Of a stretch of 64,000 bases of DNA, positions 1 to 64,000 are shown piece by piece. This DNA is from Liolophura sinensis. Taxonomy: Eukaryota; Mollusca; Polyplacophora; Chitonida; Chitonidae. The stretch covers positions 11,501,191 through 11,565,190 of the forward strand of contig NC_088300.1 of assembly GCF_032854445.1 (NCBI RefSeq). The letters are read 5' to 3'. The notes below the pieces were generated by a model. It searched no databases. It was given only the letters and a program-made list of their open reading frames with translations, and was not told where the DNA came from. A program made the position numbers and the translations under genes. How positions within the stretch are numbered: the stretch's first letter is position 1; every line of letters begins with the position of its first letter.

Positions 1-2
1 GT

Positions 3-167
3 AGAAAGCCCGAGCGAACCATGGAGGGTAAGATCCGAGTGACGGTGAATGTTGTTGGCAAAGGCGTGTTTACAGGAGTGGGGAGGAATTACCGTATAGC
101 AAAGAGTGCTGCAGCAAAGAAAGCGCTGAAGAACATCAAAACTATGCAAGCACAGGGACTGATCTGA
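3..167 (+). CDS. DICER1: Dicer, 3' terminal coding exon (partial)
   Basis: The frame starting at base 3 reads 54 codons to a TGA at 165-167. It is a double-stranded-RNA-binding domain tail containing [27 protein letters not shown] and KKALKNI. This matches the C-terminal dsRBD of animal Dicer-1 almost residue for residue from memory: the helix-2 RIAKSAAA block is the RNA-contacting signature, and the GVGR-Y spacing is Dicer-specific. Dicer cleaves pre-miRNA and long dsRNA in the cytoplasm, and this domain helps bind substrate. Only the last exon lies here; the helicase, PAZ and RNase III domains must lie to the left of the window. The protein ends a few residues after the dsRBD, as in other Dicers. 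The exon is open from the window edge, so its acceptor cannot be placed. The identification is firm, but Dicer-1 versus a Dicer-1 paralogue cannot be separated. Confidence 0.93.
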
Positions 168-171
168 GCCA

Positions 172-1074
172 TTGCGTATTCTTGTGCCATTGGTAGCTTG
201 TCTAAACTGAGCAATTACATAGTGCTATGCCATCGGTAGCTGGTCTGAACGGAGCCATTACATAGTGCTGTGCCATTGGTGGCTGGTCTAAACTGAGCCA
301 TTACATAGTGCTGTGTCTGTCATTTGTGGCTAATCTAAACTGAGCCATTACATAGTGCTGTGCCATTGGTACCTGGTCTAAACTGAGCCATTACGTAGTG
401 CTGTGTCATTGGTAGCTGATCTAAACAGAACTACTACATAGGGCTGTGTCATTGATAGTTGGTCTAAACTGAGCCATTACATAGCGCTGTGCCCTTGGTA
501 ACTGGTCTAAACTGAGCCATTACGTAGTGCTGTGTCATTGGTAACTGGTCTAGACAGAACTACTACATAGGGCTGCGTCATTGATAGCTCGTCTAAATTA
601 AGCCATTACGTAGTGCTGTGTCATTAATTGCTGCTCTAAACAGACCTACTATGTAGGGCTGTGCAATTGGTAGCTGGTCTAAACTGAGCCATTACATAGT
701 GATGTGCCATTGGAAAATGGGCCAGAAAGCATAGCCTTACCTTGTGTACACTGTAAATGTAGCTGGTGTAAAATAGGCCATTAATAGTACTGTATCATCG
801 GTAGCCATAGATTTAGCCAGAAATTGAAATCAGGGTATTTCATTTCCAGTCCTATCTCTCTCATGTTAATTTTATCAGAATACTTGGAGAGCGTCTCAAA
901 GACATGGAGACATTCCGCTGGCCAAGCATCTGGTCTAGACTGAGCCATTATACAGTGCTGTGCCATGGGTAACATGTCCAAGCTGGGCCATTACATATTG
1001 GAGTGTCATCTGTAGCTGGTCATTACATAGTGCTGTGCCATGTAACTGTTCTAAACTGAGCCACATAATTCTTT
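172..1074. repeat. Minisatellite, ~43-bp unit, ~20 degenerate copies
   Basis: Tandem units built on 'ggtagctggtctaaactgag' plus 'ccattacatagtgctgtg' start directly after the Dicer stop codon. Units vary in length and sequence. The array probably lies in the Dicer 3' UTR or just beyond it; the sequence does not show where the transcript ends. Confidence 0.85.
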
Positions 1075-1086
1075 GCGAATAGTAGC

Positions 1087-1351
1087 GGGGCCTCCGTGGC
1101 TCAGTCGGTTAAAGCGCTAGCGCAGCGTAATGACCCAAGAGTCTCTCACCAATGCAGTTGCTGTGAGTTCAAGTCCAGCTCATGCTGACTTCCTCTCCTG
1201 CCGTACTTGAGAAGGTCTGCCAGCAACCTGCGGATGGCCGTGGGTTTCCCCCGGGCTCTGCCCGGTTTCCACCCACCATAATGCTGGCCGCCGTTGTATA
1301 AGTGAAATATTCTTGAGTACCGCGTAAAACACCAATCAAAATCAAATCAAA
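1087..1351 (+). mobile_element. tRNA-derived SINE (family A, Meta-type), full length
   Basis: The 5' head is tRNA-like: 'gtggctcagtcggttaaagc' resembles an A box and 'gtgagttcaagtcc' a B box. A conserved core follows (cgtgggtttcccc, then ataatgctggccgcc), and the tail is 'gaatattcttgagtac...caccaatcaaa'. A perfect 12-bp target-site duplication, gcgaatagtagc, flanks it at 1075-1086 and 1352-1363. It landed inside the 43-bp minisatellite, which resumes after the second duplication. The tail and core resemble widespread lophotrochozoan Meta-type SINEs; the family name is from memory and unverified. Confidence 0.88.
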
Positions 1352-1363
1352 GCGAATAGTAGC

Positions 1364-2120
1364 TGGTCTAATTTGATCCATTACATAGAGCTGTTCAGGG
1401 TTTGAATTATGGCATTCCTGAATGCTGTGTCGTTTGTAGGGAGCCTAAAAAGGGGCATTACACAGATCTCTGTCATTCATTGGGGGCATGAACTGTGGCA
1501 TTACTTACTGTGGCGCTGTAAACCCAGACGTGACTAGTGCTGTGATATGGTCATTACTATGCCGTTTCATCAGTTGCGGGCCTAGACTCAGTCATCAGGC
1601 AGTGCTGTAATGCTGGATGCTGTTGTGGATGGAGGCAGTACCTAGTACTTTACTCTTGGTAATGTATCCAAACTGAACCATTATGCAGAGTGGTACCATT
1701 GGTGGCCGGTATGAATTGAGTCATTACACAGTGCTGTACGCTGTATTGGTAGCAGTCTAAACCAAGGCATTACATAGGGATGTGCCATTGGTAGCAGGTC
1801 TAAACTGAGGCTTCGGGTGGGACTGGTGAGGTTGGAAGCAGTTCTGAGCTGAGACTTTACACAGGGCTATGTGGTTGGGAGCAGATGAAAACGGAGACTT
1901 TAGGTGGGCATGTGACCTTGGGAGGAGGTCTAAACTGAGGCATTACATCAGCCTGTGTCATAGGTAGCTGGTCTAAGCTGAGGCTTCACATGAGGCTGTG
2001 AGGTTGAGAGCAGGGCTAAACTGAAGCATTACATATTGATGTGGAATTGGTAGCAGGTCTGATATGAGGCTTCCTGTGGGGCTGTGAAGTTGGGAGCTGG
2101 TCTAATCTGAGGCTTCCTGT
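1364..2120. repeat. Degraded continuation of the 43-bp minisatellite
   Basis: Recurrent blocks such as 'ggtagcaggtctaaactgag' and 'gcattacatagggatgtg' continue after the SINE. They are more divergent and include a subtype with 'gaggcttcctgtggggctgtg'. No coding region is visible. Confidence 0.7.
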
Positions 2121-2377
2121 GGCAGCTTTGCATAGGTCAGCAAAATTCCAGCAGTATAAAGTGTACTCCATCTACTTCTCAAAGATGTGACATTAAAAAG
2201 TTTATATATGTAACATGTATACATTTCTCCTACAGTTAAAGGGAAAAGGAGTACCATGGTATTTTGTGTTCACAGTCATACATGTACCCACTTCCATTTT
2301 TGTTCTTAAAGGAGTACATTTCCAAGTTCTTTTGTTCAAATGTGTACACTTGGGTACAATAAACAATCTTATGTGGG

Positions 2378-2500
2378 ACAGCCTGCCAGAAGCCTGCGGA
2401 TGGTCGTGGGTTAACCTCAAGCTCTGTCTGGTTTCTTCCCACGTCGCATATTAAAAGTGAAGTTAAACATGGTATAAAGCTCCAATCAAATACATAAATA
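2378..2500 (+). mobile_element. SINE family A, 5'-truncated and diverged copy
   Basis: Core and tail only: 'gcctgcggatggtcgtgggtt' at the left, and a tail ending 'ccaatcaaatacataaat' on the right. The tRNA head is missing and the middle is altered. The two ORFs here arise from this repeat and are not genes. Confidence 0.7.
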
Positions 2501-2869
2501 GTAAATTAAGACAAGAAATGCATTTAATTTAGCAGACGGGAAGCAAAATTGCACTTCTGTTCTAGAGTGTACAGTATCCCAACAGGTGTTCAGCATCTCC
2601 CTCTGAATTGTGAATCTCGTTATATGGTGAGGTTTGATTGTGTAGGTAGCTGATGAAAGTTACACCAGGTTATACAAGCTACGTGAGCATTTCAGCCTGG
2701 TGATTCAATTCAGTCCATTTAAGCTTAATGTATATTTGATACCAAAGTGCAAGAGGTGGTACTCAAGAAGTAAATATGCAAAAGAAACCAGAAGACAAGA
2801 TGGCATAGAATGCAAATAAAATCAGAGCTTATAGTTGATTTTGGACTGTTTTACAAAGGTTGGTTACAG
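2501..2869. other. No feature recognised
   Basis: Low-complexity AT-leaning DNA with no splice-bounded open frame or repeat that I can support. Confidence 0.5.
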
Positions 2870-3070
2870 ACTCCAATATCCAATCCCTTGGCCATTCTCA
2901 CAGTGAATATTAGTACAGTAATTCCCACAGTAATGGTTAGGATTCAATACAGACTTCAACATCCCATGACCATTCCCATATTAATGGTTAGGATTCAATA
3001 CAGACTCCAACATCCCATGACCATTCCCACAGTAATGGTTAGGACATAATACAGACTCCAGAACCGTTGA
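2870..3070. repeat. Short tandem repeat, ~51-bp unit, 3-4 copies
   Basis: Units contain 'taatggttaggattcaatac' followed by 'agactccaacatcccatgac'. The ORF at 2810-3049 is a product of the repeat. Confidence 0.75.
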
Positions 3071-3828
3071 CCATTTTCAAGCATCTCATATGATGATACA
3101 TTTACTATATGCAAGTGTGATATCTTTGGTCAACACAATTAATTGTTATAATTTATAATTTACAAATAGTAGGTATGTTTTGGCTTTCCATATATCTGTA
3201 TTACATGTATGTATTGGTATGAAGCTGTTGTCAATGTTTTGAACACTATATGTATGTCAATATTTTCAAATAAAATTTTGTAACAGTTGTGCCTGTATTT
3301 AATTAATAAATTCATTTGCTACATTACATTTGTATCTTCTGTGTTTCTAATATGTTGTTTATTTGACAACAGGGTATCCTTGAGATATAATATAACTGCT
3401 TAATTATTATGAAAAGGGGGCTAACTTATGTTTTATCAGATTGGTGGTAAACATGTATGCCCATATCTGTACATGTGCTGGAAAGAAACTTTATATGTGA
3501 TTTAAACTGGTAGATGTTGCTGACTGCACATGCAGAGTTCTCGGGTGTGTTCACTGTGGATGATAAACACTCATGTCCACCATTGGTGTTGCACTGTCAC
3601 TCTGATTTATGTAGCAAAATGCAAGAACATACAGGCTAATGTCACTTTGATTTGTGTGGTACAGGGATACTGCTCAAAGGCCAGTGTCTCTGATTTGTGT
3701 GGGACAGGGATACTGCATACAGGCCTATGTTCCTTTTGTTATCACAAGGATACTGTCTACAGGCTATAAATGTCACTTGTGTATACATCATATTCAGCCA
3801 AAGCTTATGCCGACATTACTATTCTGTT
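3071..3828. other. AT-rich spacer with AATAAA signals
   Basis: AATAAA hexamers occur at 3269-3274 and again near 3304 on the + strand. They could serve as a distal poly(A) site for Dicer, giving a 3.1-kb 3' UTR that would include the 43-bp minisatellite. This is only an inference: AATAAA is expected by chance in such DNA. No coding region is recognised. Confidence 0.3.
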
Positions 3829-4195
3829 GGACACAGTTTTGTAGGTGCTGTCATCTGGACATGAGAGATTGATAATCAACTGTGAGATTTGCTGTAATGC
3901 TCGACACAGGTTTGTAGATGTTCTCATCTGGACATAGGAGATTGATAATCAACTGTGGGATTTGCTGTAATGCTCGACACAGGTTTGTAGATGTTCTCAT
4001 CTGGATATGGGAGATTGATAATCAACTGTGAGATTTGCTGTAATGCTCGACACAGGTTTGTAGATGTTCTCATGTGGACATGGGAGATTGATAATCAGCT
4101 GTGAGATTTGCTGTAATGCTCGACACAGGTTTGTAGATGTTCTCATGTGGACATGGGAGATTGATAATCAACTGTGAGATTTGCTGTAATAGACT
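3829..4195. repeat. Minisatellite, 73-bp unit, ~5 copies
   Basis: The motif 'ctcgacacaggtttgtagat' recurs exactly every 73 bp (about 3900, 3973, 4046 and 4119). Copies are near-identical, which suggests recent expansion. Confidence 0.9.
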
Positions 4196-5153
4196 CATAG
4201 CTGAGCTGTCAGCTCTGTGTGCGAGATGGACATATGTCTTACTGGTAATGGTCTCATTGCTGTTCTGTTTTATGGGCTCTATTCTCTAGATGTTCTCCTC
4301 TAGACGTAATCGGCTGTGACATATGCTGTAATTCTTTTATTGTTGTGTGATCATGACGAGGTTAGGTATATGCAGCTTTAAGCAGGTGTGAGTCAGTGTA
4401 AATCGATGTTTAGGGAACAAAGGCAATCACTAATGACTGCAATACACCCTTGTCCAAATGGAATACCAATTTTATGTGAATTGTGTTAGTTTATTTGTGA
4501 TACTGTTGTAAATTATTTCTGTGCTGTAGTGAAGTGTTGTCATCTAGTCGTACCATATTATTTTTTGGTGTCAGAGTTTGTTCTCTAAATACAGTAAAGA
4601 GATACACTTAATGATCGCACATTTTGGCATATATTGACCTCAGGTGTGTGTAGAACAAGGTCAGTTATTCTATTCTGCGATGGAGAAACGTTATATACTT
4701 TACGTAAACATGTGTTTAGAAAATAGTGATTTTATTAAATAATCTTGTAGCCACATTACTTTTCTTCCATACACTGTAGGTACTACTAGTATATGACATG
4801 ATGTGGAAGTAGATTCATGATTTCTAAAAGCAGGCTGCTCTTTACCTGTGTGATGGGTTTGAACAGATGTATAAGATCTGACGTCATTAATAAACAGTGG
4901 ATTTACACGTTACCTCATAACTGCGGAAGTAACATGATACACCTACTACATATACACTACAATGTGATGTTTCATTTCAAGCTTAGGCCTATATGCAGAT
5001 GCCAATTTTATCTCTTTCAGCTTTTGGCAACTTGTTACGGGTGTAAAAGTTACATATTCCATGTTTTTCTATAAGTAAGCACGTTGTGGATACGATTATC
5101 TGTGTTAGGACATATACCGGTACTTACTTTAAAACAGATCAAAATTGAACTAC

Positions 5154-5179
5154 AGCTCTCCTCGGTTACGAGGAGAGCT
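5154..5179. other. Perfect inverted repeat, 11-bp stem, 4-nt loop
   Basis: agctctcctcg, loop gtta, cgaggagagct. It would form a stable hairpin if transcribed. No family is recognised. Confidence 0.6.
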
Positions 5180-5800
5180 AACAAGATTGCAAAACTTACT
5201 TTACCTCAGTTTTGAGAGTTGCAGTTTAACAGACCGCTGAGTTTTGTGCTAATATTGATTTTTTCTGATGTGGTAATTGTCTCTTGTATACTGAACTATC
5301 AGCTCCGTGGAACATAGCTTCTTGTTTTTTGAAGTTGACACTGGCGGTTATCTCCTTAACCTGCGTGTAATGTAAATTTGACTTGCATTTGCACTTTTTA
5401 ATGGCTGTGTAATCTTGATAAATGTGTTAAACTGTACAAAGCTTTTGTGAGAGGATTTCTTGGGAAGGATGTACCGGAACCTGCCCAGCTATAAACAAGC
5501 TTAAATGGATGTTGAATATAAATGAAGGTGAGAATGCAAACGTGTTTCTTTGTGTCATTGATATTGTAGGCCTGGTTGCGTTACTCCTGAGAACAACGTA
5601 TACTGCGCAGCAAAAGAAACGCGATTGTAGAATGTGGTCGATAAAACATCAATTTTGTAATCTGTGATGGGGAATTTTGTCATGGATGTCACTGCCAGTG
5701 TCTTCTAAACGTTATGGCCAATAGCGGGTGTGTAGCCGCGTTGTATTGGTTGACGCAGCTTCTAAATATTCATGCCTGTAACGGAGAATATGTCCATATT

Positions 5801-5848
5801 TATCAGCGGTTAGCATGAATAAAGTATGAAAAAGTATAACCGCTGATA
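5801..5848. other. Perfect inverted repeat, 12-bp arms, 24-bp spacer
   Basis: tatcagcggtta at 5801-5812 and its exact complement taaccgctgata at 5837-5848. The spacing would suit a hairpin or the ends of a very small element. No target-site duplication is evident. Confidence 0.55.
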
Positions 5849-5929
5849 TTTTGCTTGACTGTTTGAACCCAACAACCGTATTATCACCGGTATCACGTTG
5901 GCCACCTTGTTCAAAATGAACATATTCAA

Positions 5930-8165
5930 CAGTGTGTAGAGATGTGATATATGTAGGGGTGTGGCACTATGAAGAGATATACTATATGTAGTTGTGCGGC
6001 AGTGTGTAGAGATGTGCTACATGGATGGTTGTGGTAGTGCGTAAGGATGAGTTACATGCAAGGATGTGGTGGTGTGTAGAGATGAGTGACGTGTAGCTGT
6101 GTGGGTTCACAAGAACCATACAAGGTGTGGGGACAATGTAGAGATTTATTATGCGTAGGAGTGTGGAACGGTGAAAGATGTGTTACACGTAGAGATGTGT
6201 TATGTGTAGGGCTGTAGCAATGTGTATTTGTGTGAAGGGGTGTGGCAGTGTGCAGAGATGTGTTATGTGTAATATTGTGACAGTGTGTAGAAATGTGTTA
6301 TGTGTAGGGGTGTGACAGTATGTAGAGATGTGTTTTGTGTAGGGACTTAGTAGTGTGTAGAGATGTGTTATGTGTAGGGGTGTAGCAGTGTGTATATATG
6401 TGTTATGTGTAGGGGTGTGGCGGTGTGGCAGTAGGTAGAGATATGCTATGTTCAGTTGTGTGGTAGTGTGCAGAGATGTGCTATGTGTAGGGGTGTGGCA
6501 GTGTGTAGAGATGTGATATGTGTAGGGGTGTGGCAGTGAGTAGAAATGTGCTATGTGTAGGGGTATGGCGGTGTGTAGAGATGAGCTATGTTTAGTTGTG
6601 TGGCGGTGTGTTGAGATGTGTTATGTGTAGGGGTGTGGCAGTGAGTAGAAATGTGTTATGTGTAGGGGTGTGGCAGTGTGTAGAGATGTGTTATGTGTAG
6701 GGTGTAGCAGTGTGTAGAAATGTGTTATGTGTAGGGGTGTAGCAGTGTGTAGAAATGTTCTATGTGTAGGGGTGTGGCGGTGTGTAGGGGTGTGGCAGTG
6801 TGTAGGGATGTGTTATGTTTAGTTGTGTTGCAGTGTGTAGAGATGTATTATGTGTAGGGGTCTGGGAGTGTGTAGAGACGTGTTATGTGTAGGGGTGTAG
6901 CAGTGTGTAGAGATGTGCTATGTTTGGTTGTGTGGCAGTGTGTAGAGATGTGCTATGTTTAGTTGTGTGGCAGTGTGTAGAAATGTGTTAAGTGTAGGGG
7001 TGTAGAGATGTGTTATGTGTAGGGGTGTGGCAGTGTGTAGAAATGTGCTATGTTTAGTTGTGTGGCAGTGTGCAGAGATGTGTTATGTGTAGGGGTCTGG
7101 GAGTGTGTAGAGATGTGTTATGTGTAGGGGTGTAAGCAGTGTGTAGAGATGTGTTATGTGTAGGGATGTGGCAGTGTGTAGAAATGTGCTGTGTTTAGTT
7201 GTGGCAGTGTACAGAGATGTGTTATGTGTAGGGGTCTGGGAGTGTGTAGAGATGTGTTATGTGTAGGGGTGTAGCAGTGTGTAGAGATGTGTTATGTGTA
7301 GGGATGTGGCAGTGTAGAACTGTGCTATGCTTAGTTGTGTGGCAGTGTGCAGAGATGTGTTATGTGTAGGGATGTGGCAGTGTGTAGAGATGTGTTATGT
7401 GTAGGGGTGTGGCAGTGTGTAGAAATGTGCTATGGTTAGTTGTGTGGCAGTGTGCAGAGATGTGTTATGTGTAGGGGTCTGGGAGTGTGTAGAGACGTGT
7501 TATGTGTAGGGGTGTAGCAGTGTGTAGAGATGTGCTATGTTTAGTTGTGTGGCAGTGTGCAGAGATGTATTATGTGTAGGGGTCTGGGAGTGTGTAGAGA
7601 CGTGTTATGTGTAGGGGTGTAGCAGTGTGTAGAAATGTGCTATGTTAGTTGTGTGGCAGTGTGCAGAGACGTATTATGTGTAGGGGTCTGGGAGTGTGTA
7701 GAGACGTGTTTATGTGTAGGGGTGAAACAGTGTGTAGAGATGTGCTATGTTTTGGTTGTGTGGCAGTGTACAGAGATGTGCTATGTTTATTTGTGTGGCA
7801 GTGTGTAGAAATGTGTTATGTTTAGGGGTGTAGCAGTGTGTAGAGATGTGTTATGTGTAGGGGTGTGGCAGTGTGTAGAAATGTGCTATGTTTAGTTGTG
7901 TGGCAGTGTGCAGAGATGTGTTATGTGTAGGGTCTGGGAGTGTGTAGAGACGTGTTATGTGTAGGGGTGTAGCAGTGTGTAGAGATGTGCTATGTTTAGT
8001 TGTGTGGCAGTGTGCAGAGATGTATTATGTGTAGGGGTCTGGGAGTGTGGTAGAGACGTGTTTATGTGTAGGGGTGTAGCAGTGTGTAGAGATGTGCTAT
8101 GTTTAGTTGTGTGGCAGTGTGCAGATAGGTGTTATGTGTAGGGATGTGGCAGTGTGTAGCTCAAT
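5930..8165. repeat. Long G/T-rich minisatellite, 35-bp unit, ~60 copies
   Basis: The unit is about gtgtgtagagatgtgttatg plus tgtaggggtgtggca. It runs for 2.2 kb and is strongly strand-asymmetric, with almost no C on the + strand. Three unit subtypes differ by shared variants: 'gctatgtttagttgtgtggca', 'ttatgtgtaggggtctgggag' and 'gacgtgttatgtgtaggggt'. From about 7420 on they repeat in fixed order as a trimer near 105 bp, a higher-order repeat. G4 runs occur once per unit on the + strand. Confidence 0.95.
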
Positions 8166-8628
8166 ATGTGTACACCGAAGTGTTGACTCATAACTTTTGG
8201 TAGACAATTAAAGTCAGGGCAATCTGGGCAATTTTCAGTTCAACCCTCCTAACCACTACAGGTAACAGTGCGCATATTTTGTGAAACAGATAGAAAGTAG
8301 AACGATGTATTGATCGGTGTGGAGTTTGTAGAGAAAAGGACCGCGCCGAATTACCTCCTACCGTTTAAAAGGTGTGTTTTTAGGAGTAAAGTTGGGTTAG
8401 GTGGGATCTCAGTATTATGGCTAATGACAATTTTTGGAGTTAAAGCGGCATAAACTAGGTGAAGACCTAGCTATTAGACAGATTTGAATTGTATATACTT
8501 AGTTGGAAAGCCCAGGAAAACGTTATGTACTTTTTGAAACAATTTGGAAGTAAGCTTAAAATCCTGGGCCTAACTAAGTACAACAGACAGCTTCGCCAAC
8601 CTCATTTAGTTCTCGACATCTTCGGCTC

Positions 8629-8664
<36 letters not shown>

Positions 8665-10390
8665 TTTTCGTGCCTAGAACCTTTTGGCTCTGTCGTGACA
8701 TAACCTATTTACTGCATGCTTTAACAGGGGATGTCCTACTTCTTTGTAGCCTCACGCCTGAAAAACTAGTCTCGAGTTAGGTCATAGTCACTGTCGGGTA
8801 ATAAGGCAGGTAATTCAGAGCAGGCCTATTGTCTACAGCTCCCTAATTACAGAGGACAGGGGCGTCGAAGAGTGAATGAAGCTATCACGTTTTAATGGCT
8901 AGGGCACAATCGTAGGGCTTTTCAAGATTCCTTTGTTTCCGTCGTTCGTGGGACCTTGGAGACAGTAAGCCGTCTACAGTATGAGTTTTCATAGTTTGTC
9001 GGAGACTTCGTGCCCTGTACCTGTATGACGTCACACGTCGAAATGTTCGCTTAACTGCAAGAAACCCGGTGAACAGCGGTATTTTAGTCATAACATTGAG
9101 CGCTGTCGTTAAAGTTAAAAAATTCTTAAACCATCGAAACAGTAATCAAATACATTAATTAATAACATGTATGTACAAAAATAAGGAAACTATAGTCCTG
9201 TAAAAGTAAAATTTATTGTAGATAAAAGGGAGCAAGAAATGATAAAATTTGTATTACTTGTCTTCTCAACAAAATTGATAATAAAAGGCATTTTGCATTG
9301 AACAGTGAGTAAACGTACCAGAAAGTTGCATACTGGTAAAGATTATGAAAAAGGACAGGCTATTGACAGCTTACCAGATACCAGATAGGTAGTTCTTGAG
9401 AAAATAGCCTGGAAGTACTGGTAAAATAAACGTGGCACGAGAACGACTTCGACAGGGGCCTCCTTACCGTAAACCATCACAGTTTTGAAAACCACAAACT
9501 GTGGGTATATAACTGGACAATTCATTAGCCTAGCCAAAAGCCGGTAAATACCCATGGAATGAGCAGTATTAGAACGGGATTAAGTGTCTCCATCCTGGCA
9601 GTACTGATAACTCTACAGCAAATAGACAATCGCAAACTATAGAGGTACTGCAGGATATCATAGATCACCCAAGCTAATCCACATCACGAGACCTACAAAC
9701 CTTCTGTGCCACGTGCCCCTATGCATAACTATTTAATCACAATATATTAAAAATTATTTTCACTATCCCAGCTGTAATCTCCAGACAGTCAATAAATACA
9801 ATGAAGTAAAGGCTGCCTATAAACTGGCTAAAGTGCAAAGCATAAAAGAAAGTAAAACAATAAACCTTGTATCGTTTTCAAAAAATAGCACATCGTGAAA
9901 ACGCAAAGCTGTTACTTTTAACAAAACAAGATCACGTCACATAAAACAAGATTCAGAGTGCTGCAACATTAGCTTATGCATGCAATACTTAAGGAAATCA
10001 AGCTTATGCATGTAACACTTAAGGAAATCAATATTCTCAGTAATGGATAATACATGAGAACGACAAGATAAAACATTTTCTGTCTGATTTTTGCAACAAA
10101 AGCTGACAGAATGCTTCACACGAGAAAGTATACACCATGATGTGTTAATTCATAAACACACGTATGAGCTGTGGAATGCTTTGATAATACATGACATAAT
10201 ACTTTTCATATGCACATTCGGTTCATTAATAAGCGGTCCGACAAATGTCTATCAGAAAATACTTCAAGGTAATAAGAAAAAATGACAGTTTTTTAAACAA
10301 TGTGATAGCTTTGATTCGCTTTCAGCAGTCGGCATCCACTGATGTAGCGGCCAAAGAAATTCAGAGATTATCTTGTGTCAGATCTAAAGA
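8166..10390. other. Downstream flank of SPTLC2; no gene recognised
   Basis: It contains a T run of about 22 bases near 8634-8660, and a small direct repeat at 9970-10030 where 'cttatgcatg' and 'cttaaggaaatcaa' recur. ORFs here are short, overlap on both strands and lack splice context. The 3' end of SPTLC2 should fall in the right part, but no convincing - strand AATAAA was found near the stop codon. Confidence 0.4.
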
Positions 10391-10520
10391 CTATACTGAA
10401 TATCGCGTACATCAGGTGAATATCGCGTACATCAGGTGAATATCGCGTACATCAGGTGAATATCGCGTACATCAGGTGAATATCGCGTACATCAGGTGAA
10501 TATCTCGTACATCACGTGAA
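10391..10520. repeat. Minisatellite, 21-bp unit, ~6 near-identical copies
   Basis: The unit tgaatatcgcgtacatcaggt is repeated almost without change, with variants at the right end. It lies 60-190 bp beyond the SPTLC2 stop codon, so it is probably inside that gene's 3' UTR. Confidence 0.92.
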
Positions 10521-10578
10521 TATCATAGTTATTTGGATGTTTCTCATCTTAACAATGGCCACATCAACACTCGAGGGT

Positions 10579-10671
10579 CTATGTAAAGGTGAGTTTGGGG
10601 GAGTCTTTCAAACAATATCTGGAGTATTTGAGTTGAAGCAGATCCCCAACTTCATCAATGATGTGCAGGGC
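10579..10671 (-). CDS. SPTLC2: SPTLC2 exon 12 (stop codon)
   Basis: Contains [19 protein letters not shown], then a unique tail ending LTFT and TAG at 10579-10581. Acceptor TATCTTTCAG|GCC. The conserved core matches vertebrate SPTLC2; the final ten residues do not. Confidence 0.92.
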   Translation of the reverse strand, partial: ALHIIDEVGDLLQLKYSRYCLKDSPKLTFT

Positions 10672-13600
10672 CTGAAAGATAAAGATAATAGAAGATAAAT
10701 TCATTAAGAGACAGATCAGATCTTATCGCATTTGTTTATTTGATTGGTGTTTTACGCCGTACTCAAGAATATTTCACTCCCACGTACGACAGGAAAGAAA
10801 GGCAGTATAAGCTGGACTTGAACTCACAGCGACCGCATCGGTGAGAGGTTCATTAATTCAAATAGTTAAATAGTCTTTAAAAAGGTTTTCTTACAGAGTA
10901 ATGTTAAAAAGTTTTAGCGGTTGGGCAATGTTTCCTGGCCGTATTATACCTATTCCTACAGAACTGGTTGGCACGGTGTCAAGAGCTCGTTCTTATTAGA
11001 TGGTAATTGTCATGAGCAGCTCTGTTCTTTCCTGGACGAGTCCAACTATTTACTCATTATAAAGGAGAGACTCTGAAAAGCTTTAGTGAAAAGCGTTATA
11101 CCGTATAAGTAACACAAACTACTGTTAAATCTAAAGAGCGAGTTAATGATGATCCTACTAAGAAACAGCTCTTCTTAGACTGTGCTTTCTGATATACAAT
11201 ATAGGTACACGCGTTTATCTCTTCATGGTAGTGCAGATGTTAACCATATATAGCTTACTTGGCCCAACTCCAAGTTTAATAATGTCCTGGAGCTGTTTAC
11301 AGAAATGTCATGCTCAATTTATACGTTAGATGATGTTTAGCGAACATTACGTTATATGCAGAACCGAGATACCACATCGTGTAATCCGTTTGTTTAATCC
11401 ATACTTTTAATTCTTGGCGCGTGCGCCGTAAAACGCCCTGATAAATGGTGCTAATGATTCTACAAATAAATATAAGATGGTAATGTGGCGATAGAGACAG
11501 TGTCTATTGTTGCTTAAACTACGAACCTTATCCAGAGTCTCCTTGTTGTGAGATGCTGACAGACAGAATCGAGCACGCGATTCGATGATAGGAGTAGCGG
11601 GGAATCCCACAACCACAGCTGCTAAGCCACGTTCTAAAGTACAACGGCCAAATGCCCTGTAGAACAGAGAGGAACATCATAATCACACATTACAGATCTG
11701 TCAGCCTCATTCAATACCCAGATCTTCTTGTGATATGGCGCTGTGCTGACAGGCTTTTCAATCCTAGAAGGCATATAAGTGATTTTATACTGACTGGTCA
11801 AATCATTTAACTCACACTTTAAAAAAGGCTATGCGCACAGATTATATATCACTGAACATGTAAAATTATTGTTACGTTAGAATAAATTTTCTCACGACAA
11901 CAGTTATGAAATATTTAAATTGATACTGGCTTGTTTTGGAAATGTTAAAGCTTACTGTTTTGCTGATCGAGTCTATACCGAGTCGCTTTTGAAAGGCACA
12001 CCAACTGACCATATAGGCCCAGGTTTTGCCCGCCGAAGTTTTATGGCGCCACTTTATGACGTGAAACGTTTCAGAATTATCGGTTTGCTTTCGTAAAAAA
12101 AGTATACCTACGCAATTTTGCTAGGCATGAAGAGCATGAGAGGCACCACTGGGGAGTCTTCGTTGCCGTAGATGATAAATCCCATCTCTCTGAGCCGATT
12201 CCGGAAGTAGCTGGTGTTCCACTTTAGCCGAGCGATACGCCGTTCACCTAAAATTATCCACGGTTGAACAGTATTTGTATTATTGCTTACGGGTGCATTC
12301 TGTAACCGTTCAAGATTGGAAGATTTGCAGTTTGAAGGTCGTCATGGAAGATTTGCAGTTTGGTCGTCGTAGAAGATTAGCAGTTTGGTTATAGTGGAAG
12401 ATTTGCAGTTTGAAGGTCGTTGTGGACGATTTGCAGTTTGAAAGTCGTTGTGGACGATTTGCAGTTTGAAGGTCTACAGTTTAATCGTCGTGAAAGCTTT
12501 GCAGGTTAGTCGTCGTGGAAGATTTGCAGTTTAGTCGTCGTAGAAGATCTGCAGTTTAGTCGTCGTGGAAGATTTGCAGCTTACTAAAATTACATGTATA
12601 TGCACTCTCCATACACAAAAAAGGCCTATTACATTTATTATTATTTCTGATTAGCTTTAACAATTATTACGAGCAGGATATGGGTGTGTAAAGTCAGCCG
12701 TTCCGGAAAATGTGAAATAATTCATGCCATGCATTTTACCTTCTTGTGTGCCGTCTTCTCCCATAATGATACTCATGGAGCTGATGATTTGCTGAGCGAT
12801 AGGTGCCGCCATTACCGGCGAGTAGATCACATTGTGCGAGTGAAGTCTCAGGTAATCAATTAGACCCTGCAAAAGAAAATCCCACTGGTAATCAATACCT
12901 CTGACTGGCATTGCCTGGCAGCCCACCTGCGCGGCATAAAAGTTGCCATGACGACGAAAATCTATGTTCCAAAACCCGATGACAAATGGAGAAATCAGAT
13001 TTGTGACAATCTCACCCGTCTTGTTCTATGCTGTGATGATATAATATCCTGTGATGAAACTTATTCTTCTCGCACATTGATGAACTAATCGGACAGGAAA
13101 TTGGTCATCCTCTGGTTCATACGCGCGCAGCCAAAACCCCTGAATTTTAACATTTCTCGAGCTGCTGATAACACTACATCCACAGAGGAGCCATATCAAG
13201 TGTGGTTCAAATCTACATACACACAGGAGCCAGATCAACCGCCGTTCAAATGTACATCCACACACGAGCCAGATCAACTGTGGTTCCAAACCACATCCAC
13301 ACACGAGCCAGATCAACTGTGGTTCAAATTTACATTCACACACGAATCAGATCAACAGTGGTTCAAATCTGCATCCACACACGAGCCAGATCAACGGTGG
13401 TTTAAATTTACATTCACACAGAAGCCAGATCAACTGTGGTTCAAATTTACATTTACACATGGATCAAATCAAGTGTAGTTCAAATCTACATCCACACAGG
13501 AGCCAGATCAACTGTGCGGTTCAAGTCTATACACATAATTGAGCCAGATTAACTGTGGCTCAAATCTACATCCACAGAGGAGCTAGATCAAGTGTGGTTC

Positions 13601-16600
13601 AAATCTACATCCACAGAGAAGCCACTTCAAAGGTGGATTAAATCGGCATCCACAGAGGAGCCAGATCAATGTGATTCAAATTTACATCCAAAGAGGAGCT
13701 AGACCGAGTGTGGTTCAAATGTACATCTACAAAGGAGCCAGATCAATGTGATTCAAATGTACATCCACAGAGGAGCTAGACCAAGTGTGGTGCAAATCTA
13801 CATCCACAAAGGAGTCAAATCAAGTGATGTTTAAATCTACATCCGCAAAGGAACCAGATGAAGTGTGGTTAAAACCTATGCGCTAAATCCAGTGCGTAGC
13901 CCAAAACAATTTATGTTTAAAAGAGTGAAAAGGCCATATTTGTGTTGGACAAAATTTAATGCTGTGAAGCAAGAAAATGTAAAAAGGTATCTCAGTTAAG
14001 CTTCTCTGCAACTATTCATATAGGCATAGCGGTGGTTTTAAATCTGCGCTGTTTATACAGCCCCTAGCATGCCTAGCCCCAGGTTAAGCAAAATCAGATC
14101 ACACTTTCAAAGCACAGCGCCATGGACCTTCCAAGCTGCAATTATAAATGGTAATTAATGGTTGGATGGAGGCGTCTAATAATTAAGCACTGGTTTAGAA
14201 GTAATTCAAGAGCATATCCACGCAGGCAAAGGAAATGATATTCAAAGGCAAAGCATCCTGTAATACGTCATGAGTATAATGCTATGACACATTCTATGAT
14301 TCCAAGCAAACATGGAATGGGGGCCCCTCATCATAAACTCGAGCATGTATGGGTTTAGTTTTGAATCCCATGGTATACATAAAGTATATGAAGCGAAATG
14401 ATGTTGAATTGATGCCAGTTAAATTTGTTTCTTCTCCAGTTGATCTTAAAAAACAAACAGGCGATTATTAGGATGCTCACCTTTGACCCGGCAATATAGC
14501 CCCCTGCAGCTCCAAAACTTTTTGTGAATGTCCCCATCAGGATATCCACATCATTAGGGTCAGCCCCGAAGTAATCGACCACACCACGTCCTCGGGGTCC
14601 CATGGCTCCAACACTGTGTGCCTCATCTAGATAGAGGTAAGCCTTGTACTTGGTCTTCAGCCGAATCACTTCATCCAGACGCACAACAGAGCCCTCCATG
14701 CTGTGGATAGGCCGAGATACCGTCACATTAACATATCGTGCCTGGCACATGCAAATGCCTGGTGTCCTAACATTCCCACAACCATCTTTAAGTGATTCTG
14801 TCTTAACATTAAGCCAAAGTAGAAATGGCGGAATTTGTCTCGGTCCGATCTGTTAAACCTGCAAACCTGACCGTGATACCTTTTAAATTATCTATAATTT
14901 AGAAAAGCAATCCAGATTGCATCAGTCTATGATTTTCTTAAAACTTAAAGTCTTTTCCCCATTGGAAAATGTTGCAAACTGCATAAACTCATTTCGTGTT
15001 GCACCTGCATGAGAGAAGGTTTATTGTTACAACCTGCATAAAAAGTTCATTGCTACCACCTGCATGGGAAGGTTCATTGTTACAACCTACATTAGAAGGA
15101 TTTTGTGTTACAGCATGCTTGAGAGGATTCAATGTTGCAGCCTGCTTCAGGGGATTCGGTCTTACAACCTGCTTGAGAGAACTCAGTGTTACAACCTGCT
15201 TGAGAGGATTCAGTATTACAACCTGCTTGAGGGGATTCAGTCTTAAAAGCTGCTTGAGGGGGATTCAGTCTCGCAACCTGTTTGAGAGGATTCAGTATTA
15301 CAACCTGCTTGAGGGGATTCAGCCTTAAAAGCTGCTTGAGGGGGATTCAGTCTCGCAACCTGTTTGAGAGGATTCAGTATTACAACCTGCTTGATGGGAT
15401 TCAGTGTTACAACCTGCTTGAGGGGATTCAGTATTACAACCTGTTTGAGGGGATTAAGTCTTTAAAGCTGCTTGAGGGGGATTCAGTCTCACAACCTGCT
15501 TGAGAGGATTCAGTGTTACAACCTGTACTAGTGGATTGAGTGTTACAATCTACTTGAGAGGATTCAGTGTCACAACCTCCTTAAGAAGTAAAGAGGACCT
15601 GATATAAAGAGGACCATATAATGTCTGTCATCTCGGCCAGACCCCAGCAGCTACTGACACAAAGAGGAATGCGTGAGCTATGAAGACTGGTTTGTGACAA
15701 TGACCCTTCAGCCAATCAATACGTCAGTGGCAATTCACAGTTGTGCTCTCCAGGTATTACCAATCAATGGTGTTGAGCACCACACTCGTCAACAAATCTC
15801 AAAAGACAGCCTTTCATGTTCTACGACGGATACCAGTGCTTACGTTGAACCTTACGAGGCCACAAAGCACAGTTTTGCATAGCTGCAGCTACCTATAATA
15901 GGTATGTGCGAACAGTCCTGGCCAAAGCCATCGGTATTGGCAGAAGATTGTGCCGATATGCTCCCGTGAATACAGTTCTAGTATTTACCATCATTGCTGA
16001 TTTGCAGTGATTTGATGGAGGTTACTGTCACAATAAATTCACCCAGCTGATCCCAAGTTTACAACGATATGTCGTTTCCATTCTGAGCATGATGCCGATA
16101 ACACTTACCTGTAAACGCCTTCAACAACAATCAAGATTTTCTTCCATGGGCGATACGATCTGGGTTGACCTTGTGAGATGGATGTTTTCAAAACGTTCTC
16201 CAGATCAGTCATGTCTGTAATTAAAATTATCAAGGTTAGACTTGGCTTCCTGTCACTGACTTGCAGCAGCTGCCAGTAGCTCGAGTGTTCATGGGTAATT
16301 TAACGCTTAAGGATTTTTTACTTCTTCTCTCAGCAGCTCCAAAAGGACAGAGTGGGCAGATTTATTTTCCTACTGTTATCCACAGTTCCAAGTGAACACA
16401 GTGGGCAGATTTATTTTCCCCCTGTTCACCACAGTTCCAAGTGAACACTGTGGGCAGATTTATTTTATCCCTGTTCTAAACACTTCCAAGTGAACACAAT
16501 GGGCAGATTTATTTTATCTCTATTCTAAACACTTCCAAGTGAACACAGTGGGCAGATTTATTTTATCTCTATTCTAAACACTTCCAAGTGAACACAATGG

Positions 16601-19600
16601 GCAGATTTATTTCCCCCCTGTTCACCACAGTTCCAACTGAACACAGTGGGCAGATTTATTTTATCTCTGTTCTAAACACTTCCAAGTGAACACAGTGGGC
16701 AGATTTATTTTATCTCTGTTCTAAACACTTCCAAGTGAACACAGTGGGCAGATTTATTGAAGACAGGGCTGATAATAAATAACCGAAGAAAAATGAGAAG
16801 AAGCCGTACATCTCCGGTCATATCTGGCCATTTGTAAACTATCACACTGTCGTAGCTTCTCTGGTTTCATTTTCTATTCTCAGTCTTTAATATGCATGTT
16901 CCAAGTGACTACAGTGGGCAGACTCATTTTACACCTCTTCTCTACAACTCCAAGTGACTACACTGGGCAGATCTATTCTAATCTTTGTCTTCACAGTTCG
17001 ACGTGACCACAGAGGGCAGATGTTATTACTAGGGCATTCATAATAGGTCAGATGATGTTTGAGCCTGTTCACCACAGTTGCAAGAGATCAATGTGGACAG
17101 ATGTTATTACTAGGGCATTTATAATAGGTCAGATGATGTTTGAGCCTGTTCACCACAGTTGCAAGAGACCAATGTGGACAGATGTTATTACTAGGGCATT
17201 CATAATAGGTCAGATGATGTTTGAGCCTGTTCACCACAGTTGCCAGAGATCAATGTGGACAGATGTTATTACTAGGGCATTTATAATAGGTCAGATGATG
17301 TTTGAGCCTGTTCACCACAGTTGCCAGAGATCAATGTGGACAGATGTTATTACTAGGGCATTTATAATAGGTCAGATGATGTTTGAGCCTGTTCACCACA
17401 GTTGCAAGAGATCAATGTGGACAGATGTTATTACTAGGGCATTTATAATAGGTCAGATGATGTTTGAGCCTGTTCACCACAGTTGCAAGAGATCAATGTG
17501 GACAGATGTTATTACTAGGGCATTTATAATAGGTCAGATGATGTTTGAGCCTGTTCACCACAGTTGCCAGAGATCAATGTGGACAGATGTTATTACTAGG
17601 GCATTTATAATAGGTCAGATGATGTTTGAGCCTGTTCACCACAGTTGCAAGAGATCAATGTGGACAGATGTTATTACTAGGGCATTCATAATAGGTCAGA
17701 TGATGTTTGAGCCTGTTCACCACAGTTGCAAGAGATCAATGTGGACAGATGTTATTACTAGGGCATTCATAATAGGTCAGATGATGTTTGAGCCTGTTCA
17801 CCACAGTTGCCAGAGATCAATGTGGACAGATGTTATTACTAGGGCATTTATAATAGGTCAGATGATGTTTGAGCCTGTTCACCACAGTTGCAAGAGATCA
17901 ATGTGGACAGATGTTATTACTAGGGCATTTATAATAGGTCAGATGATGTTTGAGCCTGTTCACCACAGTTGCAAGAGATCAATGTGGACAGATGTTATTA
18001 CTAGGGCATTCATAATAGGTCAGATGATGTTTGAGCCTGTTCACCACAGTTGCAAGAGATCAATGTGGACAGATGTTATTACTAGGGCATTTATAATAGG
18101 TCAGATGATGTTTGAGCCTGTTCACCACAGTTGCAAGAGACCAACGTGGACAGGTTCTTTACTGGGGCTTTAATGATAGGTGTTAGATCGAACTTAATTT
18201 ACATGAAGGCAATAGAGTTTAACATTTGAAAACATAACATCTGCGTGTCACAGGGTAAAGCCACTTATTAAAGCAATCAATCATTGCACTCACCATTATG
18301 TTTGAATACTCTTATTGATGCCCCTGATAATCTGGCACCCAAAACCAAAGAGGAATGATTTAGTTCATCACTTACAATCAAGCAACCCTGCAAAAATAAC
18401 AAAGATTATTCGTCACTAACCACATTATATTTGTACATACCACACCATTTTTTGTTCCCCTCGCACCCACAGCGTACAGTCATACTGTTGTGTACATCCC
18501 TTCCCCTCACTCCCACAGCGTACAGTAATATTGCTGTCTACACCCCTCCCCTCGCTCCCACAGCGTACAGTCATATTGCTGTGTACATCCTTTCCCCTCA
18601 CTCCCACAGCGTACAGTAATATTGATGTGTACACCCCTTCCCCTCACTCCCACAGCGTACTGTAATATTGCTGTGTACACCCCTTCCCCTCACTCCCACA
18701 GCGTACAGTCTTATTGCTGTGTACATCCCTTCCCCTCACTCCCACAGCGTACAGTCTTATTGCTGTGTACATCCCTTCCCCTCACTCCCACAGTGTACAG
18801 TCTTATTGCTGTAGACACCCCTTCCCCTCCCCCCACAGCGTACAGTACTATTTCTGCGTACACCCCTTCCCCTCACTCCCACAGCGTACAGTCTTATTGC
18901 TGTGTACATCCCTTCCCCTCACTCCCACAGCGTACAGTATTTTTGCTGTAGACACCCCTTCCCCTCACTCCCACAGCGTACAGTACTATTTCTGTGTACA
19001 CCCCTTACCCTCGTCGTTTCCACAGCGTACAGTACTATTGCTGTGTAAATCCGTTACTGTCATATATTGAGCTGACCTCTTACCTTCTGTACTAGACAAG
19101 GGATGTTCATGGAGTTAGTGGCGAATCCCATAGGGAAGGTGATAGCAGCCTCCACGCCCAGAAATCGCGCCGTCAAGTTGTCCAGCTCGCGGTGAATCTT
19201 CTGATAACCTGCAGACAATAACAACACCATCAACCATCACGTAACACTACAGAACACCTGCCACAGCTTCATGTACAAGTAATATAGGCTACACCATATT
19301 TCGCTAACATATGAGGGTAGACAGATAAAGGGTGCGGCAAACAACCCAGTATCAAGATTGACAAGCCAAAGCTAAACCAACAAGGACCAAATTTCTTCAT
19401 ATTACCTCACTGGTCAAGGGAAGACAAACATGACAATCCACAGTTAAACCAACGTGGACTAAATTCTTCACATTACATCACGGAGCTTTCGTGGCTCTGT
19501 TGGTTCAGTTGGAGCCTCTCACCAATGCAGTCGCTGTGAGTTCAAGTCCAGCTCATGCTGGCTTCCTCTCCGGCAGCACGTCTGTCAGCAACTGGCGGAT

Positions 19601-22600
19601 GGTCGTGGGTTTCCCCGGGCTCTGCCTGGTTTCCTCCCACCATAATGCTGGCCGCTGACGTATAAGTGAAATATTCTTGAGTATGCGTGAACACCAATCA
19701 AATAAATAAATAAACAGATTCCATCACTGGTCAAGAGGGAACGAACATGATAAATATAAGCGTGAAGTCCGACATTCCTATACCATTCGTAGTCCGTAAA
19801 GGGCGTTCCACGTCGATAATCGCAAGATCCATTTCCAAAACAACGTTTAACACTAACTCCCAAAGACAAAGGTATGTAAGAAATTATACAAATAAGAAAT
19901 AAAGCCGGTAACACACAAGAGTGAAGCGGTCATCAGTTTTCATTGATGCCGGGCAGACAATGAACATTTCAGGCATGAATTCTATATTAAAGTTCAAATT
20001 CTTAGTCTGTGAATGAGTTCCATGTCAAATAACAATTAAATAAGTATCTCAGTCGCGCTTTAATTGCAACTGTTCATAAAGGCATCATGCTGATGTAATT
20101 AGCATGGCGACCTTTACGGCCCCTAGCCCCAGGTTAAGCCGTATTAGATACAGTTTGAAAATGACGGGCGTTACAGACCCTAACCGATCAGATTGTGATT
20201 CAAAAGTAACGGACGATTACGTCTTTCCCGTTAATATGTAAAGATCTCATGCTACAAGAGGCGCAATCTATGATGTTACACATGACATACAAGATAGACG
20301 GTTACACTGGGCAACCAGCGCCATCTATGTTGTTAAATGCCATGTACGTGATAGATATGTACATAGGGATAACAGCGCCGTCTATGTGGTTGATCACAAT
20401 GCAGATCGCCAGAGATTCTGAACGCTCTGTCCATACCTGCCAAGGAGAGTGTTATACTCATTGTAAAATTTGATAAACTTAGAATGAAGGCGTTTGATGG
20501 AGTATCCTTGACAAGCTAGTTTTTGAACTAGTAACTTGTGACGCAGATTAAAGTCATCACAATCAACGCAAGATCTGACAAATGCTACAAGGTGAGATAT
20601 GTATACGCCATATGCAGGACCCTTTGGTATATTGATATCTAAATAAGGATAATTTACAATATCAAAATTGAAATTATCCCTTTTGTCGTAAAGGCGGCGT
20701 GAAAGGAGTGAGTGAGTGAGTGAGTGCTTGGGGTTTAACGTCGTACTCAACAATTTTTCAGTCATATGACGACGAAGGAATCATTAGGGTGCATGCACGT
20801 GTAATTGTGCCTCCTTGTTGCAGGACGGATTTCCACCGCTCTTTTATTTAGTGCTGCATCACTGAGACGACTTACCGAAGGCAAGTAAGCCGCCCCGCCC
20901 GAGCCATTATACTGATACGGGTCAACCAGTCGCTGCACTATCCCCTTCATGCTGAACGCCAAGCGAGGAAGTTACAACTTCCTCTTTTAAAGTCTTAGGT
21001 GTGACTCGACCAAGGATTGATCCTGGATCTACCGGTCAGCGTGAAAGGAGACCTTGTTCGTCTTTGTACAGATATAGATCCAAATAAGATGTACCATCAG
21101 GGCTATCTGTTGTCTCCTTTAAATCCAATGAAGGCGGATAGATTTCCTTCACCAATAAGGTATTATTTAACGCCAGTAGATCATCAATATACCGCTTGGT
21201 AAATGAAAAGGATCGAGTTTTAAAGATATTACTTTTAAGTAATTTCTGCATATAGTCGTATTCATATGAAAACAGGTATAGGTCTGCCAAAAGAGGCGCA
21301 CAACTGGTACCCATTGGAATACCTATGCACTGTTGGTAAATGGTATCTCCGAATTTCACATAGATGTTATTAATGAGAAATTCAAGTAATTCAATAAATA
21401 ATGTAACATCCCATGAGTGGTAACCTTTATAAAGAGTAGAACAAAAGAAAGCCTTATTGCTTCTGACGTTAATGTAACGGTGACCTGTTTTAGTAAATAC
21501 CGAGACAATTAACGACGATATTCTTTCAATAAAATCTTTGTGAGGAATCGTAGTATAGAGAGTAGAGAAATCCCATGTGGATACGTCTTTGTACGGTATA
21601 TGCATATGAGCATCGAGTTCTTCTGTAAGACGTTTGGAGTTGTTAAGAATCCACATGCAGTTGACACCTGAATTTTTTGTTATGGCACAACAATAATTAT
21701 TCCAAAATGACTTTACTTCTTGTAACGCTCTCGTAAGTAGGGTTGACAAGAGTTTGGTGGAACAGCTTCTTGAACCTGCAATAAATCGAGCCTTGTATGG
21801 GGATTTATGCATTTTAGAAATCCAGTAAAGTTGTGGTATTTCTGTGTGACGGGTAGGTATATTTATGCGCCTTTCTTTAAGAAAGGTTTTGTGTTTGTTA
21901 AATAGTTCCTCCAGAGCATATGTAGTAGCAGAATACGTGGATGTCGTTGTAGACGCACATGGCTCTTGAACAAGAATTTGATAATAATAATTCTTGCAAA
22001 TAAAGATCACATTATTAGGAGCCTTGTCTGCTACAGTGATGACAAATTTACTATGAAGGTCAGCGAGTGTTTCCTGCACAGTGGCATCCTTCAGAACCTG
22101 TTTAACTTTAGGTAGAGCATCAATGTCTAGACGGTGTATAGTTAAACTAACTTTCTTTTTGACAATCTCAAGCCAATCGTTAAGTACAGAAGAATCCACT
22201 TTCTCCCGTTTTGACCATTTTTAAACATACTCCTCAAGCGCCGAGATGATATTTTTTTTGTTTGATCGAATGTTGACATTACTCTTTTCTCTATACTGAG
22301 GACCCCTCACAAAGCGATTCCTTAGATCATGATCCTTAATAATATTAAGGTCACCAGTCAGGACATGTTTACATTTGTCGTAGGTAAAAACTGAGGATTC
22401 ACAGTCACAGTTATAGCCGCCAGAAGTATACGTCGCCAAATCGAACTCCTTGATGGCCTGGGAATAATTGAAAATTTTGGAAGCGATAGGCTTTGTATAC
22501 TCATAGGATATGCAAGGTGGCTCTTGGATATTAAAATAATTAGGCACAGCACTACGAACATCAGGTTCATTAAAGATGCGTGGTTAATTAAATCAAGGCC

Positions 22601-25600
22601 ACTGTCTAAGCCACAGCTAAACCAACACGGACTAAATTCGGCACATTATCTCACTGATCAAGTGCAATGCTGGGCACTCCAGTGTCAAAGAGTGTTATTG
22701 TATTTGTACTAATTGTTATTTTGACCCGTCTTCTTTCCGTTAGCATTACTACTAAGTGTTCTACTTACCCATTTCCTGTCTGCTAGCACCGTTCGACACC
22801 CCAAACTCTGGGAGGCTTCGTTCTACAGCAGTAGAACATGGACCATGATTCTCAGCAAAACCAAGGTAGTTGTAGGAACCAAAGTTAATGGCATCAATTT
22901 GTTTATTGGTGTGTCTGCAATGATGTGAAAGGCAGCTATCTGAGATGATGATTCAGACAGAGACTGTTGGACAGTAGGCGATTGATGATCTGTGGCCTAA
23001 CGTAATACTTCAGTTATCCGATACCTCTTTATTTGGAGAATAACAAAATGGCAACTGCTCATCACCAATGGGAGCCATCTTGTTACCACACTTATTTATA
23101 TTGGAATGTATCCACTGGAGTGTTAATCAAGGACGTGAGGTCAAAAGGCGTGTCACTCCTTTGTAAAACACACATTATTTGTATTTGTGCATGAGGTTAT
23201 AGTTCGCACTGACCAGGCGACACTTAAGTAGAGTACAGACACTACATGGCTATGTATTGAAATCGTATTAAGAAAAAAAGTAAAAATATAAGACATTTAA
23301 GTGCTAATGCATTTCTTTTAGTTTACTCACTTCAATGTCCAGCCATTATCTTCCATTTTTCTATCTACCACTTTTATGTGAACCCCAGCAGCACTTGTGA
23401 TTGGACGATTCCAACAATCACAAACTCGGTGGTAAAGATTGCGTGTATAAAAACTTTCCCAACTCTGGTAAAGCGGCACAAAGTCCTGAGGAAAGAGAAC
23501 AACATTTTTTGTAAGCAAGTGATAACTGAGAAGAAAACTTGTTTAGGTACAAGTTACACTCACAGCATTTTGTATTATTACTAAGAGCAGTGTTGTTATC
23601 TAGTAAACCCTGGCAGTGCTATATATTTAAATCCTAATGCTCTACCTTGTGGTCTTTATCAAATACTCCAGTCCTATTCTTTTGTCATGGTTTTGGTAGA
23701 ACTCTCAAACCCTTGCTCTACTGTCAATGCTTTTGTAGAATATTCCAACCGTATTGCTCTACTGTTATGGTTCCAGTTAACATACAGTTACACCGTGGAC
23801 AACGACAACTCAGGGATCTGACCACCAGAGCTCCAGCTGATATACAGTTACCCTGTAGACAACCACATCGTGAATGGGTTACTATGAAGTATGTGAGTGT
23901 GAGGAACTTTTCTCAGTGACTGTAGGATGAGCTGATTGTATAAAATGTATACCTAGTGTGAGGCGGACGAAGGGAAGCGTCATTTCCAGACTACTCAAGT
24001 GGCGACGAGGACGGAAAGTAATCAATCTTTTCATAGGGCTACCTTCGCTCTAAATCTCAAAATCAATACAGTTTCATTTGACATTGTAGATCTAAGAATA
24101 GCAAAAGTTGCACCAAAAACACCATCGATTAGCACCGTCATGGGAGTATTGTTTACCACAATACAAAACAAAAGTCAAATAACCTACCGAAGCCCATAAT
24201 ATATCTGTTACTGTGTACATGTACTATTTGACTGAAGTTGGGTTCGATATGGCTGACGTTTGTACCAGTCTACGTTGAGTTCACCTCATGATCCTGATGG
24301 TGCGTGGCTCTTCTGTCAAACATGTAGTGGTGTGTATGCCTTTGAATACTGATATTATGCAAGATCGGTTCAGGGTAAACTGCCTAGACAATACGCCATG
24401 TATGGACGGAATGCAATAAAGTCATAGATGACAATGACTTCCCAGATGTGATGAATAAAACTTTCATTAATCTGAAGCAAACTACCCAAGGAAAATATTT
24501 GAAAGGAAATTACTAATACGCAATAACGATATGGCATAAATCAAATGGCTGGAAACATGTTGATTAGTCTGTAGAGGAGCAAATCATTATTTTTGTGTAT
24601 AAAATCAGTAACATATAAGTTACATTCAGAACACGTGTATCTTCGTCTGCACATTGAGAGTTTCTATTTAAAAAGAAATGACATAGCTGAACCTCACAGG
24701 TTTGCTATAAAGCCATCGAGTTCATGTAACTTTAGGAAACCTCAGGTTTAATTTTAACTTGTAATTTGACGGCCATTAATTGATCAGAATCCCAGAAAAT
24801 GAGAATGTCTTGCAGTCCATGAATAAACCTTATATCCATGTTCACCTTATGCAAAGCCGTACAGAACAGGACTCAAAAAATCATGAAAAGTTAAACTGGA
24901 CTGCACGAAGATGATCACTCTTTTACCTTGTGTTTCTTATGGTAAATATACAATAGCAGCACACAAAGTTTCAGATCTTTGTTTTCGCTGTTTTCAGCAA
25001 ACTCTGTGTTCTCGCTGTCTCCTATCAATCTATGCTTTTGGCTGTTTTCAGCCAACTCTATGTTGTCGCAGTTTCCTATCAACCATAGGTTCTCGATGTT
25101 TCTACCAACTCTATGTTTTCGCTGTTTTACTAAGAACTCTACATGCTTGCTGTTTTACAGCCAACTCTATGTTCTCGCTGTTTCTGCTATGTTCTCAATG
25201 TTATAAATCCCTATAAATTCTATTCTCTCACTGTTTTCAGCCAACTCTATGTCGTCGCTATTTCCAGTCAATTCTACATTCTAGTTGTTTTGACAGAATT
25301 GTACTTTTTTGCTGTTTCCCCTGTATTTTCTCAATCTAGCAAATTTTTGTTCTTGCTGTTTTCAACATGTAGACATGACTGCATCAGTATGCCCTATAAG
25401 GTTTGACTGTGATCGCATGGCCTTTGTTTGATGATGAGTCAGTAATTATCAGAGTCAAGTATTGCAGAAATTATTGTCAATGTTCCATTTGAATAGTCAC
25501 ATAGGACAAAAGCGTGCTTGCAGTATAATATACATGTCTGATTGACAATAGGAAAGTGGATAAAAACACAGATATGTTTATTTTACAACGCAGACTGTCC

Positions 25601-28600
25601 AGTGTTTAAATGTGTCATCCTATCATAAACACAGTTTAAACACCTCACGCAGTAGTAGATATTTGGAGGTGTAAGTTTAAGACTTCTCTATGCGGGAGAG
25701 GGAGAGGAGAGAAGGGGTAGTCTGATGAGTGAGTGGGGGGGGGGGGGTTACCTTCAAGTGCTGCTCGTGACATGAACGATCTCTCTCCAGTCCGTACTTT
25801 CTCAAGAAATCGTGAATATGGCCCACAATCACCAGGATCAAATAGCTCATGTAGGTCAGCAAAGCTACTGTCAGCGGCGTCTCTTCAAACGTTTCGTGCA
25901 GAACTTTCTGAGGAGGTGTCTTCTGTAAGAATAAATATGTCAGTTATTAAAAGCCTTCATCGATAGTGTGATACTTTGTCAGCTTTACAGCCAGACATCA
26001 TCTGCACAAGAAGAAAGAACGACGTCGCGTCGTCACCGAAAAATCCCAATCACTGTTACATCTTTATGTGTTACTCAACTAACTATGACCTCCTCATCTA
26101 ATGTTAAATTGTAAAGAAGTTATACATTTACAAAATTTATTATACAGTGAAACTTACCGACACTTCTAAAAACCGAGATCTTGGCAATACGAGTCACTTA
26201 GTCCGTTGTTATACCTATTTACAACCAATGTTATTTTTATTGAACAAACCGACTCATGTATATTGTGAATACTGACAGGGATTTCTACTCCTCATTGTAT
26301 CTAATGAAAGGTACTCCTCTTCTCATTTTCGAGAGACAATTTTGTCAGTTACAATTAGGCACATTCAATTATAGATATGTAGCAATACTATCGTTTCTCC
26401 CCAGTTTTTCCACCTCATTACTTTTTCAACATTTAGGCAAAATATTTCCTGCACTTAATTCTAGCACCAAATTTTCCATCGCTATAACCGCAATACACCT
26501 TGCTATCTGTGTAACAGTAGGACAATAGCGCAATTCTCTCACTTCACACTCTGCTTCCTTGATAACTGCTTCGTTTGTCTCTTATACTTTACAGCATGTT
26601 CTCCGTAAATTGCTTTATTCCTCTCTTATATTTCACACACTATTCTCTGTACAACAGCAGGACAATTGCCACAGTCCTCTCACACTTCGCACCCTACCCC
26701 CTGTATAACAGCAGGACAATTGTCACAGTCCTCTCACACTTCGCACCCTACTCCCTGCATAACAGCAGGATAATTGTCACAGTCCTCTCACACTTCGCAC
26801 CCTACTCCCTGCATAACAGCAGGACAATTGTCACAGTCCTGTCTCACTTTGCACCTTGCTCCCTGTATAACAGCCAGACAATTGTCACAGTCATTTCTCA
26901 CTTGCACCTTGCTCTCTGTATAACAGCCTGACAATTTTCACAGGCATGTCTCACTTTGCACCTTGCTCTCTGTATAACAGGCGGGAAATTGTCTCAGTCA
27001 TCTCTCACTTTGCACCTTGCTCCCTGTATAACAGCAAGACAATTGTCACAGTCCTGTATCACTTTGCACCTTGCTCCCTGTATAACAGCCGGGCAATTGT
27101 CACAGTCCTGTCTCACTATGCACCTTGCTCACTGTATAACAGCCTGACAATTGTCACAGTCATTTCTCACTTTGCACCTTGCTCTCTGTATAACAGCCTG
27201 ACAATTTTCACAGGCATGTCTCACTTTGCACCTTGCTCTCTGTATAACAGGCGGGAAATTGTCTCAGTCATCTCTCACTTTGCACCTTGCTCCCTGTATA
27301 ACAGCAAGACAATTGTCACAGTCCTGTATCACTTTGCACCTTGCTCCCTGTATAACAGCCGGGCAATTGTCACAGTCCTGTCTCACTATGCACCTTGCTC
27401 ACTGTATAACAGCCGGGTAATTGTCTCAGTCCTGTCTCACTATGCACCTTGCTCCCTGTATAACAGCCAGACAATTGTCACAGTCATTTCTCACTTAGCA
27501 CCTTGCTCTCTGTATAACAGCCTGACAATTTTCACAGGCATGTCTCACTTTGCACCTTGCTCTCTGTATAACAGGCGGGAAATTGTCTCAGTCATCTCTC
27601 ACTTTGCACCTTGCTCCCTGTATAACAGCAAGACAATTGTCACAGTCCTGTATCACTTTGCACCTTGCTCCCTGTATAACAGCCGGGCAATTGCCACAGT
27701 CCTGTCTCACTATGCACCTTGCTCACTGTATAACAGCCGGGTAATTGTCTCAGTCCTGTCTCACTTTACACCTTGCTCACTGTAAAACTGCATTGCAATT
27801 GTCATCACAGCACATGTGCTTGATATTGCATTAATTAATACGATCATTTTCTCTGACAATTACCCTCCTGCATCGAAGTACAAGTTCATAAAAAACTTTA
27901 TTTTTAATAAAAAAGTTTGAGAAATGAGGCCGACGTAACTCATGCATTTCTGAGTCTGACCGATATATATATATATGTATATATTGTATAAATATTTCCC
28001 AAGGCAAAAACCCAGGGCAATGACACACGTGGAATGTCCGCTCAAGCGTGAGATTTGACCTCGCCTGCGCATGTTGATATTTGAGGTCGTCTAAGAGCTA
28101 CCTTTTGAAGACAGTAGCTCACCTTGCGGATTTTATAATCAAAAACAAATCAGTGCTATGACAATTAGCATGATTTCATTGAAAACAATAAAAGGCCCAT
28201 GGATTTAATACGGAATGAATATCTACATTGACTGCACAGGCCTGTATCAGCCTGAGATGAGATTGTTATCTATAATTAACCTCCATAGCTTAATTTCAGA
28301 ACTTAGACGTTGCCCTCAATTGAAACATGTCACACAAGAAAAGTTAATCTTACGATGAGGACTTTTTGTTGTAATGCATTACAAGTTTCTTGCTTATCAG
28401 TTAGGGCCATGTTGTAGATATAGTCTGGCCTAATAATGCAGATAGGTCTATTGACATAAAATGGTGGGTTTTTCACCAGTTAGTTGGTGCATTTGTAATC
28501 CGGTTCACTAAAAACAGTGCCTAAAGTAAGAAGTCATATTTCCGGTTCTAACGTATGTTGCATGAAAATACAGCCTTTACACTACAACAAAAATAGACTG

Positions 28601-30363
28601 ATCAAACAAATGAATACAGGTATTCAGTCCATTGTGAAATGCTATAGATTAGGTTCATGTATTATAGTACAGACGTAACACTCTCATATTTAGTTCATCT
28701 CAGCTGGAGGGCACAAATAAATCCTGTTACAGGCAAAATCTCTGATTAAGTCAAGCTTCACTGACTTTAATATGCCTGATCTTGTTAAATGTATCGAAGA
28801 CGCGCTGTATGTGTCACATTAGGGTGTGTAGTGGAGAATTTTGATTGTACTATTGCATTGTGCCCCTCTGACGTATGTTGTTGTCCCACACATTGCCCGG
28901 CAAAAATGCCTTAAACTAAGCAAGGGGTGGAGACGAGGGGCGGGGGTATGGCCATGGTTGACGACATTGTGAGCGGAAGGACATGTAGGGCAGTCGTGAT
29001 AACACTGTCCACAGACGACATTTTGCCTAAATTCTCAGCTTACAAGCAATTCACCACCCTCACGCAAAATTTTCTCAAATAATATTCGCCCCGATATCTC
29101 TAAAATTTGGGTTTGTGTAGTTCAGAAATATACAGTGAGCACTTTACAGTTCTTCCCGGTTATATTTATAACTTGATGTTCGCATAGCCACAACTGCGTG
29201 AACACAAATATTGGCAAAGTAGCAATCGTAGACCGGTACGAGCGAGTATGTTACTCACAGTTGACCTTCTTCACGGTACAGTCATCAGTGACTCGACTGT
29301 TCCGGTTAGTCCGCTTGCGGTTGTCTGCTTAACACAGAATATTATGACTGTACTACATATAAATATTCCATAAGCACAACTTATATAATGTTTTAATATA
29401 AATGCAGAGGTTACTGGAAATACAGTTTTCATATAGTGTTGATTCATCACAAACAAAAGTTTCTGACACAAGGAACAACAAAGGGATTTTCTTTCTGTTT
29501 ACATTATCTATCCAGCGAAAAGCTAAATGTGACCTTGTGTCGATAGGCGTTAAGCTACTACTGTTTAAGCATTTACCTGAACTTTTACCATAAAAATCCT
29601 AAGAAAGTTAAATTGACTACAACCCGCATTTTATTGGTTACGCTTGGCTATTCCGACTTTGAAGGCTTAGGCTTTAATAATGGTGATTTAAACATCCTTT
29701 ATTACCCTACACTATATGTTAACTTAATAGCACTGACATTTTAAAATAGCACTCCACGGACGTCAATAAACACATTTAACGTGTGTCTCCCTAATAGTCT
29801 AGAGTTCAAAACTGAAAAGAAGGCTTTCAGGCATGTGGAGGACACAGTTAAGCCATCAACCATCCGAGGGGGGGGGGGGGGGTACTGTAAATGTTGGGGA
29901 TTTACTGTAAATTCTTGGGATTTATTCGGTAAATTCAGGGGGTTTACTGTTAGTACTGGGAGTCAACTGCAAATATGGAGGGTTTACTATAAATGTTGGA
30001 GGTTCAATGTAAATGCATGCAACGATATAGATATGGCTCAATGGTAACCAAAATATCCAGCGGATCTAACGTGTATGTGGTGTCAAAATAGTGTTAACAC
30101 ATATCCCTTTCCCAACTACCTTCGAAAAGAAACCTGCGTCACCACCTAACAACGTCCTTAGCAACCAGTGCCGGCCGCTTAATTCACCAGGAATAAGCAA
30201 CCTTTTTATTTCATTTTTTTCTCTGAAATTAAAAAACAATCGAATATCTGAGAAGATATTTTCCTGTTAGGAGTACTTTTACTCTCACCTCTTCATTCTG
30301 GTTGACATCCCTCTCTCCAGGTGCGGTAGATGCTACACGGCACAGTTTGTTCATTGCTCCCAT
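10579..30363 (-). CDS. SPTLC2: Serine palmitoyltransferase, long-chain base subunit 2 (12 exons, complete)
   Basis: Twelve - strand exons join with correct GT-AG borders and compatible phases to give 1578 bp: 525 residues plus stop, against about 560 in vertebrates. The enzyme condenses serine with palmitoyl-CoA on the ER membrane, the first step of sphingolipid synthesis. It is PLP-dependent and works as a heterodimer with SPTLC1. Visible landmarks are one N-terminal membrane segment (residues ~43-62), [10 protein letters not shown] (substrate region), [26 protein letters not shown] (PLP-binding Asp316 and His319), [13 protein letters not shown] with the PLP lysine at residue 351, and VVVGFPATP near the end. 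The order and spacing match the alpha-oxoamine synthase family throughout; the TFTKS lysine marks the catalytic subunit SPTLC2/3 rather than SPTLC1. ATG at 30361-30363 is preceded in frame by TAG and has A at -3 and G at +4. The C-terminal 12 residues differ from vertebrate SPTLC2. No break was found. Confidence 0.96.
10733..10855 (-). mobile_element. SINE family A, internally deleted copy in SPTLC2 intron 11
   Basis: Tail 'ttgattggtgttttacgccg' then 'tactcaagaatatttcac' at the left; head portion 'gaactcacagcgaccgcatc' at the right. The whole core is missing. It lies 60 bp from exon 12. Confidence 0.75.
11527..11656 (-). CDS. SPTLC2: SPTLC2 exon 11
   Basis: Contains AFGR, then [19 protein letters not shown] and [11 protein letters not shown]. 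Acceptor TTCTACAG|GGCA, donor GATAAG|GTTCGT, phase 0. Confidence 0.95.
12112..12247 (-). CDS. SPTLC2: SPTLC2 exon 10
   Basis: Contains [20 protein letters not shown] and [11 protein letters not shown]. Acceptor AATTTTAG|GTGA, donor ATTGC|GTAGGT. It is too short to appear as an ORF and was found by homology and phase. Confidence 0.94.
12313..12595. repeat. Minisatellite, ~25-28-bp unit, ~10 copies (SPTLC2 intron 9)
   Basis: Recurrent 'gtggaagatttgcagtttg' joined by 'aaggtcgt' or 'gtcgtc'. Unit length varies between copies. Confidence 0.88.
12740..12866 (-). CDS. SPTLC2: SPTLC2 exon 9
   Basis: Begins [20 protein letters not shown] and ends MGEDGTQE with a split Gly codon. Acceptor TTTTGCAG|GGTC, donor GAAG|GTAAAA. 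Confidence 0.95.
13180..13870. repeat. Minisatellite, 39-bp unit, ~17 copies (SPTLC2 intron 8)
   Basis: Units carry 'gagccagatcaactgtggtt' then 'caaatctacatccacacac'. 39 is a multiple of three, which keeps frames open on both strands (13-residue periodic ORFs); these are not genes. Confidence 0.92.
13950..14110 (-). mobile_element. Naiad-like terminal repeat fragment (SPTLC2 intron 8)
   Basis: On the - strand it reads 'gcttaacctggggctagg', a spacer, 'tatgaatagttgcag' and 'aacttgagatac'-like sequence. The same succession occurs at 20140-20040 beyond the RT of the 19.7-22.6 kb Naiad copy and upstream of the ORF at 43.3 kb. Probably a solo or truncated pseudo-LTR. Confidence 0.55.
14481..14700 (-). 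CDS. SPTLC2: SPTLC2 exon 8 (PLP site)
   Basis: The largest exon, residues 292-364. It holds DEAHS (Asp316, His319) and [16 protein letters not shown] with the Schiff-base Lys351. Acceptor CCACAG|CATGGAG, donor TCAAAG|GTGAGC, phase 0. Confidence 0.97.
14996..15590. repeat. Minisatellite, 27-bp unit, ~21 copies (SPTLC2 intron 7)
   Basis: The unit is gcttgaggggattcagtatt plus acaacct. The period is a multiple of three, so it yields spurious 60-110-residue ORFs. Confidence 0.93.
16109..16214 (-). CDS. SPTLC2: SPTLC2 exon 7
   Basis: Contains DLENVLK, then [14 protein letters not shown]. Donor TACAG|GTAAGT splits the Ser codon of the YSMEGS motif, which exon 8 completes. Confidence 0.95.
16340..16762. 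repeat. Minisatellite, 49-bp unit, ~8 copies (SPTLC2 intron 6)
   Basis: Units contain 'tccaagtgaacacagtgggc' then 'agatttattttatctctgtt'. Weaker related copies (ccaagtgactacagtgggcag) extend to about 17030 and lead into the 81-bp array, whose units share the 'caccacagtt' and 'ggcagat' words. Confidence 0.92.
17030..18175. repeat. Minisatellite, 81-bp unit, ~14 near-identical copies (SPTLC2 intron 6)
   Basis: Units differ at only a few positions (cat/tat, caag/ccag, atc/acc). Because 81 is 27 codons, the + strand stays open for 373 codons with a 27-residue period. The frame lies antisense within an intron, has no coding signal apart from periodicity, and ends when the last unit degrades. It is therefore listed as a repeat. 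Homogeneity indicates very recent expansion or gene conversion. Confidence 0.96.
18294..18387 (-). CDS. SPTLC2: SPTLC2 exon 6
   Basis: Contains [20 protein letters not shown] then IRVFKHN. Acceptor TTTTGCAG|GGT, donor AATG|GTGAGT, giving a split Asp codon with exon 7. Confidence 0.96.
18460..19055. repeat. Minisatellite, 46-bp unit, ~13 copies (SPTLC2 intron 5)
   Basis: Units carry 'cccacagcgtacagtcttat' then 'tgctgtgtacatcccttccc'. The array ends only about 30 bp from the exon 5 donor and fills almost the whole intron. Confidence 0.94.
19084..19208 (-). CDS. SPTLC2: SPTLC2 exon 5
   Basis: Contains [20 protein letters not shown]. Acceptor GTCTGCAG|GTTA completes a split Gly codon; donor CAGAAG|GTAAGA, phase 0. 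Confidence 0.96.
19365..19740. repeat. Minisatellite, ~75-bp unit (left part), interrupted by SINE and Naiad
   Basis: Units contain 'gctaaaccaacaaggaccaa', 'attacctcactggtcaaggg' and 'aacatgacaatccac'. A SINE (19482-19717) splits one unit. A Naiad element splits another after 'aacatgata', and the array resumes at 22609. Confidence 0.8.
19482..19717 (+). mobile_element. SINE family A (SPTLC2 intron 4)
   Basis: Head with 'gtgagttcaagtccagctca', core 'ggtcgtgggtttccccgggc' and tail ending in (aaat)n. Flanking duplications attacatcac (19472-19481) and attccatcac (19718-19727) differ by one base. The head is internally shortened. Confidence 0.85.
20262..20405. repeat. 57-bp tandem repeat in the Naiad 3' UTR, 2.5 copies
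   Basis: 'gcgcaatctatgatgtta' at about 20261, then 'gcgccatctatgttgtta' 57 bp on and 'gcgccgtctatgtggttg' a further 57 bp on. It lies just past the RT stop codon. Confidence 0.7.
20394..22220 (-). pseudogene. Naiad reverse transcriptase, split by a SINE
   Basis: The - strand frame runs [56 protein letters not shown] (motif A Asp), [18 protein letters not shown] (motif B) and RYIDDLLAL (motif C, codons at 21180-21191), then SYLDLYLY. After the SINE it continues [19 protein letters not shown] and [10 protein letters not shown] to a stop at 20394. Penelope-like RTs are the closest relatives of telomerase RT and show this exact YIDD plus YLDxxIP order. Without the SINE and one target duplication (342 bp, a multiple of three) the RT frame has no internal stop, so the insertion is the main break in the RT itself. 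Not functional as it stands. Confidence 0.9.
20709..21038 (-). mobile_element. tRNA-derived SINE (family B) inserted in the Naiad RT
   Basis: A perfect 12-bp target duplication gcgtgaaaggag occurs at 20697-20708 and 21039-21050. On the - strand the head keeps a B-box-like 'tagatccaggatcaatcc' but lacks the A box, so it is 5'-truncated. The body includes 'ggaaatccgtcctgcaac', and the tail ends 'gacgttaaaccccaagcac' then (actc)n. It shares the whole body with the copy at 53217. Confidence 0.93.
22221..22547 (-). pseudogene. Naiad CxC linker domain
   Basis: Begins [19 protein letters not shown] and carries [10 protein letters not shown], the CxC signature that joins the N-terminal endonuclease to the RT in Naiads. 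It ends at an in-frame TAA (22221-22223). The RT resumes in the same frame a few codons later, so a single nonsense codon separates the two domains. Confidence 0.8.
22609..22675. repeat. 75-bp minisatellite, right part
   Basis: 'ccacagctaaaccaacacgg' and 'ctcactgatcaagtg' continue the repeat that was interrupted at about 19737. Confidence 0.7.
22769..22914 (-). CDS. SPTLC2: SPTLC2 exon 4
   Basis: Contains [14 protein letters not shown] and ASRQEMG, the substrate-binding region of alpha-oxoamine synthases. Acceptor CATTGCAG|ACAC, donor ATGG|GTAAGT. Confidence 0.95.
23331..23485 (-). CDS. SPTLC2: SPTLC2 exon 3
   Basis: Begins [18 protein letters not shown] and contains CWNRPI, both typical of SPTLC2. 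The donor TTGAA|GTGAGT splits a Lys codon that exon 4 completes. Confidence 0.95.
23645..23890. repeat. Weak tandem repeat (SPTLC2 intron 2)
   Basis: Imperfect ~50-bp units with 'tgctctactgt' and 'ggttttggtagaa', then two copies of a block with 'atacagttac' and 'gtagacaac'. Heavily diverged. Confidence 0.5.
24975..25355. repeat. Minisatellite, ~30-bp unit, ~12 copies (SPTLC2 intron 2)
   Basis: Units resemble 'ttcagccaactctatgttct' plus 'cgctgtttt', T-rich and diverged. ORFs here are periodic artefacts. Confidence 0.85.
25735..25747. repeat. G13 homopolymer next to the SPTLC2 exon 2 donor
   Basis: Thirteen G on the + strand, read as C on the gene strand, beginning right after GTAA of the exon 2 splice donor. 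Confidence 0.9.
25752..25922 (-). CDS. SPTLC2: SPTLC2 exon 2 (membrane anchor)
   Basis: Residues 26-82, with FEETP then a hydrophobic stretch around [14 protein letters not shown], the single ER anchor, then [10 protein letters not shown]. Acceptor TTCTTACAG|AAG and donor TTGAAG|GTAACC, phase 0. The donor is followed at once by a run of 13 C on the coding strand. Confidence 0.93.
26620..27800. repeat. Minisatellite, 54-bp unit, ~22 copies, with higher-order blocks (SPTLC2 intron 1)
   Basis: Units carry 'ctcactttgcaccttgctcc' then 'ctgtataacagccgggcaat'. A block of several units with a private variant order ('gcgggaaattgtctcagtca') recurs at about 26956, 27226 and 27550, spacings of 270 and 324 bp (5 and 6 units). 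The 279-codon + ORF is the result of an 18-codon period. Confidence 0.95.
27801..29870. other. SPTLC2 intron 1, unassigned part
   Basis: A short (TA)n stretch lies near 27961-27985. I see no exon, RNA gene or recognisable transposon in the rest. Confidence 0.5.
29868..30030. repeat. G-run plus ~21-bp repeat (SPTLC2 intron 1)
   Basis: A run of about 14 G is followed by imperfect units like 'gggtttactgtaaatgttgg'. Confidence 0.65.
30289..30363 (-). CDS. SPTLC2: SPTLC2 exon 1 (start codon)
   Basis: Encodes residues 1-25, beginning [12 protein letters not shown], and ends with donor GAAGAG|GTGAGA, phase 0. This N-terminal tail is not conserved in the family and rests on the in-frame upstream stop, the Kozak context and the exact phase match to exon 2. 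Confidence 0.8.
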
Positions 30364-31320
30364 GTTCTCGCCCAGGTCCGCTGTCTGCTACACTGGAAGT
30401 GGCCGGTATGATGAACGAAGTATGATAGTAAGGTGGTGATATGGCTGGAGAAGGAAGTAGTTTAACGTTGGGTCGGGAGTAGGTGTGGCCCTAACAAACC
30501 AGTCTGATGTGATGTGTCTCGCTCCGCCCGTATACCCGCCGAGACCGTTGGCGAAACACTGACACGGACGACGCTGTCGTTCATTCACCCGTGGATTCTA
30601 AGCACCTTGCCAACCAGGCGTGTTTATTACGTTTCCGTCACTCTGCAGGTAAATAAAAACAGTCCACTATGTAAGATAGGCTCTAGTCTAGTTCTGCTAC
30701 GCTGAATTTGTGGGTCAGAGGAATATAAAGTCCAGTATACAATAACCTCACAACGAGCCCCGACAGGTAAACATGTCGTAACAAATTGATCATGACGCTG
30801 GGAATCACCTTAGCACAACCTGTTAAAAGCAAAGGAATTACTGTATATGTAAGAATTCAGGGGGGGCCGGTAAGTAGACAATAGAAAGAATAAACCTCTG
30901 TATGGTGCTCTCCCAGGCGGATTGAAACCTGCCCCAATCTGATCCGGATCTGACAAACAGCGTAAGCAATATGCTGTACACAGGCGGCGTGTGTATACTG
31001 GTGTGTTATTGGTTGCCATGGCGACACCACCAGCCATCCGACAAGACCTTACACTGACCACGTATGTTATCCGCAGACGTTTACAAGTTGAGCTACGGTC
31101 AGTACATTATATCCCCACATGCACGGTCAAGGAACAAAAAGCAGTTGCTATGGTTGGTATACGGTTTATTCCGGACCAGTAGTTTAGTACTGGTATACAA
31201 GACTGCCTTTTCAGCTATTCCAGTAGGTGTCAGAAGACTAGCTAGAAGGCCGTTCCACCACAGGACCTATCTGTTACAAACGCCTTAGCACGTATATGTA
31301 CAATGTTACCTAAAAACGAT
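30364..31320. other. SPTLC2 5' UTR and upstream flank
   Basis: The SPTLC2 promoter should lie here, on the - strand. I see no clear TATA box close to 30.4-30.7 kb, which is usual for a housekeeping gene. Several short ORFs on + show no family resemblance. Confidence 0.4.
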
Positions 31321-31321
31321 C

Positions 31322-31480
31322 ATGGCGACAATATTGACAAAGCTCACACTGTCACAATATCATAAATGTCTTTATTTTATCTCCAGTCACCCCAGGCACA
31401 CACGAGGAAACATCCTTTATTTCTCAGGAAGACGAGTCTGTACAAAACTGTCTAGAGTCAAGCTATTGGAAGGTAGCGAT
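31322..31480 (+). CDS. Candidate first exon with mitochondrial-presequence-like N-terminus
   Basis: ATG at 31322 opens a frame beginning MATILTKLTL. It is rich in Arg, Lys and Ser and almost free of acidic residues for about 45 codons (ISSHPRHTRG, FSGRRVCTKLSRVKLLE). A possible donor TTGGAAG|GTAGCG follows near 31473. It would be divergent from SPTLC2, about 1 kb away. I recognise no protein family, and the call rests only on composition and the splice site. Confidence 0.25.
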
Positions 31481-31560
31481 TATGGAATTAAAGACTACCT
31501 TACTCTGCAGAAATCAATTATTATTCTAGAGGGATTAATAGATGTCCCGATAAGATAACC

Positions 31561-33170
31561 TTCTTCTCACCCCCATGATATCAAAACATTATCCATTTTT
31601 AATCCTCTTACAACCCCAACATGAATGCATTACCCTTGATAGGCCTAATATCATTTACAAATCTATAATTATCAACACTAAACGACCTAAACCTGAAGCA
31701 ATGAGAACTCATTTTTTCAGAAAATCAGTGTAATTTACTTGTAAATAAATTAAATAAACCCAGATGTGAGCATACATCCACATGTTAAAAGGTGTCAGTG
31801 TTAAATTATTACAGCGGATTCCAGATTCTCCAGAATATATTTTCTGGAGAATCACTGTTGTCTTAATTTCTTTTAAAAACATTTCTCCAAAGACGCTCAT
31901 CTGCAGTTCCCGTTAAAAGTCCCCCAAACTCTAGGCACTGACTTTTAATCTTTCCATTTTTTTTCACTTGCACGGCTTCAGATTACCTTGACGGCACGTC
32001 TCGGAGCACAAATTAATTTTGAATGACCGGAAACTCTTCTACAGTTCTACGACAATCTAGGGTCGTTGAGCTTCCGGAGCCGAAGCAGCCCTAATGTGCT
32101 GTGATAGACTTTGAAACTCGGAGCCCCGACCAATCTGGGACTAATATAACAGATAGGATAGATACTGATGGACTCGGAAATTCTTTCCAGCTCTTCGCAA
32201 TTTATTAAGTATTAAGTGGACTGTCTTTCGGGTTGATTGGCTGGACATTTTAAATTAGATAATTCGCACATGTTTATGACACTGGTTGTGAAAGCTACGG
32301 CCTACATTCGTTGCTAGCGAAATATCACCCTGTCTGACGCATGCGCGAGGGCATATTACATGCGGCGCGAAAGTCTCATTTATATGATAATTGCGAGGCA
32401 GCCATGGACACGTGCAGCCTGTACCTCTGTTATATTAGTCCTAGGACCAATATAGTATAGCTCTCCCGCTAATATCTTAAAATATTTAAATTTCTTTCAC
32501 TATGTCCTTTCAGTTCTCATATCTCAATGTCCCAAAATGGCATAGATCTCATCTACGGGAATCTGGGTTCGCCCTGTTATGATAGTACCCCCCCCCCCCC
32601 CCGCTACCCCTCACTTACAATAAGTCTGAGCACACTTGTGTAGTAATTAGCCAGTCATTGTTATACATTACTTATGGATATTATTTTTAATGGACGTAGT
32701 AAACTGTGTTTGACTCTGCCTTAATCTTCTCAGGATCAACATTGTTATTCTTTCTGTGGTTTCTGTCTCCCCGTAGGTGTTCACCTTACTTGGAATTAGT
32801 TGTGAAGGTGATCATTTACTCCGTGAGCTGTAATATTCCACTCCGTGATAAGAACCAACACGCTGGCAACTGCAATGGGAATATAAAGATGTAGAAAATT
32901 GAGAAGGCTCATTTGTTTTATTCTATCATCTCTCCATATCAGAAAAATCTTACTTTTATACAAATGTACAGTAACTGTAATTTACGCAAGGTAAATTAAA
33001 CGTTCTATGCATAACATGTTTCGCCCTGATCTGCACTGTGTTATGTATGACTATTTAAACGTTTTCATGTACTGTTAGTCTGCGGACCTTTGTGAAAGCA
33101 TAACAGGCCCGGTTTTATATGTACAGCGCGGACCTGATGGAAAGCACCTTGTTCAAGGCTTTGTTTATTT
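31561..33170. other. Unassigned; one perfect hairpin
   Basis: A perfect inverted repeat lies at 31824-31853 (listed separately), and a C14 run near 32589-32602. No gene is recognised. Confidence 0.4.
31824..31853. other. Perfect inverted repeat, 12-bp stem, 6-nt loop
   Basis: gattctccagaa, loop tatatt, ttctggagaatc. Confidence 0.6.
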
Positions 33171-33182
33171 CACTGGCTGTTC

Positions 33183-33264
33183 ATTGGCTGTTAATTCTGT
33201 GTCTAAGAATAGTTGGATCCACCTGGACCGTATATAAGCCGTGTTTTCTGTGCAGAGTGGAGGT
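33183..33264 (+). promoter_or_regulatory. Likely RNA polymerase II core promoter
   Basis: TATATAAG at 33231-33238, flanked by GC (gaccg...ccgtg). An inverted CCAAT box (attgg, 33183-33187) lies about 45 bp upstream of it. Transcription would start about 30 bp downstream, near 33260-33265. Confidence 0.5.
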
Positions 33265-33601
33265 ATTTTTGCTGCATCCACTGGGAGCCAGGAGAGTGTG
33301 CGACGCTCTCGTATCGAGTCCATTATTTTGATATGAGCTGGTGATGCCAGTTTCATTTGGGAGGACAGATTTTTATGCCGGCACCGTTTGTGTACCACAG
33401 TAGTACTGATGTCTGGTTTATGTGAATTTCTGCGGAAGTCACGTTTATTGGTGTCCGGATCTTTATTATGATTATACAGTGTTGACTGTGTAATTTGTTT
33501 AACACGCTGACCTCACCTTCTGCCACAAGGACATTACTCTACGTCTCTGAGCGGCTCTCTGCGGGGAGCTGTGACTGTTTCTAAAGTGGATTTATACCTC
33601 C

Positions 33602-33871
33602 ATGCCTGTATTTTACCCTGTGTTGTGCTCTGCGGGTGTGACGTCATTCAAAGGCTTGACTGTTCCAGTTCTGTGTAACCTGTGTACTGCGTTCGCTAAC
33701 CTAGCGAAGTACCTGATTGGGACAATTTGTGACTTGTGTGAATTTTGTGTTTATCCCATGGTCTTTACGTTGGATCTCCTGGAATACATTCCCTGGGATG
33801 CAAAGGTGAACTGGAAACTTTTAAAGACCGGTAATACTAATGTGTATGTTTTTTTATGTTGTTGTTGTTGA
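33602..33871 (+). CDS. Hypothetical Cys-rich small protein (89 aa)
   Basis: An ATG-initiated frame about 340 bp downstream of the TATA promoter. It is hydrophobic and Cys-rich (10 or more Cys, for example CNLCTAF, CDLCEFCVYP and a terminal CCCC). No signal peptide or domain is recognised. It could be the coding part of a short unspliced transcript, or chance ORF sequence in a noncoding RNA; a GTAATA at 33832 could also act as a donor. No homologue comes to mind. Confidence 0.3.
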   Translation: MPVFYPVLCSAGVTSFKGLTVPVLCNLCTAFANLAKYLIGTICDLCEFCVYPMVFTLDLLEYIPWDAKVNWKLLKTGNTNVYVFLCCCC

Positions 33872-33931
33872 ACTGTCTGTAAAACTGTACGTCTCATTTT
33901 ACATATAAAGCATTGTTTACATTGTAATATT

Positions 33932-34464
33932 GAGTCACTGAGTCTGTTTTCTGTTGCTGTTTTCAATACCGTAACAACTGGTAAATTAGGTCTCGTAAAA
34001 ATAATCTACCAGTACTGTAATTTGGATCAGTTAGAGGACACGGGTCAAACTTCTGCTTTCTCACAAAACCAAGTAATACCACGATGTCCGTCTCCTCCTC
34101 CTTTTACAGGATGTTTCTTGTAATGGATGTATTTACGATGACACAGTCACAGATTATTATCTTATGCTGTTGATATCGACTCTGAAGGTGTCTTCAGAGT
34201 CATCTGAATCTGCTCAGGATTGAAGGCCGCGAGAGATACTGGCCCAGGGCCGATTTCTTGACCAGCATAAACAGTCCCACAGTAAATACTATCTGCTTAT
34301 GAGATCTGAGATTTACTTCATTCTTCTTGGCTTAACTTTCAGAAATTAATGCGGAAGCTAAGCTGGAAACATGACCAAATCGACCACATAACAATCTGCC
34401 AGTAAGTGCTGAACGATGCTCCAGCCTAAAAAACATATTTTTGAGTGACAAAGCCCAGTAAAAC
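33932..34464. other. Unassigned; contains a perfect hairpin at 34178-34201
   Basis: gactctgaag, loop gtgt, cttcagagtc gives a 10-bp stem. Nothing else is recognised. Confidence 0.45.
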
Positions 34465-34662
34465 CAACGTTCGTCAGGTTTTGTTTGGCTTTTCTCTGTG
34501 ATCGTCAGGTTTTGTTTGGCTTTTCTCTGTGATCGTCAGGTTTTGTTTGGCTTTTCTCTGTGATCGTCAGGTTTTGTTTGGCTTTTCTCGATGATCGTCA
34601 GGTTTTGTTTGGCTTTTCTCGATGATCGTCAGGTTTTGTTTGGCTTTTCTCTGTGATCGCTA
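34465..34662. repeat. Minisatellite, 31-bp unit, 6 copies
   Basis: 'gatcgtcaggttttgtttgg' plus 'cttttctctgt' repeats almost perfectly; two units have 'cgat' in place of 'ctgt'. Confidence 0.93.
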
Positions 34663-35850
34663 AAGAAAGGCTTGCAAAATGTATATATTATATCATCTGC
34701 CCTTGTGGTATGCTTATAATCAGTGCATAATAACTGTACAGAGGGTGTCTTTACAGTAGTTATTCTACAGTACGGTTACGAGATCACCATGGTATGACGT
34801 GCAGTACACGGCACGAGGTAATCTAGCTGGTAAGAAACTGGTTGAGTTCGAAGTAAAAAACCAAGTAATATTTTATTGTTACTTGTTAATAACATAAGAT
34901 ATTAAGATTGAAAATGACATTGCTTTGAATTTATTTCATCGGTTCCATTTACTTCTCTGTATGTGTAACCGAAGTAGGCCTTAACCCTACATAGTTTACA
35001 ATCCTTTAGGCTTCCATTCTGGGAAGAGCTCGTGTAAAATTCTTGTGCAAGATGGAATTTATGCCTACTGTCGGCCCTATTTCATTTAAGTTTGGTATGT
35101 AGAAATGTGTTTCAGAAGCACATAAATGTTTAAAAAGATATTTTGGCGCCAAATACTTAAGCTTTCCTGGTAAGTAATTAGATCTTATCAAACTTCTTCA
35201 GTGACCCTACGAGGTGGATAAATGAGACAGAATCAAGGAAAATGTGTAACTTGAAAAATGTTAAAGTTTAGGTGAGCTACATGTAGTAACCTGCGTTTAG
35301 GGTCGATTTCATACCACAGTTTCCACAAAAATGGACAGAAAATACCAAAAGAATGTGGAAATGGCTCCTTCTTGTGGGAAGGACAGGAGGGCAGGAGTCA
35401 GATACCGACCTTTGATCTTGATAAATATGCAAAATATTGCTTTGACTGCTAGAAATTTAGTGGCCGACAACCGATTTACAGATCTGGGTAATGTTTTCAC
35501 AAATTCAGGTGAATTTACAATGTCATATGTTTTTTTTTACAGAGAAAAGCCAAAGAACCAAACATTTGGTAATTTAACATTGTATGTTACTGTCAGGGGC
35601 CACAGCCTGAAACGAATTGTAATTTCGAAGTATAGGGTTTACGTTTTCACTGGTTTTATCTAATTTATGTCACACATGTAGTGGAAATCTAACACCACAT
35701 CCCAATGTTCGTTAATTATTATCCTTATTGTTATTTTGTCCCTGTCTGCCCCAGGTTAACAGTCCCTGTTGTAGGAGGGCCTGGGACTATCAGTCAAAGC
35801 GTGCATTGATATGGTAATAAATAAATATATTGAAGGTAGTCAAGTCCTGA
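34663..35850. other. Unassigned; one 110-codon ORF of unknown status
   Basis: The + ORF at 35331-35663 starts MDRKYQKNVEMAP. It has no recognisable motif, and I see no splice or promoter context for it. It ends shortly before a decayed LINE. Confidence 0.3.
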
Positions 35851-37960
35851 TGTAGACAACATATGATAAATTATTTAATTACATATTTGATACAGGAGTT
35901 ATACCTGACAGTTGATTAATTGGAATTGTCAGGCCGAGTTACAAAACATGGGGAACATAGCTTATCCAAAAATATTATCACCCTGTCACGATTTTAAATT
36001 GAATGGTCAACTGAAAACGTTTACTGCAATAATTAATGACAGATTCTGTCTATATTTTTAAGCAATTGTCGATATTTTCGGAGTCACAGGGTGGATTTAG
36101 GAAACAATGTTCTACTTTAGACTATACATTTGTTTTAGACTATACATAATGTGACTATAATAAATTATTTTCTCATAACAAAAAAGTTTTTACTGTACAT
36201 ATATAGATTTTTTGAAAGCGTTTGATAAAGTCTGGAGGGATGGATTGTGGTATAAACTATGCAGATATAAAATATCTGTTTCACTGCTCAATTAAGCCTT
36301 GCATGTCGAACGGGAGAAACAAAAGTGATTATTTTTATTTGCCAAGTCGGTGCACGACAAGGTGAGAATTTGTCACCGCTGTTGTTTTCTTTACATCCGA
36401 ATGATCTGAAAGTTTTTATGATTACCAGTGGTGCGAATGGCTTGTAGTCTTTAACTATGAATAAACTTGAATAACTTGAATCATAAATAAACTTGATATG
36501 TATGTATATCTAATAATAATATTCCTGTCTTCTGTTACAATGGCCAGATTCTAGCTATTGTGGATACGTATGTCTTGGCATTGTATTTAAGTAACCTGGA
36601 TCATACATTAATGGCGGGAAATAGCTAATTACCGGGGCATCAAAGACTCTGTTTGCTCTTACCAGAAAAATAACCTCTTTATCGATCCATATTGATATAC
36701 AAATCGCCTTATTTAAGTACGCTATTCAGCCAATCGCTTTATACGGCTGCGAATTACGAATTATTCGGAATCTTTACTCCCAGTTTTCTTAAAGTTCTGT
36801 AAATACGCTCTCAATGTAAAATCTTCAACTCAAAACTATGCTGTTTATGGAGAACTGTGTGTCTTCCCCTTGTATAACCAGGTATACAAGCTCATGGTAG
36901 CTTTTTGTTACGAATTGTTGAAGGAAAAGAAAGTAAGACATCACATTTAAAGTATCAACTCATGTACTCTTCGTGCAGTGTGTGTCATTTTGCATGGTTA
37001 TCATTTGTCGAAAAAGTGTTATATGAATCTGAATTTGGTAACATATGGGAAAAGCGATATGAGAACAACACTGCCAGATTTATCAAGTGACTTGACCAAA
37101 GACGCAAACAGAGTCTTTACAGACTTGGCATGCAGATATTTCAAGGTCATCTAAAGGCGTAATTTACAAATTGTTTAAAGTAAAAGAAAGATAATAAATA
37201 TGGAGTATGGTTCATCAGATCGACAACTGAAAATTATGCATATACTTTCATTTATCTTCATTTAGATTATTTTACAGAGTGTTAAAAGTATTCAGATGTG
37301 AATTCTATGGTTGGCTTTCTTGGCCATACTGACGGTGCGTAGGAACTGGCGTCACCAGATTTTCCCTTACGTTCACTAGGGGAAAGAAATATTTGAAAAT
37401 ATTATTTCAGTAATCTTTAACTCATGGGTTAACGGAGCTATCCCAACATTCAATGTCATGTTTACAGTTGAAAAACTTCCTGTGACGTCACATAACCTAA
37501 ACTCTGATAGTATAGTACATAAAGTCCACCAGGGAATTTCAGCTTTTTATTGTCTTTAACTCTCATCAAAATAATCTAGATTTTGAGAGCTCTTTCTCTT
37601 TAAATCAGACTTTTCATACTAACAGTATCTGTCAGTGTTAAATGAAAAGTTTTGTAAACCTCTTACTAAATTTCCGACAAGTACTCATAGACTTCCCGTA
37701 GAGACGGGTCGTTGGCAAAATGAAGCAGACATGACCGTTCATGTACAAAGCGTGATAGTGGCAGTGCTGGCGATGAGTACCATTTCTTAGTGGAATACCC
37801 ACAGTTAAAACAACTAAGATTACGTTTTATCCCATAACACCTTTGGACAAGAGGGGGAAAAAGCAATGTAGGAAAATTTATTGTAGGAATGTCCCCATAC
37901 TTTTGTTGATTGTCCAGATGTATCATCTTTTTTTATCTGCCATCTTATTCCTTATAGGTT
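35851..37960 (+). mobile_element. Decayed LINE (non-LTR retrotransposon), RT and C-terminal region
   Basis: Frameshifted and stop-ridden, but clear in pieces: LFNYIFDTGVIPDS, SESQGGFRKQ(CSTLDYTFVL), then DFLKAFDKVWRDGLWYKL (RT motif A region), VGARQGENLSPLLFSL (motif B), later KFCKYALNVKSSTQNY with VYGEL, and near 37.75 kb GDEYHFLVEYPQL, the C-terminal DE-H-C/Y-P block of these LINEs. The YADD region is lost. The order matches a single LINE ORF2 over 2.1 kb, with a disrupted stretch at 37.2-37.64 kb. Clade (CR1/Jockey-like or other) is not settled. Confidence 0.85.
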
Positions 37961-38176
37961 AATAACCTCGCGTGCCACCCTTACTAGCTTAGACTTAATA
38001 AATAAACTGAGCAGGACTCTTTCCCGCCGTACATCGTTTAAATTATGGTACGTATAAACACTGGAGAGATACACCACATACAACAACACAAATATATGTA
38101 CCGGTATAACAAATTCTTTTTTAACTGTTTCAGCTACGATATATAGGGCATAAATGTAGGCTATATTCCAGTTATT

Positions 38177-38432
38177 GGATTTATTTATTTGATTGGTGTT
38201 TTACGCCGTACTCAAGAATATTTCTCTTGTATGACGGCAGCTAGCATTGCAGTGGGAGGTAACCGGGCAAAACCCGGGGGAAACCAACGACCATCCGCAG
38301 GTTGTTTGCAGATCTTCCCACGTACATGCAACCGACGAATAGCCATCATGGGCTCGACTTGATCTCACAGCGACCGCATTGGTGAGAGGCTTCTGCGCCA
38401 TTGCACCGCGCTAGCGTGCTACCCACCTCAGC
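38177..38432 (-). mobile_element. SINE family A, full-length
   Basis: Tail 'tttatttatttgattggtg' at the left, core in the middle, and head with B-box-like 'cttgatctcacagcgacc' and A-box-like end at the right. Target duplication ccagttatt at 38168-38176 and 38433-38441. Confidence 0.85.
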
Positions 38433-38649
38433 CCAGTTATTTGTTTGCCTGATATACCATGTATACACAAGTAGGCCTATTACACTACGTTTGGTCTTAG
38501 GCTTTGTCTATTACCCTATTTGAAATGTAGCTGTAGAACTGGTAACTACCTCACAAAATTTTATATCCGCAAAACATAACACCGAGGAGGTCAAAAGTAA
38601 ACAATATACAGCTCAGGATTAGGGCGAATGATTGGGCATTTCAAATAAG

Positions 38650-38925
38650 GCCCCTTGTCTTCTCTAAGAATATCACTAAATCAGGTTTAGTGCCAAAGGA
38701 AACCACAGTTGAGTATCATCTGATACATCACCTGTCTCGCCCACCAAGGACCTTAGTTATTGACCATACTGAACCATGGCTTTGCTCTGTCACATATACA
38801 AAATTTGACAGATCAGTTGAAAAGGTTCAAACTTTAAACGGGGTACATTGTTGGATGAAGTTGATGTATATAGTCGGCATTACGATTATTTCCTGTAGAC
38901 CCGCAGGATTTTGATCAGGTGAGAT
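38650..38925 (+). mobile_element. DIRS-like (tyrosine-recombinase) retrotransposon RT fragment
   Basis: Reads SGLVPKETTVEYHLIHHLS, then LCSVTYTKFDRSVE. This corresponds to the VPKK-x-EFRLIHHLSYP and SVxYxSFDxAV blocks at the start of the DIRS/Ngaro RT. The next block, 'DVYS...' and 'PQDFD', is out of frame. Only about 90 codons remain. Confidence 0.7.
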
Positions 38926-38943
38926 TCAGTTTTAAAGACGAAG

Positions 38944-39357
38944 TTATTCTGATAAATGCTTACCAATTGGCTGTTCCATCACATTCCTGGAATTCTTTCC
39001 CTTGGTCGTAACCCAGATCTTATTGGCAAATTTGTTTGTAAACAAGGGGATCCTGTTCAATTCAGATAACCTAGCAGTTGTCCACGTCCGCAGTTGGTTT
39101 ATATCAAAATCATACGGTGTCATGGGGGAGGGGGGTGGTGGCAGAAAACATGCATTCCGTTGCCGTGGGTTAAGCATTATTGTTAAAAGTGTGCAGGTGC
39201 CAGGTCGTTGTAACTGTATGTATGATGGCATCTCTCCTAGACAGTGAGAGAAGTTCCATGCAATGGCGCCATAGGCGGACACAAACTCCACGTCGCTCCC
39301 GGAGAAAGTTTCGATGATCTGAAGATGGAACATAGGCATAGAGTAATCTGTATCCAT
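38944..39357 (-). CDS. Unrecognised 137-codon ORF with splice-like borders
   Basis: A - strand frame reading FHLQIIETFSGSDVEFVSAY, then WNFSHCLGEMP, a Pro run (from a G-rich tract at 39125-39140), NQLRTWTTARLSELNRIP and WVTTKGKNSRNVMEQPIG. Possible acceptor CATCTTCAG|ATC near 39310 and donor CAATTG|GTAAGC near 38966. Composition is protein-like, but no family is recognised. It may be an exon, or coding remains of another transposon in this repeat-rich stretch. Confidence 0.3.
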   Translation of the reverse strand: MDTDYSMPMFHLQIIETFSGSDVEFVSAYGAIAWNFSHCLGEMPSYIQLQRPGTCTLLTIMLNPRQRNACFLPPPPSPMTPYDFDINQLRTWTTARLSELNRIPLFTNKFANKIWVTTKGKNSRNVMEQPIGKHLSE

Positions 39358-39654
39358 TTAGAAGGTACATGTGTGTAGAAAACATCATACATGGAATGGC
39401 CTCCTGTTAAAACACCAACCCTACAACGAATACGCTTGCTTATTAGTACTTTCCATTGAAAACAGGCATTCGTTATACCAATTCGTCAATCATAATGGAC
39501 GTCCCAGGTTAATACCAGTCCAATTCCCAAAATGACGTCTAACACAAACCATCAAAAACTATAAGAAAGTATATAAACTACAAAATAACGATCATAACGA
39601 TTGAAAGACGCGACGTATGCTCTAGATGAATGAGTGAATCAGTACTCAAATAAA

Positions 39655-39780
39655 TTGCCGATAATAGAATAGGTTTCTCTGTTGCACTTTGATTGCAACT
39701 GTTCATGCATACCCAATGTGGCGATCTTATTCATCACGATGAAGATACGACCCCTAGCACTGGGCGGAATTCGCCACAAT
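39655..39780 (-). mobile_element. Naiad terminal-repeat fragment, inverted next to an RT fragment
   Basis: The + strand reads 'gcactttgattgcaactgtt' and later 'acgacccctagcactggg', the same order as at 20060-20140, so the terminal repeat points left. The RT fragment next to it points right. Such inverted joins are reported for Penelope-like elements. Confidence 0.55.
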
Positions 39781-39799
39781 TATGAAGCTAAGCGCTTGA

Positions 39800-40140
39800 G
39801 CTTCTGGACACTTAGTACACATTTACTTAGAAGAGAATTATACAATAAAGACGATCTTTTGGCGGTACAAATTCCCAGTACATGCGGAGCATTCCCAGGT
39901 CAGAATTAAAGGAGTCAAGTGAATCACAAGATGGCACATCTTATCTGGATTTTTACATTCATAAAAACCACCAGGGCCTCCTCTCGATTGTATGACAAGG
40001 AACATGACTAATTTCGATATTGTTATCTGTCCATTTATGGATAGCAATATCCCAGAAAGATCTCCATATAGTATACAAATGGATAATTTGATTGAGGAAT
40101 CTGTTGATTTTGGATTTTGTTTCACCGATTGACGGCCTAA
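39800..40140 (+). pseudogene. Naiad RT C-terminal fragment, decayed
   Basis: DDLLAV near 39850, later RLYDKEHD, then after a shift NFDIVICPFMDSNIPERSPY. These match YIDDLLAL and [23 protein letters not shown] of the 20-22 kb copy. An internal segment is deleted and the frame is broken. Confidence 0.75.
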
Positions 40141-41327
40141 ATTATGATTCGACTACGGTACTTCTCTTATTATTTGACATATTTTTCGTGTTATGTCATC
40201 ACATTTAAGGACTCGGGATCTGCATATTCTCTGTTCAAGGACGATGTAAATTAGTCGATGTACAGAAAAGTCAGATTTTTAGTAGAAATAGCTTGTTTTT
40301 GGTATTGCCAAAGATTTTGAAGGGCTAGTAACAAAAATAGTAAACAAGCATTTTTTTTGTCTTATATGGATGAGTCCAATTAAGTCTTCAACTCTGCATA
40401 CATCATGTCTCAATTCATAGTGTTAAATGGTTTCCGGACGAGCGGAAACTTGATTATGGTTTATGATATGTTTCCGTCGCCTGGCTCACTCAGATTAGGC
40501 ATAAGTAATTTTTCTGGATCTCTGAATAATGTGTGCTGCATAGCAAGTGTTGCAAATGCAAACGTAGGTTTCCCAGAAATATTTAATATGACCTTCAGAT
40601 GATTTACCTCTCGCGGATTGTCACAATTTCCCTCCGCCCCTTCCCACCACCCCAACCATATGTCAGTTACAATACCATAATAAGGATTCCACTCCACTTC
40701 TAGGGATTTTTCTACCATAAGCACACCAGGCGGCAGAGTTGGTCCGGCACAAACTGTTTCGATTTTGTTACACCGAAAACTGAATAGTAGAGGGGCTGAA
40801 TCGAATGCTCACAATGTCAGAGTTATTTTCCAAAAACTTTTGACGAAAGACCGCGTGAAGAATGTCCTGCTATCGAGTGAAATATGCCATAATTTGACTA
40901 TTGTGAATGATTCATCTATAAAACTGAGAACGTAATGCTGATATCGATGGTTAATGCGATCAGTAGAAGTTAAGATTGTCTTTTTTTTTTTTTGGCTTTC
41001 CGAAATCTACCGAAGAAAATTCAGAACCTCAAATTTATTCAGAATAAATTGGATATACTTAATGCAAGTGCAACATTAAATTGGTTGAAACGTCCGCCCT
41101 GCGGAATTTAAACTGAAGGATACTGGATTTGAGGTAATTGATTAACTTCCTTGAAATGTTAATCTTTCTGGGAGAAAACTGACTGGTCACTATGTGCGGC
41201 CTACGTACATGTGAAGCCAGTTTACTGGCGCGGAGAAAACCTTTACCAAGATGGTATAGGCGTGAGATTGAAGATGCCCCCCTGCAGACCCTGAGTTGGT
41301 AAACAACATCGAGGAGAAGGCTGTGGG
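40141..41327. other. Unassigned
   Basis: No repeat or gene recognised. Short ORFs occur on both strands at 40405-40724, and a T12 run near 40980. Confidence 0.4.
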
Positions 41328-41420
41328 GTGAAGATTTCGGGAAGGGTAAACGGCGGTGAGGTGAAGATTTCAGGAAGCGTAAACGGCGGTGGGGTGAACA
41401 TTTCAGGAAACGTAAACTGA
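41328..41420. repeat. Short tandem repeat, ~36-bp unit, ~2.5 copies
   Basis: 'ggtgaagatttcaggaagcg' and 'taaacggcggtg' recur. Confidence 0.65.
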
Positions 41421-41589
41421 ACAGGATGGCGTAGATGGAAATAACCTAAATACTATTGCCTGGGATGTTCAAGAACTGTCTAATGATTTCAAAATGAAGT
41501 ATGCGACTTTCTATAAGGGAACAATGTTATTATCCTGACAGAAACATGGACTTAAAAAAGTGGTATATTTTTCAGTGTCTAACGTGAAT

Positions 41590-42005
41590 TGGGAACTATT
41601 TTGAATGCTGGAGCTTGGTTCAGTGTTTCCTTACGGCTTAAATTACAATGTTTTGGGGATTTGCAACGTAACATTCTGTCAACCACACCATTCTAACACA
41701 ACACAACTGCTCAAATGCCATCAAAGAAGTCAACATAGCCACGGTTTGATACGTTTAATGAGGTGCCGATTCACAGCGACAAAACTGTCAGCTAACTGTA
41801 AGGTTTGTGGTTACAGATGTACCGTCCACTTCTACACTTTGTACCACCCCATGTGATCCGTGTATGTCAGGACTGTTCCTAAAATTAAAGCATCTTGAGC
41901 GGTATCTTGATTTAATCAATATACCACGGAATTTAAATGATCCAGAAGATCACAGTGCTGTGCCGAATTATATCAACATACGAGAGTCCCATGCATTTCC
42001 TACAC
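41590..42005 (+). pseudogene. Naiad endonuclease-end and linker fragment, decayed
   Basis: Reads LELGSVFPYGLNYNVLGICN at about 41611 and, in a second frame, RYLDLINIPRNLNDPE then SAVPNYINI near 41900. These parallel VEIGSVSPYGLNDNVMGIGN and [14 protein letters not shown]...VPNYFNI of the 43-45 kb copy. The middle is shortened and frameshifted. Confidence 0.75.
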
Positions 42006-42049
42006 TGCAAATATTAACGACGCCTGAAATGTATTTATAAAAACACACA

Positions 42050-42658
42050 CATTAATATGCAAATGTCTTACTGTTTTTACTTGAACACAGGCATGTTTTC
42101 AATAAACGCGTTACTTGTATATTGTGGAACTACACACACCCACGTTTATAAATAACGCACTAGTGTTTCACTGGGAACGTCCGAGTAACGTTCATGTAAG
42201 TATCGCACCACGAGAAAGTCATAATATATATGACAAAAATGATATAAAACTTTCTAAAAACTAAGTCTGCCTTGTCCTGTAAGTTGGTTAGGTGTCGATA
42301 TGTTTAAATATTTGCAGGAATATAGTTTATTTTGATTAGGTGATGTTTAAAAATACAGGTTTCACATTGTCGAATTCTTAGAAACTTAAATAAGTTGCAG
42401 GAAAGACTGCAAATATGATTTTCTTCTTTTAGAATCACGAATTCCTACACACAGTGGACACGTTTAGTGCGCTTTTTGATGTAGGATTTGGTACTTCACT
42501 TAGATTTAGTACCTCCGTAATATCTGTCCACTTAAACGTTTGCTCTGACGTTTGCTCTGTTGTCTGCGCAGTTCATTATTTCTCAAGAATCCACTCTTGC
42601 CACTTGTGGATGATGGGATTTGTAAACATTTGTTGTGACGTCAATCCTTTGTCTACCT
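42050..42658. other. Unassigned
   Basis: No supported feature. The ORF at 42454 lacks context. Confidence 0.4.
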
Positions 42659-42668
42659 GATCATAAGA

Positions 42669-42929
42669 TTTATTCATTTATTTATTTGATTGGTGTTTTA
42701 CACCGTACCAATTCACTTATACGACGGCGGTCAGCATTACGGTGGGTGGAAACCTGGCAGAGCCGAGGGGAAACCCACGACCATCCGCAGGTTGCTGCCA
42801 GACCTTTCCACGTACGGCCGGAGAGGAAGCCAGCATGAGCTTGACTTGAACGACCGTATTGGTGAGAGACTCCTGGGTCATTACGCTGTGCTAGCGCGCT
42901 AACCAACTGAGCCACGGAGGCCCCCACCC
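42669..42929 (-). mobile_element. SINE family A, full-length
   Basis: Tail '(atttatt)ngattggtgttttac' at the left and tRNA-like head 'gctaaccaactgagccacgg' at the right. Target duplication gatcataaga at 42659-42668 and 42930-42939. Confidence 0.9.
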
Positions 42930-43329
42930 GATCATAAGAATGTTATATTTGAAGGGTCTATTTGTTTCTGATCAATGTACTATTTGTTTCTGATCAATGT
43001 GAAATTTATTTTCTAACAGTTTCGTTATTCGCCTTCATTTCAAATGCACCAAATGTTGCCAGTGTGAGAAAAAGCAGAGTGGCGTCATCAATTCCCTTAG
43101 GCACAAATATGAACAGCAAACACAAACTTTGTATTAAGGTGAACTGATGGGTCTAATTTGTGGCATTCTGAGGATTTCAATCAACGTCACAAGTGATTAC
43201 CCCAAAAATAGTGCGTCCAGGATTTTCATCAAACACTTTCACTCTAAGTTAACTTTACAATGAGAATAAATCTCTCGCAGGTAAATATTGACAAAGCGTC
43301 CAGTATCTCTGTATCTCTTCATGATGGTG

Positions 43330-45203
43330 TTTAATCCGGGGCTATAGGGCTGTATATTCATCCGCGTGTTGAATTAGCTCGCCATACACAAATAGCTGCA
43401 GTCGAAGCGCAACTGGGATACACATATATTATTATCGACAACAGTTTGAATACTGACTTCACTCATTCCACTAGAGTATACGTTGCTTGTTTCCAACATC
43501 ACTGAAATCTGTTGACTGCTTCTATGTTAATGATTCGGTCCTATCTGTGTACTTTACATAAATCTTTCTTATTAATTGGAAAGACAACTTTAAAATAAGG
43601 ACTGCGAATGGTATAGGAATGTCGGATTTGACGCTTATATTTATAACCTGTGCATGCCCCGATTCTGCTGGTGGTTTTTGACCCCGAGGCGAGGCCTCTG
43701 CACAATTATACCAATAGCTATGAACTACAAAAACATGCATAGGACTAACGCTGGGAATAGTGGTGCATGTTCCCAGGGCGAGTCAATAAATGAATCGTTT
43801 GCACTAAGACCCATTTCTATCCAAATACCGGATATATTTGAGAGAATTAAACATGGTATTCCCACCAAACCGTGTTCTATCCAACTGAACGATTGTTTGA
43901 CATTGAATTCCCAAAGCAAACATTTAACTATTTCCAAATGCGGACATACCAATTGTCTTACATGTCCATCATTTGATACATCCGCCACTTTTATTTCCTC
44001 ACTGACTGGTAAATGTTATTCTGTTAATTCCTACGTTAACTTAAGTCGTATTGCGTCCAACTGTATTTACTTGGTAACATGCAAGAAGTGTGGTCAGCAG
44101 TATGTTGGGAAGACCACCCAGAAACTATACTTACGGGTGAACGGGCACCGTAAGTCCGTGCGCAAGAAACACTTGCTAATAGGCAAGCATTTCTCTGCCT
44201 CCGACCATGACTGGGACCATTTCAGCATTCAAATAATAGAATCGGTTTATCCATCAACAAATGAGACTGATGTCGAATTTGAACGTAAAATCCGTAACCG
44301 TGAGCTTTTCTGGATGGTAGAGATTGGTTCAGTCTCCCCATATGGGTTGAACGATAACGTTATGGGAATCGGCAATGTAACATCTAGCCAACCATATGAC
44401 TCCATCGTAACAAATTTATTCAAATACCATAAACTTAGACCTCGCAGTCATGGTAAGAGAAAGTTCAACAGAAACATGATTCACAAACACGTTACAGTTA
44501 GCTATTTAGTAGGATTGTCGTATGACACCAATAGCATGCATGCTCTACGCACAGTATTGTATGCACTGCCATTGAACGTGCTAAAACAGGTCGTTCAAGA
44601 CGTATCCAATAACATACACAATTTTAATGTTCCACCTCACCTTGTACGTCTGTGTCAAGACATATCGTATTTTCGATTGTATCGCCCTGTAACTACAATT
44701 GAAACTCAACACGATCGACTCTTTCTGAAGATAAAGTATTTAGACAGTGGCCTTGATTTAATTAGCCTACCACGCATCTTTAATGAACCTGATGTTCGTA
44801 GTGCTGTGCCTAATTATTTTAATATCCAAGAGCCACCTTGCATATCCTATGAGTATACAAAGCCTATCGCTTCCAAAATTTCAATTATTCCCAGGCCATC
44901 AAGGAGTTCGATTTGGCGACGTATACTTCTGGTGGCTATAACTGTGATTGAGTCCTCAGTTTTTACCTACGACAAATATAAACATGTCATGACTGGTGAC
45001 CTTAATATTATTAAGAATCATGATCTAAGGAATCTCTTTGTGAGGGGTCCTAAGTATAGAGAAAAGAGTAATGTCAACATTCGATCAAAAAAAAAAATAT
45101 CATCCCGGCCCTTGAGGAGTATGTTAAAAATGGTCAAAACGTGAGAAAAAGGATTCTTCGGTACTTAACGATTGGCTTGAGATTGTCAAAAAGAAAGTTC
45201 TAA
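43330..45203 (+). mobile_element. Naiad-type Penelope-like retroelement, 3'-truncated copy with endonuclease
   Basis: About 320 bp of 5' terminal repeat (43330-43650) precede the ORF and match the region beyond the RT of the 19.7-22.6 kb copy, including 'ctgcgaatggtataggaatg' at about 43602. The ORF carries the endonuclease and linker. Homology to the other copy ends at 45202 inside the first RT codons, so the RT is missing. Together the two copies cover the full Naiad plan, each lacking the other's half; they overlap for about 460 bp with high identity. Confidence 0.85.
43654..45144 (+). CDS. Naiad ORF: N-terminal GIY-YIG endonuclease plus damaged CxC linker
   Basis: 496 open codons. A Cys pattern, CGHTNCLTCPSF, precedes a GIY-YIG nuclease: CIYLVTCKKCGQQYVGKTTQ at residue ~136, then LYLRVNGHRKSV (catalytic-type Arg) and FSASDHDWDHF. 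A CCHH-type zinc arrangement is visible. The nuclease would nick target DNA for retrotransposition. N-terminal position of the nuclease is the hallmark of Naiads; canonical Penelope elements carry it C-terminally. The linker is misread: a 1-bp deletion in the T run at ~44880 and a 2-bp deletion at ~44950 cancel, so the frame survives but residues between them, including CxC, are replaced by shifted sequence. Another indel near 45090 alters the end. The start codon is uncertain: the first ~30 codons overlap the terminal repeat. Confidence 0.85.
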   Translation: MPRFCWWFLTPRRGLCTIIPIAMNYKNMHRTNAGNSGACSQGESINESFALRPISIQIPDIFERIKHGIPTKPCSIQLNDCLTLNSQSKHLTISKCGHTNCLTCPSFDTSATFISSLTGKCYSVNSYVNLSRIASNCIYLVTCKKCGQQYVGKTTQKLYLRVNGHRKSVRKKHLLIGKHFSASDHDWDHFSIQIIESVYPSTNETDVEFERKIRNRELFWMVEIGSVSPYGLNDNVMGIGNVTSSQPYDSIVTNLFKYHKLRPRSHGKRKFNRNMIHKHVTVSYLVGLSYDTNSMHALRTVLYALPLNVLKQVVQDVSNNIHNFNVPPHLVRLCQDISYFRLYRPVTTIETQHDRLFLKIKYLDSGLDLISLPRIFNEPDVRSAVPNYFNIQEPPCISYEYTKPIASKISIIPRPSRSSIWRRILLVAITVIESSVFTYDKYKHVMTGDLNIIKNHDLRNLFVRGPKYREKSNVNIRSKKKISSRPLRSMLKMVKT

Positions 45204-45284
45204 AATACGGAGACATTCTACACGTTCTACATGCTGAAGGAGACGGATGGCAAAATCACTCGAAAGTACCATTTTCTCCAATGA

Positions 45285-45455
45285 TGGCGATCTACGATCG
45301 ATCGTTGCGAAGGCGTCCGCTTGTACGATCGATCATTGCGAAGGCGTCCGCTTGTACGATCGATCGTTGCGAAGATGTCAGCTTGTACGATCGATCGCTG
45401 CAAAGGCGCCCGCGTGTAGGATCGATCATTGCGAAGGCACTCGATCGATCGTGGA
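45285..45455. repeat. Minisatellite, 31-bp unit, ~5 copies, rich in CGATCGATCG
   Basis: Units read about 'tacgatcgatcgttgcgaag' plus 'gcgtccgcttg'. Each contains the palindrome cgatcgatcg and CpG sites, unlike the AT-leaning neighbourhood. The array starts about 80 bp beyond the Naiad truncation point. Confidence 0.9.
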
Positions 45456-45599
45456 ATCTTCCAACAGATGGCACCTGAAATCATCCAGTGGTAGGCCTAC
45501 GCCAGTTGCACGACCAATCATGATGATCCATCCGCAATTATCCACGACTGCTTGTGCGACCGCCAATTCAAAACCCCATTAAATTCACCCAGCCACTGC

Positions 45600-45925
45600 G
45601 ATTAATTTATTTATCATAAACAAAATGGTGAAGGATTTACTTCATTGATAAAAGTGATTTTGTCATACTACAACCCCATCATTTCAACTCGCGAGCGATG
45701 CGCGGTTATTACGCCGTTGTTTCACAGTCATAACTAATGAGATTATGATGGGTTATAAAGGGTTCAATTAGCTATTCAAAGCAAAGCTTGTAATTTGTAG
45801 GTGAGATATTCTGAACTAGTTAATGTCCTCAAACCCATATAACCACGTTAATACGGAAAATTAACAACGTACTATCGCCTAAAAACACAAAATGGGATAC
45901 TTTTATGCCAAATGGCAGGCCTCGA
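45600..45925. other. Unassigned spacer
   Basis: No supported feature between the 31-bp array and the 54-bp array. Confidence 0.5.
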
Positions 45926-45929
45926 TCTT

Positions 45930-48312
45930 TCCATAGGGTAGAATGTCAATATATTGTAGGATGTCCTTCTAGTGAAGAATGTCATAATATGTAGAATGTC
46001 CATGTTGTGTATGATGTCCTTATGTTAAAGAATTTCAGAATAGGGTGGAATGTCCATGTTGTGCAGGATGTCCTTCTAGTGAAGAATGTCAGAATAGGGT
46101 AGAGCGTCCGTGTTGTGCAGGATGCAAGAATAGGGTAGAATGTCCGTGTTGTGCATGATGTTCTTGTTGTGCAGGATGCCAGAATAGGGTAGAATGTCCA
46201 CATATTGTAGGATGTCCTTATGGTGCAGCATGCTAGAATAGGATAGAATGTCCATGTAGTGAAGGATGTCCTTGTGGTGCAGAATGCCAGAATAGGGTAG
46301 AATGTCCATTTAGTGTAGAATGCCCTGGTAGTGAGGAATGCCAGAATAGGGTAGAATGTCCATGTAGTGTAGGATGTCCTTACGATGCAGCATGCCAGAA
46401 CAGGGTAGAATGTCCATGTTGTGCGGGATGTCTCTATAGTACAGAATGCAAGAATAGGGTAGAATGTCCATGTAGTGAAGGATGTTCTTGTAGTGAAAAA
46501 TACCAGAATAGGACAAAATGGTCATGTAGTGTATGATGTCATTGTAGTGAAAAATGCCAGAATGGGGTAGAATGTCCATGTTGTGTGGGATGTCCTTACA
46601 GTGCAGCATGCCAGAACAGGGTAGAATATCCATGTAGTGTAGAATGCCCTGGTAGTGAAGAATGCCAGAATGGGGTAGAATGTCCATGTTGTGTAAGATG
46701 TCCTTACAGTGGAGCATGCCAGAACAGGGTAGAATGTCCATGTAGTGTAGAATGTCCTTATTGTGCAGCAAGCGAGAATAGGGTAGAATGTCCATGTTGT
46801 GCAGATGTCCTTATTGTGCAGAATGCCAGAACAGGGTAGAATGTCAATGTAGTGTAGAATGTCCTTATTGTGCAGCAAGCGAGAATAGGGTAGAATGTCC
46901 ATGTTGTGCAGATGTCCTTATTGTGCAGAATGCCAGAACAGGGTAGAATGCCCATAGTAGTGAGGAATGCCAGAATAGGGTAGAATGTCCATGTAGTGTA
47001 GATGTCCTTATTGTGCAGGATGCCAGAACAGGGTAGAATGCCCATAGTAGTGAGGAATGCCAGAATGGGGTAGAATGTCCATGTTGTGCAGATGTCCTTA
47101 TTGTGCAGGATGCCAGAACAGGGTAGAATGCCCATAGTAGTGAGGAATGCCAGAATGGGGTAGAATGTCCATGTTGTGCAGATGTCCTTATTGTGCAGGA
47201 TGCCAGAACAGGGTAGAATGTCCATGTTGTGCAGATGTCCTTATTGTGCAGAATGCCAGAACAGGGTAGAATGTCCATGTAGTGTAGAATGCCCATAGTA
47301 GTGAGGAATGCCAGAATAGGGTAGAATGTCCATGTAGTGTCGGATGTCCTTACAGTGCAGCATGCCAGAACAGGGTAGAATGCCCATAGTAGTGAGGAAT
47401 GCCAGAATAGGGTAGAATGTCCATGTTGTGTAGGATGTCCTTACAGTGCAGCATGCCAGAACAGGGTAGAATGTCCATGTAGTGTAGAATGCCCTGGTAG
47501 TGAGGAATGCCAGAATAGGGTAGAATGTCCATGTTGTGCAGATGTCCTTATTGTGCAGAATGCCTGTATAAGGTAGAATGTCCATGTAGTGTCGGATGTC
47601 CTTACAGTGCAGCATGCCAGAACAGGGTAGAATGCCCATGTAGTGTAGAATGCCCTGGTAGTGAGGAATGCCAGAATAGGGTAGAATCTCCATGTTGTGT
47701 CGGATGTCCTTACAGTGCAGCATGCCAGAACAGGGTAGAATGTCCATGTAGTGTAGAATGCCCTGGTAGTGAGGAATGCCAGAATGGGGTAGAATGTCCA
47801 TGTTGTGTAGGATGTCCTTACAGTGCAGCAAGAGAGAATGGGGTAGAATGTCCATGTTGTGCAGATGTCCTTACTGTGCAGAATGCCTGTATAAGGTAGA
47901 ATGTCCATGTAGTGTCGGATGTCCTTACAGTGCAGCATGCCAGAACAGGGTAGAATGTCCATAGTAGTGAGGAATGCCAGAATAGGGTAGAATGTCCATG
48001 TTGTGTCGGATGTCCTTACAGTGCAGCATGCCAGAACAGGGTAAAATGTCCATGTAGTGTAGAATGCCCTGGTAGTGAAGAATGCCAGAATGGGGTAGAA
48101 TGTCCATGTTGTGTAAGATGTCCTTACAGTGCAGCATGCCAGAACAGGGTAGAATGTCCATGTAGTGTAGGATGTCCTTATTGTGCAGCAAGCGAGAATA
48201 GGGTAGAATCTCCATGTTGTGCAGATGTCCTTATTGTGCAGAATACCTGTATAAGGTAGAATGTCCATGTAGTGTAAGGTATCCTTGTAGTGGAGAATGC
48301 AGAATGGGTAGA
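45930..48312. repeat. Large minisatellite, 54-bp unit built of three 18-bp subunits, ~44 copies
   Basis: A typical unit is gaatgtccatgtagtgta, gaatgccctggtagtgag and gaatgccagaatagggta: three diverged 18-mers, each beginning gaatg(t/c)c. Some units lack or duplicate a subunit. Since 18 and 54 are multiples of three, both strands show long periodic ORFs up to 275 codons. These are Cys-rich on the + strand and His/Tyr-rich on the - strand, and are artefacts. Confidence 0.96.
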
Positions 48313-48345
48313 AATTTGCATCGTTGTATCACAGGTTTCTAACAG

Positions 48346-48693
48346 GCCTGTGTCAAGGCAGATTTGCTATACTTTGGTATCACTACATCTAACCCCATCT
48401 TAAAGACACTAGACATGACACTAGAGCACTGCCACCGACCCGAACAGCGTTTGGCCTTTTATCATCTTGCCCTGAATGTTAGCCAGCCCCGGACTGCTGA
48501 TTTGCACGTTTCCAGCATTGCCAAACTCAGTTCAAAATTCAGTTCAGTTTATTTGAACCATAGCGATTCTTTCGAGGAACTTTCAGATATTATCGAGACA
48601 GATAAATGTAGAGTCAATTGTAGTTTGTCTAACACACCTTTTTCACTGATTACATTTCATCTGTCACAACAGACTACAGTTATTATGAAATGA
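48346..48693 (+). CDS. Candidate terminal exon, ~115 residues, unknown family
   Basis: After acceptor TTCTAACAG|GCC the frame runs ACVKADLLYFGITTSNPILK, EHCHRPEQRLAFYHLALNVS, ADLHVSSIAKLSSKF, SFEELSDIIETDKCRVNCS to TGA at 48691-48693. Composition is protein-like, the frame is ATG-independent and open from the acceptor, and it follows the minisatellite directly. No family is recognised and no upstream exon was found; it could be a relic. Confidence 0.35.
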   Translation, partial: ACVKADLLYFGITTSNPILKTLDMTLEHCHRPEQRLAFYHLALNVSQPRTADLHVSSIAKLSSKFSSVYLNHSDSFEELSDIIETDKCRVNCSLSNTPFSLITFHLSQQTTVIMK

Positions 48694-48923
48694 CGTGTGA
48701 CTGGGAAAATCAGCTCGACTAGAACTTCTGTGCGGAACCATTGACTCAGAGACCTGTATATGGGATTTATTCTGTTTTGTTTTTTTTTTTTAAATTTGTA
48801 AATGAGAGAATTGTCTCTTCATTTGACAGTTCAGTCGAACTATTTTGTATTCCAGTAATGGCGGCTTTTCCCATGCGAATCGAGATGTTAAGAGGCATAT
48901 GTTAATCATTTTTAATGTATTGA

Positions 48924-49046
48924 TTTATTTATTTGATTGCTGTTTTACGCCGTACTCAAGAATATTTCACTTATACGACGGCGGCCAGCATTATGATGAG
49001 TGGAAACCGGGTAGAGGCCGGGGGAAACCCCCGACCATCCGCAGGT
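48924..49046 (-). mobile_element. SINE family A, 5'-truncated (duplicate copy 1)
   Basis: Tail and core only, from 'tttatttatttgattgctg' to 'gaccatccgcagg'. Target duplication tttttaatgtattga at 48909-48923 and 49047-49061, so it is a genuine truncated insertion that predates the 288-bp duplication. Confidence 0.88.
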
Positions 49047-49211
49047 TTTTTAATGTATTGAAATAATGTAATATTTAAAATACTGTACAATGAGAGAATT
49101 GTCTCTTCATTTGACAGTTCAGTCGAACTATTTTGTATTCCAGTAATGGCGGCTTTTCCCATGCGAATCGAGATGTTAAGAGGCATATGTTAATCATTTT
49201 TAATGTATTGA

Positions 49212-49334
49212 TTTATTTATTTGATTGCTGTTTTACGCCGTACTCAAGAATATTTCACTTATACGACGGCGGCCAGCATTATGATGAGTGGAAACCGGGT
49301 AGAGGCCGGGGGAAACCCCCGACCATCCGCAGGT
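49212..49334 (-). mobile_element. SINE family A, 5'-truncated (duplicate copy 2)
   Basis: The same insertion, carried along by the 288-bp tandem duplication. Confidence 0.88.
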
Positions 49335-49376
49335 TTTTTAATGTATTGAAATAATGTAATATTTAAAATACTGTAC

Positions 49377-51699
49377 AATGTGATCCCATCATCTTAAAAT
49401 TTTACTTTGCTTAGTGATTTTTTGCAAGTTGTAAAATATTGCTAGATTAGAAGATGCCTTAACATTTATGATGTGAAGTGTCTGGAACATAATTCTTAAA
49501 AGTGTTAATCTGACAGTAAGATTATTAGATGTCAACTTCAATAACACTAAAAATAAATATTAATTTAAAAGTATTAATCTGTATATACAGAATTTCAGTT
49601 TTATGAGCGTGATTACCATCAAGTAATCAATCAGCAAGGATTTTCTAGAATCTTTGACCTGTGACTTGGTATCTTAGAGGAAATTCTAGGGTTTCATAAG
49701 ATTAGAAGCCTCGATTAATTACATTAATTAATAGTGATATGGAAACATTAGTCTTACTTGCATACTTATTTTCATAAATAGAAAGGACGTAGAGAAACAG
49801 TGTATCTCTATGATATGAACTCAGTAATCATTGCAGTAATCACTGCCATTGTTTAGTGTGGATAATGTCCACATCTGAATGAGGAAGAAGTGGATTGGGT
49901 AAGTCTTGTCTCGAACGCAGACCTTCAGAAATATGACATATACAACATAAATACCATTGGCTAAAACGTTTAGGTGTTTTAAATGAGGAAGAACTGTAAA
50001 AACGAAATGAGCAACAGTAGAAAGACTACTGGACTGTGCCTGAAAATAGATCATTTTACCTTAAATACAGTCAAATGTTTTGATTATATGGTGGACTCTA
50101 TGGAGCGTAATGTATTTCTTTTTACACTTTATGTTCATTTCCGAATAACATTCCTCGACTCGCGCAGTGTGTGCCAGTGCTTTCAAAAGCAAATCTTATC
50201 TTAAATACTTGTTTCATGTTAAAAGTTGCTGTGACGTCATTGACCACATATACATGATGAATATGGCCCATAAAGCTAGTCGCACAGTCGAAATATTTTC
50301 TAGTTTACTCCATGAAAACACATATTTAAAAACAATAAGTATAAGGACTTTCAGACAATGTTTCCAATCGTCTTTCCATTGATCTTTATTTCACTTTTGC
50401 AGTTTCATTCTCTTTAAAAGTATGCTCCAGTACAGAAAGTTTGATAGCAAAACACTTTAAAATACAGCTAGAATGTCAGACATATACATCACATTCGTAA
50501 ACAAACGGCTAAGCAACTATGAGACATGGGATTATATATCTTATTCATCATCCCTCACTGTACTGCGGTATTACACCCAAGGGCAATAAAAGGAATTATG
50601 AATATGACGTTAAAGCCTGAACATTGGGGGATCAGTGTGTTATTTCTGGGACTAATATGCGAGGATAAAGACACAATGTTAACCCCAGGTTATTTCGTCA
50701 ATAACTTAAGTTCCAACAGAGCGACAAGTGATAAAGAACAAAATTTACTGAAATGTATGTTTTATTATTCAGTATTCTTTGATTTTCTGTCATTATTTAG
50801 ATTAGATATTTATCTAGTTTCTTTAATTATTCCGAGTATTTACGCCAGCTTATGAAGACAGGGCATCCTTACACGCTTATCTGCATGAATGGCTTCAAGG
50901 GAAATGTAGACGTACAACACATATTCCAAAGCCGATCATAATACTGTAAAACACATAATATCGGGGAGATAACTCAACGAGTGGAATCTGTTAAAACCTT
51001 TACTTTTCATCCGATTATCTCCCCTTATATCCCAACTTTGTAACTCTATAATTGGATTTTTTGCTTATACTATTTTTAAAAAAAGCAGAAGACCTCAGTT
51101 AGCAACGCGAGAGCCTGCCAGAAACTTTAATACTAGCAGAAAAAAATAAAAGCTTTAAGAAAGGCTCGACATACTGTGAAAAAAACTTGTCGTAAGCATT
51201 CAAAATAAAATGAAGCATAACACGGGTGTATTTCTTCGGGTGCCAGCTCAGTCCAGTGTGAAAATTCACTAGAAACCTGTGTTCGTCTTTATTCTGTAAC
51301 TAGCTTATCGTCGTACTGCTATAAAACTTTTGCCTATTACAATGTAGGTATAACACGGCTGCGTAAAACTATCCATCCCACATGTACTGCACTTATAGAT
51401 GGAATTGAATTTGTCACGTGAATCTTGCCATGACGCATGTGGGTTTTTTTTATTGTTTGTGTATATTAAAAACGTTCGAAACTCATTAGATAATCAGTCA
51501 AGTTAAGTCCTTTCTATTAATCAATGGACCAGTGTGGGCTTATCAGCCAATTTTCAACCACAAAGGTAACAATGTGCATATACCTAAATTTCCATATATG
51601 ACACGCCAATTATCCAGGGTGTATGCCCTCTTTGTGACGGCAGTGGGGCATGTCGATTTGCGTCTGTCCGTTTTTTGTCCGTCGGTATTCGTGCTGAAT
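49377..51699. other. Unassigned AT-rich region
   Basis: ORFs of 60-110 codons exist on + (for example 50526-50855, hydrophobic near its end), but none has recognisable motifs or a convincing splice context. No repeats stand out. Confidence 0.4.
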
Positions 51700-51995
51700 T
51701 AGATCACCACGTTGGATATAAGAACAGTTGCAATCAAAGCGCAACTGAGATTCATATTTCATTATCGACAACTTATATACTAGCATGGTACATGGTTTGA
51801 ATACTGATTTCACTCATTCGCCTAAAGCATTGCTTGTGTCTTTCCAACATCATTGTATACTGTTGACTGCTTCTCTTTGCATGATACCGTCTTAATTTCG
51901 TTCTTTATATACTTTCTTTTAATATTTTTTTGGTGGTTAGCGCAAAACGCTGCTTTGGGAATAAACCTTGTGATTATTGATCTTGAAGGTTTGTG
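51700..51995 (+). mobile_element. Naiad terminal-repeat fragment (solo)
   Basis: 'aacagttgcaatcaaagcgc', 'gtttgaatactgatttcact', 'tgttgactgcttct' and 'aaacgctgctttgggaata' occur in the order seen at 43390-43540 and, on the - strand, at 20070-19830. No RT or endonuclease is attached. Confidence 0.65.
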
Positions 51996-53200
51996 TTGGT
52001 TGGTTTACAAATGCCTCAACGCACAGATTCGTATCTTATGGGCATTATATCTCAAAGAATAAGTAATGAAGAACATGCACTGTTAGCACATACTCTCTTA
52101 TATCGCTATCGTCATGACCAGATTTACCTTTAAAAACTATTCCTTTATTATTTTTCTTTACCACATTTTTAGATTATGGCGGTTTTTCTTGGGTTAGAGT
52201 GTTCTACTGCGAGCAGATCTGATCGACCCACTGTATGAAGAGAAGGATGAGCATGTCTCTTTAGCAAACACCTGGCCACGGTTTCAAGAAAACTCCAAGG
52301 TGATTTTTTGTTTTGTTGCTTAACCAAAACATTTATGTGGTGTACCATATCCTTGATCCATATCCCTGATACCGTGTAATGCAATGTTTTAACATTCAGA
52401 CTTTGCGGTGCCTACCTATAGAACTGAAAAGCTCAGCACAATACATAAAGTGGAAGAGAGTTTATGCCATAGAACACCACTGACAAAATACCTGCCCCCG
52501 AGTAGCTTTCATAAATCGATAGAATAACATAACCAAAAAAAATCAGACCACTGCGTCTAATAATAATTACTGACAAAATAATGTCTTTACCCTACATTTA
52601 GGTTTCAATTCTCTGGAAACTAGCTTTCACGCGGTAAAAGAAATAATATGACGATTTTATTAAATTAGATCGAAATAATAAAATTGTTCTAGAATATATG
52701 AAGACCTGTTTTGTACGTTATCATTGCATGACAATGTGAGGATGTGCAAATAATGGTCCTCATATTTTAATTAGCTGACACCTACAGACAGAAAACCCGA
52801 AACAATAGTTATGTATATGATGGGTATTTATAGAATGGGAATATTCTGTTGGCTTGTCAACTTAAACACTTTTTACCGTTTGTCTTCTATCCAGAATACA
52901 CGGCATAGAACACCAATCAAATAAATCAATAAATCTATCCGCACATGCTGGTAACATAATAAAGTTTTATAATCCCATTTCCTTACATTTGAAGGTTTTT
53001 GATCACAAATACATCATCTAATAGTATATGGGATATTATCTGTCCAACGAAAACTGAAAACCAGATGTCGCCAAAGATTTCCAGTCCGGCTGATGTTTTC
53101 TTGGTAGTCGTAACGAAAAAAAAGTTTTCTCGATATTGTCTGGTCATTAAACTTCAAGGACAACATACGAAAGCCTTTGTTTAATGTACGTGTAAAATAT
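51996..53200. other. Unassigned, with possible exon remnants
   Basis: A + frame at about 52200-52300 reads LLRADLIDPLYEEKDEHVSL up to a possible donor TCCAAG|GTGATT. An open + frame lies at 52999-53184. They could not be joined in phase with each other. A SINE tail fragment ('caccaatcaaataaatcaat') lies near 52910. Confidence 0.3.
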
Positions 53201-53216
53201 ATGTATTAACATATTA

Positions 53217-53566
53217 GTGAGTGAGTGAATGAGTTGGGGGTTTAACGTCATACTTAACAATTTTTCAGTCATATGACGACGAAATAGTCTTTAGAGTGAA
53301 TATAGTGTACATCCTTGTTGCAGGACGGATTTCCACCGCTCTTTTATCTAGTGCTGCTTTACTGAGGCGACTCACCGAATGCAAGTAAGCTGCCCCGCCA
53401 AAACCATTATACTGATACGGGTGAACCAGTCGTTGCACTATGCCCTTAATGCTGAACGCCAAGCGAGGCAGTTACCACTTCCTCTTAGGTGTGTCCCGAC
53501 TCAGAATTGAACTTGGATCTACCACACCGAAGCGGGACGCTCTACCGATTGAGATATCGGGGCCGG
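53217..53566 (-). mobile_element. tRNA-derived SINE (family B), full-length
   Basis: A perfect 15-bp target duplication tgtattaacatatta occurs at 53202-53216 and 53567-53581. On the - strand: head 'accggccccgatatctcaat', A-box-like 'tatctcaatcggtagagc', B-box-like 'agatccaagttcaattct', body shared with 20709-21038, and tail 'gttaaacccccaactcattc' then (actc)n. Confidence 0.95.
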
Positions 53567-53715
53567 TGTATTAACATATTACAGATTATTTTGCCTTGTC
53601 AGCTTTTAGGTTGAATAAAATCAATCCACAACATCGATCCTTTGTTCTGATTTAATAGAAAACAATTGATGTACATTGGCGCGTTTTTAAATTATGATAT
53701 GCTGTTTCCTTTTAG

Positions 53716-53920
53716 GTTCCACACCTGCGAATTTGAAAAAGTTAATCTTATCAGCTGCAAGAACGGGAATACTGAGTGTGGAGAAGTTGTCTTTTACTTC
53801 TCAGAAACTTCAGAATTGAAATGGATAAAACATCACGAACATTTATATAATTTTAGTGGAGAATTTAGTGTTTCACTTGTCGGGGATACGATATACCTTA
53901 AGCAAGCAAAGAAGGCATGA
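53716..53920 (+). CDS. Candidate terminal exon, 67 residues, unknown family
   Basis: A strong acceptor CTGTTTCCTTTTAG|GTTCC opens a frame FHTCEFEKVNLISCKNGNTE, GEVVFYFSETSELKWIKHHE and GEFSVSLVGDTIYLKQAKKA, then TGA at 53918-53920. The W-x(n)-SVSLVGDTIYL pattern faintly recalls the end of a kelch-type beta-propeller blade, but this is weak. No upstream exon in phase was identified. Confidence 0.4.
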
Positions 53921-54359
53921 CTTTATTTTAGTAAATGAGATAACTTTTTCCTGTTCACCTGCGACACAAGCCCGAGCTGGACTGACTATTGTTCTTGTAC
54001 AATACTTGTAGTAGAGGTTTGTCTACATGTGTTCATCACAAATCATGAATGAACAATACACTGCTCAGTTTAGGCCCTTGTCACTTTAGGGGGCAAAGGT
54101 TCTTCATTAAGGACTACAAGGTACTTGTAGCAGTAAGCAGGGTCTGTACATCTCTTTAGATGCATTCGTACATCTACGAATGTGCCCTGGTGTGTATCGT
54201 TATATTTTCAACGTTCTTATATACCGGGTGTTGAATACTAAAATTTATTGACTTGACATTGACAGCTAACTTCACTTGTTTACAAAGTTACAAAGACGGC
54301 CATATCATCCGATAGCGAAGCCAGGAAAAAGGATGCCATTTTTTTTTCAGTTTTATCTC
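53921..54359. other. Flank of the 53.7-kb exon candidate
   Basis: Possible 3' UTR; nothing specific recognised. Confidence 0.4.
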
Positions 54360-54585
54360 AGTACGTTGATAACTTATACTTTCAAGCGGCTTTCAAAAAG
54401 ATTTATTTTCAAGCAGGTTTTCTAAAGATTTACTTTTAAGCAACTTTCGGAAAGATTTGCTTTCATGTAGCATTCAAACAGATTTACTTTTAAAATTTAC
54501 TGTCAAGGAGCTTTCAAAAGGTTTTACTGTGAAGTAGCTTTCAAAAAGTTTTACTGTCAAGTAACTTTCAAAAAGATTCACTGCC
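54360..54585. repeat. Imperfect tandem repeat, ~30-bp unit, ~7 copies
   Basis: Units resemble 'ttcaaaaagatttactttca' plus 'agcagcttt'. Confidence 0.8.
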
Positions 54586-57585
54586 ACCACACATCTTATG
54601 TTATCTAGATAGCATGTCTTCAGTCACCAACATCTCCAGATATCTCTAGACATTGTTCAAAGCAAATTATGAGACCAGTGACATGTCTTGCAATGCCTTG
54701 ATTTTGTTTATTTTGCTTATTTGAAAGGGTTTCCACATTTTGGATGGACTCTCTTTCAGGACCGCGTCTATGTACATGTCAGTAAATTCTATATCGAATT
54801 TTCAGCGCATGGATTGGTGTCTCTCGGTGTATAGCTCAGACTGTTGTGAGATCTGTCTAGAATTATACCCAGACTTGACAATCTCAGGGTACTTAGACGT
54901 CAAAAGGTATCTATTACAGTCTTCACCCTGTTTTGGATATTGATCATCGCTATTTTTGTCAGGAGAACAATATATTCCCTCCGTTCACTGAAACTTGGAG
55001 TTGCTTCATTTATATCATAGATTTTAGAACATTATTAGACTTCTATCGATTTAAATCATATTTCGTAGCTCTGAAAATTTTGGGCAATTTATTCGTATAC
55101 TTGATTATTCTCATGCTCTAATTACGAAAAACTTCATCATTCTTTACAGATCTAATCGAGCGTCTTCTTCGTTTTATGACTGGCGAGCAGGGGTAGAGAA
55201 GTTATCAGCATGATGTGTGACACAGGAAGCTTCATAAGCGCATCCTCTTTAGAGGTCACTGTTACGTAAGTTCATGTTAGCAGAGGTCTCCACTGCCATG
55301 CCATATATGGGCAAACCCCGCCTCCTAGACATATACCACGCCTATCTCCGAAAGCGATGTACGGTTTGGTTAGGGCCTACAGCTTGTTCGGTGTCGTTGC
55401 AACTCGGCGCAGCTCATTTCAGGCTTAAAGAGGTCGGGAGTCTGAGAATCCACAACAAACCACCAACTGTTCATGGAATACTGACTGCTCAGTTTTCAGT
55501 TTTTGTATAGGTTCATCACGGGGATTAGGAATAGCAGTTAAGACGAGGAAATTAATAATTATACAGTAAGAAAAAACGCTGTCACGAATATGAATATATT
55601 TGTATGTATTGAAATGTATTAAATCCGTCCCACAAAAACATTCAATATGCAAATGTACCAAATGTTATCTTCATGAGTAAGAAATCGAATGTTTTAGTTT
55701 GTGAAACGTTGTATCATAGAGGAGCTGTAAATGTGGACAGATTTTGTCACATTTATATAGGATCTTTCGATATTATCTTTTTGATACTATACAAAAAATT
55801 AAATAGAATGAAAAATGAAAATTCTGAAATGGTTGTCGCTGCAAGATATCTAATACGGACACGCTATTAGTACTGCATGTGCGACTAATCCCTCAGCACG
55901 ATCTTTTCGTGGTATTTCATTTTTACGGCATATAATCGAATGTAAGTAACAAAAGTATTTGCCAGTTATCTGATTCAAGTGCTCAATAATGCTTACGGCA
56001 TTATATAATTGTCTCTATCCGTTCGCTTAATCTCTTATTGTATGTCACTTACCTTCATGTATAGTACGTAAATTATGCAAGTGAATTCATTTTAATGTTT
56101 CATTTTCAAAATGAGGTGATTTTTTGCCCGTTAAAGCTACCATGATATAATCACGACGTCGAATGTTTTGGAATGTGCTGATCGGTGGCAAGCATCTATA
56201 TATACAGTGATATGAAATGTTGCAAAGCTTTCCTATCCACTTCCTATTTATCACGCGTACTGTGGAATCTTGTGATTCACAGGTGATTTGATTTTTGAGC
56301 AAATGATAAATATTTATGTATGTGCAGCTAAAATGTTGAGTTGTGCTACACATCTTCAACAAATCCCCCAAAAAATCTTTTGAAAGACAAACACAAATCT
56401 TATGAAAATGAAGTGAAATAATGAAAATGCCATAATCCGGCCATTTACTTCTTACTTTGCGGAGGGATTTAATTGTGACTTCAAGATCATGAAGCTATCT
56501 CCTTGTAGTAAACCGGGGAAATGCCGACATATTCACAAAGCATCAGACATCACCCTATAGTACACGCCACAGTACACAGGTGTCCTATAGCTGACTGAGA
56601 GTTAAAACCGAGGCATAATTTGATCACTTTTTCAGCAGGTATTAACGCCACACTCGCTTATAGTTCGCCGTCAGATCAGTAAATGGAGGAAAGCCGACTG
56701 CTCGCCGGGAGTAAACCTAGCTCACTTCCTGATATAAAACCACAGCCAAACCAGCGAACGGTTGATTTGATTCTGTGCGTTGGAATCAGAGGTTAATAGG
56801 CTGTGGAGAGAAACACACATAAACCCAATAAACCAGTGAGGGGTTGGAAGTTGGATTTGATGTTAAAGCATTGAACAAATAAGTATACCTTGATATCTTG
56901 TCCGCTACACGAGCTGATATAGATACATGATGATTTGGAAATTTTTTAAAAACTTTCAACTTTCAAAACTGCCAATATAAAAAATATGCAGTTTTAAGTA
57001 AACCACGAAGACACATTTTATACAGATTTACCACCAAATGTGACGTAATTCAGTTTAATAGACGAAATTTTGTCTCCCATAATCAATAAAATTGCGATCT
57101 GTAAGTTGGTCTGTATACACATGCATAGTTGGCACATGTTAGAAACGCAATCTACAAAAAAGTACCCAACGTTTTCAAACGTTCTTATATGGTATAACCT
57201 TTAAGGTATATCTATATACTAGAGCATGGATTGTGGATCATATGGATGTACAACACAGTTTTACATTTTTAACTTGCTACCTGCGCAAACTAAAACAAAA
57301 AGTATGCAATGTTAAATCTTATGAATTTTGATATTGTAACTCTCGAACTGAATTTACTATCGACAAGTTAATGTTGTTTCATCTAAAAACGTTTTCCAAG
57401 CGCTTGGAGGAGTGCATGGTGTCAAACTCCTATATAACCTTTCTTCTCATATGCACATTTGCCCCTTTTTACTGAATTGTTCTGTTTTGTGTGAACGGTG
57501 TAACATATTACGACTTAGATAAAAAATTCTTATTAACAAAGGCAATGCAAAAACGACTGTATATTTTTTCTTTTATATCTTGCAG
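54586..57585. other. Unassigned
   Basis: Open frames of 60-95 codons only, with no recognisable domain. No tRNA or repeat array seen. Confidence 0.4.
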
Positions 57586-57746
57586 TTGTCCGTGATTTTC
57601 CGTGTCCCTACATTGACAACAACAACGTGGAATGCCCAGTCACCGCATGTGTACAACGTAAGACGGAGGTTTTACAGAAGTCCTCCAATGTTTATTTACA
57701 ATCTTCACCCGCGGCCATGGTTGATACGGTTAAAGATTGCCTGTGA
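57586..57746 (+). CDS. Candidate terminal exon, 52 codons, unknown family
   Basis: A very strong pyrimidine tract and acceptor (TTTTTTCTTTTATATCTTGCAG) precede a frame VRDFPCPYIDNNNVECPVTA, VQRKTEVLQKSSNVY and MVDTVKDCL, TGA at 57744-57746. A second frame is also open here to 57798, so the reading is not certain. No family is recognised. Confidence 0.3.
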
Positions 57747-57928
57747 CGGTGTTAGACTGAGCAGAAAACGAGTGCTAAGTCAGCTTCGCATACGCTAGAA
57801 ATCACCGTCTTGGATATTGATACTGCTGGGGTTGGAACAGTTTGCATCGCGGAAAACATTCGTTTTATTTAGCATGAAGGTATAAAAAAGTGAGTTTTCA
57901 GTTGGAATCTTTCCCCCCACATATATAT

Positions 57929-58381
57929 GGCCACAGACCCCCATTAGTTTTCCATAAGCGACAATGTTAACGTTTAGCGCTGTAGCTCAGTCCCAAACAT
58001 TCCGAGGCCAATAAGCTTTGGTGCATACCTGGCCCAGCCTGTGAGAAAGAAGCTGTAAAAATCTTGACATAGGTTGACCGTCAAAATCTGGACCTTTCCA
58101 TGCCGGCAGCTGGGAGGGGTGCCTAGCAACGCCAAGGGGACGTCACTCGCAGCCTCATCACCACCTGTCTCCTTGTGTCCTCTCGCTCAGAATTTCAAAC
58201 TTTCACCATTAAAACTCATACCTGCCCAAAGCTTAGACAATTTCCATCATTTTGATACCAAGCATGCACCTGTACACCAAAAACGGCAGGCTGGCAGCAA
58301 AAAAAGACTTTACACCCTAAAATACACAGAACTACAATCGTCCCTACCGAAAAACGGAAGTTGTAATGGGGGTCTGTGTCC
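57929..58381. repeat. 453-bp terminal direct repeat, left copy, with terminal inverted repeats
   Basis: Identical by eye to 60839-61291. It begins ggccacagacccccattag and ends with the near-complement gtaatgggggtctgtgtcc (two mismatches in 19). Its internal ORF is open but has no recognisable domain. It could be a MITE-like unit or one LTR of a larger element. Confidence 0.9.
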
Positions 58382-60838
58382 TATCACACCAGCCAACTTT
58401 TTTCAAAATCAATAATTTTTGCACCACATAATGCTTACTACCTCTAAACCTCACACATAAAGTTACAGCTTGATACATGCAAAAACTTTTGAGTAGGAGG
58501 GATTTGACTTGGGGTACCCCTATCTTGGAAATGTGTCTGTTTGTCCGTCCTCAAGCACGAAGTTCAAAGCTCTGTAGTGCACATACCGTTCAAAATATCT
58601 CAACCAGGTCAAATGTTTTGGAAAGCTGGTATGTACATCTGCAAGAAAAATGAAAAAATTCCAATGACAAAGTATTTTACATTTTCCACTGACAAACATT
58701 TAGAAAATTATGGATTTTCAAGTAGATTTTCTTGTTTACAGCAGTGTTAAGAAAATACTTAAAAGCCAAAAGTGTCAAAATATATATCAAAAGACAGGTA
58801 ATTTATCTGACAATTCACTTACAAAATATAGGACATACCTTTTAGCAACTTTGTGCAAAATTTGACTTAAAGTGATACAGGTGGGTAGCAAAGCGGAGTT
58901 TCAAAATTCCAGAAAAGTACATTTTGATCACCATCAAAGTAAACATATGCATCCAAATTGATATAGAAAGGCTCATAGGCACAGTTTCCATGGATAGGGC
59001 TAAAGAAAAGACTAGTATCCCTTTCACATAGTGATTCAAATGATAAAACCCTTTAAAAGATCACCCACTACCCCTCCCCCCCCCCACCCCCCACTACCCC
59101 CCTTTTCCGTCTCCCCCATGGCTGCCATTGGTTGGCTGGCTTACCTCAACTCACAGTGCAAAAGAATCCCACCACCTGTGTTGTTGCCTCAGACTAAATT
59201 AGTACTTTCCACATAACAAACACCAAAGTGTGACACTGGCATCTACAAGAGATAAGTAGAGGGGAGAAATATGAATTTGCCACTTACAAAAATAAAGCCA
59301 CACAGTACATCCACATTGGTCATTCAGACAGTCAGCAAGGCAACCCTCCCAAGACATGTTGAAGGGACTCAAGAAGAGGGGAAAAGCTATACTTTTTAAC
59401 CTGTAACAACACAGAAATCCTCAAATAATCAGTGAGAAATTACATCCGTAATCAGGTTCCACACTGGGTGTTCCTGGGTGGGCATGAGGAATGGACATTC
59501 AAACTGTCCGTAAATATGAGAAACCTGTGACGTTTCCCCGGTTGGGGGGGGGGGGGGCTGGGGGGCTGGAGGGGTATGTGTCATGGTGTAGTACCGGACC
59601 AATGACGGGGATTCTAGGTCGGCCAAGGGAGTGGAAGACTGCATCCGAATGGTCAGGCCTTTGAGGAAGCTGAACGGCTAGCAGACCCCACTCACCTAGG
59701 TAGATCCCAGTTCAATATATGCATAAACCAGGCAAAGTTCACTGACGCCATGTTTGGGAGACAAGATCTAAAGAGGGAAACCAAGACGAAAGCTCAGTAG
59801 GTATTAAACTAGGATGTGAAAGCCATATGTAGCTGTCTAATTTCTAACTTGTGTGTGAGGACATTGGAAACATAAAAAAAATCCCAGTTGCCCAGGGAGG
59901 TGGATGCCACACTGGGCCAGATACTAAAACAAAAACTCCTTGAGATGTCGCAGGAACAGCGTACTATGTCCTGGTGGAGAAACAGACACCTGGTGGGGCA
60001 GAGACTCATTTTCACAAGGGCAATATTCCAACAGATCACACTTACATGTATGCTAGAAACTTGAAATTGATCATTTTTGTTCCAACGCCATACATACTGT
60101 GTGAGTGCACATGTAACTTGTCAGAGGAATGAATATACACATGCAATGAAAACTACATGCATACAGTGGTTTATTTTTAAGTTTAAAGAGGAAAATTTAC
60201 CCTGTCCACTTCAAATCTATGCCCAAAACAGCAGACAGTGTTGCAGCAGAGATGCCTGTTTTTAATGTTTTGTGACCTGCAGGATGATTTGAAGCACATT
60301 TACCTAGTGTGTGGTGGCACACATGGGAGGAACCTGACTTGGTTTGTAAATTAAATGCACACTGGCCCTCTCTACTACTCTAGCCAAGTAAATTAATCTG
60401 CTGATGTGTTTTTATCCACCTGTGTGAGGCTGGGCCCTTATATGTGATGCAAGGCCTTATTGACCATCCTTAATCACACCACCCTATCTATCAGCCACAT
60501 ACTCCAATTTCACTCGCAGCACTCAAATTTTGCATTATTTATCAAATGTCAGCCCCAAAAGAGACATTTTAAAAACCAGGAACAATGAAACGTTGTCTGT
60601 GTTTGTTCCAGTCTGTTTATACTCCTGTACTACCCTTGACCACAGAGCGTTTTAGCCGATTTTTAGACAAAATGGATATGTGGGGAAAATATAGAATTAA
60701 AAAGCTTTAAAACTGCTCAATCAAGTTCCATGTCAATGCAAACCACATCGCAGATGTACCCACCAAATATTATCAGGCTGCTGCGAAATCTGAGCACACA
60801 GTGACATATTACATGTTTTGGCACAAGTGGACAGATCA
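58382..60838. other. 2.46-kb interior between the 453-bp repeats, unknown content
   Basis: No RT, integrase, transposase or other long ORF is visible. It includes a C-rich stretch near 59078-59102 and a G14 run near 59545. Just inside the left repeat there is no obvious tRNA primer site, and no strong polypurine tract precedes the right one. Confidence 0.5.
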
Positions 60839-61291
60839 GGCCACAGACCCCCATTAGTTTTCCATAAGCGACAATGTTAACGTTTAGCGCTGTAGCTCAG
60901 TCCCAAACATTCCGAGGCCAATAAGCTTTGGTGCATACCTGGCCCAGCCTGTGAGAAAGAAGCTGTAAAAATCTTGACATAGGTTGACCGTCAAAATCTG
61001 GACCTTTCCATGCCGGCAGCTGGGAGGGGTGCCTAGCAACGCCAAGGGGACGTCACTCGCAGCCTCATCACCACCTGTCTCCTTGTGTCCTCTCGCTCAG
61101 AATTTCAAACTTTCACCATTAAAACTCATACCTGCCCAAAGCTTAGACAATTTCCATCATTTTGATACCAAGCATGCACCTGTACACCAAAAACGGCAGG
61201 CTGGCAGCAAAAAAAGACTTTACACCCTAAAATACACAGAACTACAATCGTCCCTACCGAAAAACGGAAGTTGTAATGGGGGTCTGTGTCC
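60839..61291. repeat. 453-bp terminal direct repeat, right copy
   Basis: Same sequence and orientation as the left copy, offset by exactly 2910 bp. The outer flanks read '...atatat' at the left and 'atatac...' at the right, allowing a 4-bp duplication ATAT around the whole 3363-bp unit. Confidence 0.9.
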
Positions 61292-63272
61292 ATATACTTT
61301 GTAAGAGGGATTACTTCCGGCGCCAGCACTGATGTTAGGTAAATAGGCGATGAAGCGAGGCGGTGGTCTTCACGAGTTAATGACTATTCCAGCCACACTT
61401 CCAGTACAAGGGACTTTGCATTCGGGCCTATACGAAACAAAACACAAAGTAAAAAAGGCGACTGAACTGGACAGAAAAAAAGCTAATTTTTTTGCTGTCT
61501 GATTTTCATGACGAATGGGGGGCGAAACGCAAACGGAATTTCGAAAATCTCTTAGATCTCAAAAAGAAAGCTTATGTTTCCAAATCTATCGTCCTCAGGA
61601 AAATCATTAGACTTGGGATATAAGAAAAAAGATTCAAACGACCTTTTGAGTAAAAAATAGTAAATTATTTATGTGGAAGGTTTCAATAGATAAATCTTGA
61701 TTTCGCAAAACCTTCGAAAACTTCTAACTATTTAACCTTGTTGCAGAACTTGTAGGGTCGTACCAATGTGAGAAAACGTCACTCAATCGGAAGGGACGCA
61801 CAGCTGGCGCGAGAAGTAGGCGAAAAAAAAGTGGAGCTATTTTCTAATTAGCCAAATGTAGTATCCAGATAGAACTATCGCCCTCTTACAAATTTACACC
61901 GTGAAAAACCTGTCAAAAATGGACCCGGCAAAGGAAACTAATTTACAGGATTTCGTCGATTACTTTCCAAGCCCCAGCGAGAGACTACAAATCTATTGAG
62001 ACCTTGTCAACGGACGAGTCTTTTTTTTTTTTTTACCGTTCACTCTCCCCATATAGTCGTCTGGTGTTAAGATAGTCCTGCAGAGATTTACACACACTTT
62101 CTCTGTCCTTCACATATTTGTATATGCTCTCTTAAGAGAACGTAGATGTAGTCTCATGACCACGTGTGTTAATTGGACAAAGTAATAATAACGGGCAAGC
62201 CAAGGGAGGTAACTTTCCTATTTTCTAAGGATAATCATATTGCGTGAAATAACTTACACTAGGTACCTAAAGATTCAGTTTTTAAGTTCAGTAAAATGCA
62301 TTGTGTACACAGAAACATGAAGGCAGTACATTTTAAGACAATTTATTGAATTATGTACTATCACTGAAAACACTCGTAATGGCAAAAGAATTTGCTACAC
62401 ACAAAGGGACAAATTCAACACATAGATGGAGAGGATGGGACAAGGATTGATTAACGTTTAATATGCCCTCAGGTCTAAATGTAACTCATATGTACATGTA
62501 TCCAGTTAACTGTGCTATCCAGAACGTCCCATTATCCGCACTGCCGTACAGACTTTTGATTTATTGTCTCAGGGAAGTATTTTCAACAGCATCAACAACA
62601 TAGTTTTAACTTCTGAGACTCCACCTACACACGAAGGCGTATAGTGAGCTTTGGTTGATTCAGATATTGATGACTATAAAAAAAATAATGATTACATTTT
62701 GTGTCATGCTTTCTTAGTACTTGTAAACTGTTTTACACTGTATTTGAACTTCAGTAATTAACCCTGTGTAGACAGCCATGCAACATGTTAATAAATGATG
62801 GCGAACACATACACACTTTCTTGCACACAAGACAATATATTCTGTATTCTCCAAAACAACAATTAAAACCAGAATGATAGCTTAACATGGACAAATGTGC
62901 TATTATATCTTGACATTGGATAATATCCAAAATATCTTTCTTACATTTTTTATGAGCGTACTGCTAATAGGATTAGATTTAGTCAAATTAGCGGACATAT
63001 TTCTTTGCTGATAAATAAGTGCTTTACCGAAAATGATTGTCATAAACTAAGTAAATGTAAACTGTCTATTCAGTATGAACAAATCTGAGCAGAACTCTTT
63101 GGAAGACATATTGCAATTTTTAGGAAAGCATTTTTAGCATTTTATTCTTGAAACAAATGTACATTTTACACCACGATTTTTACAGAAGAAAGTTGTTTCC
63201 AATCCAAATATTGTACATTTCTGTGGAAATGATATGTCTTCCACACTGTTGCTTTAGTTATACTTTTAACAG
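61292..63272. other. Unassigned
   Basis: A 26-codon + ORF at about 61918-61998 (starting MDPAKETNLQDFVDYF) has a plausible start context but no further support. Otherwise nothing is recognised. Confidence 0.35.
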
Positions 63273-63370
63273 ATCCCATCAGGGAGACAGGTGCTTTGAA
63301 CTCAGCGGCCGCCAGGGAGCTTATGGCTGATAAAAAGAAACAGGTGACTAAGAAAATTGTGATATACTGA
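63273..63370 (+). CDS. Candidate terminal exon, basic C-terminal tail
   Basis: Acceptor ATACTTTTAACAG|AT opens PIRETGALNSAAARELMADK then KKQVTKKIVIY and TGA at 63368-63370. The Ala-rich helix-like segment with a Lys-rich end looks like a real C-terminus. I cannot name the protein. No upstream exon was located, and a longer but less protein-like - strand ORF overlaps. Confidence 0.4.
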
Positions 63371-64000
63371 GGTGATAAGTTGAAATGATTTTCATCGGCT
63401 GACGACCATGCGAGATCGCAACTGGATGATAATTTTGTAAGGAAACCTTGCCAAACCGAGCTGCCGTATATTTTCAAATGTGGAAACGATGCTGATAGCT
63501 CAATCTGATGACGGTGATAAAACCTCTCGCCAACTGGAGGGTGGACCGGCATCCAATTTGTCCTCAACCTATATAACGTGAAATCGCATTGACCCACTGA
63601 AGTCGTATGCAGCATAGCATAATAAGGAGTAAACCATTTGATACGACGTCAAATATTAACGGAAATCCCAGATTTGCCGGTATCAAAGGGTCATGCGTTC
63701 TTTCTTTTTTGCCTTACAACCTTCTCGATGCGCATGTTCAAAGAAGGCTTATCCTTTATCGAATCAAATCGCCCCGGACTAAATGGCCTTAACACACGCC
63801 TTCAGGGAGGGAAGGCTGCATGTATATGTATCCAGACATACGTAAGCAGCATCCCTTGCCCCTGATACGGTGTATGGTTACGCTAGCAACAAGCCACACG
63901 AGGATGGACCGATGACAGGCACCGTCCTATAATGTAAACATGTTGTTCTTTTTCCACTGAGTGATACAGGCTAAGGTTGTACACGTCTGTGTCTCCACGA
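63371..64000. other. Unassigned end of window
   Basis: A + frame at 63638-63865 (RRQILTEIPDLPVSKGHAFF) overlaps other frames and has no recognised domain. Confidence 0.35.

Follow-up and report, generated by a model that had tools for sequence, protein, structure and literature searches.

KolobokP is a group of animal DNA transposons with the look of LTR retrotransposons (Kojima & Bao 2022, PMC9587614). The sections of that paper drawn on here describe long terminal direct repeats (LTDRs) of about 450 or 660 bp, each with its own terminal inverted repeats (TIRs) of 11–18 bp. Ends follow the pattern 5'-RR..YY-3', target-site duplications (TSDs) span 3–5 bp, and target preference is not strong. 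The transposase is of the DDD/E kind, with a DxxH motif, a zinc finger before the last E, and a CCHC finger after the first D. Autonomous copies also encode an antisense His-Me nuclease. Known forms include non-autonomous copies, solo LTDRs, multimers, and junctions at which one internal region (INT) meets another minus 3–4 bp. In these sections, the molecular pathway is called unknown, a circle is discussed, nuclease-induced unequal crossover is proposed, and how the ends stay alike is left open. A second system of relevance is bacterial. According to the portion of PMC6952201 drawn on here, copy-in by the IS26 family from a molecule carrying one IS yields directly oriented IS copies and an outer target duplication.

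Here, we focus on a unit of the KolobokP layout in Liolophura sinensis. The window is a stretch of 64,000 nucleotides (C6:11501191-11565190) within a 609-Mb genome of 632 contigs; L-numbers below denote individual loci. A sequence-only reading of the window had reported two identical 453-bp direct repeats around a 2457-bp interior, and both the coordinates and the identity were confirmed. Also as reported, the repeats end in GG..CC rather than TG..CA, and ATAT lies at both outer edges of the roughly 3.36-kb unit and is absent from the inner LTDR–INT junctions. The inverted ends bounding each LTDR, given in that reading as 19 bp and near-perfect, are indeed near-perfect, with 17 matches, over a length of 18 bp. 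None of 20,000 shuffles of the 453-bp repeat reached 17 matches. By eye, no tRNA-type primer site or polypurine tract was seen beside the LTDRs. When the two flanks of the unit were joined and searched against the genome as a would-be empty site, the matches were to those two flanks only. Neither ARAGORN with the bacterial code nor Rfam at gathering thresholds returned anything within the window. The features of the unit are as follows.

57925..57928, no strand: target-site duplication, left copy (ATAT), 4-bp repeat at the outer edge
57929..58381, plus: left LTDR, 453 bp, 100% identity to 60839-61291
57929..57946, plus: outer TIR of the left LTDR, starts GG, 17/18 complementary to 58364-58381 and 61274-61291
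58364..58381, minus: inner TIR of the left LTDR, ends CC, from inverted-end comparison
58382..60838, plus: INT, decayed derivative of an autonomous KolobokP interior, from co-linear blocks against the INT of L128
58382-59484, 59562-60002, 60018-60216, 60219-60821: INT blocks aligned to L128, 59.5-71% identity
59259-59474, plus: N-terminal transposase piece, weaker (tblastn of P0001, E=0.001)
59580..60011, plus: broken transposase remnant (P0001 residues 377-520; tblastn, combined E=3.4e-30, three pieces)
60308..60562, minus: broken His-Me finger nuclease remnant (tblastn of P0002: 60379-60483, E=9.8e-5; 60308-60562, E=0.037)
60839..61291, plus: right LTDR, 453 bp, 100% identity to the left LTDR
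60839..60856, plus: inner TIR of the right LTDR, from inverted-end comparison
61274..61291, minus: outer TIR of the right LTDR, from inverted-end comparison
61292..61295, no strand: target-site duplication, right copy (ATAT), 4-bp repeat at the outer edge

Although no transposase had been visible in the sequence-only reading, and none is present as an intact frame, the INT does contain a broken one. Specifically, the remnant at 59580-60011 is interrupted by stops and frame changes. Against the 3685-bp INT of the related unit L128, the window INT aligns in four co-linear blocks. The window INT is the decayed remnant of a transposase gene together with an antisense His-Me nuclease gene. The window unit cannot encode its own transposase and is non-autonomous.

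Coding relatives exist in the same genome. They were found through sampled LTDR–INT junctions; looking for such a partner with a TIR 13-mer followed by a different continuation gave 16 matches versus 12 in the reversed control. Junction sampling revealed LTDRs that start GGCCTCGG, are mostly 90–93% identical to the window LTDR, and lead into the same first INT bases as in the window, with no second LTDR at 2.9 kb. Three units of this type (L128, L129, and L130) were read through. In L128, two 453-bp LTDRs, 100% identical, flank the INT, and the relatives' unit measures about 4.59 kb; pair identity is 98.7% in L130 and 96.9% in L129. L128 has a 689-codon open frame whose product belongs, by a match with E=1.5e-77, to the Pfam family PF20700 (“Mutator-like transposase”). 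That is its only Pfam match, with no reverse transcriptase or integrase. The autonomous transposase displays D282, the D within TTDGD (383-387), DPTH at 412, a C4 finger (491-506), the E within KCEAVNR (563-569), and a CCHC finger (327-349). On the antisense strand, L130 carries a 139-codon frame that matches PF05551, the homing-endonuclease zinc-binding loop, at E=6.4e-4, which is below the curated cut-off. This frame has an SH..HNTRC motif that we take to resemble that of I-PpoI. PDB sequence searches with the transposase (P0001) and the nuclease (P0002) yielded nothing up to E=1.

Many of the transposase genes remain intact. Among the 78 match rows listed, which come from 65 of 565 candidates scored, 24 span residues 1-689 stop-free at 98–100% identity, six of them in two tandem clusters. 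The autonomous INT, which ends in GTACA, joins an LTDR at 59 places in the genome. At C9:31864209-31878671, tandem autonomous units hold four stop-free transposase frames at a spacing of 4132 bp. At C12:29087029-29092841, two stop-free frames lie 3746 bp apart, less than the length of an LTDR plus an INT.

Set beside the published account, in the sections drawn on here, the match is close. The identical 453-bp LTDR pair compares with about 450 bp, the 18-bp TIRs and GG..CC ends fit the 11–18 bp and RR..YY pattern, and the 4-bp TSDs, varied in sequence, fall within 3–5 bp. DDE residues, DPTH, the zinc finger, and the CCHC finger are all present in the autonomous relative, while the window retains only a broken remnant. 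Solo LTDRs, multimers, and INT–INT junctions that lose bases occur here too. We find no difference in kind, the comparison with published families being by description rather than letter by letter. Architecture, motifs, and Pfam place the window unit, very probably, as a young non-autonomous KolobokP, a decayed deletion derivative of an autonomous family whose intact genes reside in the same genome. The unit had been put forward as undescribed; the kind is already known, as KolobokP was described in 2022 (PMC9587614, in the sections drawn on here), and the window copy adds a member. The proposal of a non-autonomous LTR-like element held for both adjectives and failed for a retroelement, as the unit descends from a DNA transposon of the DDE kind.

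Copies of the family are abundant. At least 40 scored matches emerged from the genome search with the LTDR (2091 first-look candidates) and at least 52 from that with the INT (39 of 542 candidates scored). By exact pattern, the whole genome holds 327 left LTDR ends and 169 LTDR-to-INT junctions, arrays counted in. We read 20 full units besides that of the window (L001-L020), 20 solo candidates (L021-L040), and seven array stretches, and additionally 40 solo candidates from the exact-match list (L048-L087) and both sides of 20 further units. From these last 20, three (L110/L111, L114/L115, and L122/L123) joined the full-unit count; 14 right-hand regions gave no match and are mostly parts of longer units. 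Full units, solo LTDRs, multimers, and arrays are all dispersed in the genome. Most of the solo LTDRs, which were taken in order of coordinate, have diverged from that of the window. Because other loci hold full units and solo repeats with different 4-bp duplications, the window pair is no isolated assembly accident.

The duplications show that units insert as wholes. A perfect, locus-specific 4-bp duplication flanks 21 of the 24 full non-autonomous units; when partners are shuffled between loci, the mean is 1.5 and the maximum 7. This result bears out the suggestion that the 3.36-kb unit inserted once, with a 4-bp duplication, and supplies the full-unit copies with fresh duplications that had been proposed as a check. 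It also eliminates the notion of two separate MITEs, since the whole repeat-interior-repeat unit recurs with outer duplications. The three remaining units are L016 and L017, which have no duplication, and L006, which lies in a dimer on C2; TACT occurs at both outer sides of the dimer if one left-tip base was lost. Autonomous pairs have perfect 4-bp TSDs in 12 of 16 cases; the right LTDR is incomplete in L096 and L108, and L104 and L126 have no TSD. Duplication sequences vary, with first and last bases tending to A and T.

Solo LTDRs with duplications of their own, the other check proposed, were likewise found. Among 43 solo LTDRs, 26 have perfect 4-bp duplications, seven have one mismatch, and 10 have none (shuffled partners: mean 1.3, at most 7). 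The count excludes 17 of the 40 loci L048-L087, which are truncated, beside an INT, or rearranged. L037 was scored as having none owing to an indel, yet TGCT lies on both sides; the duplication of L075 is 5 bp; and L022/L023 and L080/L081 are mutual duplicates. Such TSDs are predicted both by independent MITE movement and by loss of the INT.

At some right LTDR ends, TATC, the first bases of the INT, follows without the INT: in L022/L023, L039, L070, and L137 (the right LTDR of L126), and also at C1:45112028, C9:31747688, and C9:31808492. Where both sides were read, these LTDRs have no perfect TSD. TATC with a non-INT continuation occurs four times (two look duplicated), and TATA, TATG, and TATT jointly twice. 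The numbers are small; excision at a point just within the INT may have left this TATC as its footprint.

INT–INT junctions invite another account of the family's identity. On this view, a MITE, the 453-bp repeat, would have inserted into a 2.44-kb satellite, and that array would have given rise to the composite. ATCA, present once at the INT–INT join, is exactly common to these junctions, as the TSD of an inserted repeat would be. However, the coding INT ends in GTACA, the INT has an extra T at its start, and the INT–INT monomers are nested in the tree among LTDR-bearing ones, their 21 exact junction matches being confined to six contigs (C7, C22, C321, C587, C620, and C625). The same loss of 3–4 bp is moreover recorded at INT–INT junctions in the sections of PMC9587614 drawn on here. 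We drop this account, which is highly unlikely, because of the coding INT end and the nesting of the monomers; the gene remnants in the INT also refute it. That the unit is a non-autonomous LTR retrotransposon with unusual ends, of the TRIM or LARD type, is barely conceivable: identical or alike direct repeats, solo repeats, short TSDs, and tandem units resemble such elements, but the repeats bear 18-bp TIRs and GG..CC ends, no tRNA-type primer site or purine tract was seen by eye, nor any other retroelement hallmark, and the DDE transposase in coding relatives and its remnant within the window unit refute the reading.

How do the two LTDRs of a KolobokP unit stay alike? We compared alleles between the LTDRs of each unit. 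The non-autonomous set comprised 21 units, namely the window and 20 others, 19 from best-match lists and L020 from the exact-match list; the sample leans toward window-like copies. The autonomous set comprised 16 pairs with both LTDRs fetched, the right LTDR being incomplete in L096 and L108. Within units, LTDRs differ by a mean of 2.5 in the non-autonomous set, versus 7.2 when permuted, and by 3.0 versus 6.6 in the autonomous set; in each, 0 of 20,000 permutations did as well. Concordant cells at informative sites number 315 of 335 in the former and 107 of 108 in the latter, a count that hides L108 because its differences are private within the autonomous set. Minor alleles carried by at least two units occur in both LTDRs 46 times and in one LTDR 20 times in the non-autonomous set (L017-L020 account for 16 of these 20), and 25 times and once, respectively, in the autonomous set. 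Pairs free of substitutions make up 12 of the 21 and 8 of the 16 units. Between units, same-side distances are equal or nearly equal to cross-side distances (sums recomputed and consistent: 1498 + 1621 = 3119). Thus, there are no left and right LTDR lineages. Given the alleles common to both LTDRs, we infer that in most units the pair descends from a single LTDR, and that the cycle usually passes through a stage with one LTDR. In the sections of PMC9587614 drawn on here, allele sharing within LTDR pairs is not discussed, and its use as a test of the KolobokP pathway may be new.

The exceptions are the older units L017-L020, discordant at shared sites, and L108; one or two shared sites per unit are also discordant in L003, L015, and L016. 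A single crossover of an array-type LTDR with a different LTDR would account for L018 and L019, both of which have INTs belonging to the array clade. In L108, the left LTDR matches the window type at 97.6% identity, and the right LTDR matches the autonomous type at 98.0% over 297 bp. These three look like recombination hybrids and suggest LTDR–LTDR recombination as a second route.

Plain composite cut-and-paste does not predict this concordance, in which shared mutations have reached both LTDRs in the younger lineages. Concordance fits copy-in, excision from fresh multimers, and early gene conversion alike, and these data do not separate the three. We tentatively favor, with less than even confidence, the hypothesis of a eukaryotic copy-in, by which KolobokP would multiply through circles bearing one LTDR, because it requires no multimer and because the arrays read lie on another branch than the young units. 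In outline, the transposase of the autonomous family would act in trans on the outer-end TIRs of a non-autonomous unit. An LTDR–INT circle with one LTDR would insert by a copy-in, cointegrate-like process. Insertion would replicate the single LTDR into two identical direct copies and duplicate the 4-bp target outside the unit. To our knowledge, a route of this kind is described from bacteria only. The IS26 cointegrate, as presented in the portion of PMC6952201 drawn on here, has the KolobokP layout found here: the joined DNA lies between direct repeats, with a target duplication outside them. IS26 differs in being bacterial and in having its transposase gene inside the IS, whereas here the gene lies in the INT.

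A possible, though somewhat doubtful, alternative is that LTDR-INT-LTDR is cut by ordinary cut-and-paste from recently expanded multimers whose neighboring LTDRs are alike. Multimers and arrays do exist in the genome, and the C2 dimer has TACT on both outer sides, with one lost left-tip base allowed. Yet in the tree, the array copies read share a branch with the diverged units L017-L020, away from the young units. The sampled arrays are therefore not the source of the young units; unassembled or unsampled multimers could be. In one array (L043 and L044, C26:289000-313907), six complete repeats were read, and in five of them the first 33 bp, including the left TIR, are missing; the array thus appears to be fixed for the shortened form.

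Plain cut-and-paste followed by homogenization of the LTDRs through gene conversion, perhaps started by the His-Me nuclease, is unlikely. In its favor, a nuclease is encoded, and nuclease-induced unequal crossover is the proposal of PMC9587614 noted above. The window INT carries 18 private substitutions and the window LTDRs none between them, a disparity that could reflect sparse sampling or conversion. Against this, 32 of the 52 within-unit LTDR differences are private, many of them in older units; thus, conversion is not continuous.

Recombination of an LTDR–INT circle with a resident solo LTDR, restoring the composite (model b1 in the sections of PMC9587614 drawn on here), is quite improbable. 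As a general route it is already unlikely: the mostly diverged solo LTDRs would leave diverged outer halves, whereas most units are concordant. The sequence-only reading had offered a circle recombined into a MITE, which fails as the general route because the two LTDRs of most units share alleles. It may hold for L018 and L019, whose hybrid pairs accompany array-clade INTs, and for L108, which joins two LTDR subtypes; all three look like such products.

If copy-in does operate, a DDE transposase would yield an LTR-like look with no RNA intermediate, and each jump would recreate the composite structure. On any of these routes, a puzzling LTR-like repeat is settled, very probably, as a KolobokP transposon, in a genome where the family looks young and many intact transposase genes remain. 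Allele sharing between LTDRs offers other KolobokP genomes a simple test of how the two ends stay alike.

Elsewhere in the window, other features are apparent. A 516-codon open frame on the plus strand (43594-45144) has a GIY-YIG domain (PF01541, E=1.3e-5), reminiscent of the endonuclease part of Penelope-like elements. A 394-codon open frame on the minus strand (21036-22220) gave no match in a Pfam search; by eye, we take it to resemble a Penelope-like reverse transcriptase. Minisatellite arrays at 17017-18181, 26647-27788, 45933-48313, and 48797-49380 are built of units of 81 bp, of 54 bp, and of related kinds, and some have one frame open; the minisatellite regions include a 288-bp unit in two copies at 99%. 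Finally, the stretch 14355-14852 on the minus strand looks like an exon of a gene, probably of the host, for a class I/II aminotransferase (PF00155, E=4.1e-13).
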